DNA of 64,000 nucleotides from IMG/VR virus record IMGVR_UViG_3300046004_000591, positions 1 through 64,000 of that record; one strand, 5' to 3'. The position numbers were made by a program, and so were the translations under genes. Each line of letters starts with the position of its first letter. Positions within the stretch are counted from its first letter, which is position 1. The notes under the pieces were generated by a model. The model saw only the letters and a list, made by a program, of their open reading frames with translations. It did not search any database and was not told the origin of the DNA. Below are positions 1 to 64,000 of the stretch, piece after piece. Source of the DNA: a virus.

Positions 1-446
1 TGTCTGGAACAATCAATCCATCCAGAATGGGTTCTACCGGAACTCCAAGTGCAAGTACGTTCTTGAAAGGGGATAACAGTTGGTTTAATCTATTCACATC
101 AAATAATACATTTTCTGGTATCAATACATTTTCTGGTATCAGAGACGTTAAAACCACAGTTGCTGCTGCCAATATCGATTTATCTTTAGGTTCGTTCTTC
201 ACTAAAACTATTTCTGGTGCAACTACATTTACTGTTAGTAATGTAGCAACATCTGGATACACGAGTTCATTCGTTATTGAATTAACAAATGGTGGGAGTT
301 CAATTATAACTTGGTGGTCGGGTATTAAATGGGCTGGAGGAACTGTTCCGTCGTTGATTACTTCTGGAGTAGATATTCTAGGATTTTTCACTAGTGATGG
401 TGGTACAACTTGGAGAGGATTGGTTCTAAGTAAGGATTCAAAATAA
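1..446 (+). CDS. Tail fibre protein, C-terminal part (5' partial)
   Basis: The frame is open to the left edge of the window, so only the C-terminal part is present. An in-frame ATG at 27 is internal, because the upstream codons already read as fibre sequence (SGTINPSR). The text GSTGTPSASTFLKGDNSW is typical of phage tail fibre and tail spike joints, and a serine/threonine/glycine-rich beta-type sequence follows. It ends in a stop overlapping the next fibre gene by one base (TAATG). Its role is presumably distal fibre structure; receptor specificity cannot be inferred. Confidence 0.7.
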   Translation, partial: SGTINPSRMGSTGTPSASTFLKGDNSWFNLFTSNNTFSGINTFSGIRDVKTTVAAANIDLSLGSFFTKTISGATTFTVSNVATSGYTSSFVIELTNGGSSIITWWSGIKWAGGTVPSLITSGVDILGFFTSDGGTTWRGLVLSKDSK

Positions 447-2344
447 TGAGTGCTAAAAATATATTAATGTGCGCATCCGAAGATAAATTGTACGTGGACG
501 ATGTCTTCTCTACGACGACATACGTGGGGAATAGTTCACTACTATTTATCAATAATGGGATTGATTACGCTGGTAAAGGTGGGATGGTTTGGATAAAACA
601 ACGCAATAACGAATCCAATCACACACTTTGTAACACAAATTATGGTGGAAATTTTTTATTAAGTTCAAATAATAATTCCGGTAATACAAATAATTCCGGT
701 GTTTCTGGGTTTTATAACAATGGATTTTCTGTTTCTGGTGGATTAACTAATCAGAATGATGGATCCTTTGTTTCATGGACATTCCGCAAAGCTCCAAAAT
801 TCTTCGACATCGTAATATACAATGGGGACGGAACATCCAACCGTCAGATAACGCATAATTTGGGTATTACTCCTGGTATGGTGATGACTAAATCGACCTC
901 GACAACTGGTGACTGGAATACCTACCATCGAAGCGCAACAGGCGATTTGATTTTAAATACACCGGCGGTACAAACGGGTGGTCACACAATTGTTACGGGT
1001 GCGACAAATTCAACATTCACAGTTACAGGCGTGGCTAATACTAATGGCGTTTCATACATTGCTTACATATTCGCACACGATACAAGTACGGATGGGATTA
1101 TTCAATGTGGTATTTATACAACTGATGCGAGTGGTAAAGCTACGGTGAATTTAGGATGGGAACCTCAGTATTTGATGGTTAAGCGCAATTATACAGAGGA
1201 TTGGATAATCCTCGACTCCATGCGAGGATTATCGCACTCATCTAACTCAATATTATCGCCGAACTTGTCCAACGCGGAGAGTAATGGATCTGGACAAACT
1301 TTACCCACTAGTACAGGATTTAATGTATCTTCGGGTAGTTCCGCAACCTACATCTACATGGCAATCCGCCGACCAAACAAACCGCCCACAACAGGCGCGG
1401 CAGTTTATAATGCGATTGCGAGAACTGGAACTGGTGCGCTTACTACTGTAACTGGAGTTGGGTTTGCGCCTGATTTAATTATACATCGTTCGACGAGTTC
1501 AGCACTTATGACGGCAAGGAGGCCAACTTGGCACGATAAATTGAGAGGACAAGATGTTTTTTTATATTCCGAATCAATCGAAACTGAAAAAACTGACGAA
1601 GGATCATTGGGGCAAAAAATGATAGTGAGTTTCGAAATGGATGGGTATAAAACTGGAACTGACATATATTATAGATCTATGAATAACAATACAGATCTTT
1701 TTATTAACCACTTCTTCAAACGAGCGCCTGGAGTATTCTCAATTCTATGTTACACTGGAACTGGTGTAAGTAAAACGGAACCTCATGATTTAGGTTCTAA
1801 TCCGGAATTGTGGTTAGTTAAATCCAGAAATTCTGCGACTGGATGGTCTTTTGGTTCATCATTATTAAATAATAATGAATATATAACGTGTCCATCACCT
1901 ACGGGTAAATTGGTAGATTCAACTTTATGGAATCAAACATATCCATCAAAAACCGCATTTTCGTTTGGAAATTCTTCTAATACAAACGGTAATTCGGCAA
2001 ATTATGTATGTTATATGTGGGCTTCATTAATTGGCGTTTCTAAAGTGTTCACTTATACCGGAAATGGTTCTTCGCAAGACATTAATTGTGGATTCACAAC
2101 TGGTGCAAGATTCGTGATGATTATTAGAACAACTGTCGGACAATCTCAGGATATTTTTATATTTGATAGCACTAGAGGTATTGTTTCTGCCAACGATCAT
2201 CATTTATCTCTTAATACAAGTGAGGTGGAAGTTACAACTGATGATTCAATAGATCCTTTGAATGTAGGTTTTACAATCAACCAAAACGCATCGACCAATT
2301 TAAATGTAACTGGTAATGTTTATATTGGATTAGCTTACTCATGA
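446..2344 (+). CDS. Tail fibre protein with repeated DUF7483-like modules
   Basis: This 632-residue protein is rich in Ser, Thr, Asn and Gly. At least three related modules can be seen. Each combines a segment like GKGGMVWIKQR or LWLVKSRNSATGW with a later hydrophobic segment such as FFKRAPGVFSILCYTGTG or FRKAPKFFDIVIYNGDG, and an HNLG or HDLG turn (HNLGITPGMV, HDLGSNPELW). This architecture is familiar from phage tail fibres (the DUF7483 type, family recalled and not searched). It probably forms trimeric beta-structure in the adhesion apparatus. Start and stop overlap tightly with the preceding fibre gene. An 86-residue reverse ORF inside it is a shadow. Confidence 0.75.
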   Translation: MSAKNILMCASEDKLYVDDVFSTTTYVGNSSLLFINNGIDYAGKGGMVWIKQRNNESNHTLCNTNYGGNFLLSSNNNSGNTNNSGVSGFYNNGFSVSGGLTNQNDGSFVSWTFRKAPKFFDIVIYNGDGTSNRQITHNLGITPGMVMTKSTSTTGDWNTYHRSATGDLILNTPAVQTGGHTIVTGATNSTFTVTGVANTNGVSYIAYIFAHDTSTDGIIQCGIYTTDASGKATVNLGWEPQYLMVKRNYTEDWIILDSMRGLSHSSNSILSPNLSNAESNGSGQTLPTSTGFNVSSGSSATYIYMAIRRPNKPPTTGAAVYNAIARTGTGALTTVTGVGFAPDLIIHRSTSSALMTARRPTWHDKLRGQDVFLYSESIETEKTDEGSLGQKMIVSFEMDGYKTGTDIYYRSMNNNTDLFINHFFKRAPGVFSILCYTGTGVSKTEPHDLGSNPELWLVKSRNSATGWSFGSSLLNNNEYITCPSPTGKLVDSTLWNQTYPSKTAFSFGNSSNTNGNSANYVCYMWASLIGVSKVFTYTGNGSSQDINCGFTTGARFVMIIRTTVGQSQDIFIFDSTRGIVSANDHHLSLNTSEVEVTTDDSIDPLNVGFTINQNASTNLNVTGNVYIGLAYS

Positions 2345-2408
2345 GTATAAATCAACATTATTGGTACAGATACTAACATCAATGTTAATGGTTACATTTA
2401 TCTTTGCT

Positions 2409-2417
2409 TAATAAATA
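2409..2417 (+). promoter_or_regulatory. T4-type late promoter candidate TAATAAATA
   Basis: TAATAAATA lies 26 bases before the start codon at 2443, a spacing that would give a short leader. It is a close variant of the T4 late promoter TATAAATA, which in T4 is read by sigma gp55 with the sliding clamp. The same variant precedes gp19 and gp18 in this window. Confidence 0.5.
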
Positions 2418-2442
2418 ATTGAAACATATAAGGAAAAACCAA

Positions 2443-2997
2443 ATGAAATTATTCAATACAAAAACATTGGAAATGATTTCTGTTGATGAATTCAAATCAA
2501 GACATCCAAATGTCAGTTTTCCGATTTCCATTCCAACGGAATTTTACCAACAATACGATTTTCAACCAGTGTTCGATACCCCTAGACCAGATTTCGATGA
2601 ATACTCGCAATCCTGTTTGGAAACAACTCCAATTAAAACATCCAAGGGTATCTATGAACAAACATGGATCGTTGAAGGTTTAACTGGCGAATCATTAACT
2701 TTATCCCAAGAAAGAAAAACAAAGGATCTAGAACAAAAGGATTCAAATCGAATTCAATCATTATGGCAATCTGCTCATGATTATGAACAACGATTTATCT
2801 CTGGATCCGCTATTGGTTTGATTACCATGGGTTGTATTCAATCATTACCAAAATCCATTGTCGTTCAGAATTGGATTAAATCGATTTGGTCAGAATACTA
2901 TACAAGAAAGGATTCTGGATCTATTGACACAGATTTCTCTATGATTGGATCTTGTCCACATTCGGTGCCAGAGTTGATGTTGGAACTTGGATTTTAA
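2443..2997 (+). CDS. Putative virion or fibre-associated protein
   Basis: A 184-residue protein starting at ATG 2443 behind AAGGA; a TTG 24 bases upstream in frame lacks a ribosome binding site. The first half is polar. The second half contains ISGSAIGLITMGCIQSLPKS followed by a tryptophan-rich stretch (NWIKSIWSEYYTRKD), a combination I have seen in phage proteins encoded beside fibre genes but cannot tie to a named family. A role in fibre assembly or as a minor virion part is inferred from position and from the late-type promoter upstream. Confidence 0.5.
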   Translation: MKLFNTKTLEMISVDEFKSRHPNVSFPISIPTEFYQQYDFQPVFDTPRPDFDEYSQSCLETTPIKTSKGIYEQTWIVEGLTGESLTLSQERKTKDLEQKDSNRIQSLWQSAHDYEQRFISGSAIGLITMGCIQSLPKSIVVQNWIKSIWSEYYTRKDSGSIDTDFSMIGSCPHSVPELMLELGF

Positions 2998-3015
2998 TAA
3001 ATGTGAGATTATAAC

Positions 3016-3216
3016 ATGGGAAAATTATTATATATTTTCAATCGTTTAAAAGAACCGTCATCGCATATTGCCATTATGTTCTTATTGACAACATTCCATG
3101 TACAAGAAGAAACATACAATGATTGGATGAATGTAGCGACAATGATGTTTGGTATTCTAGCTGTATTTACTGCAGAAGGTTCACCTGAATCAAAGATCGA
3201 AGGTTTTTCTAAATGA
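3016..3216 (+). CDS. Small holin-like membrane protein
   Basis: A 66-residue protein with two hydrophobic segments (about residues 17-27 and 41-54: IAIMFLLTTF and VATMMFGILAVF) and a charged tail. Size and topology resemble small phage holins of the type ending in a GILAV-like second helix. It directly precedes a tiny lipoprotein gene that overlaps its stop codon, as in lysis cassettes. Other small phage membrane proteins look alike, and the endolysin is encoded 48 kb away, so the lysis role is tentative. Confidence 0.45.
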   Translation: MGKLLYIFNRLKEPSSHIAIMFLLTTFHVQEETYNDWMNVATMMFGILAVFTAEGSPESKIEGFSK

Positions 3217-3353
3217 TAAGAATTTTCCTGTTAATTATAATATTAACAGGATGTTCCTACAATTGTAATCCTTCTATAGATCTACAACCAAATCAAGAGT
3301 TTAGATCTATAGAAGGAGCGATTATCGGGATTAACTGTAAGGAACAAACATGA
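3213..3353 (+). CDS. Small lipoprotein, possible outer-membrane spanin
   Basis: A 46-residue ORF beginning with a signal peptide (MIRIFLLIIILTGC) whose LTGC is a canonical lipobox, so lipidation at Cys14 is predicted. The mature part is about 33 residues with three more cysteines. Its ATG overlaps the stop of the holin-like gene and its TGA overlaps the next ATG (ATGA), so translation is probably coupled. Tiny phage lipoproteins beside holins are commonly o-spanins, which fuse the outer membrane at lysis. No clear i-spanin partner is adjacent. Confidence 0.55.
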   Translation: MIRIFLLIIILTGCSYNCNPSIDLQPNQEFRSIEGAIIGINCKEQT

Positions 3354-3589
3354 AATTAAAAACAATGGCAATTGAATTTACCGCAAAGATTTTATTAGAT
3401 AAACAATTATGGTCTGATGTTAAGATGTTTGTCCAGCATATGGAATCAAGAGATTTATCTAATCAAGAGAAACATCAACAAGTCTCGGAAGATGTTAAAT
3501 TCATTTTCGAGGGTATTGCCAATTATATTGTGAATCTAGCGATTACAATGGCAGTTGCTTGGATTAAATCTAGTGTGGTTAAAAAATGA
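3350..3589 (+). CDS. Small protein with C-terminal hydrophobic helix
   Basis: A 79-residue protein: charged helical N-terminal two thirds followed by a hydrophobic stretch (IVNLAITMAVAWI, about residues 60-72) and a basic end. It overlaps the lipoprotein gene before it and gp13 after it by four bases each (ATGA). It may be membrane-associated and belong to the lysis cluster, or be a small virion protein. No family recognised. Confidence 0.4.
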   Translation: MKLKTMAIEFTAKILLDKQLWSDVKMFVQHMESRDLSNQEKHQQVSEDVKFIFEGIANYIVNLAITMAVAWIKSSVVKK

Positions 3590-4314
3590 TTCAATCAAGA
3601 GAACAATTAAAACAATATTGCCTTAGAACGTTAGGGGTTCCTGTAATTGAAATTAATGTGGATGATTCCCAGTTAGAAGACAGGATTGATGAGGCATTAC
3701 AGTATTATTCTATGTATCATTATGATGGTCTTGAGAGGATGTATCTTAAACATCAGATTACACAAGAAGATTACGACCAAAAATATATCAATCTTCCGTA
3801 TGATGTAAGAGGTGTAACCAGAATCTTCTCATTCAATTATACATCAAGAGACCAATTACTGAATTTTGAGACACAATATCGTTTGGATATTATTGCCAAT
3901 TTACAAACTGCATCTCTTTCAGATTATCAGATTACCATGAATCATTTACAATTAATCGACCACGTACTTGCTGGTCAGATTATGATTAGATTCAATAAGA
4001 ATAATGGTAAATTGTATTTGGATACTAATTGGACTAAATTAACGGTTGGATCTTGGATTGTAATCGATGGATACCAATTGATAGATCCTGAAATTGAAAC
4101 GAGAATGTTCAACGATCCATGGTTGAAATTATATACAACAGCTTTGTTTAAGAAACAATGGGGTTCTAACCTAGCGAAATTCAGTAATATGTTATTACCA
4201 GGCGGAGTGTCCATTGACGGTCAAGGTATTTACGATACAGCTTATTCTGAACAGAAAGAATTAGAACAACAATTAGTGGATGAGCAAGCTCCCGCCGCAT
4301 TATTTATTGGATAA
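3586..4314 (+). CDS. 13: Neck (head completion) protein, T4 gp13-like
   Basis: 242 residues versus 309 in T4 gp13. The N-terminus SREQLKQYCLRTLGVPVIEI with DRIDEALQYYSMYHYDG matches the T4 pattern (LKDVILRRLGAPIINV, ALELYGEYHFDG). The C-terminus MLLPGGVSIDGQGIYDTA parallels T4 MMLPGGVTIDGQRLIEEA. In T4 this protein joins gp14 to form the neck closing the filled head before the tail attaches. The order 13-14-15 is conserved here. Confidence 0.9.
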   Translation: MIQSREQLKQYCLRTLGVPVIEINVDDSQLEDRIDEALQYYSMYHYDGLERMYLKHQITQEDYDQKYINLPYDVRGVTRIFSFNYTSRDQLLNFETQYRLDIIANLQTASLSDYQITMNHLQLIDHVLAGQIMIRFNKNNGKLYLDTNWTKLTVGSWIVIDGYQLIDPEIETRMFNDPWLKLYTTALFKKQWGSNLAKFSNMLLPGGVSIDGQGIYDTAYSEQKELEQQLVDEQAPAALFIG

Positions 4315-4327
4315 TCAAGGAGTTACA

Positions 4328-4978
4328 ATGCCAAGAAATCCATATTTTACGATGGGAACAGCGCCTGAACAGGATATCTTGGAAGATATAATTATCGAAT
4401 CTATCAACATTTATGGATTAGACATGTATTATATCCCAAGATCGTTGGTTGCCAAAGATGATTTACTGGGTGAAGATAGACTTTCGGAATTTAAAAATTC
4501 ATATCCTGTGGTAACATATTTTGAAAGTATAGATGGATTTGAGAGTTCAAGTTATATTCAATCAAAATTTGGATTATCGATAGAACAAACAGCTACATTG
4601 GTCATCGCAAGAAAAGAATGGAGAAATCTAGTTGGTAGATACGGACAATCTATTTTACCAAATAGACCAGCAGAAGGTGATTTAATCTATTTCCCGTTGA
4701 CCAATGGATTGTTTGAAATTAAATTTGTAAATCATCAGGATCCATTCTATCAATTAGGTAAATTGTACGTTTATAAATTATCTGTTGAATTATTCCAATA
4801 TGCTTCAGAACGGTTTTCCACTGGAGTTGAAGAAATTGATGTATTTGAATCTCTTAAAACATTTGATGATGCATCCAACACCGTTGAAGTTTCAGATTCG
4901 TATGGAGATAACGATAATATGATTACACATGGAACTGCTGTTACGTTCAACGATTTAGATCCATTTTCGGGGTTCTAA
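4328..4978 (+). CDS. 14: Neck protein, T4 gp14-like
   Basis: 216 residues from ATG 4328 behind AAGGAG; an in-frame ATG at 4280 lies inside gp13 and lacks a ribosome site. Similarity to T4 gp14 is visible in LEDIIIESINIYGLDMYYIPR (T4 has LVAESIQMRGVECYYVPR), in the following GED, and in FESIDGFESS. In T4 it forms the neck with gp13. Its stop overlaps the start of gp15 (TAATG). Confidence 0.88.
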   Translation: MPRNPYFTMGTAPEQDILEDIIIESINIYGLDMYYIPRSLVAKDDLLGEDRLSEFKNSYPVVTYFESIDGFESSSYIQSKFGLSIEQTATLVIARKEWRNLVGRYGQSILPNRPAEGDLIYFPLTNGLFEIKFVNHQDPFYQLGKLYVYKLSVELFQYASERFSTGVEEIDVFESLKTFDDASNTVEVSDSYGDNDNMITHGTAVTFNDLDPFSGF

Positions 4979-5700
4979 TGTTTCAGACTAATTATTATCC
5001 AGCTATCATCAAGAAGACTATTGCTGCTTTCGGTAAATTATTCTCTGGAATTCAGATTGAACGATACGATACATCTGGTACTTTAATTCAGACAGTGAAT
5101 GTTCCTATAGCATATTCCAATAAGGAAAAATGGGTCACTAGAACGGAACAAGATCCAAATCAGACTAATAATACGCAGATTACGTTACCCAGACTCGCAT
5201 TTGAAATAACAAATTACTCTTACGATTCCTCTAGGAAAGTCAATAAGAATAATAGATTAGGTGTATCTAATACACATAGTTCAAATACACAGTATTCTGG
5301 TGTTCCATATAATATAGATGTTTCATTGTATCTTATTACAAAGACAATCGAAGACGGTCTAATTGTAATGGAAAAGATATTACCAATGTTTGCTCCAAAT
5401 TATACAATATCAATTAATGCTGTTCCAGAAATGAATATTGTAAAGGATGTACCTATTGTATTGAATTCTGTTACAGTTGATGATAATTATGAAGGGGATT
5501 TCCAAACTCGACGCGAAATCATTCATACATTTTCATTTACATTAAAAGTGGATCTATTTGGTTCAATTAAAACATCTGAAATCATTAAACACGTTAATGT
5601 TAATTTACCATTACAACAAGAACGTTACAGAGCATCCGCTTTAATACCAGCAGATGTTCCAGATAATTTATCCGAAGATTTTTGGATACATTCTCCTTAA
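4978..5700 (+). CDS. 15: Proximal tail sheath stabilisation protein, T4 gp15-like
   Basis: 240 residues. The N-terminus MFQTNYYPAIIKKTIAAFG with KLFSGIQIERYD and VPIAYSNKEKW aligns with T4 gp15 (LMGDLFSNIQIKRQ, VPITYASKEHF). The TLPRLAFEI segment matches T4 TILPRINLHL, and RREIIHTFSFTLKVDLFG matches T4 RRRIEWSLTFEVNG. It caps the tail and stabilises the contracted or extended sheath at the head end. Confidence 0.88.
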   Translation: MFQTNYYPAIIKKTIAAFGKLFSGIQIERYDTSGTLIQTVNVPIAYSNKEKWVTRTEQDPNQTNNTQITLPRLAFEITNYSYDSSRKVNKNNRLGVSNTHSSNTQYSGVPYNIDVSLYLITKTIEDGLIVMEKILPMFAPNYTISINAVPEMNIVKDVPIVLNSVTVDDNYEGDFQTRREIIHTFSFTLKVDLFGSIKTSEIIKHVNVNLPLQQERYRASALIPADVPDNLSEDFWIHSP

Positions 5701-5786
5701 CAAATACATGAAAGGTTTAAACTGTCACAATATGTCAGGAAGTTAGAACCTGTACAATTTCTAACGCCATTCATGCGGAGAAACAA

Positions 5787-6596
5787 ATGAAAATCAAGTA
5801 TCATGCAAATAACATTCACAAATTACATTCTAAATTCGATGAAGTTAAATCAATCATCCATGAAGAATCTAATTTACGTTCTGATTCAGATATTCAATTA
5901 TCAAAGAATATTGTAGAGGAATCAACTAGAGCAATCAATGTTGAAGATGAAATTTTAACTACCATTTCAGATGAAATTGAAGCAAGAACAAATGCGGATG
6001 CGTCGGAGAAATTGGAAAGGGTTGCGGGTGATTCTGCGTTACAAACTCAAATTAATAGTATTCTGTCTAATTCGGATCCATTGGCATTGGAAGCACTCAC
6101 TAAGATTTTGGAGGATTTCAAAAAGAATGATTCTAATTTGAATGGTACGATTGTATCGTTATCCACTGCAGCTACATCTGGTATCTCGTTAGAAAAATCC
6201 GAACGAATTGAATCTTATAATGAATTGATGAATTTGTTGGAAGAATCAAATACATCTAAAATTAAATCAGATTCTGAATTAGAAAAAACCATGAAAGAAT
6301 ATTCAGATTTAGTTGCCACGAAAGGTGGTTCTAAACCAAAGAAAGAACGAGTGTTGGTTTCGGATGATAAAATTAAATTGACATATGCTCCAATCAATGG
6401 CGAAGATGGTATCTTGAATTATGGATTGGTTCGTTGTATTGAAATTGTTGAAGGTGAAATGATTGTAGAAGACGCAGAAGTTGAACTTGATAAATCTGAT
6501 GAAGAAGGTAAAACATTCATCTTATCGGATATCGACGGCGAATGGGATAATAAAAAGGTATTGATTCAATATCTATATTGTCCAGAATCTGTTTAA
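5787..6596 (+). CDS. Coiled-coil virion protein, fibritin- or fibre-like
   Basis: 269 residues. Residues 1-150 are heptad-rich and acidic (repeats like EESTRAINVEDEI and EIEARTNADASEKLER). They contain LQTQINSILSNSDPLALEAL, a segment very common in phage fibre and whisker-type coiled coils. The C-terminal 75 residues look like a small beta domain (VLVSDDKIKLTYAP to LIQYLYCPES). Gene position after gp15 fits a neck or fibre structural role; comparison with T4 fibritin is by architecture only. Confidence 0.5.
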   Translation: MKIKYHANNIHKLHSKFDEVKSIIHEESNLRSDSDIQLSKNIVEESTRAINVEDEILTTISDEIEARTNADASEKLERVAGDSALQTQINSILSNSDPLALEALTKILEDFKKNDSNLNGTIVSLSTAATSGISLEKSERIESYNELMNLLEESNTSKIKSDSELEKTMKEYSDLVATKGGSKPKKERVLVSDDKIKLTYAPINGEDGILNYGLVRCIEIVEGEMIVEDAEVELDKSDEEGKTFILSDIDGEWDNKKVLIQYLYCPESV

Positions 6597-6608
6597 AGAA
6601 CACATTTT

Positions 6609-6616
6609 TATAAATA
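6609..6616 (+). promoter_or_regulatory. T4-type late promoter TATAAATA
   Basis: An exact match to the T4 late promoter octamer, 79 bases before the start of the next gene and just after the previous stop. It predicts late, clamp-dependent transcription of the gene at 6695. Confidence 0.65.
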
Positions 6617-6694
6617 ATAATGTAGAGTAAAATCTACAAATCTTCGAGTTCTATTTCATATGGAACTCATTTTAATCCTTCTAGGAGAATAAAA

Positions 6695-7594
6695 ATGGCT
6701 GATGTTGCTTCTACAATCTTACCCATCCAAACTGGTTCTAACGACGGAATGTTCGGCGGTGGTACTTTAGGTGCTGTTCTTTTAGGTTCTTTGTTACCAA
6801 GATTAACTGGAGCAGGTGCACTCGGAGCCGAAGCTGTTGGTATCAATCGCAACGCTGATGTTTTACAAGCAATGAATCAACAACAATTAGCGTCTGCCAC
6901 TCAGATTCTAACTCAAGATGTAAATCGCACTTCTAGAGATGTCTCTCAAGCCGCAGGACAAACGCAAGCTGCTGTTGCTTCAGCGAATTTGGGTCAAACT
7001 GTAGCTACACTTCAAGGTCAAACGGTATTGACTAAAAACATTATGGATTCAACAATCAATAATGCAGCAGGTCACACCAATATCATGAACGGTCAAGCAT
7101 CTTTGGCTGCTGGTATTAATACCAACATGAATGCATTGGCTTCTGATATCAATTCTGGTATTCATCAGTTAGGTGATTCATTAAATGCAATGAACGTTGC
7201 CAACTTGAATGCAACTCATCGTGCTGAAGTTACTGGATTAGAATCTGCTTACAGAACATTACAAGCGATTACAACCGACGGTGATAGAACCCGCGATATG
7301 ATTTCTAACATCAACACAGCAGATTTGAATCGTCAGATCGTTGTTGCAGAAAACAAATTAGCGGAAGCGTTAAACGATCGTAGACATGATAGAGCATCTC
7401 ATGATATTATTATCAACAATAATAACAATGCAACTGCCGTAGCAAATGCTCTTGCTCAACAATCTCAACAACAACAAATTGCCAATATCTCAAGTGGATT
7501 AGCTGCTGCTTTAGCTCATATCCAAACACAGACGCAAACTGTTGTCAACACTGGAAGAATGACGGGAAACTCATTAGGTCAAGTCGCTGTTTAA
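6695..7594 (+). CDS. Late protein of unknown function, Ala/Gln/Asn-rich
   Basis: 299 residues with a strong ribosome site (TAGGAG). An N-terminal Gly/Ala/Leu stretch (about residues 19-50, FGGGTLGAVLLGSLLPRLTG) could insert into membrane or pack in a shell. The rest is a long polar helix rich in Ala, Asn and Gln with little charge. A perfect T4 late promoter precedes it and an intrinsic terminator follows, so it is a late monocistronic unit, probably abundant in the virion. No family recognised; an ejected internal protein or a structural protein are both possible. Confidence 0.55.
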   Translation: MADVASTILPIQTGSNDGMFGGGTLGAVLLGSLLPRLTGAGALGAEAVGINRNADVLQAMNQQQLASATQILTQDVNRTSRDVSQAAGQTQAAVASANLGQTVATLQGQTVLTKNIMDSTINNAAGHTNIMNGQASLAAGINTNMNALASDINSGIHQLGDSLNAMNVANLNATHRAEVTGLESAYRTLQAITTDGDRTRDMISNINTADLNRQIVVAENKLAEALNDRRHDRASHDIIINNNNNATAVANALAQQSQQQQIANISSGLAAALAHIQTQTQTVVNTGRMTGNSLGQVAV

Positions 7595-7664
7595 TTGACC
7601 CATTTATTTCTCAAGACAATGAATCAATTGTATCGAAATCCAGATACGGTTTAATGTCGTTACC

Positions 7665-7691
7665 AAAGGGACTCTAGTAGTTCCTTTTTTT
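7665..7691 (+). terminator. Rho-independent terminator
   Basis: AAGGGACT and AGTTCCTT form a stem (one G-T wobble) with a CTAG loop, followed by seven T. It ends the late gene at 6695. Confidence 0.75.
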
Positions 7692-7742
7692 AATGCCTAA
7701 ATTTTCATGTAAATAATTTTATTTCATACAGGACATTATATT

Positions 7743-8147
7743 ATGTACAATCCGCCTACGTTAAATTTGGATTCTTTACAACAACAATTGGATATTCTAA
7801 AACAACATCAATCAATGCCATTACAACCACCCTACGGCAATTATCCACCTCAACAACCTCCTGTAAATTATCAAGAAATCATCCAGAAAACTGTCCAAGA
7901 TGAAATCCAAAAATTATTAAATACTCAAGTCAAACCACAAGAACAAACTCCCGTTGCTCCACCAATGTCTGAACTTGAAAAACAAATAAATGACTTTGCT
8001 GCTTCTGTTCTAACGCCTGACCAAATGAAATGGTTATCGGATCCTGTTATTGCTTCTCATATTCCCATCTTCTTTAAATCTGTTAAAGGTAAAGAAGCTA
8101 TCGCTTTTCTTGTTGATGAATATAAAACTTATGTTGATGGTAAGTGA
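7743..8147 (+). CDS. Pro/Gln-rich protein, unknown
   Basis: 134 residues. The first half is rich in Pro and Gln (LQPPYGNYPPQQPP), likely disordered; the second half is helical and acidic (LTPDQMKWLSDPVIASH). It lies two genes upstream of the large terminase, where T4 has the small terminase gp16, but no DNA-binding motif or similarity to gp16 can be seen. TerS is a positional guess only. Confidence 0.45.
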   Translation: MYNPPTLNLDSLQQQLDILKQHQSMPLQPPYGNYPPQQPPVNYQEIIQKTVQDEIQKLLNTQVKPQEQTPVAPPMSELEKQINDFAASVLTPDQMKWLSDPVIASHIPIFFKSVKGKEAIAFLVDEYKTYVDGK

Positions 8148-8223
8148 ATTATAGGTATTCAAGGGTGACAGTAAATTTATTATATGTAATTTCATCATTA
8201 ACAATAAAAGATAATTTGAATTT

Positions 8224-9372
8224 ATGTTTAAAGAAATTACATGTAAGGTTTGCGAAACTCCATTCATTCCCAATAATAGATTGAACACATTATGTTCCGA
8301 TAAATGTAAAAAAATATCAGCATTTAATGCTAGATGGAAAACTACAATTGAACGTAGTAGAATTAAATTTCCAGACGATATGGACAAGGACGAATATGTT
8401 GAATGCGGGGTCTGTGGATTCAGAACCAGAGATCTAGCAGAACATCCTAAGACCCACGGATTATCTCAATTAGAATACAGAGAGAAATATGGACCTATAG
8501 TTTGCGTATCTAAATGCAACAGAATTAAAGGTGATAAGAACCCAGCATATCAACACGGTGGTCGATTATCACCTTATTCTAAGAAGTTTATCAAATATGA
8601 AGAATTACCTGACGACTATGTAGAAAATCATATACAGGAATTGTTTAAAACTGCTAGTGACACAAAACGTGAAAATAATAACATATTCAACACCATTGAG
8701 TATCACACGAGTAGAGGTCGTTCCGAAGAGGAAGCGTTAGAAATAATTAGCACCACATGCAAGTTTACATTAGAAAAATGTATTTCTAAATATGGAGAAA
8801 TTGAAGGTAAAGCATTTTGGGAACAAAGACAAATAAATTGGCAAAATACTCTGAATGCTAGAACACAAGATCTTATTGATGAATCTAATAGAAAAAAAGA
8901 TTCATCTTCATTTGATTGGGCTCTTAATAAAACTAATGGTGATGTTGAATTAGCAAATGAATTATATCAATCTAGATCTAAAATAAAAACATCCAAAGTC
9001 AATTTTAGATCGTTATGGAGTAAAGAATTAACCGAAGATGGATATTTTTATGTTATACAATTTGACGATAAAATTAAAATTGGTATTACATTTAAAACAA
9101 AATTACATCATAGATATCCATTACATTTATTGAATACATGCAATACAATTATGTTTCAGAAGATGGAAAATATAAATCATGCATTCCAAACCGAACAGTT
9201 ATTAAAACGTAAGTATAAGAATTACATTAAAAAAGACGATTATGGTGAATTTGGTTGGACAGAAGTTTTAAATGACATTGATTTGGACACACTCATGGAA
9301 GATGTTAATGGATATGTAGAAAATCCAGAACATGTTTATACTTCATTCGATATTATGTTTAAAAGGAATTAA
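8224..9372 (+). CDS. Free-standing homing endonuclease (Zn fingers + GIY-YIG-like)
   Basis: 382 residues. The N-terminus has one Cys4-type finger (CKVC...CSDKC, residues 6-28) and a MucR-like finger (CGVCGFRTRDLAEHPKTHG). A middle block reads CISKYGEIEGKAFWEQRQ, a motif common in phage homing endonucleases. The C-terminal domain FYVIQFDDKIKIGITFKTKL with a downstream Glu/Lys-rich helix resembles GIY-YIG variants of the T5orf172 or MUG113 type. The gene is inserted just before the terminase gene, whose ribosome site lies in its last codons. Confidence 0.75.
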   Translation: MFKEITCKVCETPFIPNNRLNTLCSDKCKKISAFNARWKTTIERSRIKFPDDMDKDEYVECGVCGFRTRDLAEHPKTHGLSQLEYREKYGPIVCVSKCNRIKGDKNPAYQHGGRLSPYSKKFIKYEELPDDYVENHIQELFKTASDTKRENNNIFNTIEYHTSRGRSEEEALEIISTTCKFTLEKCISKYGEIEGKAFWEQRQINWQNTLNARTQDLIDESNRKKDSSSFDWALNKTNGDVELANELYQSRSKIKTSKVNFRSLWSKELTEDGYFYVIQFDDKIKIGITFKTKLHHRYPLHLLNTCNTIMFQKMENINHAFQTEQLLKRKYKNYIKKDDYGEFGWTEVLNDIDLDTLMEDVNGYVENPEHVYTSFDIMFKRN

Positions 9373-9374
9373 AC

Positions 9375-11354
9375 ATGGCAGATAATAAATTACTTGGTTA
9401 TAATGGTAATGAAAATTTAAAACCAACTGGATATAAAGTTGATTTCACTCAAGAACAAATAGAAGAATACATTAAATGCAAACAAGATCCTTGTTATTTT
9501 ATTGTTACATACTGTAAAGTTGTTTCATTGGATAGGGGATTAGTGAATTTTGAAATGTATCCGTTTCAAAAGGATTATGTTCGCTTACTCCACAGTGAAC
9601 GCAAGGTTTTAGCATTAATTGGGCGCCAGCTCGGAAAAACTACGGTAACTTCAGCATACATATTACATTACACATTATTCAATAACCATAAGACTACCGC
9701 CATTTTAGCAAATAAAGCCGCGGCTGCTAGAGAGGTACTAAGTCGTATACAATTAATGTATGAATCTTTACCGAAATGGTTACAACACGGTGTACTATCC
9801 TTGAACAAAGGTGATATGCATTTAGAAAATGGTTCTAAGATATTCACTGCCGCAACTTCTGCATCTGGAATCAGGGGTAAGTCTTGTGTAACAGGAGAAA
9901 CCATTGTTACCATTTTGGACGGGGATTATGTTTTTGATATTTCTATAGAGGAATTATACAATTCATATAAAGAATCGTTCAAAATCAAAACTCCTTATGG
10001 TTTCAAATCTTTTAAAGGAGTTTTGAATCAAGGAACGCCGGAACGATTATTACAATTAAAATTTACAGATGACATTCATATCAATTCAACACTGGATCAT
10101 AGATTTAAAATAAATGGAGAATGGATTAGATGCGAAGATTTAAATGTAAATGATATTCTATCGGATAAAATCATTTCATCTATTGTTGAGATTACACCAG
10201 AAACTGTTTACGATATAGACACTGTTGAAGATGTCCATTGTTATTATTCTAATGGAGTAATTTCACATAATTGTAATTTCTTATACGTGGACGAAGCGGC
10301 AATTATTCCTAATGCCGTCGCCGACGCATTCTTCGCTTCTGTGTATCCTACTATTTCCTCTGGTAAAGAAACAAAAGTTGTATTGACGTCAACTCCGTTA
10401 GGATACAATCATTTTTGGAAATATTGGAATGATGCTCAACAAGGAACTAACGGATTTGTACCATTCACTGTACATTGGAGCGAACATCCAGAACGAGATC
10501 CAACTTGGGCAGATGAACAGTTAAAGATATTAGGTGAGATTAAATTCAATCAAGAGGTGTTATGTGAATTCTTAGGTTCATCTGCCACACTTATAAATTC
10601 ATCATCTATTTCATCGATGTCACCGATTCCATACATTTATTCAAGAGATGGATTAGATATACAGGAAGCACCTATTGAAGGGCATCAGTATATTATATCG
10701 GCGGATACATCGAAGGGTGTTGGTGGGGATTATTCATCAGCCGTTATTTTCGATGTGACGAATTTCCCGTATAAGATTGTAGGTAAGTATAGAGATAATA
10801 AGATTAGCCCTATGTTATATCCAAATATCCTGTATAAAATAGGTATGGAGTATAACGAGGCATTCATTTTGGTGGAGATAAATTGTTCGAAGGAGGTGGC
10901 ACAGATACTTCAGGATGATTTGGAATACGAGAATTTGATTTCCATTAAGAAGACACCAAAGGGACAGATACCATGTGAATCATTTTCAGGAACAATGGAA
11001 GTGGGATTGAATATGGATAAGAAGATTAAACGAATTGGATGTATGACATTGAAGTCGTTGATTGAGGAATCTAAGTTGTTGATATTCGATCCTGATATTA
11101 TACAGGAGTTTTCTGTGTTTATCGAAAGACAAGGTAGTTACTCTGCGGATCCACCTAATCATGACGATCTAGTGATGTGTTGTGTTATATTTGCTTGGTT
11201 ATGTTCAACGTCGTTTATCAAGGATATGGGAGATGTCGACATTAGAAAGGAATTGTATAATCAACAGATGGATTATATCGACCAACAAATGTTACCTGTA
11301 GGATATATTAATGACGGTTTGGATGAAGATAAAGTGGAAGTATATCATTTCTAA
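9375..11354 (+). CDS. 17: Terminase large subunit (gp17-like) with in-frame intein
   Basis: 659 residues; 530 after removal of the intein (residues 171-299). Walker A is GRQLGKT at 83-89, and Walker B FLYVDEA follows the intein near 302. The nuclease domain shows IISADTSKGVGGDY and the C-terminal HDDLVM acid cluster seen in T4 gp17. It drives ATP-dependent packaging of DNA through the portal and cuts concatemers. The intein interrupts the extein at GIRGKS/CNFLYVDE, where T4 reads RGNSFAMIYIDE, so splicing is needed for activity. The start is ATG 9375 behind AAAAGGAATT. Confidence 0.95.
   Translation: MADNKLLGYNGNENLKPTGYKVDFTQEQIEEYIKCKQDPCYFIVTYCKVVSLDRGLVNFEMYPFQKDYVRLLHSERKVLALIGRQLGKTTVTSAYILHYTLFNNHKTTAILANKAAAAREVLSRIQLMYESLPKWLQHGVLSLNKGDMHLENGSKIFTAATSASGIRGKSCVTGETIVTILDGDYVFDISIEELYNSYKESFKIKTPYGFKSFKGVLNQGTPERLLQLKFTDDIHINSTLDHRFKINGEWIRCEDLNVNDILSDKIISSIVEITPETVYDIDTVEDVHCYYSNGVISHNCNFLYVDEAAIIPNAVADAFFASVYPTISSGKETKVVLTSTPLGYNHFWKYWNDAQQGTNGFVPFTVHWSEHPERDPTWADEQLKILGEIKFNQEVLCEFLGSSATLINSSSISSMSPIPYIYSRDGLDIQEAPIEGHQYIISADTSKGVGGDYSSAVIFDVTNFPYKIVGKYRDNKISPMLYPNILYKIGMEYNEAFILVEINCSKEVAQILQDDLEYENLISIKKTPKGQIPCESFSGTMEVGLNMDKKIKRIGCMTLKSLIEESKLLIFDPDIIQEFSVFIERQGSYSADPPNHDDLVMCCVIFAWLCSTSFIKDMGDVDIRKELYNQQMDYIDQQMLPVGYINDGLDEDKVEVYHF
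9885..10271 (+). mobile_element. Mini-intein in terminase (129 aa)
   Basis: Residues 171-299 of the terminase ORF. It begins with Cys (CVTGETIVTILDG, block A), has block B STLDHRFKI, block F-like TVYDIDTVEDVHCYYSNGVI, and ends SHN before Cys+1. There is no room for a homing endonuclease domain. All nucleophiles and the terminal Asn are present, so it should splice. Confidence 0.92.
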
Positions 11355-11728
11355 TATATTATGTAAAGAGTCTTGAAGTAATATAAAAGAAAACTTAATT
11401 GAATCTATAGAACTAACTCAAACCGTCGACATAGTCTAGTATACTGTCTTTTTATCGATTTCGAAAGGAGTTTCTCGATGATTGTAATTTACAGACTCGA
11501 TACATTATTTCATATTAAGAATACTCGATGTCTCTTTCGATATGTTGAATTTACAGTTTCGACGATTATGTTCAATTTAAAACGCCCATATTGTTGATTT
11601 AAGATGGATTCAATGTATCCTGTAGAGTTGATTGACGTATTATACAAAGATTCCACTAGGATGGATTATTGGACAAATAATGGATGTTCCTGTATCAGTT
11701 CAACAAACCAATTATGTAAATTTTATCC
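11355..11728 (-). repeat. Inverted promoter cassette (copy M1)
   Basis: This gene-free stretch between the convergent terminase and HNH-like genes is a minus-strand copy of the cassette found in tandem at 41.6-43.8 kb. It keeps the TCCATTATTTG-like block (11681-11691 inverted), the CAATCAACTCTACAGGAT block, the TCGA-rich segment, the promoter and about 75 bases of the transcribed leader. The leader matches that of tandem copy 5 closely. It has no terminator and no gene on the minus strand before the terminase gene. Confidence 0.8.
11438..11466 (-). promoter_or_regulatory. Cassette promoter, minus strand, directed into terminase 3' end
   Basis: On the minus strand TTTCGA, 17 bases, TATACT, then AGACTATGTCGACGG. 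Identical in layout to the tandem cassette promoters. The predicted start is near 11432, so RNA would run leftward, antisense to the terminase gene. Confidence 0.65.
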
Positions 11729-11765
11729 AATAAAAATCCCAGAGTCAATTAAGACGTCTGGGATT
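11729..11765 (-). terminator. Rho-independent terminator
   Basis: Minus-strand stem AATCCCAGA/TCTGGGATT followed by TTTTATT, eight bases past the stop of the gene at 11773. Confidence 0.8.
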
Positions 11766-11772
11766 CTTTAGA

Positions 11773-12414
11773 TTACGAATACTGTTCCACTAGATTAGAT
11801 AACAATGAAAGTCCGTATTCAAATTTTGTTATAACTTTCGGTTGTTCTTGTTTAACCACTGGAGTCAACTTTAATATAACTGGTTTGTCTTTATCTTTCA
11901 ACCATTTATGATTGACGTCATAATAATACCCGCCAGTGTTGGTTTTAGATTTCACTTTATTGACGCCAATAGATTCTCTGATTGATTCCAACCATTTAAC
12001 AGCTTCATCTTTTTGGTCCAACTTGAATGATTTCTGAATGGGTTTCTTATCAAGAGTCACTCTTGCCACGTAGAACCCTCGTTTATCTAAATTCAATCCC
12101 TTTACTCCAGATTTTGAACTTGTATCAGATTTAGATAATAAAGCTCTTTGTGTTGGATTAACTTCAATTAGATTATCCCATTTACAATTTGATGTATTCT
12201 TATCTTTGAAACTCACTTCATGTTCAGGAAATTTACCATTCATGTAAAGATATGCCAATCGATGACCTAGATATTTCTTACCATCAATATTGATTACCAT
12301 ATATCCTTTCTTGTCAAATGTACCCTTACGGGCTCTATCTAATCTACCAACAAATACTCCAGCTTCTGGTTTGTATTCAAGTCTTGCTCTAAGTGTTCCT
12401 GCCGATAATGTCAT
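11773..12414 (-). CDS. HNH/AP2-like protein with degenerate HNH motif
   Basis: 213 residues. GYMVINIDGKKYLGHRLAYLYMNGKFPEHE followed by an N-x3-WDNL element (NTSNCKWDNLIEVNP) is the frame of HNH_3-type phage endonucleases, and GVKGLNLDKRGFYVARVTLD is an AP2-like DNA-binding segment. The usual catalytic DH after the E of the HNH core is replaced by SF (HEVSFKDKNT), so nuclease activity is doubtful while DNA binding may persist. It is transcribed from cassette promoter M2 with a ~137-base leader and ends at its own terminator. Confidence 0.7.
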   Translation of the reverse strand: MTLSAGTLRARLEYKPEAGVFVGRLDRARKGTFDKKGYMVINIDGKKYLGHRLAYLYMNGKFPEHEVSFKDKNTSNCKWDNLIEVNPTQRALLSKSDTSSKSGVKGLNLDKRGFYVARVTLDKKPIQKSFKLDQKDEAVKWLESIRESIGVNKVKSKTNTGGYYYDVNHKWLKDKDKPVILKLTPVVKQEQPKVITKFEYGLSLLSNLVEQYS

Positions 12415-12469
12415 TGTAAATCCCTCATTGTTTGTTTAAAGATTAAAATTATATGTTAAAAATTATAAA

Positions 12470-12824
12470 AAGAAAGATAAATCGAAAAGAATCTTGTAGT
12501 AATATAAAAGAATAATCAAGTAGTAATATACACTAACTGAAACGTCGACATAGTCTACTATAATGGAATTTGCTGGAAAAGTCAAGAAGTATTATTATGT
12601 TGATATTTACAAACTCGATGTCTAGAATAGCGATAATGAATCTTTAAGATGTTCTCGATACAGTGAATTTATTGATTCGATGTTAACATTAAATCCTGTC
12701 CAATTATTTGTTGTTTTAAGATGGATTCAAATAGTCCTGTAGAGTTGATTGACATATATCATTAAGATGGATTAACGGACAAATAATGGATGTTTTAAGA
12801 ATCATTTAGAATGTATATTTTACG
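12470..12824 (-). repeat. Inverted promoter cassette (copy M2)
   Basis: Minus-strand cassette upstream of the HNH/AP2-like gene. From the terminator at 12825 it contains the conserved blocks TCCATTATTTG-like, CAATCAACTCTACAGGA and TCGA-rich motifs, then the promoter and a leader beginning ATGTCGACGTTTCAG with the TATATTACTACAAGATTCTTT motif shared with the tandem copies. Here the leader runs into a gene instead of a terminator. Confidence 0.8.
12557..12585 (-). promoter_or_regulatory. Cassette promoter M2 (sigma70-like)
   Basis: Minus strand TTGACT, 17 bases, TATAGT, then AGACTATGTCGACG. Close to the sigma70 consensus and nearly the same as tandem copy 3. Predicted start near 12551. Confidence 0.75.
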
Positions 12825-12861
12825 CAATAAAAATCCCATCAACTTTTCAGCGGATGGGATT
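12825..12861 (-). terminator. Rho-independent terminator
   Basis: Stem AATCCCATC/GATGGGATT with T-run on the minus strand. About 40 bases are identical to the terminator at 17563-17598. Confidence 0.8.
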
Positions 12862-12884
12862 CTAAAACAATACGATTGTTTTTA

Positions 12885-13212
12885 TTAAACAATTTTTAAA
12901 ATTTCTACTGGAGCAGGGGCACCCCATGTTTCGGCATTGTGTTTAATTGTTTGGAAAATAGAATTCGCTTTATCTGCAACAGAAGTCCCGAACGGAATTG
13001 TAACCTTTTGTTTTGTGATTTCGCCATTATCCAATTTGATATGGATGGTGTATTTTTCTTTTTCAACTTCAATTTTTTTTACGTTTAGAATTATCTATCA
13101 TAGATAAATCTTCGACCCATTTACCTGCTTTCCATTTACCGTTTTCTAATGCTTCATTAACTGATGAGAATTCTTCCATAACCAATGCTTGGAATTCTTT
13201 AAATGTACTCAT
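12885..13212 (-). pseudogene. Small protein with capsid-targeting-like N-terminus, frameshifted
   Basis: From ATG at 13212 the frame reads MSTFKEFQALVMEEFSS and stops after an A8 run (T8 at 13073-13080). Skipping one A continues an open frame of about 65 residues (KIEVEKEKYTIHIKLDNGEI to VEILKIV) to 12885. Total length would be about 108 residues. The N-terminus is paralogous to those at 17885 and 20108 and resembles the T4 internal-protein targeting sequence. The A8 tract could be a consensus error, a decay event, or a slippage site giving two products. Confidence 0.6.
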
Positions 13213-13257
13213 GTTTTGTTTCCTTTTGTTGTGCGTCAATTAAGACGAAATGATTTT

Positions 13258-13278
13258 AAATAAGATTGAATCTTATTT
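13258..13278. repeat. Perfect 21-base palindrome
   Basis: AAATAAGATT, one central base, AATCTTATTT. It lies between the promoter at 13298 and the start of the gene at 13212, hence in the 5' leader of that transcript. It may be an operator or an RNA hairpin; there is no T-run in the minus direction. Confidence 0.6.
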
Positions 13279-13297
13279 AGTAGTTTATCTAAGATCT

Positions 13298-13325
13298 ATT
13301 ATAACGATTTCTCATTACGTCGATA
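13298..13325 (-). promoter_or_regulatory. TATCGA-16-TATAAT promoter
   Basis: Minus strand TATCGA, 16 bases, TATAAT, followed by AGAT. A member of the recurring TTTCGA-type promoter set. It precedes the frameshifted gene at 12885. Confidence 0.6.
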
Positions 13326-13342
13326 GACCTTTCTAATTTTAT

Positions 13343-13507
13343 TTATATAAAACCGTTGAACCTATCTTCATGTATAGTATTGTAACAATAATAACATTTC
13401 CAATATCCTCTGAAGATTCCTTTCTTCAACTTATGATATTCAATAGCATCACTCCTAATTTCTTGACATTCTTCTATTGTCTTATACAAATAATTACGAT
13501 TGTCCAT
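13343..13507 (-). CDS. Small protein with CxxC-type motif
   Basis: 54 residues, starting at an ATG that overlaps the stop codon of the topoisomerase medium subunit (TAATG), so translation is probably coupled. The sequence is basic and tyrosine-rich, with KCYYCYN in the C-terminal part. Function unknown. It was below common length cut-offs but the overlap and codon pattern support it. Confidence 0.55.
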   Translation of the reverse strand: MDNRNYLYKTIEECQEIRSDAIEYHKLKKGIFRGYWKCYYCYNTIHEDRFNGFI

Positions 13508-14814
13508 TAAAGTTTCAATTCCTCTAATTCTTTAATATACATCTTAACAGCAGTCATCTTATTCAATCCTGCGATTTCCTTATTCAATTTATCGATACTT
13601 GTATTCAATTTGTCAATATCATCCTTTGTTAAATTGTAGATACGAATATCCATCAATCTATCAACAAACTCGAACCCTTCAAACATCAACATTGATTCCA
13701 ATTCCTTCTTGGATTTACTTGAGAACATCTTAGAATTCTCAATATAGAATTGGATGAATCGTTGTTTCTCAATAGACCAATTCAAATCAGCGGTCAATAA
13801 TTCTAATTGTTTGATACGTCGTTCATCGTATTTCTGTAATCTGAAATCAACAAAATGTTTGACAATCTGATTGACATTCTCAAATACTTTAATCTTACCA
13901 TTTTCATCCCATAATGTAAGATTCTGTGATTGAGAGGTTTCCAATTTGAATTTCTTTACAATCTCTTCATGCGTTAATTTGTCAATCGGTTTGACTGTTG
14001 TAATAAGGAAATCGAACGATTCTTCGGTTGATGTATTTTTGAAATCTTTGATGAATCCGTCATCCTGTAATTTGAACAAGACTTTCTTATATCCGTCATT
14101 GAACACACCAATTGGTAATTCTGTTATATGAATCTTATTTGGAGCAACGATTTCATAACATCCTGTTACAATGAACTTTGATTCATCTTTTACAATCTGT
14201 CCTTTGAATCCTCTATACCATGGTAATAATTCAACAGATGTAAATTTGGTATCCAATAACGATAAGATGTTTTTTCTGAGATATTCTGGATTGTAATTCA
14301 GGATAGTTGAAGCAAATCCCGTACCAACACCCGTTGCTCCGTTGATTAACACATTTGGTAAAATTGGAACATAGAATTTTGGTTCAATTTGTTCACCATC
14401 ATCCATTAGATATTCTAAGATGATGTCATCATCTTTCTTGAATATCTTCCTGAAGTCTGGTGAAAATTCAGTGAAGATATATCTTGGGGCAGCGGATTCT
14501 TTATCCAATCTACTACCAAATTGACCAGATGGAATCAAGTAATTAAGATTGTTTGATCCAGCATAGTTTCTTGCCATGCCAACCAGAGTTGTGTTAAGGC
14601 TGTCTTCTCCGTGATGATAATTAGAAACTGATGCAATGGAACCAGATAGTTGTGCCACTTTTGCTTCACCTGCATTCTCACCTCGTTTAATCAATCCATA
14701 TATACATTTTCTCTGTGAAATCTTAAATCCATCGATGACTGATGGAATAGAACGTTGACAATCATAAATTGAGAAATGGATGAATTCATTATTGAAAAAT
14801 TCTTGTACTTTCAT
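13507..14814 (-). CDS. 52: DNA topoisomerase II medium subunit, T4 gp52-like
   Basis: 435 residues, against about 442 in T4 gp52. The N-terminal RSIPSVIDGFKISQRKCIYG and SAAPRYIFTEFS (active-site Tyr112 after Arg111) are the breakage-reunion signatures of type IIA topoisomerases. The C-terminal helices are charged coiled coil. It acts with the large subunit encoded directly upstream (three bases between them) to relax DNA ahead of replication. Confidence 0.93.
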   Translation of the reverse strand: MKVQEFFNNEFIHFSIYDCQRSIPSVIDGFKISQRKCIYGLIKRGENAGEAKVAQLSGSIASVSNYHHGEDSLNTTLVGMARNYAGSNNLNYLIPSGQFGSRLDKESAAPRYIFTEFSPDFRKIFKKDDDIILEYLMDDGEQIEPKFYVPILPNVLINGATGVGTGFASTILNYNPEYLRKNILSLLDTKFTSVELLPWYRGFKGQIVKDESKFIVTGCYEIVAPNKIHITELPIGVFNDGYKKVLFKLQDDGFIKDFKNTSTEESFDFLITTVKPIDKLTHEEIVKKFKLETSQSQNLTLWDENGKIKVFENVNQIVKHFVDFRLQKYDERRIKQLELLTADLNWSIEKQRFIQFYIENSKMFSSKSKKELESMLMFEGFEFVDRLMDIRIYNLTKDDIDKLNTSIDKLNKEIAGLNKMTAVKMYIKELEELKL

Positions 14815-14817
14815 ATT

Positions 14818-17118
14818 TTAACCTTCGATGTTTAACCATTGTTTGCGTAAATCAGCTGAATCTGAATTCTTGGAGAATGCCAATTTAATTGAATCTGAAT
14901 CTTTAATGTCATCAATTGTATATTGTACCATATTCTTATCGGAATTAGCTAGGTATCCTTTGAAATCCTTTGCCGTGGATGTACCTAATCCTTTGAAGTA
15001 TTTTGATGTGAACTTTTTTGTGTTCTTGGATTTCCATTCATCAAACTCTTTTTCATCATAGAATTCTAATACGTCTTTACCAACATTGACTTTAATCAAT
15101 GGGGTTCTGAATCTGTAGATATATCCTAATTCAAACAATTCAGGCCAGAATGAATGAAACATGTTAATTAACAGACCAATGATATGAGAACCATCACAAT
15201 TATGCGTTAAGATATAATTTTCAGAATCTTTATGTCTAACATAAAATGTATGATGACCTTTAACTGTTAAATCATATGTTGTTATAGTTTTTTCGATAGT
15301 TTCAATAGAATCAATGGGATGATTGATTTGTTGTCCATCAATATATTTGATTATCATATCCGTTGGTAGAATTTCTTTCAACATATATTTTTTTGGAAGA
15401 TCCCAACCATCTCTAAAGATTACATGTTTATGTTCAGGTGTACCTTCAACAATATCATTACCAGAAGTGATTCTGATTACAACATCTGTTGATTTAATGT
15501 TAACATATTCCACTACTGCATATTGATTCAAATGCGTCAACACTTTATCTTCTAACGGATTAACATCTGAGATAAGTTTTTCGCCAGATTCTGTCAACAC
15601 ATAATGTTCTTCTGTAATACAATCCGCATCCGTTAGAAAACAGATTTTACCAAAACGTAATGGAGTCATTGGTGTGACTTGTTCACCCAGTTTCAACCCC
15701 ATGATTGTTAGAATACTTTTGAATTCATTATTTTCCATTAACTTTTTGGCATCAATATCCGTCACATTTAATGGTTTACCTTTAAGCGCAAAAGCTCCAT
15801 GTAATTCAGGGTCTCTGGCAGACATTATCGCCCCCATTGCCGAGTTACCCTCTGTAAGGAAAATTGTACACTTACTTCTATCTTTCTTCTCATTAGCGTC
15901 TTCAAACTTGTCCACTCTTGCCGGATTCAATTTGTCAACAGATTTATTCAATTTGCGTAATTCTGCATTCTTTAGAGCATTTTCCTTTGCTTCCGCCCAA
16001 TCCAAAATTGATTGTACAACTTCCAATGTAATAATCTTATTGATGAATTTATCTGAACAAGACCATGATGAACCAAAATCTGTTATAGTGCTAATCATGT
16101 TTTCTTTGGTCTGACTGGAAAACTTTGGTCGATTGATTTTACATGAAACAAATACATGTAAATGACTTTTGATATCAGATGGTTTAATATCAATCTTATG
16201 TTTCTTTTTGACGTAAGCTCTGAGTTTCTCTGTAATCTGATTTACAACGTAATTAACATGAGTTCCACCCATATACGTTTCTACACTATTAACAAAACTG
16301 GTCTGATTGAAACCAGAAGACGCAGACAAACCAATTTTCCAATCATCAGTTGAATCATATACATAACTTTCTGAATATAATGAAATGTAATCATCGAACG
16401 CAGATACATTGAATTTTTCATCATTGAAATACACCTTCAATAAAGGATTATTGGCGGCAACATCAACCAATCGTCTAATGATTTTTAATGTATGATGTTC
16501 ATCAAATGATTCCAAACCAAAATATTCTAAATCTGGTTTAAATGTTAATGTTGTAAAATGTTTCTTTGATTTAGTGATAACGGGTTCAGAACGTTCTGAC
16601 ATTCCATTTTTATATTCTTGATGGAAATAATTAGAACCATCAGATGTCTCAACAATAAAGTATTCACTTAGAACAGAAATTAATTTCGCTCCTAATCCAT
16701 TTGTTCCTATCAGGGATTGAGCATCATCATCTGAATAATTAGAACCAGAACGTAATGTACCAAATATAATTTCAGGAACATATTTACCGAAATCTGCATG
16801 AATTTGTACAGGAATACCGCCATTATCAGAAATAATGATTTCATTATCTTTAATTGATAATTTCAATTCGTTAATCTTTTTTGGATTTCTGTTATGTTCA
16901 TCAACTACGTTGTCAATTCCTTCCGAGATAATCTTAATCAATGCTGGAATATAAGAAATGGTTTGTAATTCCATTTTATTGTTTTGGATAGAATAGATGA
17001 ATTCTTCATGTTCTTCTAATACAGGACTACCTGCATACATACCAACACGTTTTCTGATATGTTCTAATTCAGTTAATACTTGATATTGTTGTTCAATTGT
17101 TTTTAAATGTTCAATCAT
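14818..17118 (-). CDS. 39: DNA topoisomerase II large subunit (gp39/60-like) with in-frame intein
   Basis: 766 residues, 625 after removal of the intein. GHKL ATPase motifs: EGIDNVVDEHNRNP, ISDNGGIPV, GTNGLGAKL. TOPRIM motifs: FLTEGNSAMGAI and FLTDAD/CDGSHI. Unlike T4, where genes 39 and 60 are separate, this is one polypeptide. The intein sits inside the TOPRIM metal-binding DxD region, directly after LTDAD, so unspliced protein should be inactive. It forms the type II topoisomerase with gp52. Confidence 0.93.
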   Translation of the reverse strand: MIEHLKTIEQQYQVLTELEHIRKRVGMYAGSPVLEEHEEFIYSIQNNKMELQTISYIPALIKIISEGIDNVVDEHNRNPKKINELKLSIKDNEIIISDNGGIPVQIHADFGKYVPEIIFGTLRSGSNYSDDDAQSLIGTNGLGAKLISVLSEYFIVETSDGSNYFHQEYKNGMSERSEPVITKSKKHFTTLTFKPDLEYFGLESFDEHHTLKIIRRLVDVAANNPLLKVYFNDEKFNVSAFDDYISLYSESYVYDSTDDWKIGLSASSGFNQTSFVNSVETYMGGTHVNYVVNQITEKLRAYVKKKHKIDIKPSDIKSHLHVFVSCKINRPKFSSQTKENMISTITDFGSSWSCSDKFINKIITLEVVQSILDWAEAKENALKNAELRKLNKSVDKLNPARVDKFEDANEKKDRSKCTIFLTEGNSAMGAIMSARDPELHGAFALKGKPLNVTDIDAKKLMENNEFKSILTIMGLKLGEQVTPMTPLRFGKICFLTDADCITEEHYVLTESGEKLISDVNPLEDKVLTHLNQYAVVEYVNIKSTDVVIRITSGNDIVEGTPEHKHVIFRDGWDLPKKYMLKEILPTDMIIKYIDGQQINHPIDSIETIEKTITTYDLTVKGHHTFYVRHKDSENYILTHNCDGSHIIGLLINMFHSFWPELFELGYIYRFRTPLIKVNVGKDVLEFYDEKEFDEWKSKNTKKFTSKYFKGLGTSTAKDFKGYLANSDKNMVQYTIDDIKDSDSIKLAFSKNSDSADLRKQWLNIEG
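15199..15621 (-). mobile_element. Mini-intein in topoisomerase large subunit (141 aa)
   Basis: Residues 500-640. Starts CITEEHYVLTESGEK, block B EGTPEHKHVIF, block F TTYDLTVKGHHTFYV, ends ILTHN followed by Cys+1 (CDGSHI). No endonuclease domain. Excision restores LTDADCDGSHI, the conserved TOPRIM text. Confidence 0.92.
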
Positions 17119-17129
17119 AATTTTGTTCC

Positions 17130-17492
17130 TTATTCGCTTGTTAGATATACATTATAACCTTGTTTGTTATATTCATCAAGGAGTTTCCTATTACGTTCAT
17201 GGTCTTCTGTTGAATAATTATAACAGAATTCATCTTTCTTAAATTCTTCCCATTCCTCGATGAGTTCAATGCTGAATTTTACATATCCATCAACATGATA
17301 TTTCATATCATTACGTTTAAATACCATCTCAAGGAATTTATAATCAATTTCTTCCAACCGCATCGGAGCAACGATAACACCTTCATTATCTTGTTCAATA
17401 TAATCAAACAGATGCCAATTTTCATCAATACAATATGTTTCTAAATCATAACGTTCTTTTTTAGTTTTATAGAATCCTACATAGTTATTCAT
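17130..17492 (-). CDS. Unknown acidic protein
   Basis: 120 residues, rich in Glu, Asp, Tyr and Asn (ENWHLFDYIEQDNEGVIV). Starts behind CAGGAG eleven bases upstream of topoisomerase in the same direction. A TATAAT at 17521-17526 (minus) may give it a promoter. No recognisable family. Confidence 0.55.
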   Translation of the reverse strand: MNNYVGFYKTKKERYDLETYCIDENWHLFDYIEQDNEGVIVAPMRLEEIDYKFLEMVFKRNDMKYHVDGYVKFSIELIEEWEEFKKDEFCYNYSTEDHERNRKLLDEYNKQGYNVYLTSE

Positions 17493-17562
17493 ATATTTCT
17501 CCTGTATAAAATGAATGTTTATTATACTTTGAATTTCATCTTAAGATATAAAAATTTTATCC

Positions 17563-17598
17563 AATAAAAATCCCATCAACTTTTCAGCGGATGGGATT
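17563..17598 (-). terminator. Rho-independent terminator
   Basis: AATCCCATC/GATGGGATT with T-run, minus strand; ends the gene at 17604. Virtually identical to the terminator at 12825, which follows a paralogous gene. Confidence 0.8.
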
Positions 17599-17603
17599 CT
17601 AAT

Positions 17604-17885
17604 TTATTTCTCTACGTGGATGACACCAACGACTCCACCTTTTTCAGATGTATTTGGATGTCCATTCACATTTTTATAACCTTGTTTTTCTAAGAATTTA
17701 ACGACCGTATCGATAACTTCTTTTTCATTTTCAACATCCTTTACGTCAACTTTGAAATCTTTATCTTTAGATTTCACGTCAACCTTATCACCATCAACAG
17801 TCACAGCAAACATGATTTTACTTTCGTCTATACGACCAGCAAATTCTTCCATCACCGTTTGTTTAAATTGTTCGAATGCACTCAT
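17604..17885 (-). CDS. Putative internal head protein (capsid-targeting-like N-terminus)
   Basis: 93 residues. The N-terminus MSAFEQFKQTVMEEFAGR is almost identical to that of the gene at 19746 and similar to the gene at 12885. It resembles the T4 internal-protein targeting peptide MKTYQEFIAEA in layout (M-x-T/A-F-x-x-F). The rest alternates Lys and Asp (VDGDKVDVKSKDKDFKVDVK) and is unrelated to the paralogues. Inference: the N-terminal tag sends different small cargos into the prohead. A terminator follows. Confidence 0.6.
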   Translation of the reverse strand: MSAFEQFKQTVMEEFAGRIDESKIMFAVTVDGDKVDVKSKDKDFKVDVKDVENEKEVIDTVVKFLEKQGYKNVNGHPNTSEKGGVVGVIHVEK

Positions 17886-17898
17886 TTTAGTTTTCCTT

Positions 17899-19647
17899 TC
17901 ATAGTTTGTTTAATTTTCTTGATTTAATCCAATTGTTATCTATATCATGATTCTCGTTGATATATTTTGATTGTATTAAATCACCGTTACTCAATAACAC
18001 ATTTTCGTTTTCGCCAACAGATATGTATAATTCACCGAACCATATCTTAATCATTCGAGATGATGTATTCATTGAATTCCTAATTTCATCTCGTTTGGAA
18101 TTATCTACAGATCCTGAAATATAATGAATCTCTCTGTCGGGGCATTTTTCCTTTAACATTTTGTATAGAGGTAATCCATGTTTCTCAACATATTGAAATA
18201 ACACCAAAGTTGTTTCTTGTTGAGACGCAGCTAGATTAACAATAAATTTGTTACGTTTATCATTTTGGACCAACCAATCAATTTCCTTCTGATATTCGGT
18301 TTTGGTCAATAACTTCTTTGTATCTGAATCATAATTCAACAGGATACATGAAATGTCTAATGTAGTAACACTATTCTCATCCATTAGTTCTTTGGTCGTA
18401 ATGACCTTGTACACTTTACCAAATAAACCCGTTAATTGTAATTCGGAGATTTGTTTTCCATCTAATGTACCAGTCGTTCCTATTCTGATGGAAGTGTTTG
18501 GCATATTGTTTAGTAATTTTGTTACAACAGCAGCTTTGTATAGATGTGATTCGTCGCCTATTAAAACATCCAAATTTTCAAAGAATTGTAATTGATGTTT
18601 TATGTTCTGTAAAGTTTGCCATGTAGAAATAGCGCAATCTAAATCAAGATGACATTTATGACCAGAATAAATCTTATTACAATGTTTATCTACATTCCAA
18701 CCATTATGGGAAGAATAATCTTTAAAATCACCAAACATCTGGTCAACTAACATTGTACTCGGGACAATGATTAAACATTTTAAATTGTGTTCAATATACC
18801 ATCGTATAATCGCATATATTATCACAGATTTTCCAGAATTGTGATGTAATATATCATTATGGAAATATGATTCATGGTCTGCATCTATCGAAAAATCTAT
18901 CCATTCTTGTGGTTCCAATTTATTGATTTTGGTAACTTTTTTATTACCAAAATCGTCTCCTATTTTAACATCAATTGAATCTATCCAATTATCGTTTAAA
19001 TACATTAAATGATTATTTGCTGCCTTTATTGGTGTTGAATTATCTTCGAAGTGAATTTCTATACCATTCCCAAATTTTCTATATGTTTCTGTTATTTTTT
19101 CATAACCAGAAGGGGTGTTAATTTTTGGATTTACTCCATTTTTAACTAGGGAATCGAGTTCTAATAATGTTATTGATTTTTTTGTATTATCAAATAAAAC
19201 TTCAATTTCGGTATTTGGGTCTAAACAAGACGTGGGAGAGACGCAGATTATACGTTTGTTTTTAATTGATTCATATATAGCAGAAAGCTGATAATCTCTG
19301 ACATCAAGTTTTACGCCACGAGAATGTATATTCAAACTGTTAACAAATCTTTCAATATCAGAATATGTTACATCAACTTGTTCAATAATTTCATTTTCTA
19401 ATTGTATTTGATAATCATTTATTCTGGCAAATTTCTCTATGTAAGAAAATAATCCTACATGAATCTTTTTATTAGATTGAGAATACAATCTAATTTTACC
19501 ATCCCATAGACGATTCCTCACTCTTGGATCGAACTTTGCTCCAGGTGACATGAATGAAAAGTATTCATACATTTCTTGTTCAATTCCAAATTCTGACGTA
19601 ACGTATAGAAACGCTTCGTCTAGTTTTCTCACTTTGATAATAGTCAT
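17899..19647 (-). CDS. uvsW: UvsW-like helicase with intein and atypical C-terminus
   Basis: 582 residues; 452 without the intein, against about 500 in T4 UvsW. An N-terminal substrate-binding region (residues 1-110) is followed by the Walker A motif PTS/SGKS split by the intein, then motif II GDESHLY and motif III GTTGTL. The second RecA domain begins normally (TTLVLFQYVEKHG, IHYISGSVDNSKRDEI). It then changes after about residue 530 to IKIWFGELYISVGENENVLL, which lacks motifs V and VI. Recombination or fork-remodelling helicase activity is therefore uncertain. Confidence 0.85.
   Translation of the reverse strand: MTIIKVRKLDEAFLYVTSEFGIEQEMYEYFSFMSPGAKFDPRVRNRLWDGKIRLYSQSNKKIHVGLFSYIEKFARINDYQIQLENEIIEQVDVTYSDIERFVNSLNIHSRGVKLDVRDYQLSAIYESIKNKRIICVSPTSCLDPNTEIEVLFDNTKKSITLLELDSLVKNGVNPKINTPSGYEKITETYRKFGNGIEIHFEDNSTPIKAANNHLMYLNDNWIDSIDVKIGDDFGNKKVTKINKLEPQEWIDFSIDADHESYFHNDILHHNSGKSVIIYAIIRWYIEHNLKCLIIVPSTMLVDQMFGDFKDYSSHNGWNVDKHCNKIYSGHKCHLDLDCAISTWQTLQNIKHQLQFFENLDVLIGDESHLYKAAVVTKLLNNMPNTSIRIGTTGTLDGKQISELQLTGLFGKVYKVITTKELMDENSVTTLDISCILLNYDSDTKKLLTKTEYQKEIDWLVQNDKRNKFIVNLAASQQETTLVLFQYVEKHGLPLYKMLKEKCPDREIHYISGSVDNSKRDEIRNSMNTSSRMIKIWFGELYISVGENENVLLSNGDLIQSKYINENHDIDNNWIKSRKLNKL
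18838..19227 (-). mobile_element. Mini-intein in UvsW P-loop (130 aa)
   Basis: Residues 141-270. Starts CLDPNTEIEVLFDN, ends DILHHN before Ser+1 (SGKSVIIY). Block B is degenerate (KAANNHLMY), keeping the His. No endonuclease domain. It splits the nucleotide-binding loop between PTS and SGKS. Confidence 0.9.
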
Positions 19648-19706
19648 GTTTAAACATTTTAATGTTAATAGATGAAATTATTTATCAGTAAGAATTCTAC
19701 TAGCAT

Positions 19707-19741
19707 AAAAATCCCGTAAGACATATCATCTCACAGGATAT
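19707..19741 (-). terminator. Probable Rho-independent terminator
   Basis: Minus-strand ATCCTGT/ACGGGAT stem with one C-A mismatch and TTTTTAT tail, five bases past the stop of the gene at 19746. Confidence 0.6.
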
Positions 19742-19745
19742 TAAA

Positions 19746-20108
19746 TTAAAGTTCGTATTTGTCGTCTAAGATAGAAGGATAAGGTTTATCATTTTTAATG
19801 GCAGCAGCTAGATCTAACGCATAAACTTTGGCATTGTTTAACTTAACAAATACCCATCTACGAGTATCATGCGATTGTTCACCAACTGAATATGACATTT
19901 TCTCACCATAGCATACAGACCATTCTTTATGTTCAGTCTGTAGGATATCAACAACGGTTTCTGGTATATCCCATTTATCTGTGTCAATAACGATTCTATA
20001 CCATTTAGGACTAATCTTTTTGACTACCAATTTTGTTTGTTTTTCTTCATTCAATCGACCAGCAAATTCTTCCATCACCGTCTGTTTGAATTGTTCAAAT
20101 GTGTTCAT
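19746..20108 (-). CDS. Putative internal head protein (capsid-targeting-like N-terminus)
   Basis: 120 residues. Starts MNTFEQFKQTVMEEFAGR, shared with the gene at 17604. The body (LVVKKISPKWYRIVIDTDKW to AAAIKNDKPYPSIL) is a different small alpha/beta-type domain of unknown function. The pattern of one conserved N-terminus on different bodies supports a packaging tag. It ends at its own terminator. Confidence 0.6.
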   Translation of the reverse strand: MNTFEQFKQTVMEEFAGRLNEEKQTKLVVKKISPKWYRIVIDTDKWDIPETVVDILQTEHKEWSVCYGEKMSYSVGEQSHDTRRWVFVKLNNAKVYALDLAAAIKNDKPYPSILDDKYEL

Positions 20109-20136
20109 TCTCTTACTCCATAAAATTTATAATTAT

Positions 20137-20286
20137 TTAGGGATAATAATGTTCGTTAGACATTTGAGTCACAACAATGTCGTAGTATTCGCGAAGAGTG
20201 ATTCCTTCGTAATCAAGATCTTTCAATAAATCTTCATCAACGTATTTCAAAAATTGTTCAAATGTTAATTGTGTATTGTTTGACAT
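20137..20286 (-). CDS. Small acidic protein, possible fourth tagged cargo
   Basis: 49 residues (MSNNTQLTFEQFLKYVDEDL). The LTFEQFLKYV segment echoes the TFEQFKQTV motif of neighbouring genes. Starts 28 bases upstream of the gene at 19746 in the same transcript, downstream of the promoter at 20325. Function unknown. Confidence 0.5.
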   Translation of the reverse strand: MSNNTQLTFEQFLKYVDEDLLKDLDYEGITLREYYDIVVTQMSNEHYYP

Positions 20287-20324
20287 GTTATAATCATCCT
20301 ATGTAAGATTTTAATTTACATTCT

Positions 20325-20352
20325 ATTATAATGATTATCTTTAATGTCGAAA
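20325..20352 (-). promoter_or_regulatory. TTTCGA-16-TATAAT promoter
   Basis: Minus strand TCTTTCGA, 16 bases, TATAATAGAA. It would transcribe the genes at 20137 and 19746. Confidence 0.7.
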
Positions 20353-20359
20353 GACTTTT

Positions 20360-20712
20360 CTATAACATTTCCAAATCAATTTTAATGTTACAATTCTTAT
20401 TCATATCCCATAAATCAAATGTTGGTTCGCCTTCAGAGAAATCTCCTTTCTGCAATAATGTACACCAACCATTTGATTGTTTTGGATAATCATAATTTAT
20501 ATGATGATACGGGCAAACCTTGTATCTACCATCAATAAATGTATAACAATGTTCACCTTCTGGTATTCCTATTGTTGGAACCGTATCAGGATGTTTTAGA
20601 TTGAAGATTTTATCTAATGTAGATTCAAGATGAGCTTTTTCAGATTCTCTCCATGTTCAATTACATTCCCTGTTCCTATTCTAATGGTAGAACAATCAAT
20701 GTTTTCATTCAT
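20360..20712 (-). pseudogene. Unknown protein gene with a single-base frameshift
   Basis: From ATG 20712 the frame MNENIDCSTIRIGTGNVIEH runs about 32 codons to a stop. Near 20655 a different frame opens (WRESEKAHLEST) and continues about 98 codons to 20360 (GEHCYTFIDGRYKVCPYHH). The total length is 353 bases, one short of a multiple of three. The second frame has no good start, so one ~117-residue protein disrupted by a one-base deletion is the simplest reading. No homopolymer marks the site. Confidence 0.5.
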
Positions 20713-20715
20713 ATA

Positions 20716-21111
20716 TTACTCCGTTAAAATAAAAGTTCGTTCAATTACATTTTCAACACCATATGCGTTGAACGTTCCTTTTTCTTTGATGAATTCAATA
20801 ATCATTTTATGTAACGCAGATACATCTTCTTTATCTAATTCCATAACGTCATCGTCACATGGTATGTAATCAAATAAACATTCATTGATACTTTCGATTA
20901 AATTCTCAGCGATATAATCTGCAGATTCTAGATAAGTCAATGGATCTACAATTTCGCCAATCTCAACTGTAATTTCATCACCAATCCCATCATCTCCATA
21001 ATAATTGAATTTTGCGTCATCCATCACATCTTCTATAGAATCAACTACAGAATCGAATGAACCATGGAACATTTCTTCATGAGAATATTTGTAACATAAT
21101 TTCACTGACAT
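20716..21111 (-). CDS. Unknown acidic protein
   Basis: 131 residues, strongly acidic (GDDGIGDEITVEIGEIVDP; DYIPCDDDVMELDKED). It starts inside the last codons of the small membrane protein gene at 21102. No family recognised. The repeated acid pattern could mimic DNA, as several anti-restriction proteins do, but this is speculation. Confidence 0.5.
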   Translation of the reverse strand: MSVKLCYKYSHEEMFHGSFDSVVDSIEDVMDDAKFNYYGDDGIGDEITVEIGEIVDPLTYLESADYIAENLIESINECLFDYIPCDDDVMELDKEDVSALHKMIIEFIKEKGTFNAYGVENVIERTFILTE

Positions 21112-21257
21112 ATCGTTTTACCTATTTCCAAACTAGAAAGAATCAACATACCAATAAACATAATCTTCTTAGAATTGACAAATTTACTATCATTTGTGAT
21201 TGACACACCTAATACGGCAATCAATGATATAACAAAGAAGAACAACGTCAGATACAT
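21102..21257 (-). CDS. Small membrane protein
   Basis: 51 residues with two hydrophobic helices (MYLTLFFFVISLIAVLGV and KIMFIGMLILSSL). Its start overlaps the stop of the preceding gene and its stop overlaps the following start, typical for compact phage operons. Function unknown. Confidence 0.55.
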   Translation of the reverse strand: MYLTLFFFVISLIAVLGVSITNDSKFVNSKKIMFIGMLILSSLEIGKTICQ

Positions 21258-21421
21258 TCCTTTGATCCATTCATCAAAATATATTCATGAATTTTAACAA
21301 ACATATTCAACCCTCCATATTTGTAAAATAAATCTGACATATCCAATTCTAAATCAGATTCATCTGGTTCTTCTTCGTATCCAAAATAATCAACAAGTTG
21401 TTGTAAAATTTGTTGTCTCAT
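21248..21421 (-). CDS. Unknown small protein
   Basis: 57 residues from ATG 21421 (MRQQILQQLVDYFGYEEEPD), preceded by TTTGGA; overlaps the end of the upstream gene by 32 bases. Acidic middle, hydrophobic C-terminal half. No family recognised. Confidence 0.5.
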   Translation of the reverse strand: MRQQILQQLVDYFGYEEEPDESDLELDMSDLFYKYGGLNMFVKIHEYILMNGSKECI

Positions 21422-21716
21422 ATGTTTTTCCAAATAAAATATCTGTTCCTTTACGGAGTTTCAATCTTGATTTCAATGATTCAAGACTTGATTCTTTACC
21501 ACTAATTGCATCAGAGATAGTCATTAATTGTTCAGATAGATACAATTTTAATGCTGGTAATCTTCTTGTCGATGATTGTTGAACTCCAGCAATGATGATA
21601 ACTGCTTCGTAAACATCTTGTTCAATATGTCTGATGGTAACTCTATCATGTTTCTTACTTTTATCTACGGTGTAGATTGCTGTATATTTATCAAACAACG
21701 GATTTGAGAATGACAT
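21390..21716 (-). CDS. Unknown protein
   Basis: 108 residues. The start is ATG 21716 (MSFSNPLFDKY) because an upstream in-frame ATG overlaps the ribosome site GGAGG. Basic protein with a long helix (LKLYLSEQLMTISDAISGKE). It follows the TTTCGA-type promoter at 21750 and probably heads the operon 21716-20716. Confidence 0.55.
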   Translation of the reverse strand: MSFSNPLFDKYTAIYTVDKSKKHDRVTIRHIEQDVYEAVIIIAGVQQSSTRRLPALKLYLSEQLMTISDAISGKESSLESLKSRLKLRKGTDILFGKTYETTNFTTTC

Positions 21717-21749
21717 TTTAAATTCCTCCAATTAAAAATAATATGTTCT

Positions 21750-21777
21750 ATTATATTTCAATTCATGAATATCGAAA
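21750..21777 (-). promoter_or_regulatory. TTTCGA-16-TATAAT promoter
   Basis: Minus strand TTCTTTCGA, 16 bases, TATAATAGAA, four bases beyond the stop of the CoA-type gene at 21781. Confidence 0.7.
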
Positions 21778-21780
21778 GAA

Positions 21781-23319
21781 TTATTTTACAATAAATCGTT
21801 TGGTGTCCAAATTTAATTTACCAGCTCCTCTGACAAACGATGAACTAATATGTCTTAAATCTGAATCAATCAGAACCATATCAACATACACAAACTCTTT
21901 AATTTGTTGATGCCATTCGCTTGATTCATTGTAATCTTGTACATTTCTAATCCCTCTAATCAAAATTGGTTGATACCCAACAGATTGAATCAAATCAGGA
22001 ATACATTTAACATCTAAATGTTGTTCATATTTCACCAATGTTTTAGTTGAATTCAGATTAAATTGACTTGAATCTTTGTTTGGATTCACTCCTTGTACAA
22101 GAACAACCTTATCGAATAATCGTTCTGCTTTAGTTAATACATCCATATGACCAATTGTAAATGGATTAAATGAACCACAGAACCAACCAATTTTTGGATT
22201 AAATGTATTCAACCATGAAATTGATAATTCAATTCCTCTGATATAAGAACACGAAATTGTTGTAGGATATGTTGAAATTATCTTATCTATCAATCCATTT
22301 AAAATTTTAATTCTTCCTGCTCTGTAATCAACCCAATCAATATGTTGATACTCTTTAAACATTAATTGTTCAACTTCGATGATTTCTTCATCTGTTCTAA
22401 TCCAATGAGAGATATCCGAAAGGAAGAAGTTGGAAATCTTTGGGTCAATAACTTTATAATCAGTCGATCTTATTAAACGACATAGAAGATCGATGTCTAC
22501 ATCTTCATGAATTAAATCCGAATGATACTTGATGAAATTGGAAGCTAAATCTTCATTACAAATCAATTTTGGATCGTATTGGAAATCATGATACAATGTC
22601 AATTCGCCTAATGTTCTTGTGTAATTATCTTGATAGTACAAATCCGTTAATACAGAACGAGTATGGTCAAGATTATGATACGGATTAGTTGAATATCCAT
22701 GAGATAAATCTTTAAATGTTTCCCACCGATTTATTGTATTGAACAATTCATTGATACACGATTCTTCATCGACAATGGAAATAATTGCTTGTTCAATTTT
22801 TGAACGTAATTCCATTAACGTTCCCGTTTCCAATCTTATGTCATTCAAATCATTCTTCAAAGAATTACATGTATAATTTCTCCAATAGATGTCGTCAAAA
22901 ATTGTTGTATCAATCTTACGTTTTGATTTGTTTTCTTTATGATTTGATTTTGGATCTATACAGATAATCTTATCGAATTTCTTAATGAGATTCGGATATG
23001 AAAACAACGCAGATGCTTCCACTATATGGATACCATTTGTAAATTGATTCAACAAATCAATTAAATCTTCTTCAAATAATTGACAATATTCATTGTACAA
23101 TTTCATGTCTGAAAACACTTCTTTAATGATTCTTTCTTTTGACATAGTATCTACATTAAAATGTTTCTGGAAGAACGATACTTTGTCAACATTAAATGAT
23201 TTACAATATTCATCTAAATCGTGATATGTTGCTGATATTGTAGTATCATTTCTTGATTTCAACATCTGAATCGCTTTTGATTTGCCTGATGCGACAGGTC
23301 CTGTAATTCCGATAATCAT
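21781..23319 (-). CDS. CoaE-HD-CoaD fusion: predicted coenzyme A metabolism enzyme
   Basis: 512 residues with three domains. Residues 1-180 resemble dephospho-CoA kinase: P-loop GPVASGKS at 7-14, DLDEY near 34, VEASALFSYP and FDKIICID. Residues 185-350 form an HD phosphohydrolase: YHNLDHTR at 214-221, HD at 244-245, NEDLAS, and SDISHW near 301. Residues 377-512 match phosphopantetheine adenylyltransferase: GSFNPFTIGHMD at 382, LIRGIRNVQDYN at 453, ISSSFVRG at 491. CoaD and CoaE catalyse the last two steps of CoA synthesis. The HD substrate is unknown. The start ATG follows TAAAGAGAG. Possible alternatives are related nucleotide kinase and transferase activities, for instance on NAD precursors, but the CoaD motifs are specific. 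Confidence 0.82.
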   Translation of the reverse strand: MIIGITGPVASGKSKAIQMLKSRNDTTISATYHDLDEYCKSFNVDKVSFFQKHFNVDTMSKERIIKEVFSDMKLYNEYCQLFEEDLIDLLNQFTNGIHIVEASALFSYPNLIKKFDKIICIDPKSNHKENKSKRKIDTTIFDDIYWRNYTCNSLKNDLNDIRLETGTLMELRSKIEQAIISIVDEESCINELFNTINRWETFKDLSHGYSTNPYHNLDHTRSVLTDLYYQDNYTRTLGELTLYHDFQYDPKLICNEDLASNFIKYHSDLIHEDVDIDLLCRLIRSTDYKVIDPKISNFFLSDISHWIRTDEEIIEVEQLMFKEYQHIDWVDYRAGRIKILNGLIDKIISTYPTTISCSYIRGIELSISWLNTFNPKIGWFCGSFNPFTIGHMDVLTKAERLFDKVVLVQGVNPNKDSSQFNLNSTKTLVKYEQHLDVKCIPDLIQSVGYQPILIRGIRNVQDYNESSEWHQQIKEFVYVDMVLIDSDLRHISSSFVRGAGKLNLDTKRFIVK

Positions 23320-23336
23320 TTATTCTCTCTTTAAAT

Positions 23337-23582
23337 TTATAATCTATTGTCATTTAAAAACATTCTATCTATCTTTAATTTTTGTTCTATTCCACAATTC
23401 ATGAATTTAGCGTATCCATTATTGTTAACAAAACATTTAAGAATTTCGTCAGTGATATATTTCGAACTGATATTTCCCCTTAGATCTTCGAATGTCAGAA
23501 ACTTATAAAATGATGCAATGTTTGTAATACCATCAACAGACGAAACGTAAATCATGTAAATTAAAATGGGTTCTTTCTTCAT
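23337..23582 (-). CDS. Unknown small protein
   Basis: 81 residues; N-terminal hydrophobic stretch (EPILIYMIYVSSVDGI) then a mixed domain. In an operon with the CoaE-HD-CoaD gene (17 bases upstream of it). Function unknown. Confidence 0.55.
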   Translation of the reverse strand: MKKEPILIYMIYVSSVDGITNIASFYKFLTFEDLRGNISSKYITDEILKCFVNNNGYAKFMNCGIEQKLKIDRMFLNDNRL

Positions 23583-23591
23583 TTTTGTTCC

Positions 23592-23879
23592 TTAGTTATT
23601 TGGTAGTCTAACTTTAACATCTTCAATTTTATGTAAAGATGTAAATCCCCATTCCAATAATTCACCATATTCAATTTCTGTTTCCGAAGAATCATATACA
23701 TTGACAATCTTTGTTTTGAATGTTGGGATGAAATCTTTTAACATTTCCCATTTACTCCACCCTTTACCGAAACCATTAAATCCATACATTCTGTAATACC
23801 ATGATTGATTTTCGCCTTGAGATACATGAACTTGTCTACCAAAGGAATCATGACCTGAGAAAAATTGTAATGATTTCAT
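23592..23879 (-). CDS. Unknown small protein
   Basis: 95 residues, aromatic-rich (WYYRMYGFNGFGKGWSKWEM). First gene after the TTTCGA-type promoter at 23913, so it heads the operon 23879-21781. No family recognised. Confidence 0.55.
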   Translation of the reverse strand: MKSLQFFSGHDSFGRQVHVSQGENQSWYYRMYGFNGFGKGWSKWEMLKDFIPTFKTKIVNVYDSSETEIEYGELLEWGFTSLHKIEDVKVRLPNN

Positions 23880-23912
23880 TTTGTTTACCTCTAAAATGTT
23901 ATTGATGATTCT

Positions 23913-23940
23913 ATTATAACGATTTTGTCAAACATCGAAA
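23913..23940 (-). promoter_or_regulatory. TTTCGA-16-TATAAT promoter
   Basis: Minus strand GTCTTTCGA, 16 bases, TATAATAGAA. It sits directly beyond the terminator at 23957, a terminator-promoter cassette that isolates the operon containing the CoaE-HD-CoaD gene. Confidence 0.72.
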
Positions 23941-23956
23941 GACTTTTCTTTATCCA

Positions 23957-23996
23957 ATAAAAATCCCATTAGAATTTTACATCTAATGGGATTTTT
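23957..23996. terminator. Bidirectional Rho-independent terminator
   Basis: AAAAATCCCATTAGA and TCTAATGGGATTTTT form a strong stem with T-runs on both strands, right after the GNAT gene stop. Confidence 0.85.
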
Positions 23997-23997
23997 G

Positions 23998-24366
23998 TTA
24001 TTTCTTTGGAAATCTGTACATTGATTCAGAGATTTCAAAGTCTTTGTTCTTACCTTTGTTTTCAACAAAATCGAACTTCTTATAAAATTTAATCAATTTG
24101 TTGACATTGCCGCCGAACTCATCCGATGGAGTCAATACAATTAATTGTTTGGAATTATCTGCATAATCAACTATACGTTTCATTGCTTTAGAACCAAGAC
24201 CTTGATTTCTTGATTCTTTTGGAACAACAATTTTTGTTAATTCAATGATGTTATTCTTTTGGAATATATTGACAGCAACTCCAAGATTTTCTAACGACAT
24301 CTTTAACGATTGAATTGATAAATCAACACCCTCAATCAATTTCCAATACTCTAAAAATGATAACAT
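23998..24366 (-). CDS. GNAT acetyltransferase with capsid-targeting-like N-terminus
   Basis: 122 residues. ELTKIVVPKESRNQGLGSKAMKRI is the GNAT acetyl-CoA-binding loop (R/Q-x-x-G-x-G/A), followed by LIVLTPSDEFGGN and KFYKKFDFVEN, the usual C-terminal motif. The N-terminus MLSFLEYWKLIEG has the form of T4 capsid-targeting peptides and includes LIE/G, which fits the gp21 protease site rule L/I-x-E. It may be packaged and injected; the acetylation target is unknown. Overlaps tightly with uvsY upstream. Confidence 0.75.
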   Translation of the reverse strand: MLSFLEYWKLIEGVDLSIQSLKMSLENLGVAVNIFQKNNIIELTKIVVPKESRNQGLGSKAMKRIVDYADNSKQLIVLTPSDEFGGNVNKLIKFYKKFDFVENKGKNKDFEISESMYRFPKK

Positions 24367-24367
24367 G

Positions 24368-24805
24368 TTATCCCCCTGCCATGAATTTCATATGGTCTAT
24401 GCTGTTACGGATATCCCATTGTCTTGATTTGATTGCATTCATGATTGATTCAACTAGGCCAACCATTATGTTCATGTATTCAATTCTTGCTTCTATCTGA
24501 GCAAGATCTTTGTCACCCTTCAGATGTTCATCCATCTCAGATTTAATGGGTTTTGCATAACCCCATTGTTCTAAATTATTGTCTTGGAGTTCCTGTCTGG
24601 TTAATTCCCCTCGATAATAACGAAACTTTAATTGACGCATAACAGAATAATCTGTTTTCAATTTAATCAATTTCATTTTAGAATCAATTAAAATCCTAAC
24701 ATATTTGGCATGTAATTTAGGAGTCTTCAATGATTCATCACCAAGTTTGGATGAATCTAATTCGGAATCAGAATCCCACATATCTTGAATTTCTTGTATA
24801 TTCAT
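24368..24805 (-). CDS. uvsY: Recombination mediator UvsY-like
   Basis: 145 residues versus 137 in T4. Matching features: an N-terminal IDSTKL-like D-SSKLG, a central YYRGELT (T4 YYSGRGD), KGDKDLAQIEARIEYMNI (T4 SADKDVLKVDTSLQYWGI) and the C-terminal MNAIKSRQWDIRNSIDHMKF (T4 LDAIKSRGFAIKHIQDMRAF). It loads UvsX recombinase on gp32-coated single-stranded DNA. Confidence 0.88.
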   Translation of the reverse strand: MNIQEIQDMWDSDSELDSSKLGDESLKTPKLHAKYVRILIDSKMKLIKLKTDYSVMRQLKFRYYRGELTRQELQDNNLEQWGYAKPIKSEMDEHLKGDKDLAQIEARIEYMNIMVGLVESIMNAIKSRQWDIRNSIDHMKFMAGG

Positions 24806-24811
24806 CTATTC

Positions 24812-25327
24812 CTAAATGTTATCAAATGTAAAAATATGGTATCTAAATGTTGCGGAACAAGTTATGTATTCTACGTCAGTTGATGTTGTATTCATTTCCC
24901 ATCCACCTAGGAACACTGGTCTCATGTCATGAAATAAAATGGTTCTAATTATGTTATTAGATGATGAAAGAATATGTAAAGCACCATCAGAAGATTCATT
25001 CAACGGATCGTCTAATTGTACATTATTAAATTGAGTGTAATTCTCAGGAAATCCTAATCCAACCATCCATTTATAAATTGCTAGATAATTACCTAGATCT
25101 TCATCAACAATAAAATTTACAGTGAAATCTGAATAATCTAACGTATCTCCAGTTTCATAAATTTTTGAAAATGAATTGGAAGCTTCAATTGCTGGTAATG
25201 AAATATCTGGTAAATTTACATTTGTTGAAAAGTAACTAATCTCTGGTATCTTATTGATTGTAAATTGGAATCCGTTAGATGCCAAAGGATTTACATTATG
25301 TAATGTTGGTGTTGGTAATAATGCCAT
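24812..25327 (-). CDS. Tail tube-fold baseplate protein (gp54/gp19-like)
   Basis: 171 residues. FQFTINKIPEISYFSTNVNLPDISL, LDYSDFTVNFIVDEDLGNYL and IYKWMVGLGFP are typical of a conserved T4-like phage structural family related to tail tube and tube-initiator proteins, often located beside uvsY in marine T4-like phages (recalled, not searched). Probably a baseplate or tube component. A hairpin at 25329-25361 abuts its start codon. Confidence 0.6.
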   Translation of the reverse strand: MALLPTPTLHNVNPLASNGFQFTINKIPEISYFSTNVNLPDISLPAIEASNSFSKIYETGDTLDYSDFTVNFIVDEDLGNYLAIYKWMVGLGFPENYTQFNNVQLDDPLNESSDGALHILSSSNNIIRTILFHDMRPVFLGGWEMNTTSTDVEYITCSATFRYHIFTFDNI

Positions 25328-25328
25328 G

Positions 25329-25361
25329 ATAATCTCATAATATGTTATTGTATGAGATTAT
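25329..25361. promoter_or_regulatory. Hairpin next to a start codon
   Basis: ATAATCTCATA and TATGAGATTAT form an 11-bp perfect stem with an 11-base loop. It ends one base before the ATG of the gene at 24812 and includes that gene's weak GAG ribosome site. No T-run follows on either strand, so a translational switch is more likely than a terminator. Confidence 0.45.
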
Positions 25362-25637
25362 TTAAATGGTTTCAACTCCGTTTTCATATCCAGCAATAAT
25401 TGATTCTTTCTTAACCGGTTTAACCTTAGGCGTCTTCGGTGCAGATTCAACTTTTTGTAATCCAAATTCGTCAATCTTTGGTATCTTTAATTCTGGTATA
25501 TCAATGTTGACGATTTTAACATTATTATCTATACAATATACCAAGAACAAATAAACGTATCGAATAACAATAATGTATATAGAAGCAGACACTAGATGAT
25601 TCATTAATGTCAATAAATTTGAACCAATTTCAATCAT
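25362..25637 (-). CDS. Small membrane protein
   Basis: 91 residues from ATG 25637, whose A overlaps the TGA of the upstream gene. One long hydrophobic helix (SIYIIVIRYVYLFLVYC, about residues 18-34) followed by a Pro/Lys-rich cytoplasmic tail (SAPKTPKVKPVKKES). Function unknown. Confidence 0.55.
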   Translation of the reverse strand: MIEIGSNLLTLMNHLVSASIYIIVIRYVYLFLVYCIDNNVKIVNIDIPELKIPKIDEFGLQKVESAPKTPKVKPVKKESIIAGYENGVETI

Positions 25638-25873
25638 AATTCTTTCCATCCTTCTTCAGTTAATATGTTGATAACATCTTCGGTTTCAATCCAAACTTTA
25701 GCACCGCATGATAATGGTTTGTCAGGAGAATAAACAACTTCACCATTTGTAAATTTAACGCGACGTCCGTATACGTTTTCTTTATATGTTTTACATGTAA
25801 TAACAGGGTCTCTTTCTCCTGTCTTAGTGTTATTTTTAATTACATGTTGATTGATATGAATTATCTTTTTCAT
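25634..25873 (-). CDS. Conserved T4-like hypothetical protein
   Basis: 79 residues beginning MKKIIHINQHVIKNN. The SPDKPLSCGAKVWIETE ending is a pattern I recognise from many T4-like phages, always without known function. An in-frame ATG 15 bases upstream is a less likely start. Confidence 0.6.
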   Translation of the reverse strand: MKKIIHINQHVIKNNTKTGERDPVITCKTYKENVYGRRVKFTNGEVVYSPDKPLSCGAKVWIETEDVINILTEEGWKEL

Positions 25874-26193
25874 TGAGTTGTTTCCCAATAATGATAATAA
25901 TTTGGTCTAGTTAGATTTAAATCTGAACAATAATCAATTATATCTTTTTCTGTTTTGAAATTTAAATTTACTAAAAATAATTCAGGAGGTTCAAACGATG
26001 TCGGATTGATTCTCATGATTCTACCACAAATCATTCTTTCATTTCCATCTTTATGGTATTCAAGATACTCCTGATACATATCATAGTATTCATCAATACC
26101 TTCTTCTATCATATCATCAACAGATTCTTCTTTCTCTGTATGTACATGAGATTTTTTCAACAGAGGATTTAACGCAACATGATTTCTATACAT
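25870..26193 (-). CDS. Unknown protein
   Basis: 107 residues from ATG 26193 (MYRNHVALNPLLKK) behind AAGGTG. Acidic, with a coiled DMIEEGIDEYYDMYQEYLEY helix. Overlaps the downstream gene by four bases. Function unknown. Confidence 0.5.
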   Translation of the reverse strand: MYRNHVALNPLLKKSHVHTEKEESVDDMIEEGIDEYYDMYQEYLEYHKDGNERMICGRIMRINPTSFEPPELFLVNLNFKTEKDIIDYCSDLNLTRPNYYHYWETTQ

Positions 26194-26194
26194 T

Positions 26195-26599
26195 TTACAC
26201 CTTCTTATACGATTGTAATCTTTGTTCAACAACAAGTTCTAGATACGGAGAATGTTTGGTAATGAATTTCTCTATATCCTTCTTTATGTAATCCCCTTTT
26301 ACATTGATTCCCATTTCTGTATGATACGCATAATAATAAGGAATCTCCGTAAATACATACTCTTCTACTTCAAAATCATATTGTTTCATATTATCATATA
26401 ATACATGAAACGGATCTTCATCTGCGACAAAATGTAATTCATCAATCCCATCTTCATATATTTTATTTCTTGTCTGACCGGATCCTAGACAAACATAATC
26501 GTATTCTTCTTCCAATCCAGAAATATCAACTCTCAATGTATTGATTATCTCATCTTCTTTGATATCAAATTCTTGGTCAATCACTTTAATTTTAAACAT
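26195..26599 (-). CDS. Unknown protein
   Basis: 134 residues; begins with a beta-like MFKIKVIDQEFDIKED and contains DELHFVADEDPFHVLYDNMK. Compact alpha/beta protein in a run of small minus-strand genes; no family recognised. Confidence 0.5.
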   Translation of the reverse strand: MFKIKVIDQEFDIKEDEIINTLRVDISGLEEEYDYVCLGSGQTRNKIYEDGIDELHFVADEDPFHVLYDNMKQYDFEVEEYVFTEIPYYYAYHTEMGINVKGDYIKKDIEKFITKHSPYLELVVEQRLQSYKKV

Positions 26600-26646
26600 A
26601 TCATCCTACATTAGCACACAATAATAATATCAATACAAATTCCATA

Positions 26647-26862
26647 TCATTTTTGCCTAACATTTTCAATCCTCTTTAGAATATCTTCTTTACCGCCAAT
26701 AACAATTATATGACTAATTCTTACATAAGGAAATAAATCACCTTGGTCTTCATACTCGATTCTAGTCAACAAATCGTTTTCATATATTACATCAATAATA
26801 TCATTACACCCTAACCAAGTTTCTGTTCCATTCAATAATGTAAAATATACTCTATTATTCAT
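26647..26862 (-). CDS. Unknown small protein
   Basis: 71 residues (MNNRVYFTLLNGTETWLG). Predominantly beta, could be a small SH3-like domain. Start overlaps the stop of the upstream gene. Confidence 0.5.
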   Translation of the reverse strand: MNNRVYFTLLNGTETWLGCNDIIDVIYENDLLTRIEYEDQGDLFPYVRISHIIVIGGKEDILKRIENVRQK

Positions 26863-27074
26863 TAGACACCTATTGTTTTAATGGCAAATCGTTTTGCAGA
26901 TCCAATATCATTGAAATTCCCAACTTTCCTTAGATTCTGTCTCCGTTCACCTTCACTGGAAAACAAATTGAATCCACCTCTTTTTGATTCGATAATCAAA
27001 AAGATCCAACCATCAACGTCATCTGATATGTGATGGATACCTCTCTGTTTTGAATACACCTTTGTAAAATTCAT
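26862..27074 (-). CDS. Unknown small basic protein
   Basis: 70 residues; GWIFLIIESKRGGFNLF then a basic segment EGERRQNLRKVG. Ribosome site TGGAGG upstream. Function unknown. Confidence 0.5.
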   Translation of the reverse strand: MNFTKVYSKQRGIHHISDDVDGWIFLIIESKRGGFNLFSSEGERRQNLRKVGNFNDIGSAKRFAIKTIGV

Positions 27075-27102
27075 TTTAATCCTCCATTAATGTTTGTTTT
27101 TG

Positions 27103-27145
27103 TTATCCTGTAGAGTTGATTGACATATATTATAAACATTCCACT
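27103..27145 (-). repeat. Isolated fragment of the promoter cassette
   Basis: Contains TCCTGTAGAGTTGATTGACA and a following TATTATAAA/CATTCCACT segment, matching the middle of cassette copies M1 and M2 and, inverted, the tandem array. It carries neither the TTTCGA promoter nor the conserved leader. Confidence 0.7.
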
Positions 27146-27164
27146 ATCAAGCAGTTTTCCATGT

Positions 27165-27935
27165 TTAATCGTCTCTTTCGTATCCACTCATAATCATTAT
27201 CTGATTAATCAACCAAAAGATATTCTGCTTGGGAATAATAACCCGTTCTTCACCGTCTGTAATTTCAATACATTCATCAGATAAATTTACAACATTCAAA
27301 TTATCCAAGAACATTACATGAATATATCCTTCATAATCAAATATTCTATGCCAAACTAATCCTGTTTCCTCTCTTACGATTTCCTTAATAAACCCCAAAT
27401 GATAATCTAATCCTTCTTCGGAATCTATCGTTTCCTTATCTTCCAAATATGAAAATCCCATTATTGGTTCGTCGGTTTCAATATCAATGGCATCCATAAT
27501 GTATTTAGAATCTTCATCCTCCATTTCATCGATGTATAATCTAAACACTTTCTTACCATCAAAATCAAACGATTTAACATCACCAGTTTGATAAAATTTA
27601 ATAATTTCCAATTCAGTTTTCCAATTATCTGAATCGATCTTATATCGAACAAATACCAATTTTAATTTATCTTCTTTTGTTCTGAACACTTCATATTCGG
27701 TTACATTATATTCTTTACGCAAAAATCTAATGACTACTTGGATATCCGTTTCCATATCAATTTTATCAACATGTTTAATCCATGTTGATTCGTAATCTTC
27801 AAAATTCAATAAAATATCGTCTCCAGAACAATTAACATCAACTATTGTAACTGCATTATCCAATAATAACGAATCATCACCAGATAATTTATACGATTCA
27901 ACCAATGATTCTAATGTAATCTTAGACTTTTTCAT
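27165..27935 (-). CDS. Unknown acidic protein
   Basis: 256 residues from ATG 27935 (MKKSKITLESLVESYKLSG). Very acidic, with a duplicated look: strands such as KIDMETDIQVVIRFLRKEYN in the first half and GLVWHRIFDYEGYIHVMFLD in the second. Related in style to the products of 28849 and 45062 (short beta segments with ITDGEE-like acids). Function unknown. Confidence 0.5.
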   Translation of the reverse strand: MKKSKITLESLVESYKLSGDDSLLLDNAVTIVDVNCSGDDILLNFEDYESTWIKHVDKIDMETDIQVVIRFLRKEYNVTEYEVFRTKEDKLKLVFVRYKIDSDNWKTELEIIKFYQTGDVKSFDFDGKKVFRLYIDEMEDEDSKYIMDAIDIETDEPIMGFSYLEDKETIDSEEGLDYHLGFIKEIVREETGLVWHRIFDYEGYIHVMFLDNLNVVNLSDECIEITDGEERVIIPKQNIFWLINQIMIMSGYERDD

Positions 27936-28302
27936 AATTATTACCATATTCAGAGATTGTTGTATTACTATATTCTTTGGCAATTTCTCTAGGTTCTTCC
28001 CATTTAACCAACATCTCTGTTTTTAATGGGTCTGTTCTGTTACCAGATACGGTAACCGAGTATCCGTATCCTAACAATCTTTCCTTCAATATATTGAAAC
28101 AATGAAATAAATCATCTTGACCAACAAAATCAGAAAAATGCTGCCATGTAAATACACATTTCATGTCCGCAGATTTACTTCTAACCAACGGTTCAATCTT
28201 ACGAGTAATCATCTGTTCAACCAATCCATCGATTCGTTCAGATTCCATCTGCTTCTTTGTATTACCCAATTTATACGCTTCTAATGCTGTAATCATATTC
28301 AT
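27922..28302 (-). CDS. Unknown protein
   Basis: 126 residues from ATG 28302 (next Met two codons later). Basic N-terminal helix (LEAYKLGNTKKQMESERIDG) and a C-terminal ferredoxin-like pattern (HCFNILKERLLGYGYSVTV). Overlaps both neighbours. Function unknown. Confidence 0.5.
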   Translation of the reverse strand: MNMITALEAYKLGNTKKQMESERIDGLVEQMITRKIEPLVRSKSADMKCVFTWQHFSDFVGQDDLFHCFNILKERLLGYGYSVTVSGNRTDPLKTEMLVKWEEPREIAKEYSNTTISEYGNNYEKV

Positions 28303-28304
28303 TC

Positions 28305-28814
28305 TCAACTGTAAAGTGTAACTTCTTCAATAAATTCAATCAAACTGTTATTTCTAGTGTCCGGTGGACATGATTCCTTCCCAGTTCTATACCATTTTCG
28401 ATTTTGCGTATCGCCAATCAATCTACCATAACATAAATCTTTGTCACCAATCTGTTTAATCAACGCAGTATCACCGATAACCGTTTTATAGATACCAACC
28501 TTGGAAACGTAAAATGGTTTAATCACTTCCTTATTGAAAAATTCTGGTATCTGATTGTATTGTCTATTTGTCACCAAATCTCTTGGTTCTAAATTCCTAT
28601 AGAATGTTACATGTCTATCCTTTAATCCAATGAGTGTGAATTTTTCAACTCCATTTTCCACACTAGATGAAGTTGCTTCGTATACATCTTCAGTTCCAAA
28701 TTTCTGATAACATTTTCCAACTTCAATTTTAACTGGAACGTCTATAAGTTTCTTACAATCGACGCAAAATAAGTCGTCGTCTATTCTTTTGAAATCTATA
28801 CATTTATGATTCAT
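28305..28814 (-). CDS. Unknown protein with CxxC motif
   Basis: 169 residues. Starts MNHKCIDFKRIDDDLFCVDC; the Cys at 5, 17 and 20 might bind metal. A beta-rich middle follows (KCYQKFGTEDVYEATSSS). No family recognised. Confidence 0.5.
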   Translation of the reverse strand: MNHKCIDFKRIDDDLFCVDCKKLIDVPVKIEVGKCYQKFGTEDVYEATSSSVENGVEKFTLIGLKDRHVTFYRNLEPRDLVTNRQYNQIPEFFNKEVIKPFYVSKVGIYKTVIGDTALIKQIGDKDLCYGRLIGDTQNRKWYRTGKESCPPDTRNNSLIEFIEEVTLYS

Positions 28815-28848
28815 TTACAATTTCCTGTATGTAGTAAAATTCCATTTA

Positions 28849-29454
28849 TTATGAACTATAAAATTTATTGTTAATATCAAAACATAATAGATACATCGTC
28901 CCATCTAAACAAAAACATCTGGTAACTTCTAAATTACTGTTTGACATTCCTTTCAAATATCCTTCTGCATAATCATACAATTGATATGAAGAAAAATCAG
29001 AATTTGGCATATTGAATTTATGTTTTTCACTATTTGATACATTTTCAATAACAATATCGGTATCATTATACATACAAAGTCTATAACAAACCAACGGGTA
29101 TCCTTCAAACACAGAAGGATCTTTATCCAGACAATAATTGTTTGTTAATCTTTTATGTTCTTGAACGTAACTGTACATTTCATTTTTAGAAAATACAATA
29201 TAAATTTTATCATCTTCTTCGAATGATTCATATTCAAATACATCGTAATAATTACTGATGTATCCAATAACATTATCGGCATTCACTTTATCAACATATG
29301 AAATCATAATTTTAGTTTCATTATGATTACCTTGATATTTCAATTCATATTTACATTCGGACAATTTAGAAACGACCAACAAATTCAATCCGTTTCTATA
29401 CACCACATTTTCAAAATCTTTAGTTTGTTGATATTCTTCAATAATTTCTTTCAT
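28849..29454 (-). CDS. Unknown protein
   Basis: 201 residues, acidic and tyrosine-rich. FEEDDKIYIVFSKNEMYSYV and LDGTMYLLCFDINNKF suggest two similar beta segments, as in the products of 27165 and 45062. Follows the promoter at 29484. Confidence 0.5.
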   Translation of the reverse strand: MKEIIEEYQQTKDFENVVYRNGLNLLVVSKLSECKYELKYQGNHNETKIMISYVDKVNADNVIGYISNYYDVFEYESFEEDDKIYIVFSKNEMYSYVQEHKRLTNNYCLDKDPSVFEGYPLVCYRLCMYNDTDIVIENVSNSEKHKFNMPNSDFSSYQLYDYAEGYLKGMSNSNLEVTRCFCLDGTMYLLCFDINNKFYSS

Positions 29455-29483
29455 TTTTGTTCTCCAGTTAATTTAAAAATTCT

Positions 29484-29511
29484 ATTATACATCTCTTTTC
29501 TTTAATTTCAA
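29484..29511 (-). promoter_or_regulatory. TTGAAA-16-TATAAT promoter
   Basis: Minus strand TTGAAA, 16 bases, TATAATAGAA, overlapping the stop of the homing endonuclease gene and upstream of the gene at 28849. Confidence 0.6.
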
Positions 29512-30669
29512 AGCATTTTTCTCATTTCTAAATTTATATCCTTCTGGTAGTTCATATTCATTAACTACGTCAAACCATTTTATATCTTTTGAATCGTTTA
29601 TGTTAACAATTTGTGCTTGTCCTTTAAAGGATATCGCAGAATTTGCTCTTGCTGCTTTTAATTTTGCTTTACGTTCATCCGATGAATTTGATGGTCTACC
29701 TTTAATGTATTCAGGATACAAATGTTTATCTTTAAGATTCATTAAAAATTCATGCATAGTTACGGGATGATAATACCAATCACTACCATATTTTGGATTA
29801 TTTTCTCCTCTAATACTATTATATTGGGTTGATGGTAATCCTTTGGTGAATCCTTCTTGAGCAGTTTCGTCCGATTCAAAATACATTATTTCATCAGTTT
29901 CATAATTATAATATGGATGTTTTCCATAATTGCCATTATTTTCACCAGAACGATCTCCAGACCATTCTGTTCTTTGTTCTTCCGTCATACCAATACCATT
30001 AATATATCCTTCTGGTATTTGTTGATTTAATTGTATTCTAACTGTTTCTAATGTTTCTGGGTTGTAATATAATTTAGAACCTAAATTTTTACCAACATTA
30101 GATTCAACCATCTTTTGTCTGCGTTCGAAATCCATACCAAACAAATATCCTTCTGGTAATTCTTCTCCAGAATATAATAATTTGCTGGAATTTGGAATAT
30201 CAGGATTGAATATCCATTTTGTACCATATGCTGGATTATTTTCTCCAGTTGATGCGATTGTTATCTTTTCCAACCATCCTTCATATGTTCCATTTTCTTT
30301 CATACGAATAAATGCTAAATCTTCATCGTAATTCCCTCTAATATCATTAAATCTATCCCATCCACCTAGACCATCTTCTGGAATTAAATTAGCCCATTCT
30401 TTTGAATTTACAATATCATATTGTTCGGAAAATTCTAAAGCAAAATCACTTATTGTTTCTGGTTCATAGAACCATTCTGAAATCCATTCGTTGATTACAT
30501 GTTCAACTCCATGTTTCTTAATATGTCTAACCCAATACGTTCCTGAACCTTTGTATTTGTCTATATCTTCAGATACAGTCTGTCCAAAGTATCTCATTCC
30601 AGTAACAGAATGTTGTTTAATGTATAATCTTCTTGGTGTAAATTCACTTTCCATAATATAAAATCTCAT
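29485..30669 (-). CDS. GIY-YIG homing endonuclease (Seg-like)
   Basis: 394 residues. RRLYIKQHSVTGMRYFGQT is the GIY-YIG core of phage Seg-type enzymes, with KYKGSGTYWVRHIKKHG carrying the conserved Arg and His region. Downstream, repeated ENNPAYGTKW, ENNGNYGKHPYY and ENNPKYGSDWYY units alternate with NPDTLETV-like segments, probably sequence-specific DNA-binding modules. The start may be ATG 30669 or 30654. It lies back to back with another endonuclease gene downstream of the capsid gene. Confidence 0.8.
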   Translation of the reverse strand: MRFYIMESEFTPRRLYIKQHSVTGMRYFGQTVSEDIDKYKGSGTYWVRHIKKHGVEHVINEWISEWFYEPETISDFALEFSEQYDIVNSKEWANLIPEDGLGGWDRFNDIRGNYDEDLAFIRMKENGTYEGWLEKITIASTGENNPAYGTKWIFNPDIPNSSKLLYSGEELPEGYLFGMDFERRQKMVESNVGKNLGSKLYYNPETLETVRIQLNQQIPEGYINGIGMTEEQRTEWSGDRSGENNGNYGKHPYYNYETDEIMYFESDETAQEGFTKGLPSTQYNSIRGENNPKYGSDWYYHPVTMHEFLMNLKDKHLYPEYIKGRPSNSSDERKAKLKAARANSAISFKGQAQIVNINDSKDIKWFDVVNEYELPEGYKFRNEKNALKLKKRDV

Positions 30670-30688
30670 ATTTGTTAATAAAATGATA

Positions 30689-31948
30689 TTATATACTTTT
30701 CTTTAATCTAGAGATATTTTTATTATTACAAAATTTATAACCTTCTGGTAATTCATAATGTTCATCCAAAACGATAAATCTATAATCTGTTTTATCTTTG
30801 ATATTTACAATCTTTACCTTATTTTTATTATGTACAGGTTTATCTCGTTTTTTAGTTATTATACCTCGAATCCACCCTTCTTTAGGGAATTCTCCATCTT
30901 TTATTCTATAATTTTTAACACCATCATTCCACATAGTTGAACCATTTTGAGTTACAACAATCTCATACGGTTTTCTAGTCAATCCCCCTTTAACCCATCC
31001 TTCTGGTTCAGTTCCTGGAGTATAATTACGTTCAATTTCTCCATTATTATATGCACATTTATTTTTGTTGTATTCTGCACCCATCCTTGAAATAGATTCA
31101 TATTGTTCCATCTGTTTATCAGTCTTTGGTTTCTGTATCAATCCTATTTCTTTAATCACAGGATCGTCTATGTTAATATAACCATAATAATCTCCATTAG
31201 GGTACAAATATGCATATCTATTTTCCATTGAAGCAGAAACCTTTTCATATTTCAATCCATCTCGATATGTTCTATCTTCTCCTGTTAATCCAACAACCCA
31301 TCCTTGATTAAGGTATTCAACATATTCTGGCGACATCAATCTAACATTAACTGAATTATCTAAGAAAAATAATTCAACCATTCTATATTTCAATTTAGAT
31401 TCAGACATTTTTAATTTTGTGTCTTCGGAATGTAATAATCCAGTATTATTACCAACCAAATTCAATTCTTGTATCTTTGGATCCGAATAATGTAAGAAGT
31501 ATTTGTTATCGGATGAATCTTTATATGTTGCATATCCTTGTTGGACTACACTTCTTCTAAGGTTTGCGTCTTTTTTAACTTTATCTAAAAATTGTAATTT
31601 AGTTTTAGTTGGTATTTTTCTATGAGATAATAATGAATTTGTTTCTGAATTAAAATTACCCAACATACATTCTAATGCCATTGATTGGGATCCTTTATAA
31701 GATTTCCATAAAATAACATGAGCGATTAAATGTTGTTTAAATGTCAATTCTATATAATTCCAAGGATATTCTTTTAAATTTTCATACTCCGGAAACAAAT
31801 CTTCTGCTTTTGGTAAAATGTGGTGTGTTTCTGTATATTCGTCAATTAAATTTTTATTTTGTTCTTTGCAATAATTTATAAATTTGTAATATCGTTTTAC
31901 ATAATGTACATTACACGATTTTGATAATAACAAGTCTAAAATTTCCAT
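30689..31948 (-). CDS. HNH homing endonuclease
   Basis: 419 residues. YTETHHILPKAEDLFPE followed by IELTFKQHLIAHVILWKS is the phage HNH homing endonuclease signature. The C-terminal half has repeated binding-type units (WNDGVKNYRIKDGEFPKEGW, PYEIVVTQNG) and ends YELPEGYKFCNNKNISRLKK. That end is nearly the same as the C-terminus of the adjacent GIY-YIG enzyme (YELPEGYKFRNEKNALKLKK), which indicates module sharing. Expressed from its own promoter at 31977. Confidence 0.82.
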   Translation of the reverse strand: MEILDLLLSKSCNVHYVKRYYKFINYCKEQNKNLIDEYTETHHILPKAEDLFPEYENLKEYPWNYIELTFKQHLIAHVILWKSYKGSQSMALECMLGNFNSETNSLLSHRKIPTKTKLQFLDKVKKDANLRRSVVQQGYATYKDSSDNKYFLHYSDPKIQELNLVGNNTGLLHSEDTKLKMSESKLKYRMVELFFLDNSVNVRLMSPEYVEYLNQGWVVGLTGEDRTYRDGLKYEKVSASMENRYAYLYPNGDYYGYINIDDPVIKEIGLIQKPKTDKQMEQYESISRMGAEYNKNKCAYNNGEIERNYTPGTEPEGWVKGGLTRKPYEIVVTQNGSTMWNDGVKNYRIKDGEFPKEGWIRGIITKKRDKPVHNKNKVKIVNIKDKTDYRFIVLDEHYELPEGYKFCNNKNISRLKKSI

Positions 31949-31976
31949 TTTGATTCTCCTCTTAAAATAATTTTAT

Positions 31977-32005
31977 ATTATATTACGTATCATTACAAAA
32001 CGAAA
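31977..32005 (-). promoter_or_regulatory. TTTCGT-17-TATAAT promoter
   Basis: Minus strand GTCTTTCGT, 17 bases, TATAAT, immediately after the capsid gene terminator, in front of the HNH homing endonuclease gene. Confidence 0.62.
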
Positions 32006-32009
32006 GACA

Positions 32010-32045
32010 ATAAAAATCCCAAGACGACTTTCATCGCTTGGGATT
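32010..32045 (-). terminator. Rho-independent terminator after the capsid gene
   Basis: AATCCCAAG/CTTGGGATT stem with TTTTATTG on the minus strand. It closes the head operon and is joined to the next promoter. Confidence 0.8.
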
Positions 32046-32081
32046 TGAATGATTTATAAAAACTTGTTATAAATCAAAGGT

Positions 32082-33398
32082 CTACATAATATTTGTAACC
32101 TTCAGCTTCCGGAAGTAGCAATTTGAACCGGCATACAAACCATTGTCGCCAACGTTAGTTGCGGCAAATGGATTAGCAACCAAACCATAACGAGTTGTGA
32201 AGCCAATTTTTGGTTGGAATGTGCTCGGATCTACAGCGCGGCGCAATTCGAGGGGAATATAAGGACAAAAGTAGAGACCTCCATCCATCTGACTTTGACC
32301 TTTGTAACCTACAACTAAATACTGCTGGTCACTCATGTTGCTTGAATATGGATCGATGAATACTTTATAACGACCATTCAATACACCAGCAAAAGTTGTA
32401 CTTGTGTCATCAACATTCAAATTTGTGTTTAACGCAGGAGCATAATCTAAAGCACCAGCCATTGACAATGCACTAGCAACGTCAGCAGAACAGATGATGA
32501 AGTTACCGCGACCGCGACGTGTCATGTGACCGATAGCGTTTGCTTCGCGTTCAATTTGGAATAACAAACCTTTGAATTTTTCAACAGACCAACGACCATT
32601 AGAGTCAACGTCTAAATCGAATGTACCAGCAACTGCCGTGCCATTAACAGCACCAGGCATAGCAGACAAATAAACAGTACGGATGATTTCACGGTTTTGT
32701 TCAGCAAGAATTTCAGTTGACAAAATGTTAATCAATTCTGCTTCAGCATCTAAACCATGAACAGCTTGTAAATCTTGTGCCAATTCGTTTGTGTATTCTG
32801 CCTTTAATGCGCGAGATTTAGCGACAACAGAAGTTTTTTCGATGCTGAATGCCATTTCACCATAAGGGTCCGCACCAGCACTACCCAATGCTTCTTTATC
32901 TGCAGTAGACATACCAACACCAGTGTTATAACCAGCAGCGAATGGGTTTGTGCCAGTTTGGTTACCATTAACAGGAGTTGCTGTACCATCAAACAATGCG
33001 TTTAATTTACCAGAAGCTTCTGTGTTTGCTTCATTGTATAACGCTTCGGCACCATTTTGAGTAGCATAACGCGATTTCATTGCGAAAATCAAACCAGTAG
33101 GTTGGTTCATTGGTTGAACACCACAGATGTCATATGCAATCAATTGTGGCATCGCACGACGAACTAAACTGATAAGAATAGGATCGTAACCGGCAACACC
33201 ACCTGTTGCCGCACCAGCGCCGCCTAAACCAATACCAGCACCACCGCCGTTAGCTGGAGCAGCTTCTTGTAAGAATTTTTCTTGGTTTTCTAATAATTGG
33301 GCAGTAACTTCGCGACGGGTTTTATCAGCAATTTTAGGAGAACCTTCATGTTCTAAAATTGGAGCCCATTTTTTAATTAATTCTGAACGAGTAGTCAT
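32082..33398 (-). CDS. 23: Major capsid protein, T4 gp23-like
   Basis: 438 residues versus 521 in T4. YDPILISLVRRAMPQLIAYDICGVQPMNQPTGLIFAMKSRY is the conserved N-domain text of T4-like capsid proteins (given here as two overlapping halves: YDPILISLVRRAMPQL and CGVQPMNQPTGLIFAMKSRY). Before it, FLQE/AAPAN at residues 42-49 fits the prohead protease rule L-x-E, predicting removal of about 45 residues. Forms the hexameric shell. Transcribed with gp22 upstream and ended by the terminator at 32010. Confidence 0.95.
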   Translation of the reverse strand: MTTRSELIKKWAPILEHEGSPKIADKTRREVTAQLLENQEKFLQEAAPANGGGAGIGLGGAGAATGGVAGYDPILISLVRRAMPQLIAYDICGVQPMNQPTGLIFAMKSRYATQNGAEALYNEANTEASGKLNALFDGTATPVNGNQTGTNPFAAGYNTGVGMSTADKEALGSAGADPYGEMAFSIEKTSVVAKSRALKAEYTNELAQDLQAVHGLDAEAELINILSTEILAEQNREIIRTVYLSAMPGAVNGTAVAGTFDLDVDSNGRWSVEKFKGLLFQIEREANAIGHMTRRGRGNFIICSADVASALSMAGALDYAPALNTNLNVDDTSTTFAGVLNGRYKVFIDPYSSNMSDQQYLVVGYKGQSQMDGGLYFCPYIPLELRRAVDPSTFQPKIGFTTRYGLVANPFAATNVGDNGLYAGSNCYFRKLKVTNIM

Positions 33399-33425
33399 TT
33401 TGTATAATTCCTTTTTGGTATAGTA

Positions 33426-34334
33426 TTAGTTTGTGTAACGGCTAAGAGCAGCAACATATGCTGAGACATTTGAATCTGAACTTGTTGGAGTAACGATAAA
33501 TTCTTCAGTTAAAACAGGAGTATCTGTTACAGGAGAGATGCCAGTTGGTTTGGTATCTTTCTTGAAGTAGTGTTCAGTGATTGTATGTAATTTTGTGCGG
33601 AATTTGTCATTATCCGTGAAAGATAATTCAGAAGCCAATTCGCGGAATTTGTCTGCTTCAACTAATGTTAATGCAGAAGTGAATTCTTCAATGATAGCAG
33701 AACGTTTGGTAGATTCAATTTCACGTTTGTATTTGATTGTAGAATCAACAGTTTCTTTTAACTGAGCTTTGAGAGTTTCATTTTCTTCAGTTAATTCTTT
33801 GACAACATCTAATTGAGCAGATGGAAGATCGATGTAACTTGATTCAAAAAGACCTTTCATGTTGGTAATGAAACCTTCAACAATTTCAGATTTCAAACCT
33901 GATTCAACAGCAACTTTGTTTGCATCAATCCAAGATTGAGACGCATAATCTAAGTATCCATCAATTTGTTCAGATAATGCTTCATGTTGTTTGTTGAATA
34001 CAGCTTCATTAACTTGTTGGAAATCAATGAATTTGGTTTCGAAAGTTGTTTCTAATTCATCAAATTTAGATTCATAGATTGAACTTAATTCTTCATGTTT
34101 AGTTTCATAAGATGATTCTAATTCAGAATATTTAGATTCATAGATTGATTCTAATTCATCGGTCATAGATTTAGCTTTGTTGACAACAGCAGATTCAAAG
34201 ATCGCCGATGCTTTAGCTTTAAAGTCGTCGGTAAATTCTTCACCTTCGAATAAACTGCTAATTGATTCCATAATAGTTTTTCCCGTTGCTTCGCCGTTTT
34301 GTAACGACTCTAGTAATTTTTGTTCGATGGTCAT
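33426..34334 (-). CDS. 22: Prohead scaffold (core) protein, T4 gp22-like
   Basis: 302 residues starting at ATG 34334 (MTIEQKLLESLQNGEA), since the upstream ATG at 34346 lies in front of the GGAG ribosome site. Long Glu-rich coiled coil with a repeated ESKYSEL/ETKHEEL/ESKFDEL/ETKFIDF heptad run about residues 60-105. The position between gp23 and gp21 and the composition are those of the T4 core protein, which is degraded after assembly. Confidence 0.85.
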   Translation of the reverse strand: MTIEQKLLESLQNGEATGKTIMESISSLFEGEEFTDDFKAKASAIFESAVVNKAKSMTDELESIYESKYSELESSYETKHEELSSIYESKFDELETTFETKFIDFQQVNEAVFNKQHEALSEQIDGYLDYASQSWIDANKVAVESGLKSEIVEGFITNMKGLFESSYIDLPSAQLDVVKELTEENETLKAQLKETVDSTIKYKREIESTKRSAIIEEFTSALTLVEADKFRELASELSFTDNDKFRTKLHTITEHYFKKDTKPTGISPVTDTPVLTEEFIVTPTSSDSNVSAYVAALSRYTN

Positions 34335-34364
34335 TAAATTCTCCATTCTTTATTCATATTCAAT

Positions 34365-34372
34365 TATTTATT
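34365..34372 (-). promoter_or_regulatory. Late promoter variant AATAAATA
   Basis: Minus strand TTAATAAATAATTG, 31 bases before the scaffold gene start. Confidence 0.5.
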
Positions 34373-34381
34373 AAATTATTT

Positions 34382-35035
34382 TCACTTGATAGAATTGAGA
34401 AAATGTTGGAATTGTTCAAGACAAACTTTTTGTAGGTCAGAAGATGAAGTTTTTTTGATAATTCGTTTTGATTCGTCTAATTGTTTTTGAGTGAAAATGC
34501 CATTAACATTAACCCATTCAACGCCTTCCATGATACCATTAACCCAGCAATCAATGCCAGATGGTTCTGATACAATGTCAATTGTACGTAGATAGAAGTC
34601 ATCCTGGACTTCATTGATACCGTCTTTACGTTGAGATAAAGAACCCACACCTCTTGAAGAAACGCCAATTTTAACACCTTCATCTAATAGACATTTGGCG
34701 ATATATCCTTTTGGCATTGATTCTAGGATTTTAGCTTTACCAATTACATTGTTACCATCAAATTTCAATTCAGTGATTAGATGAGAAATGTTTTCAGGCA
34801 TTACGTTTAATGTATCAGGATGTCCCAATTCACCAGTAGAACGATTTTCTTTGATTAATGTTTGGAAGTTTTTTACTTCGCGTTCCATTACATGTTTGGG
34901 ATAATTTCGACCATTTCTGTTTGGAGTTTCCGCTTGTAAAAAACAACCTTCGATAAAGTATTGTTTTTTATCGTTGGTGCCGATTGATTCCGTAATATAC
35001 GTAACGGATTCCGATAATTCTGTGATTAGTTTCAT
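34382..35035 (-). CDS. 21: Prohead core protease, T4 gp21-like
   Basis: 217 residues. The His in GELGHPDTLNVMPENISH and the Ser in KIGVSSRGVGSL are the catalytic pair seen in the T4 gp21 family of herpes-like serine proteases; NRNGRNYP is also conserved. It cleaves scaffold and capsid precursors at L/I-x-E sites. Confidence 0.9.
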   Translation of the reverse strand: MKLITELSESVTYITESIGTNDKKQYFIEGCFLQAETPNRNGRNYPKHVMEREVKNFQTLIKENRSTGELGHPDTLNVMPENISHLITELKFDGNNVIGKAKILESMPKGYIAKCLLDEGVKIGVSSRGVGSLSQRKDGINEVQDDFYLRTIDIVSEPSGIDCWVNGIMEGVEWVNVNGIFTQKQLDESKRIIKKTSSSDLQKVCLEQFQHFLNSIK

Positions 35036-35460
35036 TATGAACCCACTGCGGTTTTGTTATCATAAGCACCATATGTAGATGTTTCTATTTTTGAAACATA
35101 ACCTTCTTGTTTCCGTAATCTAAGGAATAATTCCCCGTTACCACCAAGAATTGTTATAGTTACATTTTGGTCATTTTGAACTGGGTCTGGTGGACAAGTT
35201 GCTCCAGTCATTTCTATAACAGAAATGGTACTAGAACTAAATGTGGCAATTTGAGTTCCATTTCTCGTTATGTAGAATGTTGTGGTATTATCACCAGTGT
35301 ATTGATACCCAGCGATATTTGCTCTTGGGGTACCAACAATGTCTTCATCCGCAGTTTTTAATTCCGATAATAGAACAGTTCCAGAATCTCCATCAGTACC
35401 CCAAACTTTAACCCAACATTCCTTAGACGAAATCTTGATTATTTGTTTTTGGAATGCCAT
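35035..35460 (-). CDS. Conserved structural protein of the head module
   Basis: 141 residues, beta-rich. KECWVKVWGTDGDSGTVLL, NITNDQNVTITILGGNGELF-like strands and a C-terminal SKIETSTYGAYDNKT. Similar small proteins sit between protease and core genes in other T4-like phages. Possibly a capsid-associated protein; function unproven. Its stop overlaps the start of gp21 by one base. Confidence 0.55.
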   Translation of the reverse strand: MAFQKQIIKISSKECWVKVWGTDGDSGTVLLSELKTADEDIVGTPRANIAGYQYTGDNTTTFYITRNGTQIATFSSSTISVIEMTGATCPPDPVQNDQNVTITILGGNGELFLRLRKQEGYVSKIETSTYGAYDNKTAVGS

Positions 35461-35462
35461 TT

Positions 35463-35615
35463 TTATTCTTCTGTTTTATTGAATAATGTTTTGGCGATTT
35501 CTTTCTTTTTTTCATTCATGCGTTGACCAACTTTGTCTAACATAATTTTATCAAAAGATTCTTGAATTTGTAAAACGTCGCCATTTTCTAATGCAGTTAA
35601 TAATTCGTTTTCCAT
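35463..35615 (-). CDS. 67: Prohead core protein, T4 gp67-like
   Basis: 50 residues from ATG 35615 (MENELLTALENGDVLQIQES) behind CGGAGA; a longer in-frame extension overlaps the portal gene and is not supported. Pattern L-ALENGD..., a basic-acidic helix and RMNEKKKEIAKTLFN parallel T4 gp67 (AIKSND..., LIKEEKIAIARN), but the acidic tail of T4 gp67 is absent. Likely an internal scaffold component. Confidence 0.6.
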   Translation of the reverse strand: MENELLTALENGDVLQIQESFDKIMLDKVGQRMNEKKKEIAKTLFNKTEE

Positions 35616-35628
35616 GTGTTTCTCCGTG

Positions 35629-38514
35629 TTATTCTTCTTCGGTTGGTTCCATAAGTGGTTTTTCTTCGTCCATCCGTTCTTGAATTTCTTGAATTTCTTC
35701 ATCAGATTGTTTCAATATATTTTTCTTGACCCAATTTGTATCGAAGTATTTACCAACGTATGTATCAACAAGTTGTAATGTAGCTAATCTATTTTGTAGG
35801 ACTTCAGATTCAGATAATTCAGCAAAATGATTATCATCATGAAAGTTGAATCTAATTTGTTTTTCTATCGTAGAGAAATCTTCATAAGATATAATTCCTT
35901 TCAGAACACATTGTAATCTCAATGCTTCCATGAAGATTTTTGAAAATTTAGAACGTAATCTAGTGATGAATTTAGAGAATTTAATTTCATCTCTGGTGAT
36001 TTCACCTGCTCTACCAATAGAAAATGATTGTTCAGGAATCAATCTTGTAATAGGCACATGAAGAGATCTAAACAATTTATTCTGGAAGTAAGTTACATCC
36101 GATATGTCGGACAAATTCGAATTTTTAGTGAAAATTCCACAAGTCAAAGCAAATGTATGATGATTATGATATAATTCGTCTCCGTCGATAGTTAATGTAC
36201 CAACTTCAATTTCTTCATCTAGATATTCAATATCAATAATTCTGTGATTGTGATATTTGAATTTCTGTCTAAAATCCATCCAATGTTTATATCCATAATC
36301 TTTAACACATCTAGAAACATTATTGTTAGTGAATCCTTCCAACACATCATAATTGGGAATATGTTTATGTTGGTTCAATTCAATCAATCTAGACACGCAT
36401 TCTTCATTATTATTTAATGAATTGACTACATCTTCTAATGTAATTTTATACGTTGATTTATTTGCGATTAAATCCACTATTTTCTTGAAAATAAAATTAT
36501 CAATTTCTAGTTTTTGATTTTCTTTGTGTTTTTTTCTTAATTCGTCACCTCTCAACAACCATCGTTCTGTACTAATTATTTTGGTAATATTTGCGGATTT
36601 TAATCTACGTTCATCATCCCAAGATTTACGATTTTGTTCGCAAAAAAATTCATAAAAAATTGGATCTGTTTGTAACTTGTGTTGAGTCGATAACATACCC
36701 AAATATGCATTTGTTCTAGATACATTAGCTCTATGTTCCCTCAAATCTTCAGAAATATTTTCCCAATATTCAGTATTACCTTTTTTTAAAGATTCAATAA
36801 ATTCTTGTTTTTCCGTTTCATTCAATGAAGCATGCCATTCCATGGTTCTTAATCCAATTTCATCAGAACGTTTTTTATATGCATCTGGATCTTCAATTTT
36901 CATTATACGAAGTTTTTCCGCCGCAGCTCTAGTTCCGAGCATGTATGCTTCTTCACTAAACGATAAATCTGAATGAAGTTTAGCATGGTCATCCCAAGAC
37001 ATAAAACATAAATTGTTTGGATTATTATTGAATCTATTACAATCAATATGATGTCTTACATTTTTAGTTCTATCTTTGTATTCTTCATCATATACATAAT
37101 CGAAAATCTTCTTATCTTTCAATTCATCACAAACCATTCTATGAGTGAATACCCATTCTTTTTTATGATTATCGAAAAATTGTTCATATCCTCGTTTTTT
37201 TGCTTTTGATATTTGTTCGTGTTTCCGATATAATGGTATCATCGATTCATCAATCATTAAATCTTTCGCTTCAACAAATCCTTTACCATAAATTGGAAAT
37301 TTATGGTCTGGTGTACAAATTAAAGATTCACCATTATCTAATGTTATTTTCATAACTTTAGCAGATTTCTGCGTCGTTCCAGCCCAAGTAATCAATCCAG
37401 GTTTTATTTGACCAGTAAATTCATCGCAAGAATAAACCCAAAGTTCTTTACCAGTTTTCATTTCTTGTTCAATTTCAGAAATTGTAATTTCTCTACCATC
37501 TAATAATGAAACTTTAGTGTCCATTGATAGACATCCGCCTGGTAACGTAGTGATTTCAGTTGTTTTTGAATTATCTCTACGAGGTAACCAATAGTCTTCC
37601 ATCATTGATTGGTTCTGTTTATTATCATTAATTTCACCAGTTGTGCTGTTGAAAACTAATTTATTTCTAAACCGAGCCATTGTATCTTGGATATATTGGT
37701 CTGCCTTAGCTTTATTTAAATTACCTACATCGATGTAAAATACTCTACGTTCAGGTGCTCTAGATACTCTATAGATTACCAGCGATTCTTCTGTATATTT
37801 TAATGAATTGATAATTTTGATGGAATTATGTAAATGGCTTCTAATCATTCCTGTGTTATAATCAACGATACCAGACGTAGCGCAGAAAACAGATTCTAAA
37901 GATAGTTTAACACCAGATTTGGCTGCAGCATTGATACCAGAATCATTAAACAAGTAATACGTTTCACCCGACTTTTTAATATCGTTACCATGGGAATCCT
38001 TTTCAACAACCATTTCCTTGATTTTTCTAATCTTCCTTGGATCCACATATCTTAATTCCTGGATACCTTTTTTTGGAGATTCAGTGTCAACTACGGCATG
38101 GAAATAAACCTTACCGTCAATATACCATTGTCTGAATGTATCGTATCCTTTATCTTGAAAATCAAATAGATCCAAGATAATGCTGAATTCCTTTGCCATA
38201 GCTTTCTTTACATTTTCAGATAAAGATTCGATATGATTAAGATTTAATGTAACAGGAGCATCATCAGACGAAACGGAAATTGCTTCATTAACGATTTCCT
38301 CTACGGCATTAGAACAATCAGGATATTCTGCGGCTTGTCTATATCTTCTAATTAATTCATTTTCATCTTTTACAGCTCCATCTAAATCTAATGATAATCC
38401 GTAAAATGAAGAAGTTGATACAATAGAACCATCATCATTAGAAGGTGGAATAAATGAATCCACCCTCTTCATTTTATCGGATTTCTTTTTAATAGAAATT
38501 CCGAAAATATCCAT
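35629..38514 (-). CDS. 20: Portal protein (gp20-like) with large HNH intein
   Basis: 961 residues; 490 without the intein, against 524 in T4. Portal hallmarks: ENELIRRYRQAAEYPDCSNAV, the AVVDTESPKKGIQELRYVDP region (T4-like IxxxxYIDPR), and the junction TTLPGG/SNLSDISDVTYFQNKLF, T4 TTLPGGQNLGEMADVEYF. It forms the dodecameric vertex through which DNA enters and on which the head assembles. Confidence 0.93.
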   Translation of the reverse strand: MDIFGISIKKKSDKMKRVDSFIPPSNDDGSIVSTSSFYGLSLDLDGAVKDENELIRRYRQAAEYPDCSNAVEEIVNEAISVSSDDAPVTLNLNHIESLSENVKKAMAKEFSIILDLFDFQDKGYDTFRQWYIDGKVYFHAVVDTESPKKGIQELRYVDPRKIRKIKEMVVEKDSHGNDIKKSGETYYLFNDSGINAAAKSGVKLSLESVFCATSGIVDYNTGMIRSHLHNSIKIINSLKYTEESLVIYRVSRAPERRVFYIDVGNLNKAKADQYIQDTMARFRNKLVFNSTTGEINDNKQNQSMMEDYWLPRRDNSKTTEITTLPGGCLSMDTKVSLLDGREITISEIEQEMKTGKELWVYSCDEFTGQIKPGLITWAGTTQKSAKVMKITLDNGESLICTPDHKFPIYGKGFVEAKDLMIDESMIPLYRKHEQISKAKKRGYEQFFDNHKKEWVFTHRMVCDELKDKKIFDYVYDEEYKDRTKNVRHHIDCNRFNNNPNNLCFMSWDDHAKLHSDLSFSEEAYMLGTRAAAEKLRIMKIEDPDAYKKRSDEIGLRTMEWHASLNETEKQEFIESLKKGNTEYWENISEDLREHRANVSRTNAYLGMLSTQHKLQTDPIFYEFFCEQNRKSWDDERRLKSANITKIISTERWLLRGDELRKKHKENQKLEIDNFIFKKIVDLIANKSTYKITLEDVVNSLNNNEECVSRLIELNQHKHIPNYDVLEGFTNNNVSRCVKDYGYKHWMDFRQKFKYHNHRIIDIEYLDEEIEVGTLTIDGDELYHNHHTFALTCGIFTKNSNLSDISDVTYFQNKLFRSLHVPITRLIPEQSFSIGRAGEITRDEIKFSKFITRLRSKFSKIFMEALRLQCVLKGIISYEDFSTIEKQIRFNFHDDNHFAELSESEVLQNRLATLQLVDTYVGKYFDTNWVKKNILKQSDEEIQEIQERMDEEKPLMEPTEEE
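36121..37533 (-). mobile_element. HNH-containing intein in the portal gene (471 aa)
   Basis: Residues 328-798. Block A CLSMDTKVSLLDG, block B LICTPDHKFPIYG, HNH nuclease HHIDCNRFNNNPNNLCF around residues 505-521, a helical linker region, block F IEVGTLTIDGDELYHNHHTF, end FTKN before Ser+1. The penultimate residue is Lys instead of the usual His. The only intein in the window with its own endonuclease. Confidence 0.92.
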
Positions 38515-38516
38515 AA

Positions 38517-39149
38517 TTAACCTTCAGTAGATGCTGAATTTTCAAATCCTTCAGAAGGAGAATGAATTGTATTGTCTTTCGTTTTAGTTACTTTACTTGA
38601 ATTTTTGTTATCCATGTCAACAAAATAATCGTATGTGAATTCCACATCAAATTCTTCGATAGCATTTTCGTTGTCGTATCCCAAGGCAATTTCGCCAACA
38701 TTAGTCGGAAATGCATTATGGAATGTATATGTTCTTAACAAACCACCGTTACGATCCATTTGGTCTACATGTAACATAGCAGAATAAGCCGAATGCGTTA
38801 ATTCACCACCGATTGAATCGTTTTCAGCAATCGTATAAGACCAATTCTCAAACAATCCGCGTAATTCAAATGCATTATTGTTATAGAATGTTAATGTCCA
38901 TGGAGTGAATGATTTTTCACCAGCGAAATAAACAGTCTTACCTCTATACTTTGCTTCAACTGGAGCAATTGTATAAGATGGGATTGAAGACGCTTTACAT
39001 AAAAGTAAATTACCAGTGGTATCAAATCCAGTTGGTACAATAGTTGAATCCGCAGCAGCAGTGTTTGCTGTAATACCAACACGATATTGGTTTGCTCTGG
39101 CACCACCGCGTTTTAATTGCGATTTGAAATTTTCAATAGTGTTAGCCAT
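38517..39149 (-). CDS. 19: Tail tube protein, T4 gp19-like
   Basis: 210 residues. The N-terminus IENFKSQLKRGGARANQYRVGI matches the T4-like tube pattern (DRFKSAL...GARPNLF), with KYRGKTVYFAGEKSFTPW and LTFYNNNAFELRGLFENW. Polymerises inside the sheath and guides DNA exit. Two bases from the portal start. Confidence 0.9.
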   Translation of the reverse strand: MANTIENFKSQLKRGGARANQYRVGITANTAAADSTIVPTGFDTTGNLLLCKASSIPSYTIAPVEAKYRGKTVYFAGEKSFTPWTLTFYNNNAFELRGLFENWSYTIAENDSIGGELTHSAYSAMLHVDQMDRNGGLLRTYTFHNAFPTNVGEIALGYDNENAIEEFDVEFTYDYFVDMDNKNSSKVTKTKDNTIHSPSEGFENSASTEG

Positions 39150-39173
39150 TATTGTTCCTTATTTGTTTTATTT

Positions 39174-39181
39174 TATTTATT
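39174..39181 (-). promoter_or_regulatory. Late promoter variant AATAAATA
   Basis: Minus strand TAATAAATA, 25 bases before the tail tube gene start. Confidence 0.55.
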
Positions 39182-39248
39182 ACATAAGATTACAGAGATC
39201 TTGAGAACGTATTATTGTTCCCAAGATTCTCCTTGTCATAATTGTAAA

Positions 39249-41465
39249 TTATGCACCAGTTGTCGAGAATGACGCAGATTGACGAGTGGCAATAAAGTTG
39301 AGGGTGATAAATGAGATGCTATATTGTGGTTTAATCATAATATCACTTACGAAGTTATTTGTTTCAACTACACCAGCAGTGTTATTCGTAGAATCACAAA
39401 TCACTTTAAAATCATAAACGCCTCGACGACCTTTGATGTCTTTCAAGAAAGGTTCTACCGCATTACGGAATTGAGTTCTTGTAAATTCATCATTCATTTC
39501 AAACAATGTATATTGAGCTGTTTTTTCAATAGATTCTTCTAAGAAGATGAATAACATTCTTGTACCGATTCTATCAAATGTTGAAGGTTTATCTAATAAT
39601 GTTTTATCACCATATAGAATAGTGCCTTGACCTTTGAAAGAAACAACTGGATTGATACCACTTGGATATAATGCGTCTCTATCGGCTTTGTTTGGATTAA
39701 CAGCTAATTTCACAACATTTTTGATTTGACCTTTAGAGAAACCGGCAGGAGAATCCCAAGGTTCATTTACTCTAGCAGCTAAACCAGCAATATCACCATT
39801 CAATGGAACCCAGATGAATTTATCATTGAAACGATCGTATTGGTATTTGTATCCTGAATCTAATACACCCCATGAACTTGATGGTAATGTATCTCTAAAT
39901 TCAATGATTTTAGTTACAGCAGAAGAAGTATTACCAATAATGATTTCATCTGTGATGGCATCAATTGGGGAGATAAATGCAACACAGTTTCTTCTGAATT
40001 CAGCGACACTTTGGATAGCATATTTTGCTACAACAGAAGTCGCTTTACCCGTAATTAAGAATTTGAATTTGAATTGTTCTTTGTTTTTCAATAAAGCATA
40101 TGCATCTAAGATGTTTGCTTCAAGAACTTCAAAATCATCTTTACCACCAACAAATTGAATGTTGAGCGGACGAACTAATGTTTTGAACGAAGAATCAGCG
40201 GGCATATCTTCTAATCTAGAACCCCAGATATATCCAGTAGAACCTAAAGAAGTTGGGTGGTCTGTCCAACGGATATAATCAGAACTTGCGTTGATTACAG
40301 ATTTGTAATAAGCAGAAGTGCCGTCTTCTTTTCTTGCGTCAGCTGCTTTAGAAAGATAAGAGTATTTTTCTAAGATAGAACCTGGAACACCTGTGATTGT
40401 ACCTTCTTTATCGATAACCAAGATATGAATTTCATCAAGAGCGTTGGTAACGTTTCTTGATTTAGCATAAAGAGTTGTAGAAGGTTTTTTGAATAGAGCA
40501 GAATATTCTTCAGCAATCGATACTCTTGCATTTGTCATAGCGGAAACTGGAGTTTGTGTTTCCAAGGTCAAAGTCAATGATGTATCAGATTCAACAGAAG
40601 ATACAGTGCCAATTACAGAACCAGCAGATGATTTAACAATAGATCCTGGAACTAATTCTTTTGTGAATAAAGTATCAGAACCAGTGACAACTTTAGAACT
40701 TACAATTGAAGTAATCGAACCAGTTAATGTACTGTAATCGAATGTATTGTTATCTAAAACGATAACACCGATAGAGTTACCAATTGTTCCAGGATATTTG
40801 GCAATGAATTCGCCGATGTTTGCTTCACCATTGATGTAACTTGTTTCGTAAGCGTCATCGTTGTTGACTTTAATTGAAGATCCAGGTAAGATGGTAACGA
40901 AACCAGCAGTTGGACCATTAACAGGAGTCGTTACGCCGGCGGTAACTAAAGTAGCACCACTGAAATAACTACCAATAACAGATTTTGCTGTGTCAACTGA
41001 TGTTAAGATTAATTTACCTTTGAATTCTTTGGCTTGTACCAATAAATTCAAAACAACATCTGCATTAATTTCGGTGACGATTTCAGCAATGGTTGTTTGT
41101 GTTGTAACGGTAAATGTTTTTTCAGTTCCACCTGTTACAGTGAATTTAATTGAATCATTCGTTGTAATTAAAGGACGAGCAACTGCGTTTCTGTTACCAA
41201 GAGTATCTAATCGAACATTTAATAAATTATCAGAATATGATAAGAAATTCGATGCCGTATGGAAATCTCGTGTTACGTTATCTACGTTGTTTGGTTTGAA
41301 GAATTGTTCCAACAATGCTTTTTCTGAATTGATGGTAGTTGGTTCCATAACAGGACCCCATCTATAGACGCCAGCAAAAGCGGCAGCTGGAGATTTCACG
41401 GCTACTGTTACGATAGCATTATCGATTTCGTTAGACACGATTCCAGGTGAAATTTGGTATGACAT
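39249..41465 (-). CDS. 18: Tail sheath protein, T4 gp18-like
   Basis: 738 residues versus 659 in T4. N-terminal SPGIVSNEIDN and AGVYRWGPVMEP; C-terminal DEFTRTQFRNAVEPFLKDIKGRRGVYDFKVICD and the ISFITLNFIATR terminal strand are the core of contractile sheaths. The middle (about 90-320) is a variable beta-rich insertion exposed on the surface. Contracts on infection. Confidence 0.95.
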   Translation of the reverse strand: MSYQISPGIVSNEIDNAIVTVAVKSPAAAFAGVYRWGPVMEPTTINSEKALLEQFFKPNNVDNVTRDFHTASNFLSYSDNLLNVRLDTLGNRNAVARPLITTNDSIKFTVTGGTEKTFTVTTQTTIAEIVTEINADVVLNLLVQAKEFKGKLILTSVDTAKSVIGSYFSGATLVTAGVTTPVNGPTAGFVTILPGSSIKVNNDDAYETSYINGEANIGEFIAKYPGTIGNSIGVIVLDNNTFDYSTLTGSITSIVSSKVVTGSDTLFTKELVPGSIVKSSAGSVIGTVSSVESDTSLTLTLETQTPVSAMTNARVSIAEEYSALFKKPSTTLYAKSRNVTNALDEIHILVIDKEGTITGVPGSILEKYSYLSKAADARKEDGTSAYYKSVINASSDYIRWTDHPTSLGSTGYIWGSRLEDMPADSSFKTLVRPLNIQFVGGKDDFEVLEANILDAYALLKNKEQFKFKFLITGKATSVVAKYAIQSVAEFRRNCVAFISPIDAITDEIIIGNTSSAVTKIIEFRDTLPSSSWGVLDSGYKYQYDRFNDKFIWVPLNGDIAGLAARVNEPWDSPAGFSKGQIKNVVKLAVNPNKADRDALYPSGINPVVSFKGQGTILYGDKTLLDKPSTFDRIGTRMLFIFLEESIEKTAQYTLFEMNDEFTRTQFRNAVEPFLKDIKGRRGVYDFKVICDSTNNTAGVVETNNFVSDIMIKPQYSISFITLNFIATRQSASFSTTGA

Positions 41466-41510
41466 ATAGGAATTCCTTATTGTGTATGAGATATATTTGT
41501 TCTTTATTAT

Positions 41511-41518
41511 TATTTATT
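41511..41518 (-). promoter_or_regulatory. Late promoter variant AATAAATA
   Basis: Minus strand TTAATAAATAATAATA, 46 bases before the sheath gene start. Confidence 0.55.
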
Positions 41519-41789
41519 AAATCAAAGTGTTCATGTAGTCTATGATTTAATGTATACAATAAGATTATTTATGATGTAAATTTGAATGTTAATCCAAGTT
41601 AAAATGATTTTAATGATATACATCAATCAACTCTACAGGATATTCTGAATCCATCTTATATTGGCAAATTTCCATGTAGGATTAAATGTTAACATCGAAT
41701 CAACTATAATCATGTATCGAAAGAGTCTTAAAGATGACATTCGATAATCTTAAACATCGAGTTTGATTATTACAGGGTAAAGATAATCC

Positions 41790-41818
41790 TTTCGAAATCG
41801 ATAAAACTCGGATATACT
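41790..41818 (+). promoter_or_regulatory. Cassette promoter 1
   Basis: TTTCGA, 17 bases, TATACT, then AGACTATG. Predicted start at or near the A of ATG at 41824. Confidence 0.7.
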
Positions 41819-41823
41819 AGACT

Positions 41824-41998
41824 ATGTCGACGTTTCAGTTAATGTATCTATTGTTTTTAGGTTTTCTTTTATTGTCTTCTATATTACTACAAGGTTCTTT
41901 ATATGCATTAATATATCAATATTCTATACAATTAAAGAACATAAAATCTCTGAGTCTCAGATCCCGATAAGAATGAACAATTCTGTCGGGATTTTTAT
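41824..41998 (+). ncRNA. Predicted small RNA 1 of the cassette array
   Basis: About 175 nt from the promoter at 41790 to a strong terminator (ATCCCGA...TCGGGAT, TTTTTATT). Contains the shared 5' end GTCGACGTTTCAGTTA, a middle TATATTACTACAAG, and a small hairpin TCTG-AGTCT-CAGA at 41949-41961 directly before the terminator stem. A leaderless 49-codon frame (MSTFQLMYLLFLG...) overlaps, but equivalent frames are truncated in other copies. Confidence 0.6.
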
Positions 41999-42249
41999 TA
42001 GATAAAATTTACAGATTTTGTAATTGTATATTACTTCTATATCATCCATTATTTGCTCGTTAATCCATCTTAATGGAATCTTTTCATGTTATAACAATCA
42101 ACTCTATGTCAACAATATAACCCATCTTAAAATCCAAATATGGATGTCTATAATAATTGTTAACATCGAATGAGTAATAATCATGTATCGAAAGAGTCTT
42201 AAAGATGAAAAGGATATCGAGTATGTATATTACAGGGTAAAGTTAATCC

Positions 42250-42278
42250 TTTCGAAATCGATAAAAAGACAGTATACT
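42250..42278 (+). promoter_or_regulatory. Cassette promoter 2
   Basis: TTTCGA, 17 bases, TATACT, then AGACTATGTCGATG. Confidence 0.7.
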
Positions 42279-42283
42279 AGACT

Positions 42284-42468
42284 ATGTCGATGTTTCAGGT
42301 AGAGTTATTAATGGTTTTTAGTATTTTTCTATATTACTTCAAGACTCTTTATAGACTTTATTATATTACTACAAGAGTATTAATATGTCTTTATCGAGTA
42401 ATTATTCAACATTAAAATCTCTGCGCGTCAGATCCCGATTGAATCAAAAGTTCTTTCGGGATTTTTAT
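42284..42468 (+). ncRNA. Predicted small RNA 2 of the cassette array
   Basis: About 185 nt. It has the TATATTACTTCAAGACTCTTTA motif twice in related form, hairpin TCTG-CGCGT-CAGA, and terminator ATCCCGA...TCGGGAT followed by TTTTTATT. The 5' end differs from copy 1 at one base of GTCGACG (GTCGATG). Confidence 0.6.
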
Positions 42469-42728
42469 TAGATAAAATTTACAATATATTGGTTCTATGT
42501 TGAATTGTTAATGTCCATTATTTGCTCGTTAATCCATCCTAGTGGAATATTCCTGTATTATGTCAATCAACTTACAGGATACATTTAACTCGTCTTATAT
42601 TGGCAAATTTCCATGTAGGATTTAATGATAACATCGAATCAACTATAATCATGTATTGAAAGACATACAAGAACATCGAAGGATAATCTAAGGCATCGAG
42701 TATGTAAATATCAACATAAAAATACTTC

Positions 42729-42757
42729 TTGACTTTTCGAGGAAATATCGTTATAGT
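42729..42757 (+). promoter_or_regulatory. Cassette promoter 3 (best sigma70 match)
   Basis: TTGACT, 17 bases, TATAGT. This copy and inverted copy M2 carry a near-consensus -35 in place of TTTCGA, which shows that the element really is a promoter and fixes its direction. Confidence 0.8.
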
Positions 42758-42762
42758 AGACT

Positions 42763-42928
42763 ATGTCGACGTTTCAGTTATTACCTTTAATAACACTTTT
42801 AGATTTTATTATATTACTTCAAGACTCTTTATCGAATTATTATAGTAATATTCTATACAATTAAACAACATATAATCTCTGCGTATCAGATCCCGATAAG
42901 AATGAACAAATTCTGTCGGGATTTTTAT
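42763..42928 (+). ncRNA. Predicted small RNA 3 of the cassette array
   Basis: About 166 nt; 5' end GTCGACGTTTCAGTTA, TATATTACTTCAAGACTC, hairpin TCTG-CGTAT-CAGA, terminator stem identical to copy 1 with a one-base longer loop. Confidence 0.6.
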
Positions 42929-43188
42929 TGTTTGAAATTTTAAGAATTGATATTGTTGGACGAATCATTAACATCCATTATTTGCTCGTTAATGGACTCT
43001 AGTGGAATTTTTCTGTATTATGCCAATCAAGTCTACAAGATACAATGAATCGTTCTTAAATCAACAAATAATTGGGCAGGATTTAACGATTACATCGAAA
43101 CTGTAAACATCATGTATCGAAAGAGTCTTAAGATGACATTCGATAATCTTTAACATCGAGTATGTAAACATCAACGATTAGAAACTCC

Positions 43189-43217
43189 TTTCGAAATCCT
43201 AGAAAAGACAGTATACT
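43189..43217 (+). promoter_or_regulatory. Cassette promoter 4
   Basis: TTTCGA, 17 bases, TATACT, then AGACTATGTCGACG. Confidence 0.7.
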
Positions 43218-43222
43218 AGACT

Positions 43223-43408
43223 ATGTCGACGTTTCAGTTAGTGTATCTATTGCTTTTCTAATATTCTTTTAGATTCTTTATAGACATTAATATATTACTA
43301 CAAGAACATATTATTGTCTTTATCGAGTATATTCTATACAATAATTCAACATTAAAATCTCTGCTTCCAAATCCTGATGAGAACCAACCATTCCATCAGG
43401 ATTTTTAT
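43223..43408 (+). ncRNA. Predicted small RNA 4 of the cassette array
   Basis: About 186 nt. The terminator stem is ATCCTGATG/CATCAGGAT: compared with copies 1-3 (ATCCCGA/TCGGGAT) both partners of one pair changed, a compensatory substitution that supports selection on the RNA structure. The pre-terminator hairpin is degenerate here (TCTGCTTCCAAAT). Confidence 0.6.
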
Positions 43409-43650
43409 TAGATTCAATTTCATATTATAATAGTCTATGTTGATTCGTTAACATCCATTATTTGTCCAATAATCCACCTTAATGGAACGTTTCCAATATA
43501 CACCAATCAACTCTACAGGATACATTTAATACACCTTAAAATCCAAATATGGACGGTCATTTTAAACGACAACATCGAATCAATTATAATCACGTATCGA
43601 AAGAGTCTTAAGGACATCGAATGTGTAAATTACATCCATCTAGAAACTCC

Positions 43651-43679
43651 TTTCGAAATCGATAAAAAGACAGTATACT
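43651..43679 (+). promoter_or_regulatory. Cassette promoter 5, driving the rightward operon
   Basis: TTTCGA, 17 bases, TATACT, then AGACTATGTCGACGG. No terminator follows; the ~147-base leader, almost the same as that of inverted copy M1 at its 5' part, leads into the gene at 43832. Confidence 0.72.
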
Positions 43680-43831
43680 AGACTATGTCGACGGTTTGAG
43701 TTAGTTCTATAGATTCAATTAAGTTTTCTTTATATTCTTATAGTGTCTTCCTCGACTTTAATTATTATGTTTATCTTTCTAAGATACATTTTAACATTTA
43801 TAATACTTTCAACTTAACAAGCGAGGTTTAT

Positions 43832-44035
43832 ATGAAAATCAAATTGATATTCTTAATCATAAATGTATTCAATCAACAAATTGTTACATTTAATAATGAT
43901 AAAACATTTAAGACTGTTCCTGAATGTAAGAAGGAAATCATCAGAGCGAATAAATCATTATCTGATTACAATAAAAATGTTCCAATCAAATTACAAAAAT
44001 CATTCAATTACATTAAATGTGTCGAGGAGAAATAA
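43832..44035 (+). CDS. Small protein, possible signal peptide
   Basis: 67 residues. Hydrophobic N-terminus (MKIKLIFLIINVFNQQIV) that could be a signal or anchor, then a basic/polar helix with two Cys (ECKKEI, YIKCVEEK). First gene of the rightward operon; ribosome site GCGAGG. Function unknown. Confidence 0.5.
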   Translation: MKIKLIFLIINVFNQQIVTFNNDKTFKTVPECKKEIIRANKSLSDYNKNVPIKLQKSFNYIKCVEEK

Positions 44036-44452
44036 ATGGGTATTACAATTAAAGAACGCGGATGGGCTGGTCATTTTATCTGCGCAGATAGATGTTTGTA
44101 TCGTCGTAACACTCTTATCTCAGATGGAACATATCAAGTTGTAGTGAGTTCTGTTGGTAATATGGTTCGTTTAGATTCAAATGGAAATTCAACAGAAACA
44201 TTACTTGAAATTGGATGCGATAGAGTATACGAAACAATGACATTCTTTGCTGTCGAAGAAAATGGATATATTGAAACAGATGTAACCAAAGAAATCTACT
44301 TGAATTGTAACAGAGGATTATCTAAATCGGAATTACGGGATGACATGGATAATCAAGCTGATGAGATGCATGAAGAAAATGTCCAGAAAGTTGTACAATT
44401 GATGGAATCTGGTGATATTGTCGTAATTTACAGAGAATCTTATGAAGATTAA
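44036..44452 (+). CDS. Unknown protein
   Basis: 138 residues, abutting the previous stop. FICADRCLYRRNTLISDG then strands around VVVSSVGNMVRLDSNGN and a C-terminal helix DDMDNQADEMHEENVQKVV. No family recognised. Confidence 0.5.
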   Translation: MGITIKERGWAGHFICADRCLYRRNTLISDGTYQVVVSSVGNMVRLDSNGNSTETLLEIGCDRVYETMTFFAVEENGYIETDVTKEIYLNCNRGLSKSELRDDMDNQADEMHEENVQKVVQLMESGDIVVIYRESYED

Positions 44453-44699
44453 CATGTTACGTTTTAACAAAGAACAAACATTAAAGATTCCTGGTGTCAG
44501 ATATGTTGTAACAAAAGAAGAACCTTCTGGTGATAAGAAAATGGATTTGTATCTCAATGATACGTTATCGTTCAGAGTTGGAGTAGAAGAGGATGATTCT
44601 GGCGAAGAAACAAACTTTTACGTTATAGTAACGCCTGGACATAGTGTTGAAATTAAACGATTTTTAATCTTAAATGAAATCGGATATTGGGAACAATAA
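44442..44699 (+). CDS. Unknown small protein
   Basis: 85 residues from ATG 44442, or 81 from ATG 44454 just after the previous stop. Beta-rich (YVVTKEEPSGDKKMDLYL). Its stop overlaps the next start (TAATG). Confidence 0.5.
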   Translation: MKINMLRFNKEQTLKIPGVRYVVTKEEPSGDKKMDLYLNDTLSFRVGVEEDDSGEETNFYVIVTPGHSVEIKRFLILNEIGYWEQ

Positions 44700-44908
44700 T
44701 GAAGAATAGAATTTTACATTTAATCTATTGGGTTATCTACGCAATTACAATTTCTCCGTTGGCATTATTTGGTGGTATAACATATTTCATTACGTATCCG
44801 TTCTGGTATATACATGAACAAATTGCTGATGGTATCCTACTCAAACATATAACCAACAAAGATAAAAAATTGCGAAATTGGTTACTTGACATAAGAGATA
44901 AGTTATGA
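44699..44908 (+). CDS. Small membrane protein
   Basis: 69 residues from ATG 44699. Hydrophobic LIYWVIYAITISPLALFGGI and YFITYPFWYI segments, then a charged tail. Overlaps the next ATG by four bases. Function unknown. Confidence 0.55.
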   Translation: MKNRILHLIYWVIYAITISPLALFGGITYFITYPFWYIHEQIADGILLKHITNKDKKLRNWLLDIRDKL

Positions 44909-45072
44909 AAATATATAAATCGATTGAGATGTTTGGATTATCGTTAGTGATTGTTACATTAATGATAATTTATGAACAACCATTTTTACATTGGCAATCT
45001 TATGCGATAATGTTTGGATGCGTATTAATGTCTTCGTCCAATTTCTTACAAGGGAAACACGATGTCTTGTGA
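44905..45072 (+). CDS. Small membrane protein
   Basis: 55 residues with two hydrophobic helices (GLSLVIVTLMIIY and YAIMFGCVLM). Starts inside the last codons of the preceding gene and ends inside the next. Function unknown. Confidence 0.5.
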   Translation: MKIYKSIEMFGLSLVIVTLMIIYEQPFLHWQSYAIMFGCVLMSSSNFLQGKHDVL

Positions 45073-45451
45073 TAAAATTGTTGTATCAATTAAAGAATTC
45101 AACAAATCTGGATTTACGTTAGAATATGTTGAAAACTCTACCGTCGGATTAGTGTTAGATGATTCTGACCAAATTGGTTCTTTCTTTGAATATGAAGATT
45201 CACTACATATTGTTGTTTTAACATTAGATTCCGAATTCAAATTTATAGATAAGTTCCAACAAAACGATGTTCAACATGTAATGATTTACAGAGTTGGTAA
45301 ATATGTTGAAATGAGAACATTAAATGAATCATTCCAATTATCGGATTATGATGACAATATCTTTATATTAAATGAATCTGATGGAAATGGGGTAACAATA
45401 CCAAAGATTCATTTTAACGCCTTCTTCGATGAAATTAAAGGATTGTTATGA
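45062..45451 (+). CDS. Unknown acidic protein
   Basis: 129 residues. STVGLVLDDSDQIGSFFEY, SLHIVVLTLDSEF and GDGNGVTIPKIHFNAFFDEI-like segments recall the second half of the products of 27165 and 28849, so a paralogous family of small acidic beta proteins is possible. Function unknown. Confidence 0.5.
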   Translation: MSCDKIVVSIKEFNKSGFTLEYVENSTVGLVLDDSDQIGSFFEYEDSLHIVVLTLDSEFKFIDKFQQNDVQHVMIYRVGKYVEMRTLNESFQLSDYDDNIFILNESDGNGVTIPKIHFNAFFDEIKGLL

Positions 45452-45549
45452 AGAAAGATCCTAACGTTTATTGTGTAAATTACAAACAGAATCTAATCTG
45501 GGCTCTAATTCACGACATTATCATTTTACAAAATAAATTTGTTCATTAG
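45448..45549 (+). CDS. Short ORF, unknown
   Basis: 33 codons (MKKDPNVYCVNYKQNLIWAL), start overlapping the previous stop (TTATGA). Supported by coupling only. Confidence 0.35.
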   Translation: MKKDPNVYCVNYKQNLIWALIHDIIILQNKFVH

Positions 45550-45599
45550 GTTCCATGATTACACATCAAGTAAGGCTTGGGTAAGATTAAAATAAAGAC

Positions 45600-45628
45600 T
45601 TTACTTTCGAACTAAAATGTAGTAGAAT
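45600..45628 (+). promoter_or_regulatory. Probable sigma70-like promoter TTTACT-17-TAGAAT
   Basis: Lies in the 115-base gap before the gene at 45665; a TTTCGA occurs inside the spacer. Confidence 0.5.
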
Positions 45629-45664
45629 AGATTTGTTGTTTAAATTAACTGAAAGAGGAATTAC

Positions 45665-46294
45665 ATGAAATCTGAAATAGAACAATTATTTGACATCTTT
45701 AAAAAGAATCAAGATCCTGAAGTGTTCCAGAAAAATGGATATGAAGCATTTGCTCGCAATATCATTTCAAACAAAATAATGTATATCGGTTCAACCTCAG
45801 AATTGATTGAAAATGTTGAAGAGTCTATATCTAATTATGATTGGATCGGAACATTAGGTTCAGGAACATTCAAATATGATTTCTACCAAAAGAAAAATGA
45901 ACAAATAACTAAGTTCGAAACATATAAAGATTTCAATGTATACAAATCTAAATGTGATATTGAAATAGTTGGTGTTAATTCAGAACTAATCGTTAGAAAT
46001 GAAGACGTATCAGATGTCGTTGATATTTTAAAACAATATCAAAAGGAATTATCAAAACCAGAAACATCTTCTTATGTATATTGTGTAACTATAGAAGGAT
46101 GGTATAATAATCCTGTTGTAAAACTCTTTGCCGACGAACCATCTTTAATTGAGTTTCGTGAACATACAGGATTAGACGATATTCCAACAAATGTTCATAA
46201 AAAGTTGATGGAAAACGGTTCTGTTGGTTATGAAAGAAAATATGGTAATAAACTTGTTTTAACAATTCGAATGGTATCATTGTTATTAAATTAA
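45665..46294 (+). CDS. Unknown protein
   Basis: 209 residues starting behind GAGGAA. The middle (YVYCVTIEGWYNNPVVKLFA) looks like a small alpha/beta domain, and the region before it contains VEIVGVNSEL-like strands. No family recognised. Confidence 0.5.
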   Translation: MKSEIEQLFDIFKKNQDPEVFQKNGYEAFARNIISNKIMYIGSTSELIENVEESISNYDWIGTLGSGTFKYDFYQKKNEQITKFETYKDFNVYKSKCDIEIVGVNSELIVRNEDVSDVVDILKQYQKELSKPETSSYVYCVTIEGWYNNPVVKLFADEPSLIEFREHTGLDDIPTNVHKKLMENGSVGYERKYGNKLVLTIRMVSLLLN

Positions 46295-46307
46295 GAGAGG
46301 AATCAAA

Positions 46308-46496
46308 ATGTCGGCAAATGTATTACAACACCCAATGTTAGAATTTGTATTTGGTATCCACCCAATCAGAAAACCAAGACATTCTAAAAAGAAAGTCAGA
46401 ATTGATATGAAACGGGTAAAACGATACTACATGAGAAGAATCAGCTACGGCGATAAAATTAGAATCTCTATTTACCATGGACCAACAGAAGGATAG
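46308..46496 (+). CDS. Small basic protein
   Basis: 62 residues, very basic from residue 23 onward (IRKPRHSKKKVRIDMKRVKR). Nucleic-acid binding is plausible but unproven. Ribosome site GAGAGGA. Confidence 0.5.
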   Translation: MSANVLQHPMLEFVFGIHPIRKPRHSKKKVRIDMKRVKRYYMRRISYGDKIRISIYHGPTEG

Positions 46497-46499
46497 AAA

Positions 46500-46793
46500 A
46501 TGAATCAGACTACAATCAACAAATTACGTTCGTTTGATGAATCGAACAATTATCAAACGACTCCTGTTGTAATTAAAGAAGAATATACAGTTGGAAGCAT
46601 TCAATTCAATTATGATGACTCAACGCAACAAAATGTATCCGATTACTTTAAACCGATGTTAGACAAACAAACTGACACTAAATTATCTCAGATGGAATCG
46701 GATAAATTTGTTGAATATGGTATGGCATATCAAAATGTATTAACAGGGGATATCTCTATTGTTAAAGGAGCAAAATGTGGAACAATCCAATGA
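46500..46793 (+). CDS. Unknown protein
   Basis: 97 residues, polar. Its C-terminal codons carry the ribosome site of the next gene, with which it overlaps by 17 bases. Confidence 0.5.
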   Translation: MNQTTINKLRSFDESNNYQTTPVVIKEEYTVGSIQFNYDDSTQQNVSDYFKPMLDKQTDTKLSQMESDKFVEYGMAYQNVLTGDISIVKGAKCGTIQ

Positions 46794-47115
46794 AATGAAG
46801 AATGATGTTAAACAAGATGTCCCTGAAATTGGTAGAAAGTTTGATGTTGGTAAAAACAAATATGGATTGTTACCTCCAATTTCATTAGATGAAGTCGTTA
46901 AGGTACTTACATTTGGGTCTCAGAAATATTCAGAAAATAATTGGATGTATGTTGAAGACGGAGAGAATCGTTACTTTGACGCAGCACAACGTCATATGTG
47001 GGCTTGGAAACGCGGGGAATTAACAGATTCTGAAACAGGACTATCTCATCTAGCTCATGCTGTATGTTGTCTGATGTTCCTGAATGAATTACCATATGTT
47101 AAAAATAAGATTTGA
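46777..47115 (+). CDS. Predicted dATP/dGTP diphosphohydrolase (MazG-like)
   Basis: 112 residues from GTG 46777, six bases behind AAAGGAG. GRKFDVGKNKYGLLPPISL, VLTFGSQKYSENNW, and RYFDAAQRHMWAWKRGE...SGLSHLAHAVCCLMFL carry the EhxxH- and HLAHA-type helices of the phage dATP/dGTP diphosphohydrolase N-domain family (family recalled, not searched). It could hydrolyse dGTP or dATP to adjust the phage nucleotide pool. No purZ-like gene is visible, so base substitution is not implied. Confidence 0.72.
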   Translation: MEQSNEMKNDVKQDVPEIGRKFDVGKNKYGLLPPISLDEVVKVLTFGSQKYSENNWMYVEDGENRYFDAAQRHMWAWKRGELTDSETGLSHLAHAVCCLMFLNELPYVKNKI

Positions 47116-47139
47116 CCTTCTTAAATTTTAATATATAAT
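47112..47139 (+). promoter_or_regulatory. Sigma70-like promoter TTGACC-16-TATAAT
   Basis: Overlaps the stop codon of the preceding gene. It may have been the original promoter of the tRNA region before the minus-strand endonuclease gene was inserted. Confidence 0.5.
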
Positions 47140-47144
47140 AACAT

Positions 47145-47173
47145 AAGAGTTTGATTCGTTCTCTTCAAAAATG
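47145..47173 (+). repeat. Left copy of a direct repeat flanking an endonuclease gene
   Basis: AAGAGTTT...TTCTCTTCAAAAATG, repeated at 48124-48153 with changes only in the middle. Confidence 0.65.
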
Positions 47174-47273
47174 AATTTTAAATTTATCAAATGGATTGTG
47201 CGGTATATAGTGATGAACCTCATTTTAAATGCAGCGATGAGTTGAGATATTACTGACATCCAATTTGATATTT

Positions 47274-48074
47274 TTAATTTAATTCTATAAATTTGTCGTC
47301 AATTAAATGATTTAGGAACTCTCTACAATATTTTGAAGATTTCCTAACACCCATATTTGATTTTGCGAACGATTTATAATCAGGAAATTTTGAACTCCAT
47401 AGTACAGATAAATTGCTTACTGTTAAAGTGTTGTCATTGGATGTTTCTACAAATTCTTTTATCGAATAAAATTCACCAGATAAAAATAAAGAAATTGTTT
47501 TTAATGCTCTTTCTTTATATGGATCTACATAATTTTCCATTTCGCGTTTAGAAATTTTTTTAATTTTTGGATGTTTTATTGTCCTACCTAATAACCATCC
47601 TTGATTATAGTATTCATCAAACATATTTGGTGAAATTATGGTTGGTTTAATTGAATATGGATGACAAATCCATATTTTACCGTATTGTGAATTTAATTCA
47701 CCGGATTGACATTTTGACATAACCGAAGAGAAATTTTTACGTTTAGATTCATATAATCTAGAATTATAATATCTACCACTTAGATTATTCGAACCAAATC
47801 TAATAAATGCGTGATTTAATTTATACCAAAATTTTGTATCTTTTTCAAGTATTTTACATAACAAGTAATGACATATAAAATGTTTTCTTCCTGAAATTTC
47901 AATTAAATTAGATTTTTTGTTATCGTTAGAAATACATTTTGGTATTATATGATGCGTTTCGGTATATCCTTCTGTATCAGGAGGAGAATTCATTAAAGAT
48001 TCATATATTTTAAGATATTTTGATTCTTTCACTATTACACCATATTGCGCGAACAATTGTTTTATGTTTAACAT
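47274..48074 (-). CDS. HNH homing endonuclease
   Basis: 266 residues. YTETHHIIPKCISNDNKKSN and KHFICHYLLCKIL are the HNH signature of phage homing enzymes. The C-terminal part has a helix-turn-helix-like SIKEFVETSNDNTLTVSNLS. It is the only minus-strand gene in a plus-strand region and is flanked by direct repeats, as expected for an inserted element. Confidence 0.8.
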   Translation of the reverse strand: MLNIKQLFAQYGVIVKESKYLKIYESLMNSPPDTEGYTETHHIIPKCISNDNKKSNLIEISGRKHFICHYLLCKILEKDTKFWYKLNHAFIRFGSNNLSGRYYNSRLYESKRKNFSSVMSKCQSGELNSQYGKIWICHPYSIKPTIISPNMFDEYYNQGWLLGRTIKHPKIKKISKREMENYVDPYKERALKTISLFLSGEFYSIKEFVETSNDNTLTVSNLSVLWSSKFPDYKSFAKSNMGVRKSSKYCREFLNHLIDDKFIELN

Positions 48075-48123
48075 ATTTTTATTAAAAAGAATTGATTTAA
48101 AATTACAATTATATATAATTGTA

Positions 48124-48153
48124 AAGAGTTTATGAACATTCTCTTCAAAAATG
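48124..48153 (+). repeat. Right copy of a direct repeat flanking an endonuclease gene
   Basis: AAGAGTTT...TTCTCTTCAAAAATG, matching 47145-47173; it abuts the tRNA promoter. Confidence 0.65.
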
Positions 48154-48159
48154 TTTAAT

Positions 48160-48188
48160 TTGACTTTATTATAGATGTTATATATAAT
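48160..48188 (+). promoter_or_regulatory. tRNA promoter TTGACT-17-TATAAT
   Basis: Near-consensus sigma70 promoter. The predicted start (about 48194-48195) coincides with the first base of the 18-bp inverted repeat enclosing the tRNA. Confidence 0.75.
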
Positions 48189-48204
48189 TTTGAGAGTAAT
48201 TTGT

Positions 48205-48277
48205 GGGACTATACCTTAATGAAAAAGGACTCGCCTCATAAGCGAAGCAATTCTTGGTTTGAATCCAAGTAGTCCCA
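48205..48277 (+). tRNA. tRNA with CAT anticodon (Met or Ile type), atypical
   Basis: 73 nt: acceptor GGGACTA/TAGTCCC, D stem CCTT/AAGG, anticodon stem CTCGC/GCGAA with one mismatch, loop CTCATAA (anticodon CAT at 48237-48239), T stem CTTGG/CCAAG, discriminator A, no encoded CCA. The D loop AATGAAA lacks the GG pair and the T loop TTTGAAT has T for C56, so the usual elbow contacts are missing. CAT may read AUG, or AUA if the C is lysidine-modified. Confidence 0.75.
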
Positions 48278-48336
48278 CAAATTACTCTTGATTTATATTA
48301 TACATCAACTTTGAACTTTATTATTGGAAATACAAA

Positions 48337-48993
48337 ATGAAATTATCTACAGAAACAAAAGCAATCTTAAAAAACTACGCATCAATCAACAGCAATTTGT
48401 TAATCAAAGCTGGTGGTACATTATCTACTATCTCAACAGCAAAAAACATTATGTCTGATGCTTCTGTTGTAGAAGAATTTCCTGTACAATTTGGTATCTA
48501 TGATGTAAATGAATTCCTTGGGGCTTTATCATTATTCAGCGATCCTGAATTAGAATTCAATGAAAAATTCGTACATATCAAAGAAGGCAAAAACAGCATC
48601 AAATACTATTCTGCTGAAGAAAATGTATTAACATTCCCAACCAAAGAAATCAAATTCCCAGAACCAGAAATTGAATTCCATCTACCAGCAAGTCAAATTG
48701 ACGTAATCCATAAAACTGCTTCTGTGTTGAAAGTTGCTGACATCTCATTCGTTGGTGACGGTTCAACAATCACATTGGTTATTGGTAATAAGAAATTGTC
48801 ATCTGCCAATTCATATTCAACTGAAATTGGCGAAACTGATAAAACATTTACAGTGAATCTTAAAGTTGAATTGTTGAAATTGATTTCTGGTGATTACAAT
48901 GTTTCAATCTCAAGCAAAAAAATCTCGAAGTTCCAACATACAACTAGACCAGTGAATTACTTCCTAGCAGTTGAGTCTGATTCTCAGTTTTAA
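48337..48993 (+). CDS. 45: Sliding clamp, T4 gp45-like
   Basis: 218 residues (T4: 228). N-terminal MKLSTETKAILKNYASINSNL is close to T4 gp45 (LSKDTTALLKNFATINSGI). The middle INVEFLGALSLF-like motif (YDVNEFLGALSLFSDPELEF) and the C-terminal VNYFLAVESDSQF also match. Processivity factor for the polymerase and activator of late transcription in T4. A terminator-like hairpin follows at 49039. Confidence 0.93.
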   Translation: MKLSTETKAILKNYASINSNLLIKAGGTLSTISTAKNIMSDASVVEEFPVQFGIYDVNEFLGALSLFSDPELEFNEKFVHIKEGKNSIKYYSAEENVLTFPTKEIKFPEPEIEFHLPASQIDVIHKTASVLKVADISFVGDGSTITLVIGNKKLSSANSYSTEIGETDKTFTVNLKVELLKLISGDYNVSISSKKISKFQHTTRPVNYFLAVESDSQF

Positions 48994-49038
48994 TCAAGGA
49001 GTTATGATAGATAGTTAATCTATCGAGTAAGATACAAA

Positions 49039-49073
49039 GGAGAACAATGATAAGTTGTTCTCCATTATTTTTG
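49039..49073 (+). terminator. Intrinsic terminator between clamp and clamp loader
   Basis: GGAGAACAA/TTGTTCTCC stem with ATTATTTTTG tail; probably partial, lowering loader expression relative to clamp. A second hairpin GATAGAT/ATCTATC lies at 49006-49024. Confidence 0.7.
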
Positions 49074-49088
49074 TTATGAGGAAAGTGA

Positions 49089-50039
49089 ATGAGTGAATTA
49101 ACTACAAATGAAGATGAATTTTTATGGAGTCAGAAATACAGACCGTCAAAAATTGATGAATGTATATTACCAGAAAAAATGAAATCAATGTTTAAGGATA
49201 TTGTGTCCAAGGGTGAGATTCCAAATTTACTTCTAAGTGGAATACAAGGTTCTGGTAAGACCACCGCTGCTTGGGCTTTATGTAATGAATTAGACGCTGA
49301 TGTATTATTCATTAACAGTAGTCTTGAAAATGGTATTGAAACTCTTAGAGTCAAAATTGAACAGTTTGCGTCAACAGTGTCGTTCGGTGACGGTAAAAAG
49401 ATTATCATCTTAGACGAATCTGATGCCACAACTTCGGCATTCCAAAATGCATTACGTGCTCAGATTGAAACATTCTCATCAAATTGTAGATTCATCTTAA
49501 CATGTAATACAAAATCAAAATTATCTGCTCCATTACACAGCAGATTAGTCAATGTTGATTATGTGGTTGATAAAGATGAAAAACAAGCATTAGCCGCCAA
49601 ATTCTTCAAACGAACTACTGAAATTCTTAAACAGGAACAAATTGAATTTGATCCTAAAGTAGTCGCCGAAGTTGTAACCAAACATTTTCCTGATTTTAGA
49701 AAGATTCTAAATGAATTACAACGTTACTCTGTTTCTGGTAAAATTGATACAGGAATTCTTATCAATCAATCTGCTGATTCCTATAAAGAATTAGTTGCAT
49801 TCCTGAAAGCAAAGAATTTCACTGAAGTAAGAAAATGGGTTGGAACAAATGATACAGATTCTGTTGCCTTGTTCAGAGATTTCTATGAGAACTCATCAAT
49901 GTATTTTGAACCACAATCAATACCGCAATTGATTCTCATTCTAGCTGATTATCAACATAAAGCAGCATTTGTTGCTGATGCTGAATTGAATATCATGGCA
50001 TCAATGGTTGAGATTATGTCTAGTTGTGTATTTAAATAA
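49089..50039 (+). CDS. 44: Clamp loader ATPase subunit, T4 gp44-like
   Basis: 316 residues (T4: 319). Walker A GIQGSGKT at 51-58, Walker B IIILDESD at 105-112, and an SRL arginine-finger segment (LHSRLVNVDYV). The N-terminal LWSQKYRPSKIDECILP is the standard RFC/gp44 opening. Opens and loads the clamp with gp62. Confidence 0.95.
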   Translation: MSELTTNEDEFLWSQKYRPSKIDECILPEKMKSMFKDIVSKGEIPNLLLSGIQGSGKTTAAWALCNELDADVLFINSSLENGIETLRVKIEQFASTVSFGDGKKIIILDESDATTSAFQNALRAQIETFSSNCRFILTCNTKSKLSAPLHSRLVNVDYVVDKDEKQALAAKFFKRTTEILKQEQIEFDPKVVAEVVTKHFPDFRKILNELQRYSVSGKIDTGILINQSADSYKELVAFLKAKNFTEVRKWVGTNDTDSVALFRDFYENSSMYFEPQSIPQLILILADYQHKAAFVADAELNIMASMVEIMSSCVFK

Positions 50040-50047
50040 GGAAAAAC

Positions 50048-50293
50048 ATGGAATTGATTAGTTTTATCTGCTGGATTATATCAGCATACATGTTTGGATA
50101 TTACAACGGATCTTACACCAAACAAGAGAAAGAACCAGAGAAGGAATTGTTTGTTGTGATTGAATTTGAGGATGAACGATTCTTTGCGTATGAAATTCGT
50201 TCAACAAAATTCTTGGCAGACGCATCAAATGTTGATGAATTGGTTGATAAAATTGAAACAGAATATAACGACCATGTAATCTATTATGCATAA
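50048..50293 (+). CDS. Small protein with N-terminal membrane helix
   Basis: 81 residues; helix ISFICWIISAYMFGYYNG then an acidic domain (VVIEFEDERFFAYEIR). Inserted between clamp loader genes 44 and 62, where T4 has none. Function unknown. Confidence 0.5.
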   Translation: MELISFICWIISAYMFGYYNGSYTKQEKEPEKELFVVIEFEDERFFAYEIRSTKFLADASNVDELVDKIETEYNDHVIYYA

Positions 50294-50301
50294 GGAATTA
50301 T

Positions 50302-50691
50302 ATGTCAACAGGATTATTTGAATTCTTAGATGCAATCAATAATACAAAACAAGATCTATTGGTTGATGATGAATCTATAAAAGCATTTCCAACATTCATG
50401 ATATTAAGAGGATTATCATATTACACTGATACTGTCCTACAAGCCAATGAGATGAATGGTAAGCCAGAATTGTCAAAGAAGATGATAAATGATTTCTTGT
50501 TAAATTCAATTAAGAAGAAGAAACGTTTTTCAAAATGGTCAAAAAAATCTGAATCAACAGATGATATTAAATTGATTCAAGAGTATTATGGATTCAATCA
50601 TAAAAAAGCTGAAATTGCTTTATCCATTTTAACAAAAGAACAATTAGATGTAATTCGTCAGAAGATGTACACTGGCGGTAAAACAAAGTAA
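50302..50691 (+). CDS. 62: Clamp loader small subunit, T4 gp62-like (short form)
   Basis: 129 residues (T4: 187). FEFLDAINNTKQDLL, the KKKRFSKWSKKSES segment (T4 RGKRYGKWAKLVED) and YYGFNHKKAEIALSILTKEQL correspond to the short gp62 forms of distant T4-like phages. Works with gp44. Confidence 0.85.
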   Translation: MSTGLFEFLDAINNTKQDLLVDDESIKAFPTFMILRGLSYYTDTVLQANEMNGKPELSKKMINDFLLNSIKKKKRFSKWSKKSESTDDIKLIQEYYGFNHKKAEIALSILTKEQLDVIRQKMYTGGKTK

Positions 50692-50732
50692 TCTTTAAAT
50701 AATTTGATATAAATCAAATTTGAGGGATTACA

Positions 50733-51140
50733 ATGGATAATGAATATAGATATTCAAGAAAGGACATGTTACGGATTGAACTGATTGACGATGATTCTTT
50801 TTTGAAATGTAAAGAAACACTCACCAGAATTGGTATTGCTTCCAGAAAAACAAAAGAATTATTTCAATCATGTCATATTTTACATAAACAAGGATTGTAT
50901 TATATTGTACATTTCAAGGAATTATTTTATCTTGATGGTAGAAGAACAGATATTGAATATGATGATATTAAACGACGTAATACAATAGCGAGATTATTGG
51001 AAGAATGGGAATTGATTAAAATTCCTGAAGTAAAAACGGATTTATGTAATATCAGTCACATTAAGATTTTATCCCATAAAGAAAAGTCTGAATGGAAATT
51101 GACTCAAAAATATACATTAGGTAACAATCTTCGGAGATAA
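50733..51140 (+). CDS. regA: RegA translational repressor
   Basis: 135 residues (T4: 122). LKCKETLTRIGIAS, LFQSCHILHKQGLYYIVHFK, LDGRRTD, and SEWKLTQKYTLGNN align nearly word for word with T4 RegA. It binds start regions of early mRNAs to shut off their translation. Gene order 45-44-62-regA is as in T4. Confidence 0.95.
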   Translation: MDNEYRYSRKDMLRIELIDDDSFLKCKETLTRIGIASRKTKELFQSCHILHKQGLYYIVHFKELFYLDGRRTDIEYDDIKRRNTIARLLEEWELIKIPEVKTDLCNISHIKILSHKEKSEWKLTQKYTLGNNLRR

Positions 51141-51149
51141 CATTATATC

Positions 51150-51620
51150 ATGAGTGAAATTAGTAAAAATATGAAAGCGTTTCTGGATACAATCAGTCAT
51201 TCTGAAGGAACTGATAGATATCCAAACAAAGGGTACAATACAATTGTTGGTGGTAGTCAATTCAAATCTTATGCAGACCATCCAAGAAAATTGATTAAAT
51301 TGAATCCAACATTATCTTCGACTGCAGCAGGTCGTTACCAGTTGTTGAGTAAGTATTACGACGCTTACCGTAGACAATTAGGATTGTTGGATTTCAGCCC
51401 TGATTCTCAAGACAAAATTGCCATCCAGCAAATCAAAGAACGTAAGGCAATTCAAGATATTGAGAACGGCGATTTCCAAACTGCTATCGGTAAATGTTGT
51501 AATATCTGGGCGAGTTTCCCAGATCCAAAAACGGGTAAATCTAGGTACGGACAACATACAGTTCCAATGAAAACATTATTGGCATTTTATAAACAATGTG
51601 GTGGTGAATGTAATGGCTAA
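51150..51620 (+). CDS. Endolysin, lambda R-type lytic transglycosylase
   Basis: 156 residues (lambda R: 158). MKAFLDTISHSEGTD (catalytic Glu), GYNTIVGG, DHPRKLIKLNPTLSSTAAGRYQ (two overlapping halves: DHPRKLIKLNP, STAAGRYQLLS), FSPDSQDKIAIQQIKERKAI and NIWASFP are diagnostic of the GH104 lambda R family. It has no signal peptide, so it needs a holin. T4 itself uses an unrelated lysozyme. Confidence 0.95.
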   Translation: MSEISKNMKAFLDTISHSEGTDRYPNKGYNTIVGGSQFKSYADHPRKLIKLNPTLSSTAAGRYQLLSKYYDAYRRQLGLLDFSPDSQDKIAIQQIKERKAIQDIENGDFQTAIGKCCNIWASFPDPKTGKSRYGQHTVPMKTLLAFYKQCGGECNG

Positions 51621-52107
51621 AATTACAATTGAATTGGATACATCAAAAGGCCCTGATTATCTGTTATTTGAAAAATTGAATACAGAAAGACCACAAGAAT
51701 CTGAAGATCTATATCTGTTGAGTTTGAACTTAGTGAAACAAGCAATTTCATTGAAAGAGAAATTCATTAAAAGAAGTGAAAATTCAATTGATTCTAGATT
51801 ACCAGTTTGTGGTAATAACGTATTGAAATTGGATATTGGTAGATGCACATTTAAGACTTCTATCATCAAAGAGTTGATTACAGAAAAAGATGTTATTATC
51901 GTCAATAATCCAACTATACGAAATTTCCTATATAATGGAATCAAAAGAGTGTTCACTTCAGAAGAAGTCATTAGAGATAGATTGAGAGGATGTAAATTCG
52001 ATAAAATCTTTATTGATGATTCCTCGTTTATGGACAAGAACATCAAAGAAATGATGTATAGAGAATTAAGATTATTTCAACATAGTATGATTATTGAATT
52101 AGGATAG
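51613..52107 (+). CDS. P-loop-like protein with degenerate Walker A
   Basis: 164 residues from ATG 51613, inside the endolysin end. LDIGRCTFKTSIIKELI occupies the place of Walker A but lacks the second Gly; FDKIFIDDSSFMD looks like Walker B. Between them VIIVNNPTIRNFLYNGIKRV and TSEEVIRDRLRGCKFDK resemble small phage ATPases. Probably a non-hydrolysing derivative. Function unknown. Confidence 0.5.
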   Translation: MAKITIELDTSKGPDYLLFEKLNTERPQESEDLYLLSLNLVKQAISLKEKFIKRSENSIDSRLPVCGNNVLKLDIGRCTFKTSIIKELITEKDVIIVNNPTIRNFLYNGIKRVFTSEEVIRDRLRGCKFDKIFIDDSSFMDKNIKEMMYRELRLFQHSMIIELG

Positions 52108-52110
52108 AAT

Positions 52111-52278
52111 ATGATTAAATTAGAACTAGAATTAGACCAAGTGAATCAAGTGTTAGATGCATTGGCAAAACGACCATTTGAAGAAGTTCATGAATTGATT
52201 ACCAATATTAGACAACAAGGAATTCCTCAAATTAAAGATAAACCAGTTGAATCTGCCAATGATTCGGAATTGGTTTAA
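52111..52278 (+). CDS. Conserved small phage protein
   Basis: 55 residues (MIKLELELDQVNQVLDALAK). The pattern L-L-Q-VN-VL-ALA--PF-EV--LI--I--Q is widespread in phages as a small helical protein of unknown function. Confidence 0.55.
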   Translation: MIKLELELDQVNQVLDALAKRPFEEVHELITNIRQQGIPQIKDKPVESANDSELV

Positions 52279-52453
52279 ATGACTAAATAAAATCAAGGAT
52301 GAATCTTCTAGAGGGATCTAGAGAGTGAATCCTTGGGATTATCTGACTTTACTATAAGAAGTCTCTGGAACAGTGACCAGAATCATTTTAACACGCGTTG
52401 TAGAACAACTCTAAACGCAACATTCTTGCTTAATTTCTAAGGAGAAATTCAAC

Positions 52454-52858
52454 ATGTTACCAACAAAATTCGACCAATTATTTTTGTTCCATGAAATCTT
52501 GAACAACCAAAACAATCAATACCCTCATTTCAATTTGAAAAAAATTGATGAAGATAAAACAATGATTGAAATTGCTTTGGCTGGTATTCCTAAGGAAGAT
52601 ATTGATATTGAGTTTTCTAAAAATCAATTATCAATTTCGTTCCAAGCAGAAAAAGATGAACAAACATACTTCTTCAAAGGTATTTCAAACAAATCATTTA
52701 AACGACAATTCAAATTACATGAATACATCAAAGTCGTTTCGGCTGAAATGGAAAATGGCATTTTAAGTATCTTACTTGAAAAAGTTATCCCAGATGAAAT
52801 GAAACCAAAGAAGATTGAAATTGGGTCAACCAAAACTAAACAATTTCTAACAGAATAA
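52454..52858 (+). CDS. Small heat-shock protein (Hsp20)
   Basis: 134 residues. Alpha-crystallin domain about residues 30-125: MIEIALAGIPKEDIDIEFSK, LSISFQAEKDEQTYFFKGIS, FKRQFKLHEYIKVVSAEMENG, ILSILLEK. Such genes are known in T4-like cyanophages, where they are thought to assist virion assembly or host stress tolerance. It has an own leader of 175 bases. Confidence 0.88.
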   Translation: MLPTKFDQLFLFHEILNNQNNQYPHFNLKKIDEDKTMIEIALAGIPKEDIDIEFSKNQLSISFQAEKDEQTYFFKGISNKSFKRQFKLHEYIKVVSAEMENGILSILLEKVIPDEMKPKKIEIGSTKTKQFLTE

Positions 52859-52874
52859 CAATTGAGAATATATT

Positions 52875-53174
52875 ATGACAGTTAAAGCGTTCAAAACGGT
52901 GAATGGTGATGAATTAATGGCAACCGTTATTTCAGAATCGACAGACTCCTACTTTGTTAAAAATCCCGTACTCATTATGGTCACAAGCAATGGTGAACAA
53001 CAAGGTGTATCATTATCGCCTTTATTACCGTATGCTGAAGAAGATACGATTGAATTATTGAAATCATCATTATCGTTTAGATCCACTCCAGTCAAACAAT
53101 TAGCTGATGAATATAATAGATCGTTTGATGAACCTTTAATCGAATTGATTCAACCTCAAAAGATTATTGTATAA
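52875..53174 (+). CDS. Conserved T4-like protein, Sm-like fold suggested
   Basis: 99 residues. MTVKAFKTVNGDELMATVIS followed by SLSPLLPYAEEDTIEL and a C-terminal LADEYNRSFDEPLIE match a family common in marine T4-like phages. The short beta-rich N-part suggests an Sm/LSm-like barrel. Follows the Hsp20 gene in the same unit. Confidence 0.55.
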   Translation: MTVKAFKTVNGDELMATVISESTDSYFVKNPVLIMVTSNGEQQGVSLSPLLPYAEEDTIELLKSSLSFRSTPVKQLADEYNRSFDEPLIELIQPQKIIV

Positions 53175-53405
53175 AATTTAGTGGTCTTGTGAACGATTAA
53201 ACTTTTGCTCCACTATGAAATTTAGTAGACTTGCCCATTGTTTAATCGTTCTCCCGCTATACAAATTGCTGAAGTGATAATTGATTTTGTACAGACATTA
53301 TATCAATTTGAATATGAATCGAATATTCTGTAATGTTCGTGTGGATATATCGCAGCAACTACTCTAAATGCCTCTTACCAAAAAGTTTGAGGCATTTTTC
53401 TTGTA
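53174..53405 (+). ncRNA. Structured intergenic RNA candidate ending in a terminator
   Basis: Downstream of the Sm-like gene lies a direct repeat (AAATTTAGTGGTCTTG at 53174, AAATTTAGTAGACTTG at 53218). Across it is a 12-bp perfect inverted repeat GAACGATTAAAC (53191-53202) / GTTTAATCGTTC (53240-53251). The region ends at the terminator 53369. No promoter is evident, so it may be a processed mRNA tail. It has no convincing ORF. Confidence 0.4.
53369..53402 (+). terminator. Rho-independent terminator
   Basis: AATGCCTC and GAGGCATT stem with TTTTC tail. Confidence 0.8.
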
Positions 53406-53419
53406 AATTTTATACTGAA

Positions 53420-53497
53420 TTTATAACTTATTGTTTTTACAGGATTTATTTTTGTTTGATAATATAATTTTTATCAATAAAAACAATAAGTTATAAA
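53420..53497. repeat. 20-bp perfect inverted repeat with nested hairpin
   Basis: TTTATAACTTATTGTTTTTA at 53420-53439 and its exact complement at 53478-53497, separated by 38 bases that contain a further hairpin TTGATAA/TTATCAA. It lies in a 240-base gene-free stretch between a terminator and the promoter at 53592. Confidence 0.75.
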
Positions 53498-53591
53498 AAT
53501 ATATTTTTTGATGGAGGTTTATGTGGGTAGAATTCTTAGAAATTGAGAAAAACTCTTAATGTATTGATTTAATGTAGAAAATAGAAAGTTC

Positions 53592-53619
53592 TTTCTAAAG
53601 ATGTAAATAAGAGTATAAT
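53592..53619 (+). promoter_or_regulatory. TTTCTA-16-TATAAT promoter
   Basis: TTCTTTCTA, 16 bases, TATAATAGAA, 24 bases before the gene at 53644. Confidence 0.68.
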
Positions 53620-53643
53620 AGAATTTTTATTAAAGGAGTTCAT

Positions 53644-54000
53644 ATGACATTAAGTGAATTAGTCTATTGCCTGACATACATCAATCCAAATTTGAAATGT
53701 AAAACTCTACTCATCAATAGAAGATACCCTATGTATCAAACCAATGAAATTGGATTATCAATTTATGATGATGAGTCAACAGTTGGCGAATTGAAAACAT
53801 ACGTACAATCATTATATGGTAAATCGTTTCTTGAACATATTATAACCAAGAATGACATTTATTATAACAAATTGGATGATTTTGAAATTGACGGAGAAAC
53901 GGATGTCTTCTTAGGATTTATGGAAAGATTGACTGTTTCTGATTTATTCAGTAAAATTATATTCTTTGATATTGGAAAGGAGAAATATGTCAAACAATAA
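53644..54000 (+). CDS. Unknown protein
   Basis: 118 residues, strong ribosome site AAAGGAG. Mixed alpha/beta (LSELVYCLTYINPNLKC; GETDVFLGFMERLTVSDLF). First gene of the operon reaching to 56586. Confidence 0.5.
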   Translation: MTLSELVYCLTYINPNLKCKTLLINRRYPMYQTNEIGLSIYDDESTVGELKTYVQSLYGKSFLEHIITKNDIYYNKLDDFEIDGETDVFLGFMERLTVSDLFSKIIFFDIGKEKYVKQ

Positions 54001-54430
54001 GAAAATGTTACCTTCAATCAAACAAACATTTATTGATATTGTTAATTCTGTTAATAATCTTCAATATAAATTTGTCAATGAAAATATATTTGAAGACCAT
54101 ATTTTACATGTTGATAATATGATTGAACATTTAATTTATGAAGTCAAAAACAATACCATACATGTATCATTTGGATATGTAATTGAAAAAGAAGGATATT
54201 CTGATACATTTGAAATTAAAATGATTGAATCTGAAGTTGAGACAAAATTGTTGGAATTGTATGATAAAGAAAATGTATCCGACGAGATATCTGGGATTAT
54301 CTCTGATATTTTAAAACCAATTGATAATGATGAAATAACACTGGAAGAATATGAACAAGAAATTATTGTTGAACAAAAATCATTTATCAAATCGTTCATC
54401 AGTAAATTGTTAGGGGATGATAATGTTTAA
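53987..54430 (+). CDS. Unknown acidic helical protein
   Basis: 147 residues from ATG 53987 behind AAAGGAG. Helical (KQTFIDIVNSVNNLQYKF; EEYEQEIIVEQKSFIKSFIS). Overlaps neighbours. No family recognised. Confidence 0.5.
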   Translation: MSNNKKMLPSIKQTFIDIVNSVNNLQYKFVNENIFEDHILHVDNMIEHLIYEVKNNTIHVSFGYVIEKEGYSDTFEIKMIESEVETKLLELYDKENVSDEISGIISDILKPIDNDEITLEEYEQEIIVEQKSFIKSFISKLLGDDNV

Positions 54431-54674
54431 GAAGATTATTGATTACATTTATCCTATGTGTCCTTCTGGGTTAAATCATAGAGTGAAATGGGGTATTGTG
54501 ACAAATTGTAATGGTAACGATTTTTGTTTCCATGACGATTGTTTTAAAGCAAATAATGCCGACGTAGAAACTCATGTTCATTCGTATGAATCTGTCGGTC
54601 TTATATATGGGAAAGAACATATTAGATGTAAATGTGGTAAACAAATGACGAGAGAAAATTATGAACGAAATTGA
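54417..54674 (+). CDS. Small Cys/His-rich protein, possible metal site
   Basis: 85 residues (83 from the second ATG). Contains MCPSGLNH, NCNGNDFCFHDDC and a C-terminal HIRCKCGKQMTREN, suggesting one or two zinc sites. Overlaps the next gene by 14 bases. Function unknown. Confidence 0.5.
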   Translation: MIMFKKIIDYIYPMCPSGLNHRVKWGIVTNCNGNDFCFHDDCFKANNADVETHVHSYESVGLIYGKEHIRCKCGKQMTRENYERN

Positions 54675-55125
54675 AACAATTAGAATTGCCAAACAAAACA
54701 TCGATAAAGTTAGAATTACATTATCGGGTTTAAATCAAGTCAAATATGATGACAAAATTCAATTCATCGACGGTTATAATGAAGTCGTAGAAGCGTATAT
54801 TGGCGATGTTGTTGTAAATGTAGATAAACGATGGTATGTTGTACGTGTCAATCCAGAAACAATCAAAGCAAACAATGATGTAGCAAACATTGTTGATGGT
54901 ATCATTAATCAAGATGAACTATTACCATTCTATCATTTTGAAGTTGCTGATTACAAAGACAATATCGAAAATGGTAAAGCAATCAAAGCATCGTTGAAAT
55001 GGTCTCAACGAGTCTATATGATTCTTGTGACTCCAAGCAAATTACAAGTGAATGATTACGACATTACATACCAAACATTATGTATTGAACTTTTACACGC
55101 AGCTAAAACAATGGCAAAGAAATAA
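54661..55125 (+). CDS. Unknown protein
   Basis: 154 residues. Beta-rich core (YIGDVVVNVDKRWYVVRVNP) and a C-terminal helix. No family recognised. Confidence 0.5.
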   Translation: MNEIETIRIAKQNIDKVRITLSGLNQVKYDDKIQFIDGYNEVVEAYIGDVVVNVDKRWYVVRVNPETIKANNDVANIVDGIINQDELLPFYHFEVADYKDNIENGKAIKASLKWSQRVYMILVTPSKLQVNDYDITYQTLCIELLHAAKTMAKK

Positions 55126-55126
55126 C

Positions 55127-55402
55127 ATGACTACATTTTATACACAACAATTTAAAGATTTACAAGACTCATATACATTTGACGTTAAAAATGATTCAAT
55201 AACAGGTAACTTTATTCTTATTGGATACAGAAACTCTGATAAATTACAAATCTCAATCCAATTGAATGAAAAAAGTAATACAATCAATGTCGGTGAATTG
55301 TCATTAAAATATGACGTCAATATGGAACATTCAATTTTAAATGTATTAGATTCTGTATTGGAATTACATGACAAATTTAACAATTTGAAGGATATCGACT
55401 AA
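55127..55402 (+). CDS. Unknown protein
   Basis: 91 residues from ATG 55127 just after the previous stop; a longer in-frame reading inside the upstream gene is rejected. Beta-type repeats (SITGNFILIGYRNSDKLQIS). Stop overlaps the exonuclease start (TAATG). Confidence 0.5.
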   Translation: MTTFYTQQFKDLQDSYTFDVKNDSITGNFILIGYRNSDKLQISIQLNEKSNTINVGELSLKYDVNMEHSILNVLDSVLELHDKFNNLKDID

Positions 55403-55977
55403 TGTTATGTCTTGATATTGAAACAACTGGAACAGAATCAACTGCTGTTGTATTATCGGCTGCTCTTACGTTTTATGATTCAACACAACCATTATCTTAT
55501 CAAGGATTAGTGGACAGAAGTATCTTTGTTAAATTTGACGCAAAAGAACAGATCCAACTATACAATAGAACAACCGATAAGGATACATTAAATTGGTGGA
55601 ATGGTCAATGCGATTTTGCCAGACAACGATCTTTATTACCATCAACAAATGATGTATCCGCAAAGGATGGTATCAAATTGATTAAACAATGGTTGTCTAA
55701 GATTCCTAATTATAATAAGATGACCATTTTCACAAGAGGATCGTTAGACCAAATGTGTATGGATAGTCTATGTAAATCAATTGGTGAAGACAAATTAGTG
55801 CCATATTATAATTATCGAGATGTTCGTACGTTGTTAGATTGTTTCTATACAACCGAAAGAGGATATTGTAACATTGATGTATCAAAATGTCCTGATTTCA
55901 ATATCAATAAAGTAATTAAGCACGATCCCGTCGCCGATGTTTGTTACGATATGGTTCAAATTCTAGCTGGAGTATAA
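55402..55977 (+). CDS. dexA: 3'-5' exonuclease, DexA-like
   Basis: 191 residues (T4 DexA: 227). DEDDh motifs: LDIETTGTESTAVVL (D, E), the FVKFDAKEQ...DTLNWW pair as in T4 (IKFDLKSQ, TIEWW), RGSLDQMCMDSL for motif II, and HDPVADVCYD for motif III. Also RDVRTLLD as in T4 RDIRT. Degrades DNA 3' to 5'. Confidence 0.85.
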   Translation: MLCLDIETTGTESTAVVLSAALTFYDSTQPLSYQGLVDRSIFVKFDAKEQIQLYNRTTDKDTLNWWNGQCDFARQRSLLPSTNDVSAKDGIKLIKQWLSKIPNYNKMTIFTRGSLDQMCMDSLCKSIGEDKLVPYYNYRDVRTLLDCFYTTERGYCNIDVSKCPDFNINKVIKHDPVADVCYDMVQILAGV

Positions 55978-55978
55978 G

Positions 55979-56119
55979 ATGAAAGAGTTATTAAATCGTT
56001 CACTCTTTGATTTGAATGTATATGATTTCAAAGATGAACTAAAATGGGAATTGAGATTAAGAGTAAAACATTTATTGGCAACTGTAATTGCGTCACCGTT
56101 GTCATTACTCGTTATCTAA
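55979..56119 (+). CDS. Short ORF, unknown
   Basis: 46 codons (MKELLNRSLFDLNVYDFKDE), ending in a TAATG overlap with the next gene. The C-terminus is hydrophobic (ATVIASPLSLLVI). Supported by tight overlaps. Confidence 0.45.
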   Translation: MKELLNRSLFDLNVYDFKDELKWELRLRVKHLLATVIASPLSLLVI

Positions 56120-56586
56120 TGGAAAATGTAATAGACTGGTTTAATGGCATTTTATACAATATCAAATCCGATATAAGAGATTTCAAGTATTGGGTATTGT
56201 ATAGATGTCATCCAAATTATTTCAAATACTGGTCGGTCAAACCTTCTACATTGAATATACAATATCATGACACGGATACGTTATTGTTACATTCATGTTT
56301 CCAATTAGTCACTGATTTCTATGAAGAAATAATCTTCCATGGTACAACTGATTGGGATTATTCTGAGAATCATCGAAATGTCATTAGATTCATAAAGGAA
56401 TGTTATGTATGGTGGAACGTTGATAGACCAAAATTGGAAATTGAAATATCAGAGTTGTATGGCAAATATGTATCATATGGGGATGAACATTCTAAACGTA
56501 TTGATTTACTTGAGAAACAAATCTTTGACACGGACACTCAAATGTTATGTCAATTGATTAAGTATCGAGCTTATCTTTGGGAATAA
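56119..56586 (+). CDS. Conserved phage protein of unknown function
   Basis: 155 residues from ATG 56119. Tryptophan and tyrosine rich (IRDFKYWVLYRCHPNYFKYW) with a long acidic helix. Similar aromatic small proteins are frequent in large phages, unnamed. Last gene before the promoter at 56595. Confidence 0.5.
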   Translation: MENVIDWFNGILYNIKSDIRDFKYWVLYRCHPNYFKYWSVKPSTLNIQYHDTDTLLLHSCFQLVTDFYEEIIFHGTTDWDYSENHRNVIRFIKECYVWWNVDRPKLEIEISELYGKYVSYGDEHSKRIDLLEKQIFDTDTQMLCQLIKYRAYLWE

Positions 56587-56594
56587 GATTTTTC

Positions 56595-56622
56595 TTTCGA
56601 TGTTTTAAAAACCCTTTATAAT
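56595..56622 (+). promoter_or_regulatory. TTTCGA-16-TATAAT promoter
   Basis: TTCTTTCGA, 16 bases, TATAATAGAT, upstream of the gene at 56689. Confidence 0.72.
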
Positions 56623-56688
56623 AGATTTCAAGTTGGAACAATCCAATGAACTTTAAATCAAACAAATTATTATAAAGGTTGGTATACA

Positions 56689-56934
56689 ATGAGAAAATAT
56701 ACAAATTACAAATCTTCAACTCCAGTTGTATCTGAAGCAGATAAATTTAAAAAGACTGTTGAAGAAAGTTACATTAAATTTGAAGAAAAAGGTGTGACAT
56801 TTCCTATTGTAACTTCTTTATACAGAGATGAAATGATAAGAGCAATGGATTTGAAATTCAAAGATTTATACATTTTTGAAGAAATGTACGATTGGAAACT
56901 AGGTAAATACTGGATGACATTCACAAAGAAATAA
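56689..56934 (+). CDS. Unknown small protein
   Basis: 81 residues, charged and helical (EKGVTFPIVTSLYRDEMIRA). A monocistronic unit between promoter 56595 and terminator 56953. Confidence 0.5.
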   Translation: MRKYTNYKSSTPVVSEADKFKKTVEESYIKFEEKGVTFPIVTSLYRDEMIRAMDLKFKDLYIFEEMYDWKLGKYWMTFTKK

Positions 56935-56952
56935 CATCCAACAAATAAATTG

Positions 56953-56987
56953 AAGCGAGATATTAATTAAAATATCTCGCTTTTTTA
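56953..56987 (+). terminator. Rho-independent terminator
   Basis: GCGAGATATT/AATATCTCGC stem with six T, 19 bases past the stop. Confidence 0.88.
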
Positions 56988-57089
56988 TTGGACGACGAAA
57001 ATGTTAAACGGTTAAAGAATTGCCGTCGACAAGGAAACAATGACAATAAGGATGGTCTGGATTCAATTCTTATTTTGAAAGGAAAAATT

Positions 57090-59681
57090 ATGTACACAAA
57101 TGCTTATGTATCAGGAAATAATGTCTATCTAAGAACTCCAGAAGGTAAAGAAATCATTGAATTTCAACCAACATTATTCATGACTGGTAAAAATCAATCA
57201 ACAAAATGGAAGACATTAGATGATATTCCTGTACATGAAATCAAACCTGGAACCATCAAAGACTGTAAAGAATTCATTGAACAATATAAAGGAATTTCTG
57301 GTGTAAAATTATATGGATATACTTCATGGTGTGACCAATTCCTTTCTGAACGATATGAAAATTCAATTGTAACAAGTTATGATTTTGAGAAAGTTAAAAT
57401 CTATGCGTTAGATGCAGAGACATCTGTAGTCCACGGCTTCCCCAACTGGTTCAATCCTGTCGAAGAAGTTGTCCTAATTACAATTGTCGATATGCAATCC
57501 AAACAGAAACATACTTGGGGTTGTAAATCATATACATCAGACCAAAATGTAATCTATCATCAATGCGATAATGAAGAACATCTATTCAGAGAATTCTTAT
57601 CGTTCTGGAAGGAAAACATTCCTGACATAATCACTGGTTGGAACACAGACTTCTTCGATATCCCGTACATCTATCATAGAATGGTTGCTGTCCTCGGTGA
57701 AAAAACAACCAGTCAATTATCTCCATGGGGTGTAGTCAAAGTAAAAATTGACAACAAACAACCAGATAGATGCACTGTTAATATATTTGGTATCTCTCAA
57801 TTAGATTATCTTGCTCTATACAAAAAGTATTCATATGGTTCCGAAGAATCCTATAAATTAGATGCCATCGCAGAGAAAGTTCTTGGTCATGCTAAATTGA
57901 ATCATGATGAATTCTTAACATTTAATGATTTTGTCACTGGAGAACCAAAACCAGATAAAAATGGTAACGAACTTCAACAATTAGCGTATGAACGTAATCT
58001 CCATCCAGATATTTCTGAAGAATGGATAAATCTAAATTCGGAACTGAAACAAAAATGCTGGAACAAATTCACTGATTATAACATCATCGACGCAGATTTG
58101 ATTATTCAACTTGAAGAGAAACTCAATATGATTTCTTTACAAGTGTTCATCGCGTATTACGCCAGAATCAATTATGAAGATGTATTTTCTCCTATTCATA
58201 CTTGGGATGCAATCATCCATAATTATCTTAAAGAAGAACGTTCTGTAGTCACTCCATTTCAAACATATGGAGGTAAAACGGAACAATTTGATGGTGCGTA
58301 TGTTAAACAACCCAAACCTGGAAGATATAAATGGGGTGTATCGTTCGATTTGGCATCTTTGTATCCTCATTTAATTCAACATTATAATGTAGGTGTTGAA
58401 ACATTAACTTCAACAAAATTAGACATTGATGTTGATTATTTGTTAGCTAAAAAAGAATTACCTGATAATGGATTATCGATTGCCGCTAATGGTTGGTGTT
58501 ATCGTAAAGATGTAAAATGTTTCTTCTCTGTGTTAATGGATAACATGTATGTTGATAGATCTACTAAAAAGAAACAACAAATTTCATTAGAAAAAGAATA
58601 TGAATCTGCTACTGATGAAAAAATGAAGAAACATCTTGAAAAAGAGATTTCAAGATTGTATATTTTCCAAATGGCATTAAAAATTTTATTAAATTCGGCG
58701 TACGGATCGCTGGGTTCGCCATACTTTAGATACTTCGATGTTAGAATGGCTGAGAGTATTACGTCAGGTGGACGGCTTGCTATCCAATGGGTTGCCAATG
58801 ATGTTAATGCATTTTTGAATAAATCATTAAAAACATCTAATGTTGATTATGTTGCATATAGTGATACGGATAGTATTTACATTGAATTGATAAAACTTGT
58901 TGAGATGGCAGGATATTCTGATAAATCTATTCAGGAAACTACTGATTTCTTAAATGAATTCTGTACAAAAGTGTTACAAAATGTTATTAAGAAATCATTC
59001 GATAATATGACTGATTATATGCACGCATACGAAAACAAGATGTCGATGAAACTCGAGTGCATTTTTGACGTAGGTGTGTGGATTTCGAAGAAACGTTACG
59101 CGATTAACGTATGGGAATCAGAGGGAGTTAGATACGAGAAACCAAAATTGAAGGTCATGGGATTAGACCTAGTTAAATCATCAACACCAAAATTGATTAG
59201 ATCATTATTGAAGGAATCATTACCAATTTTATTCTACAAGGAAGAATCAGATATTCATTCATATGTTGAGGGAATTAAAACTCAATTCATGAATATGTCT
59301 ATACCAGAAATTGCTAATCCATCTGGTGTATCTGATATTGATAAATTTGTGACTCCAAGTGGATACGCATCAGGAACACCTATTCACGTTAGAGGTTCAA
59401 TCATGTACAATCAGATGATTAAGAAACATGGATTGGAGAAGACGCATCAATTGATTAAGAATGGTGATAAGATTAAATTTACGTATCTGAAGACACCAAA
59501 TCCGTTGAAGGAAAATGTGATTGCGTTTGTTGATGATATTCCAAAGGAATTTGGTTTGGATAGATTTGTTGATTATGATTTACAGTTTGAGAAGGCATTT
59601 TTGTCTAAGATGAAGAATATGATTGAACCTTTGGGATGGAACACTGAAGCAAAATCAAATTTGGATGAGTTCTTCGGATAA
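57090..59681 (+). CDS. 43: DNA polymerase, family B, T4 gp43-like
   Basis: 863 residues (T4: 898). Start ATG 57090 behind AAAGGA; an in-frame ATT/TTG-type extension to 56988 is not supported. Exonuclease: LDAETSVVHGFPN, TGWNTDFFDIPYI, YNIIDADLI. Polymerase: SFDLASLYPHLIQ (motif A), KILLNSAYGSLG (motif B), YSDTDSIYIEL (motif C), and KLKVMGLDLVKSSTPK as in T4. The C-terminal LDEFFG is the clamp-binding tail (T4 LDFLFG). It has no intron or intein. Confidence 0.96.
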   Translation: MYTNAYVSGNNVYLRTPEGKEIIEFQPTLFMTGKNQSTKWKTLDDIPVHEIKPGTIKDCKEFIEQYKGISGVKLYGYTSWCDQFLSERYENSIVTSYDFEKVKIYALDAETSVVHGFPNWFNPVEEVVLITIVDMQSKQKHTWGCKSYTSDQNVIYHQCDNEEHLFREFLSFWKENIPDIITGWNTDFFDIPYIYHRMVAVLGEKTTSQLSPWGVVKVKIDNKQPDRCTVNIFGISQLDYLALYKKYSYGSEESYKLDAIAEKVLGHAKLNHDEFLTFNDFVTGEPKPDKNGNELQQLAYERNLHPDISEEWINLNSELKQKCWNKFTDYNIIDADLIIQLEEKLNMISLQVFIAYYARINYEDVFSPIHTWDAIIHNYLKEERSVVTPFQTYGGKTEQFDGAYVKQPKPGRYKWGVSFDLASLYPHLIQHYNVGVETLTSTKLDIDVDYLLAKKELPDNGLSIAANGWCYRKDVKCFFSVLMDNMYVDRSTKKKQQISLEKEYESATDEKMKKHLEKEISRLYIFQMALKILLNSAYGSLGSPYFRYFDVRMAESITSGGRLAIQWVANDVNAFLNKSLKTSNVDYVAYSDTDSIYIELIKLVEMAGYSDKSIQETTDFLNEFCTKVLQNVIKKSFDNMTDYMHAYENKMSMKLECIFDVGVWISKKRYAINVWESEGVRYEKPKLKVMGLDLVKSSTPKLIRSLLKESLPILFYKEESDIHSYVEGIKTQFMNMSIPEIANPSGVSDIDKFVTPSGYASGTPIHVRGSIMYNQMIKKHGLEKTHQLIKNGDKIKFTYLKTPNPLKENVIAFVDDIPKEFGLDRFVDYDLQFEKAFLSKMKNMIEPLGWNTEAKSNLDEFFG

Positions 59682-59694
59682 CGATTAATATGTA

Positions 59695-59728
59695 GTCTGA
59701 TGGCATTAAATTGTCATCAGACTTTTTC
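59695..59728 (+). terminator. Rho-independent terminator
   Basis: AGTCTGATG and CATCAGACT stem with TTTTTC, directly after the polymerase gene. Confidence 0.85.
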
Positions 59729-59742
59729 ATTTTGAGGATAGT

Positions 59743-60515
59743 ATGGAATTGAATAAAATTTACAACATTGATTGTATAGAATATCTTAAAACATTACCAG
59801 ATGATTCTGTACAATTGATTTTACAAGATCCACCTTATAATACAACAGCATGTAAATGGGAATGGGATCTAATGTCAAAGATAGATGAACTTTGGATTGA
59901 ATGGTTTAGAGTATTGAAACCAAACGGATCTATTGTATTATTCGGAACGGATCCTTTTACCAGCAGATTGATTTGTTCTAATTTATCTGATTTCAAGTAT
60001 AATTTCCTTTGGCACAAATCAAGGAAGAATGGATTTGTTCACGCCAAAGGAATGCCATTACGTGAAACCGAAAACATATCAGTATTCTCTAAAGGAGCGA
60101 TACGTCGTAATTCAACAAATCCAATGTTATACAATCCACAAGGTGTTGTTGAATTCAATAAGAAACGTATCAATTATGTCAAGACAACATCTGCATATTC
60201 TGGTGGACATGAAGTAGGAACAGAATATGAACAAGATGGAGCAAATTATCCCACCAACATTCTTAAATTCTCTAATGAATCCCCCAAGACCCAATTCCAT
60301 CCAACCAGAAACCCGTACCCTTACTAGAATATCTTGTTAAAACATACACTAACGAAAATGATGTTGTATTCGATGGATTTATGGGTTCTGGTTCAACTGC
60401 CATCGCTTGTATGAATACCAATAGAATTTATATCGGATGCGAATTAGATTCTGAAATGTATACAAAATCATTAGACAGAATTGATTCTCATTGCAACTTG
60501 GAATTGTATGATTAA
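59743..60515 (+). pseudogene. DNA (N6-adenine or N4-cytosine) methyltransferase, frameshifted
   Basis: Frame 1 (59743-60327) contains motif IV DPPYNTT (near residue 28), FGTDPFTS and the target region, then ends after HPTRNPYPY with a stop. Adding one A at about 60309 (AGAAACCC to AGAAAACCC) restores HPTRKPVPLLEYLVKTYT and runs in frame to FMGSGSTAIACMNTNR (motif I) and a stop at 60513-60515. Motif order IV then I is that of the beta class. Either decayed, sequencing error or two chains that associate. Confidence 0.7.
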
Positions 60516-60888
60516 ACATGAAGGTAAGTTGGTATCTAATGGGGTTAGAAATGGTAAATTAGGGACATTGGTTGATTCTGGTAAGATGAAAGTCAAACCG
60601 TATGAAGATAATGGAACAAGGTATCCGACTCAAGTGTTGAAATTCAAACGAGATACGTTGAAATCAAATTTACACCCTACCCAGAAACCTATTGCCTTAT
60701 TTGAATGGTTGATTAAGACGTATTCTGATGAAGGTGATTTGATATTGGATAATTGTATGGGTTCTGGAACCACGGCAATTGCTTGTATGAATACCAATAG
60801 GGATTTCATTGGTTGTGAATTAGATGAAACTTATTATAACATAGCAAGCAGAAGAATATCGGAAAATAATAATCTGGAATCCTTTTAA
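60508..60888 (+). CDS. Second methyltransferase, C-terminal fragment
   Basis: 126 codons from ATG 60508, overlapping the end of the first methyltransferase. YPTQVLKFKRDTL, HPTQKPIALFEWLIKTYS and NCMGSGTTAIACMNTNRDFIG repeat the C-terminal half of the preceding gene with substitutions. The catalytic DPPY half is missing. It is either a relic of tandem duplication or a truncated subunit supplying the AdoMet-binding half. Confidence 0.65.
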   Translation: MIKHEGKLVSNGVRNGKLGTLVDSGKMKVKPYEDNGTRYPTQVLKFKRDTLKSNLHPTQKPIALFEWLIKTYSDEGDLILDNCMGSGTTAIACMNTNRDFIGCELDETYYNIASRRISENNNLESF

Positions 60889-60936
60889 AGAGATTGATTT
60901 ACATGTATAATATGTTTTTCTTAGATGGAGGGTGAT

Positions 60937-61434
60937 ATGTTTGAAGATATAATTATTTTCGACACAATTTTACAGAATAAACAAATTGTATATAGAGATC
61001 CTGAAGAAATTCTGTTATCAAAAACATTATCTGAATATAACGATAGAGTATTCAAACATGGATTTGAATATAAGACATTGAAATATGAAGGTAAATTGTA
61101 TGCAATAAATGATGGTTCAGAAACATCAACTAATGATTTGTTGTATAAGAAACTCAGAGAAGATTTGTACAACAGATTATCGGTTAATGTGAACAAAAAG
61201 AAGAAGATCCTAGGGTATAAGAAAGTATTCTGGAAGATATTCTGGTATGTGATATTATTTGCTGGATCTTTTAGGTTCTTCTATATCGAAGTTTTTAATT
61301 CAGAACATCCTAATGATGTACCAATTTGGTTGTTAATCTGTTGTTCTGGTATTATATCATCATGCGGATTACCAATGATATTTGGAGAAATAAACAATCA
61401 TTTTAATGACAAAATTAGAGAGATAAAACAATGA
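60937..61434 (+). CDS. Membrane protein, unknown
   Basis: 165 residues from ATG 60937 behind GGAGGG. A soluble N-terminal half is followed by two helices (FWYVILFAGSFRFFYI and WLLICCSGIISSCGLPMIF). Overlaps the next ATG by four bases. No family recognised. Confidence 0.55.
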   Translation: MFEDIIIFDTILQNKQIVYRDPEEILLSKTLSEYNDRVFKHGFEYKTLKYEGKLYAINDGSETSTNDLLYKKLREDLYNRLSVNVNKKKKILGYKKVFWKIFWYVILFAGSFRFFYIEVFNSEHPNDVPIWLLICCSGIISSCGLPMIFGEINNHFNDKIREIKQ

Positions 61435-62054
61435 ACATTTTTAAAATTTTCGGTAAATCAACCAAACGTAAAATCAAAAATATCACATTAGATTTCTTAG
61501 AGGAAAATCCTGACATCCTTGAAGAGTTGAACAATGAAGAAATCGATAAATTGATGTTATCTAACGCAAACAAATTGATTCAAGCTAAACACGATTTGAA
61601 AGAATATGAACAGAAGAAACTTACGTTGACTACATACAATTCGTCTATCTTAGAAGAATGGTTTCAGGAATTAGAAGACGGAACCCTTACTCAGGCAATG
61701 TTTGATGATAATTGTTTCAAATATGAAATTGCCAATTATGAATACAAATCTGTTACAGAAATCATCAATGTATTGAATGATGTTATCTCTAAATTCAATT
61801 ATGTACATAACATGTTGAAACAACAGCAAACTATGAATAACATAAATTTGAAATTAGATGCATATAGTTGTACAATGGCAAAATATGATTTGGAATTGAC
61901 AAAGATTAAATTCAAGAAGACATTAACAAATTATGATAATGTATTCAAATCAAGAACAGAACAATATAAGAAAGAAAAAGAGGCGTTGGAATTTATTAAC
62001 ACTGAATCTATTGTAGATAATAAAGATAGAATCAACTATCTTAAATCAATCTAA
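61431..62054 (+). CDS. Coiled-coil protein, unknown
   Basis: 207 residues, long Lys/Glu/Asn-rich helices (HDLKEYEQKKLTLTTYN; KSRTEQYKKEKEALEF). Translationally coupled to the membrane protein before it. Function unknown. Confidence 0.5.
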   Translation: MNIFKIFGKSTKRKIKNITLDFLEENPDILEELNNEEIDKLMLSNANKLIQAKHDLKEYEQKKLTLTTYNSSILEEWFQELEDGTLTQAMFDDNCFKYEIANYEYKSVTEIINVLNDVISKFNYVHNMLKQQQTMNNINLKLDAYSCTMAKYDLELTKIKFKKTLTNYDNVFKSRTEQYKKEKEALEFINTESIVDNKDRINYLKSI

Positions 62055-62063
62055 AAATAAATC

Positions 62064-62091
62064 TTTCGATGAACGATAAAATCTTTATAAT
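62064..62091 (+). promoter_or_regulatory. TTTCGA-16-TATAAT promoter
   Basis: ATCTTTCGA, 16 bases, TATAATAGAT, starting the unit with genes at 62139 and 62248. Confidence 0.72.
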
Positions 62092-62138
62092 AGATTCTGA
62101 ATTAAGGGATTCACTCTTACCAAAACAAAGAAATTCTT

Positions 62139-62237
62139 ATGAAAAAATTAGAAAGTTTATCGTTCATGTTGTTTGCTGGTTGGGTTGTTGTACCAATGTT
62201 TATTTTCGTTGGTTTAATCGTTAAAGAATTGTTATAG
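62139..62237 (+). CDS. Very small membrane protein
   Basis: 32 codons, one hydrophobic helix (MLFAGWVVVPMFIFVGLIV) with basic N-terminus. Lies 10 bases before the secreted-protein gene. Confidence 0.45.
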   Translation: MKKLESLSFMLFAGWVVVPMFIFVGLIVKELL

Positions 62238-62247
62238 GAATCGTATC

Positions 62248-62841
62248 ATGTTTAAGAAAACATTGCTTGTATCTGCTCTATTGTTAATGTCAAATTCTGC
62301 TGTTGCTGTTTGTAAAAGTCCGTTGTTGGATAACTATCTACAACCAACTTCTCATTTGGAATTCATCCAATGTAAAGTGATGCCAAATCAGAAGGACTTG
62401 ACGATCTTCTTGATTCCATCTGACGCTGGCCCATCAACTGAAATTGATTTAGATATTCTAGTTGTAAATGAATCTGGAACAATTGTCAACATGGATAAAA
62501 TTAAATTACTAAAAGATACATTTGGCTTGTCTATTGATACGGTCAATTATAAATTGAATTCAAATGACATAGCATTTGGTGTTGACATCAATAATGGTAA
62601 TTATACAAACAGAACATTATACATCATGAAAGGTCAAGACTTGATTCCAGTTGCTTCTGATATTGGTGTGGAGTTGAATGATGAAGATTCAACAATTAAA
62701 CGTTCAATCGATATTGGTAAGATGGATAAATCTGGATTCTCTGATTTGATTGTAAAAGAAGGTAAAACTAAATTTACATTGAAATACAATGAATCGACTG
62801 AAAGTTATGATGTTCCAAAAACATTAAAATATTCCTTTTAA
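62248..62841 (+). CDS. Secreted protein, unknown
   Basis: 197 residues with a clear signal peptide (MFKKTLLVSALLLMSNSAVA, cleavage after AVA). The mature part is beta-rich, with two cysteines (CKSPLLDN, FIQCKVMP) and a repeated strand pattern. No transmembrane helix. Likely periplasmic in the infected host; role unknown (superinfection exclusion and envelope modification are both speculative). Confidence 0.6.
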   Translation: MFKKTLLVSALLLMSNSAVAVCKSPLLDNYLQPTSHLEFIQCKVMPNQKDLTIFLIPSDAGPSTEIDLDILVVNESGTIVNMDKIKLLKDTFGLSIDTVNYKLNSNDIAFGVDINNGNYTNRTLYIMKGQDLIPVASDIGVELNDEDSTIKRSIDIGKMDKSGFSDLIVKEGKTKFTLKYNESTESYDVPKTLKYSF

Positions 62842-62886
62842 TTTGTATTTGAATAGTTTATAATTTTTATTTTAGGGAGTGTTCTG

Positions 62887-63420
62887 ATGTCAAACAAATA
62901 TATACAAGTTGATGAATTTTTATCAAATGTTAAACTCAATCCATCAGGGGAACGTAGAGATAAAGAAAATCGTTCTTACTTTTATGATATTGATTCAAAA
63001 CGAATTTATCTTTCTGGAAAACGTAATCGTAGTACGGCAGCTATGATTACATTGTTGAACACCAAGAAAATTCCATTGAAATGCATATGTTGTGATTCTA
63101 AAGCAAAATCAATTAGTTTCAATGAAAAAACAGGATTGAGACCAATCGCATCAAATGGTAAAGAATTGACAATCGACCATATCAAACCAAAATATCATGG
63201 AGGTGAAGATTCTATCGATAATTATCAAATTATGTGTTCTCAATGCAATAGATTGAAAGGTCATGTTGACATTGAAAATGTTAGTGCGTTAAGAATGTAT
63301 GTTAAAGTTCGATATTGGTTGATTAAGAATTATCCTTCTAGGTTTGCCAATAGTAAGACTATATACCAGAATATCGTTGGTATGTTTGTTAATGATAATA
63401 CGAGGATGTTGAATGTTTGA
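62887..63420 (+). CDS. HNH endonuclease (McrA-type)
   Basis: 177 residues. CICC...TIDHIKPKYHGGEDSIDNYQIMCSQCNRLKG (as CICC, IDHIKPKYHGG and MCSQCNRLKG) is a complete HNH with structural zinc Cys pairs. It could be a homing enzyme or a packaging/restriction-like nuclease. Strong ribosome site AGGGAG. It ends overlapping the next ATG. Confidence 0.78.
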   Translation: MSNKYIQVDEFLSNVKLNPSGERRDKENRSYFYDIDSKRIYLSGKRNRSTAAMITLLNTKKIPLKCICCDSKAKSISFNEKTGLRPIASNGKELTIDHIKPKYHGGEDSIDNYQIMCSQCNRLKGHVDIENVSALRMYVKVRYWLIKNYPSRFANSKTIYQNIVGMFVNDNTRMLNV

Positions 63421-63706
63421 AAATGTTAATTATGAATCTGTTGGTATGATGTTCTTGTCGTCATTCTCCATTGTATTCTTGTTGGGTTTGCAAAGTCAAT
63501 ACGTGAGACAAAAATTGTACATTCCATCTTTATGTACAAGTACATTGGTTGGGATAAGTCAATTATTTTTATACAAAGTTGCGCATGATTCTACGATGGC
63601 AGACAATCTAGGATTTTTAATCGGTGGTGTAGTTGGAACTGTTACATCAATACCAGCACACACTTTTCTATCTAAATTTATTAAACCAAAACGGAGACAC
63701 AAATGA
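63413..63706 (+). CDS. Membrane protein, unknown
   Basis: 97 residues with about three hydrophobic segments (MMFLSSFSIVFLLGL; YIPSLCTSTLVGISQLFLY; LGFLIGGVVGTVTSI) and a basic tail. Overlaps both neighbours. Function unknown. Confidence 0.55.
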   Translation: MFENVNYESVGMMFLSSFSIVFLLGLQSQYVRQKLYIPSLCTSTLVGISQLFLYKVAHDSTMADNLGFLIGGVVGTVTSIPAHTFLSKFIKPKRRHK

Positions 63707-63948
63707 ATTATTATGTATTAACAGTTATTATTGGTATCTTATTAGAACATTGGATTTTATTACAAATTTGGTATAAAACCTTTAATTCAGACCAAGATGA
63801 AATTGAACGATTGACTTCTGAAAACAATATGTTGAAATCAGAAGATGTTAAACTTAGATTACAATTAAAAGAAGCAAAAGATGATATTGAATCATTAGAA
63901 ACAAAATCAATTAGATCTCCAAAAACTTATCGTAAACCAAGAAAATAG
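63703..63948 (+). CDS. Small membrane-anchored coiled-coil protein
   Basis: 81 residues: one N-terminal helix (YYVLTVIIGILLEHWILL), then a coiled coil (DEIERLTSENNMLKSEDVKL) and a basic end. This topology also occurs in i-spanins, but no lysis gene is adjacent, so the assignment is open. Confidence 0.5.
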   Translation: MNYYVLTVIIGILLEHWILLQIWYKTFNSDQDEIERLTSENNMLKSEDVKLRLQLKEAKDDIESLETKSIRSPKTYRKPRK

Positions 63949-63959
63949 GAATATCGAAA

Positions 63960-64000
63960 ATGTCAAATTTAAAATATCATTATTTCGGCGATGTATCTAA
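63960..64000 (+). CDS. Start of a gene cut by the window end
   Basis: ATG followed by an open frame (MSNLKYHYFGDVS) to the edge. Only 13 codons are visible. Confidence 0.4.
   Translation, partial: MSNLKYHYFGDVS

Follow-up and report, generated by a model that had tools for sequence, protein, structure and literature searches.

A phage protein joining CoaE-type kinase, HD phosphohydrolase and CoaD-type domains: a candidate enzyme for the end of CoA synthesis

Introduction

What would a phage do with both last enzymes of CoA synthesis in one chain, with a phosphohydrolase between them? The question is raised by one gene in the 64,000 nucleotides analysed here (the window; positions 1 to 64,000 of IMG/VR record IMGVR_UViG_3300046004_000591). 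In the animal CoA synthase, PPAT precedes dephospho-CoA kinase (DPCK) in one chain. A preliminary description of the gene, made from the sequence alone, gave the opposite order (CoaE, HD, CoaD) and regarded the HD-bridged form as undescribed in phages. CoA genes are known from phages: coaD and coaE have been reported as abundant separate viral genes in snow viromes (PMC11097641), and a CoaD in a Microcystis phage (PMC8093824). If one protein carried both last CoA steps together with a hydrolase, phage control of CoA could be tested directly.

The fusion gene and its transcription unit

The carrier is a large T4-type environmental phage: the window's own record is a virus record of 149,447 bases and includes T4-type genes (UvsW-like helicase, UvsY, topoisomerase II subunits, tail tube protein). 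A second IMG/VR record, 3300046005_000547 (234,735 bp), encodes the same protein (P0001) at 100% identity. The 21.5 kb around its gene are 99.99% identical to the window, so the two records represent one phage population and possibly one sample.

The 512-residue fusion is real: it is one ORF, found in two IMG/VR records, its domains have profile and fold matches, and the order is repeated in another virus (L023, below). The domain borders (Table 1) agree with those first proposed. A purine-rich stretch (AGAGAG) lies a few bases upstream of the ATG (by eye). The structure model of the whole protein has a mean pLDDT of 71.

The gene is apparently the third of a three-gene unit preceded by the promoter motif CTTTCGA-N16-TATAATAGA. 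Five exact copies of this motif are present in the window (20322-20353, 21747-21778, 23910-23941, 56594-56625 and 62063-62094), versus none in 100 shuffles. The unit may end at the copy found immediately 3′ of the fusion gene. A nearby GNAT gene had been linked to the fusion as a user of acetyl-CoA. This link is not retained: the GNAT gene lies beyond the terminator-like hairpin (seen by eye) and the promoter motif, and is therefore likely a separate transcription unit, probably not co-transcribed with the fusion.

Table 1. Features of the fusion locus (positions in the window).
Feature	Position	Strand	Remarks
CoaE-HD-CoaD triple-fusion gene (P0001)	21781..23319	-	single ATG-started ORF, 512 aa
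CoaE-type P-loop kinase domain, residues 1-183	22771..23319	-	N-terminal; P-loop and DxD
HD phosphohydrolase domain, residues 185-373	22201..22767	-	metal ligands H215, H219, H244, D245, D302
CoaD-type (PPAT) nucleotidyltransferase domain, residues 375-512	21784..22197	-	C-terminal; GSFNPFTIGH, K415, RGIR, ISSSFVR
Leading gene of the unit (95 aa)	23592..23879	-	no Pfam match up to E 1
Middle gene of the unit (81 aa)	23337..23582	-	without Pfam match at E 1 or less; ends 17 bp upstream of the fusion gene
Promoter motif CTTTCGA-N16-TATAATAGA preceding the three-gene unit	23910..23941	-	motif search
Next copy of the promoter motif, immediately 3′ of the fusion gene	21747..21778	-	same motif, CTTTCGA-N16-TATAATAGA
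Terminator-like hairpin (CCCATTAGA...TCTAATGGG, then T run)	23953..23999	-	between the GNAT gene and the three-gene unit; by eye
GNAT gene	23998-24366		upstream of the hairpin and of the 23910-23941 promoter motif

The CoaD-type domain

TIGR01510 matches residues 379-510 with an E value of 3.4e-16. The score (59.6 bits) is below the curated cut-off of 103.3, as are those of the other phage proteins scored (L023, 64.5; L012, 59.1; L025, 88.3; L005, 92.4; L046, 77.5 bits). A profile built from four HD-CoaD proteins matches E. coli PPAT at E 8.6e-23. The model of residues 375-512 has the PPAT fold (Z 13.0, 2.6 Å, 130 residues aligned with 3nba); its pLDDT is mostly 80-90 and is poor around residues 420-440.

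In H. pylori PPAT, alanine mutants of T10, H18, K42, R88, R91, S128, S129 and R133 have reduced or abolished activity and Pro8 is also required, as reported in PMC12784347, whose residue numbering is taken here as E. coli numbering. By alignment, the eight mutated positions correspond to S383, H391, K415, R455, R458, S492, S493 and R497 of P0001; that of Thr10, now Ser, is the only one of this set to be substituted. The position of Pro8 is occupied by C381. The fold, the TxGH-type motif and the equivalents of K42, R88, R91 and S128-S129 are common to P0001 and bacterial CoaD. The pantetheine-side residues Y98, E99, L102 and N106 of E. coli are replaced by E465, S466, W469 and I473, and all four positions are changed in both triple fusions, P0001 and L023. 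The phage domain thus differs from bacterial CoaD in its pantetheine-side residues, in its score under the TIGR01510 cut-off and in being fused.

The CoaE-type kinase domain

The kinase domain carries a P-loop, GxxxSGKS, as G7-PVASGKS, and a DxD motif as D34-L-D36. The Pfam CoaE model gives E values of 0.016-0.054 (13.6-15.3 bits) on this sequence alone, under the cut-off of 27 bits. For the kinase region of L023, CoaE is the best Pfam match (E 5.7e-5, 23.3 bits; 28.2 bits once neighbouring in-frame matches are summed). With a profile of these two sequences, the top PDB chains are the DPCKs 2grj and 2if2 (E 0.006 and 0.014).

The kinase-only model has a pLDDT of 64, residues 123-166 being poor. 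Its first three Foldseek matches are DPCKs (two entries) at E about 3e-3, and none is under E 0.001. DPCKs also take the first three VIA ranks (Z 9.8, 9.3 and 8.2), the third being 2f6r, the DPCK structure of the animal bifunctional enzyme COASY. KaiC follows at Z 8.0, near the third DPCK, and other P-loop folds at about 7.5; only the first two rows exceed KaiC by more than one Z unit. On these models, the kinase fold appears closer to DPCKs than to other P-loop kinases.

Megaphage CoaE-family proteins scoring over the Pfam cut-off can be aligned to the kinase across 117-128 columns, with hhalign E values near 2e-5. A kinase from the L046 record, non-CoaE by family search, aligns slightly better to the kinase profile (E 2.7e-6), so hhalign by itself cannot single out CoaE. 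This kinase was rejected as a CoaE: Pfam and NCBIfam give AAA_18, AAA_33 and guanylate kinase above dephospho-CoA kinase, and it was removed from both structure alignments for that reason. Searched alone, the kinase domain had no phage match at E 1.

P0001 has the predicted fold, the P-loop, the DxD and the motif order in common with bacterial CoaE. It differs by its single-sequence score under the Pfam cut-off and by a shortened lid region; in the alignment, part of the lid segment of the megaphage relatives is missing.

The HD domain

Pfam gives no match to the middle segment at E 1 or less. The segment is matched by phrog_19425, annotated as phosphohydrolase (E 5e-4; 1.6e-4 in the window's own record), and H215, H219, H244, D245 and D302 are the residues that all 13 of 13 reference HD domains have at these positions. 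An HD domain does therefore stand between the end domains, as had been proposed. The phrog_19425 HD phosphohydrolases, presumably COG4339, have these metal ligands and the NE and EY motifs in common with P0001. The two triple fusions differ from them in being joined to CoaD and CoaE and in one residue: the Arg before the YH pair, found in all 13 references, is replaced by Asn (N212 in P0001, N in L023).

The HD model also superposes on cyclic-nucleotide phosphodiesterases of class I (4dff; Z 13.1 over 200 residues, 3.9 Å); this match is mostly helical, so the Z is not decisive and does not fix the substrate. With PDE9A, the four-protein HD-CoaD profile gives a weak match (E 0.27).

Profile and structure comparison by domain, as had been suggested, place CoaD on PPATs, the kinase nearest to DPCKs and HD on phrog_19425. 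Loss of the catalytic residues of both end domains, which would have spoken against the proposal, is not seen: the P-loop, the DxD and nearly all tested CoaD residues are present.

Recurrence and linkage in viruses and bacteria

The survey of homologues found the kinase-HD-CoaD order again in L023, a protein of 523 aa with 42% identity to P0001, encoded by another virus record (10.9 kb; a sheath-like gene is also present, by eye). Since the three-domain order recurs at this identity, the architecture of P0001 is not due to chance. Fusions of HD and CoaD without kinase are found in three virus records (L012, L025, L046). An HD gene lies directly 5′ of a CoaD gene in four others (L026-L029; ORFs examined for L026 and L028).

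The reverse order, CoaD-HD, is fused in two Methylococcales MAGs (L035, L038). Their CoaDs score 152.6 and 148.4 bits with TIGR01510, over the cut-off, and each fusion is the sole match of the L038 protein query in its genome. In the sample of the order Methylococcales, the full-length reverse fusion is present in 1/61 genomes, the query's own; the second case (G002) is outside this sample. In a Brennerbacteria MAG (L032), the CoaD ORF overlaps the HD ORF, and in L033 the two are about 0.8 kb apart. This recurrence, fused, adjacent or clustered, in viruses and a few bacteria suggests an enzyme not described before. That CoaD and HD are fused or adjacent in two orders, in viruses as well as bacteria, is a rare functional clue to this HD family.

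In 14 virus records the HD gene stands alone. Thirteen of them also encode a CoaE-family protein above the Pfam cut-off, in 11 of these 13 at 6 kb or less from the HD gene (distances by hand); a CoaD match is found in only four of the 14. As most of the large virus records come from a single related group, this linkage does not represent 13 independent events. G454 and G456 resemble near-copies, and in two of the 14 the CoaD match (G449) or the CoaE match (G455) is of typical bacterial strength, so that these two are possibly not typical phages.

The scans that found L023, L025, L026-L029 and L046 used HD patterns, with matches confirmed by an HD+CoaD query, and therefore favour CoaD-linked cases. 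With an HD-only query, a fusion was found at 1/12 loci besides the query's own record. Single-sequence scans for close relatives of P0001 returned the same phage only, so alignments are needed to find relatives. Full-length tblastn gave only CoaD-type matches, in 18 phage and 6 plasmid records.

The HD family is present in 134 plasmid records. It is also present in 11/379 genomes of the phylum of the Brennerbacteria MAG, which we take to be GTDB's Patescibacteria. A CoaD match is found in four of these 11 genomes and HD-CoaD adjacency only in the Brennerbacteria starting genome. With the CoaD match missing in 7/11, this is a weak test of HD-CoaD linkage in bacteria; the counts indicate that the phrog_19425-type HD family is not generally a CoA family. 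CoaBC is absent from the six virus records searched, two of which are those of the P0001 phage.

In the CoaD tree, the fused CoaDs and one stand-alone megaphage CoaD (L005) share one side of a branch (96/94), which does not decide between a single and several origins of the fusion. Branches are long throughout; 5/19 bacterial CoaDs were taken and L027, L029 and L033 were omitted.

Some neighbourhoods have features of their own. In L012, the HD-CoaD ORF starts 4 bp downstream of a gene encoding an RlaP RNA-repair nucleotidyltransferase, and overlaps it if the upstream TTG is the start. In L046, positions 3941-7534 encode in series HD-CoaD, NADAR, the AAA_33/AAA_18 P-loop kinase, two small ORFs and a TIGR02306 (DRB0094-type) RNA ligase; an R2K ATP-grasp gene lies 3.3 kb upstream of this row. 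NADAR adjoins HD-CoaD in 1/7 records. L025 (36.7 kb) carries at 6292-9036 an ORF of 914 aa consisting mostly of VxDSV-type repeats. Three large-phage records (L074, L076, L079) have a common neighbourhood in which the HD gene is accompanied by a peptidase-like gene and by a gene of the CoaE family with a DAD motif; in L074 and L076 a DNA-adenine-methylase-like gene is also located between them (all by eye).

Comparison with known systems

The enzyme families are known; their architecture is without description in the open-licence literature searched. In the accessible text of that literature, no report of a CoaE-HD-CoaD fusion or of HD with PPAT was found, and the accessible parts of PMC7824862, PMC4528723 and PMC10853773 contain nothing on such a fusion. 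The novelty first claimed for the phage HD-bridged form stands within these bounds.

COASY is the closest parallel in having both last CoA enzymes in one protein. P0001 is distinguished from it by DPCK coming first, which confirms the opposite order noted at the outset, by a bacterial-type CoaD, by the HD domain in between and by being phage-encoded. Phage NadR/NadM fusions likewise combine a HIGH-type adenylyltransferase with a P-loop kinase or a Nudix hydrolase; they belong to NAD rather than CoA families and have no HD domain (PMC9503650, accessible part). In PANK4, as proposed for P0001, a phosphatase is part of a CoA-pathway protein, where it serves as a brake: the DUF89 domain dephosphorylates 4′-phosphopantetheine, a precedent for a phosphatase within CoA synthesis (PMC9352595). 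PANK4 differs in that it is eukaryotic, its domains are unrelated, and the partner of DUF89 is of pantothenate kinase type, not CoaD or CoaE.

Proposed function and alternatives

The leading reading, given slightly less than an even chance, is that P0001 is a phage enzyme for the end of the CoA pathway in one protein, with a built-in HD phosphohydrolase. What the domains act on, which way the flux runs, what the HD step does and how the phage gains from it would then be as follows. The CoaD domain would convert ATP and 4′-phosphopantetheine (or a close analogue) to dephospho-CoA and pyrophosphate. The CoaE domain would phosphorylate the ribose 3′-OH of dephospho-CoA, yielding CoA. The HD domain may take the phosphate off an intermediate, as a brake or clean-up within the same protein. 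The phage would in this way set the amount of CoA-type cofactor made from host phosphopantetheine. It had been suggested that the fusion rebuilds, diverts or degrades CoA. The families and the kept catalytic residues fit this idea; the pantetheine-side CoaD residues, which differ in both triple fusions, do not, so CoA can be named only as the presumed substrate. Also weighing against the leading reading are the CoaD score under the TIGR01510 cut-off, the Cys at the Pro8 position, the Asn in place of the HD Arg, the absence of CoaBC from the six records searched and the loose tie of the HD family to CoaD.

These same residues lend some weight to a substrate shift, in which the CoaE and CoaD scaffolds would keep their ATP chemistry and act on another phosphorylated acceptor; a different nucleotide cofactor, either a pantetheine analogue or some novel compound, would be made or recycled, with HD as the matching hydrolase. 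Such a shift is unlikely, at perhaps one chance in a few. It accords with the retention of the ATP- and phosphate-side residues next to the changed pantetheine side, with the Asn that replaces the HD Arg in both triple fusions and with the CoaD and CoaE scores of P0001 under the curated cut-offs. In the alignment with six further CoaDs from phages or fusions, E99, changed in the triple fusions, is kept in 6/6 and Y98 in 5/6; however, L102 is kept in only three and N106 in one, so that variation at these two positions is common. Moreover, the families nearest to the two end domains catalyse successive steps of CoA synthesis, and NAD-type adenylyltransferase models score far lower on P0001 than TIGR01510 (at most 24.2 bits versus 59.6).

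A role at RNA 5′ ends is less probable again. CoaD would place 4′-phosphopantetheine on RNA, or HD and kinase would edit the ends (CoA-RNA capping, decapping, repair). E. coli PPAT caps pppA-RNA with 4′-phosphopantetheine, and ATP strongly inhibits this capping (PMC10761072). It is the capping activity, together with the RlaP gene beside the L012 HD-CoaD and the NADAR, P-loop kinase and RNA ligase genes after that of L046, that gives this role its small share. The record of the P0001 phage also has an RNA ligase gene (65267-65893), about 42 kb off. Against it, besides the inhibition by ATP, no RNA-repair gene was recognised among the scanned neighbours of the P0001 gene in the window or, by eye, among the ORFs of L023, and neither the HD nor the kinase domain is convincingly related to DRB0098, the HD-kinase repair protein of Deinococcus. 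Homology to end healing of the DRB0098 type was rejected: with hhalign, the HD probability is 0.8% over 34 columns and the kinase match is limited to 16 columns of the P-loop. The specific version in which P0001 is a trifunctional RNA-end enzyme (CoaD capping phage or host pppA-RNA, HD decapping or healing, CoaE phosphorylating the tag or the ribose) is a shade more doubtful than the general one. In this version, HD-CoaD would be the core of a new RNA 5′-end system, also found beside RNA-repair genes elsewhere.

Counter-defence against cofactor depletion, raised in the preliminary description, found no backing: the Pfam and PHROGs scans of the neighbours revealed no defence gene, and no phage defence is known to deplete CoA. 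It is improbable that HD breaks down a nucleotide signal or that P0001 restores a cofactor which a host defence has depleted. The superposition of HD on class I cyclic-nucleotide phosphodiesterases and its weak PDE9A match, neither decisive, speak for signal cleavage, which would leave the repeated fusion of HD to CoaD unexplained. Finally, a decayed or regulatory fusion, with at least one domain inactive and only binding ligand, would fit the incomplete lid segment and the poorly modelled residues 123-166 of the kinase, yet it is very improbable given that the P-loop, the DxD, the HD metal ligands and nearly all tested CoaD catalytic residues are kept both in P0001 and in L023, which is 42% identical to it.

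Other features of the window

A tandem array occupies positions 41467-43831, with roughly five ~470-nt units whose similarity over 125 nt is 64-73%. It contains no complete ORF longer than 49 aa, and Rfam gave no match. Four units carry a promoter-like block (TATACTAGACTATGTCGACG or close), and the array motif CCTGTAGAGTTGATTG is also found at 11619, 12736 and 27107. The array is possibly a family of phage non-coding RNAs. A near-identical hairpin-like repeat of 49 bp, terminator-like by eye, is present at 12817-12865 and 17554-17602. The short genes 17604-17885 and 19746-20108, of which only the starts were compared, begin with a common stretch of 54 bp (FEQFKQTVMEEFAG, 89% identical) and so appear, from these sequences, to have an N-terminal tag in common.
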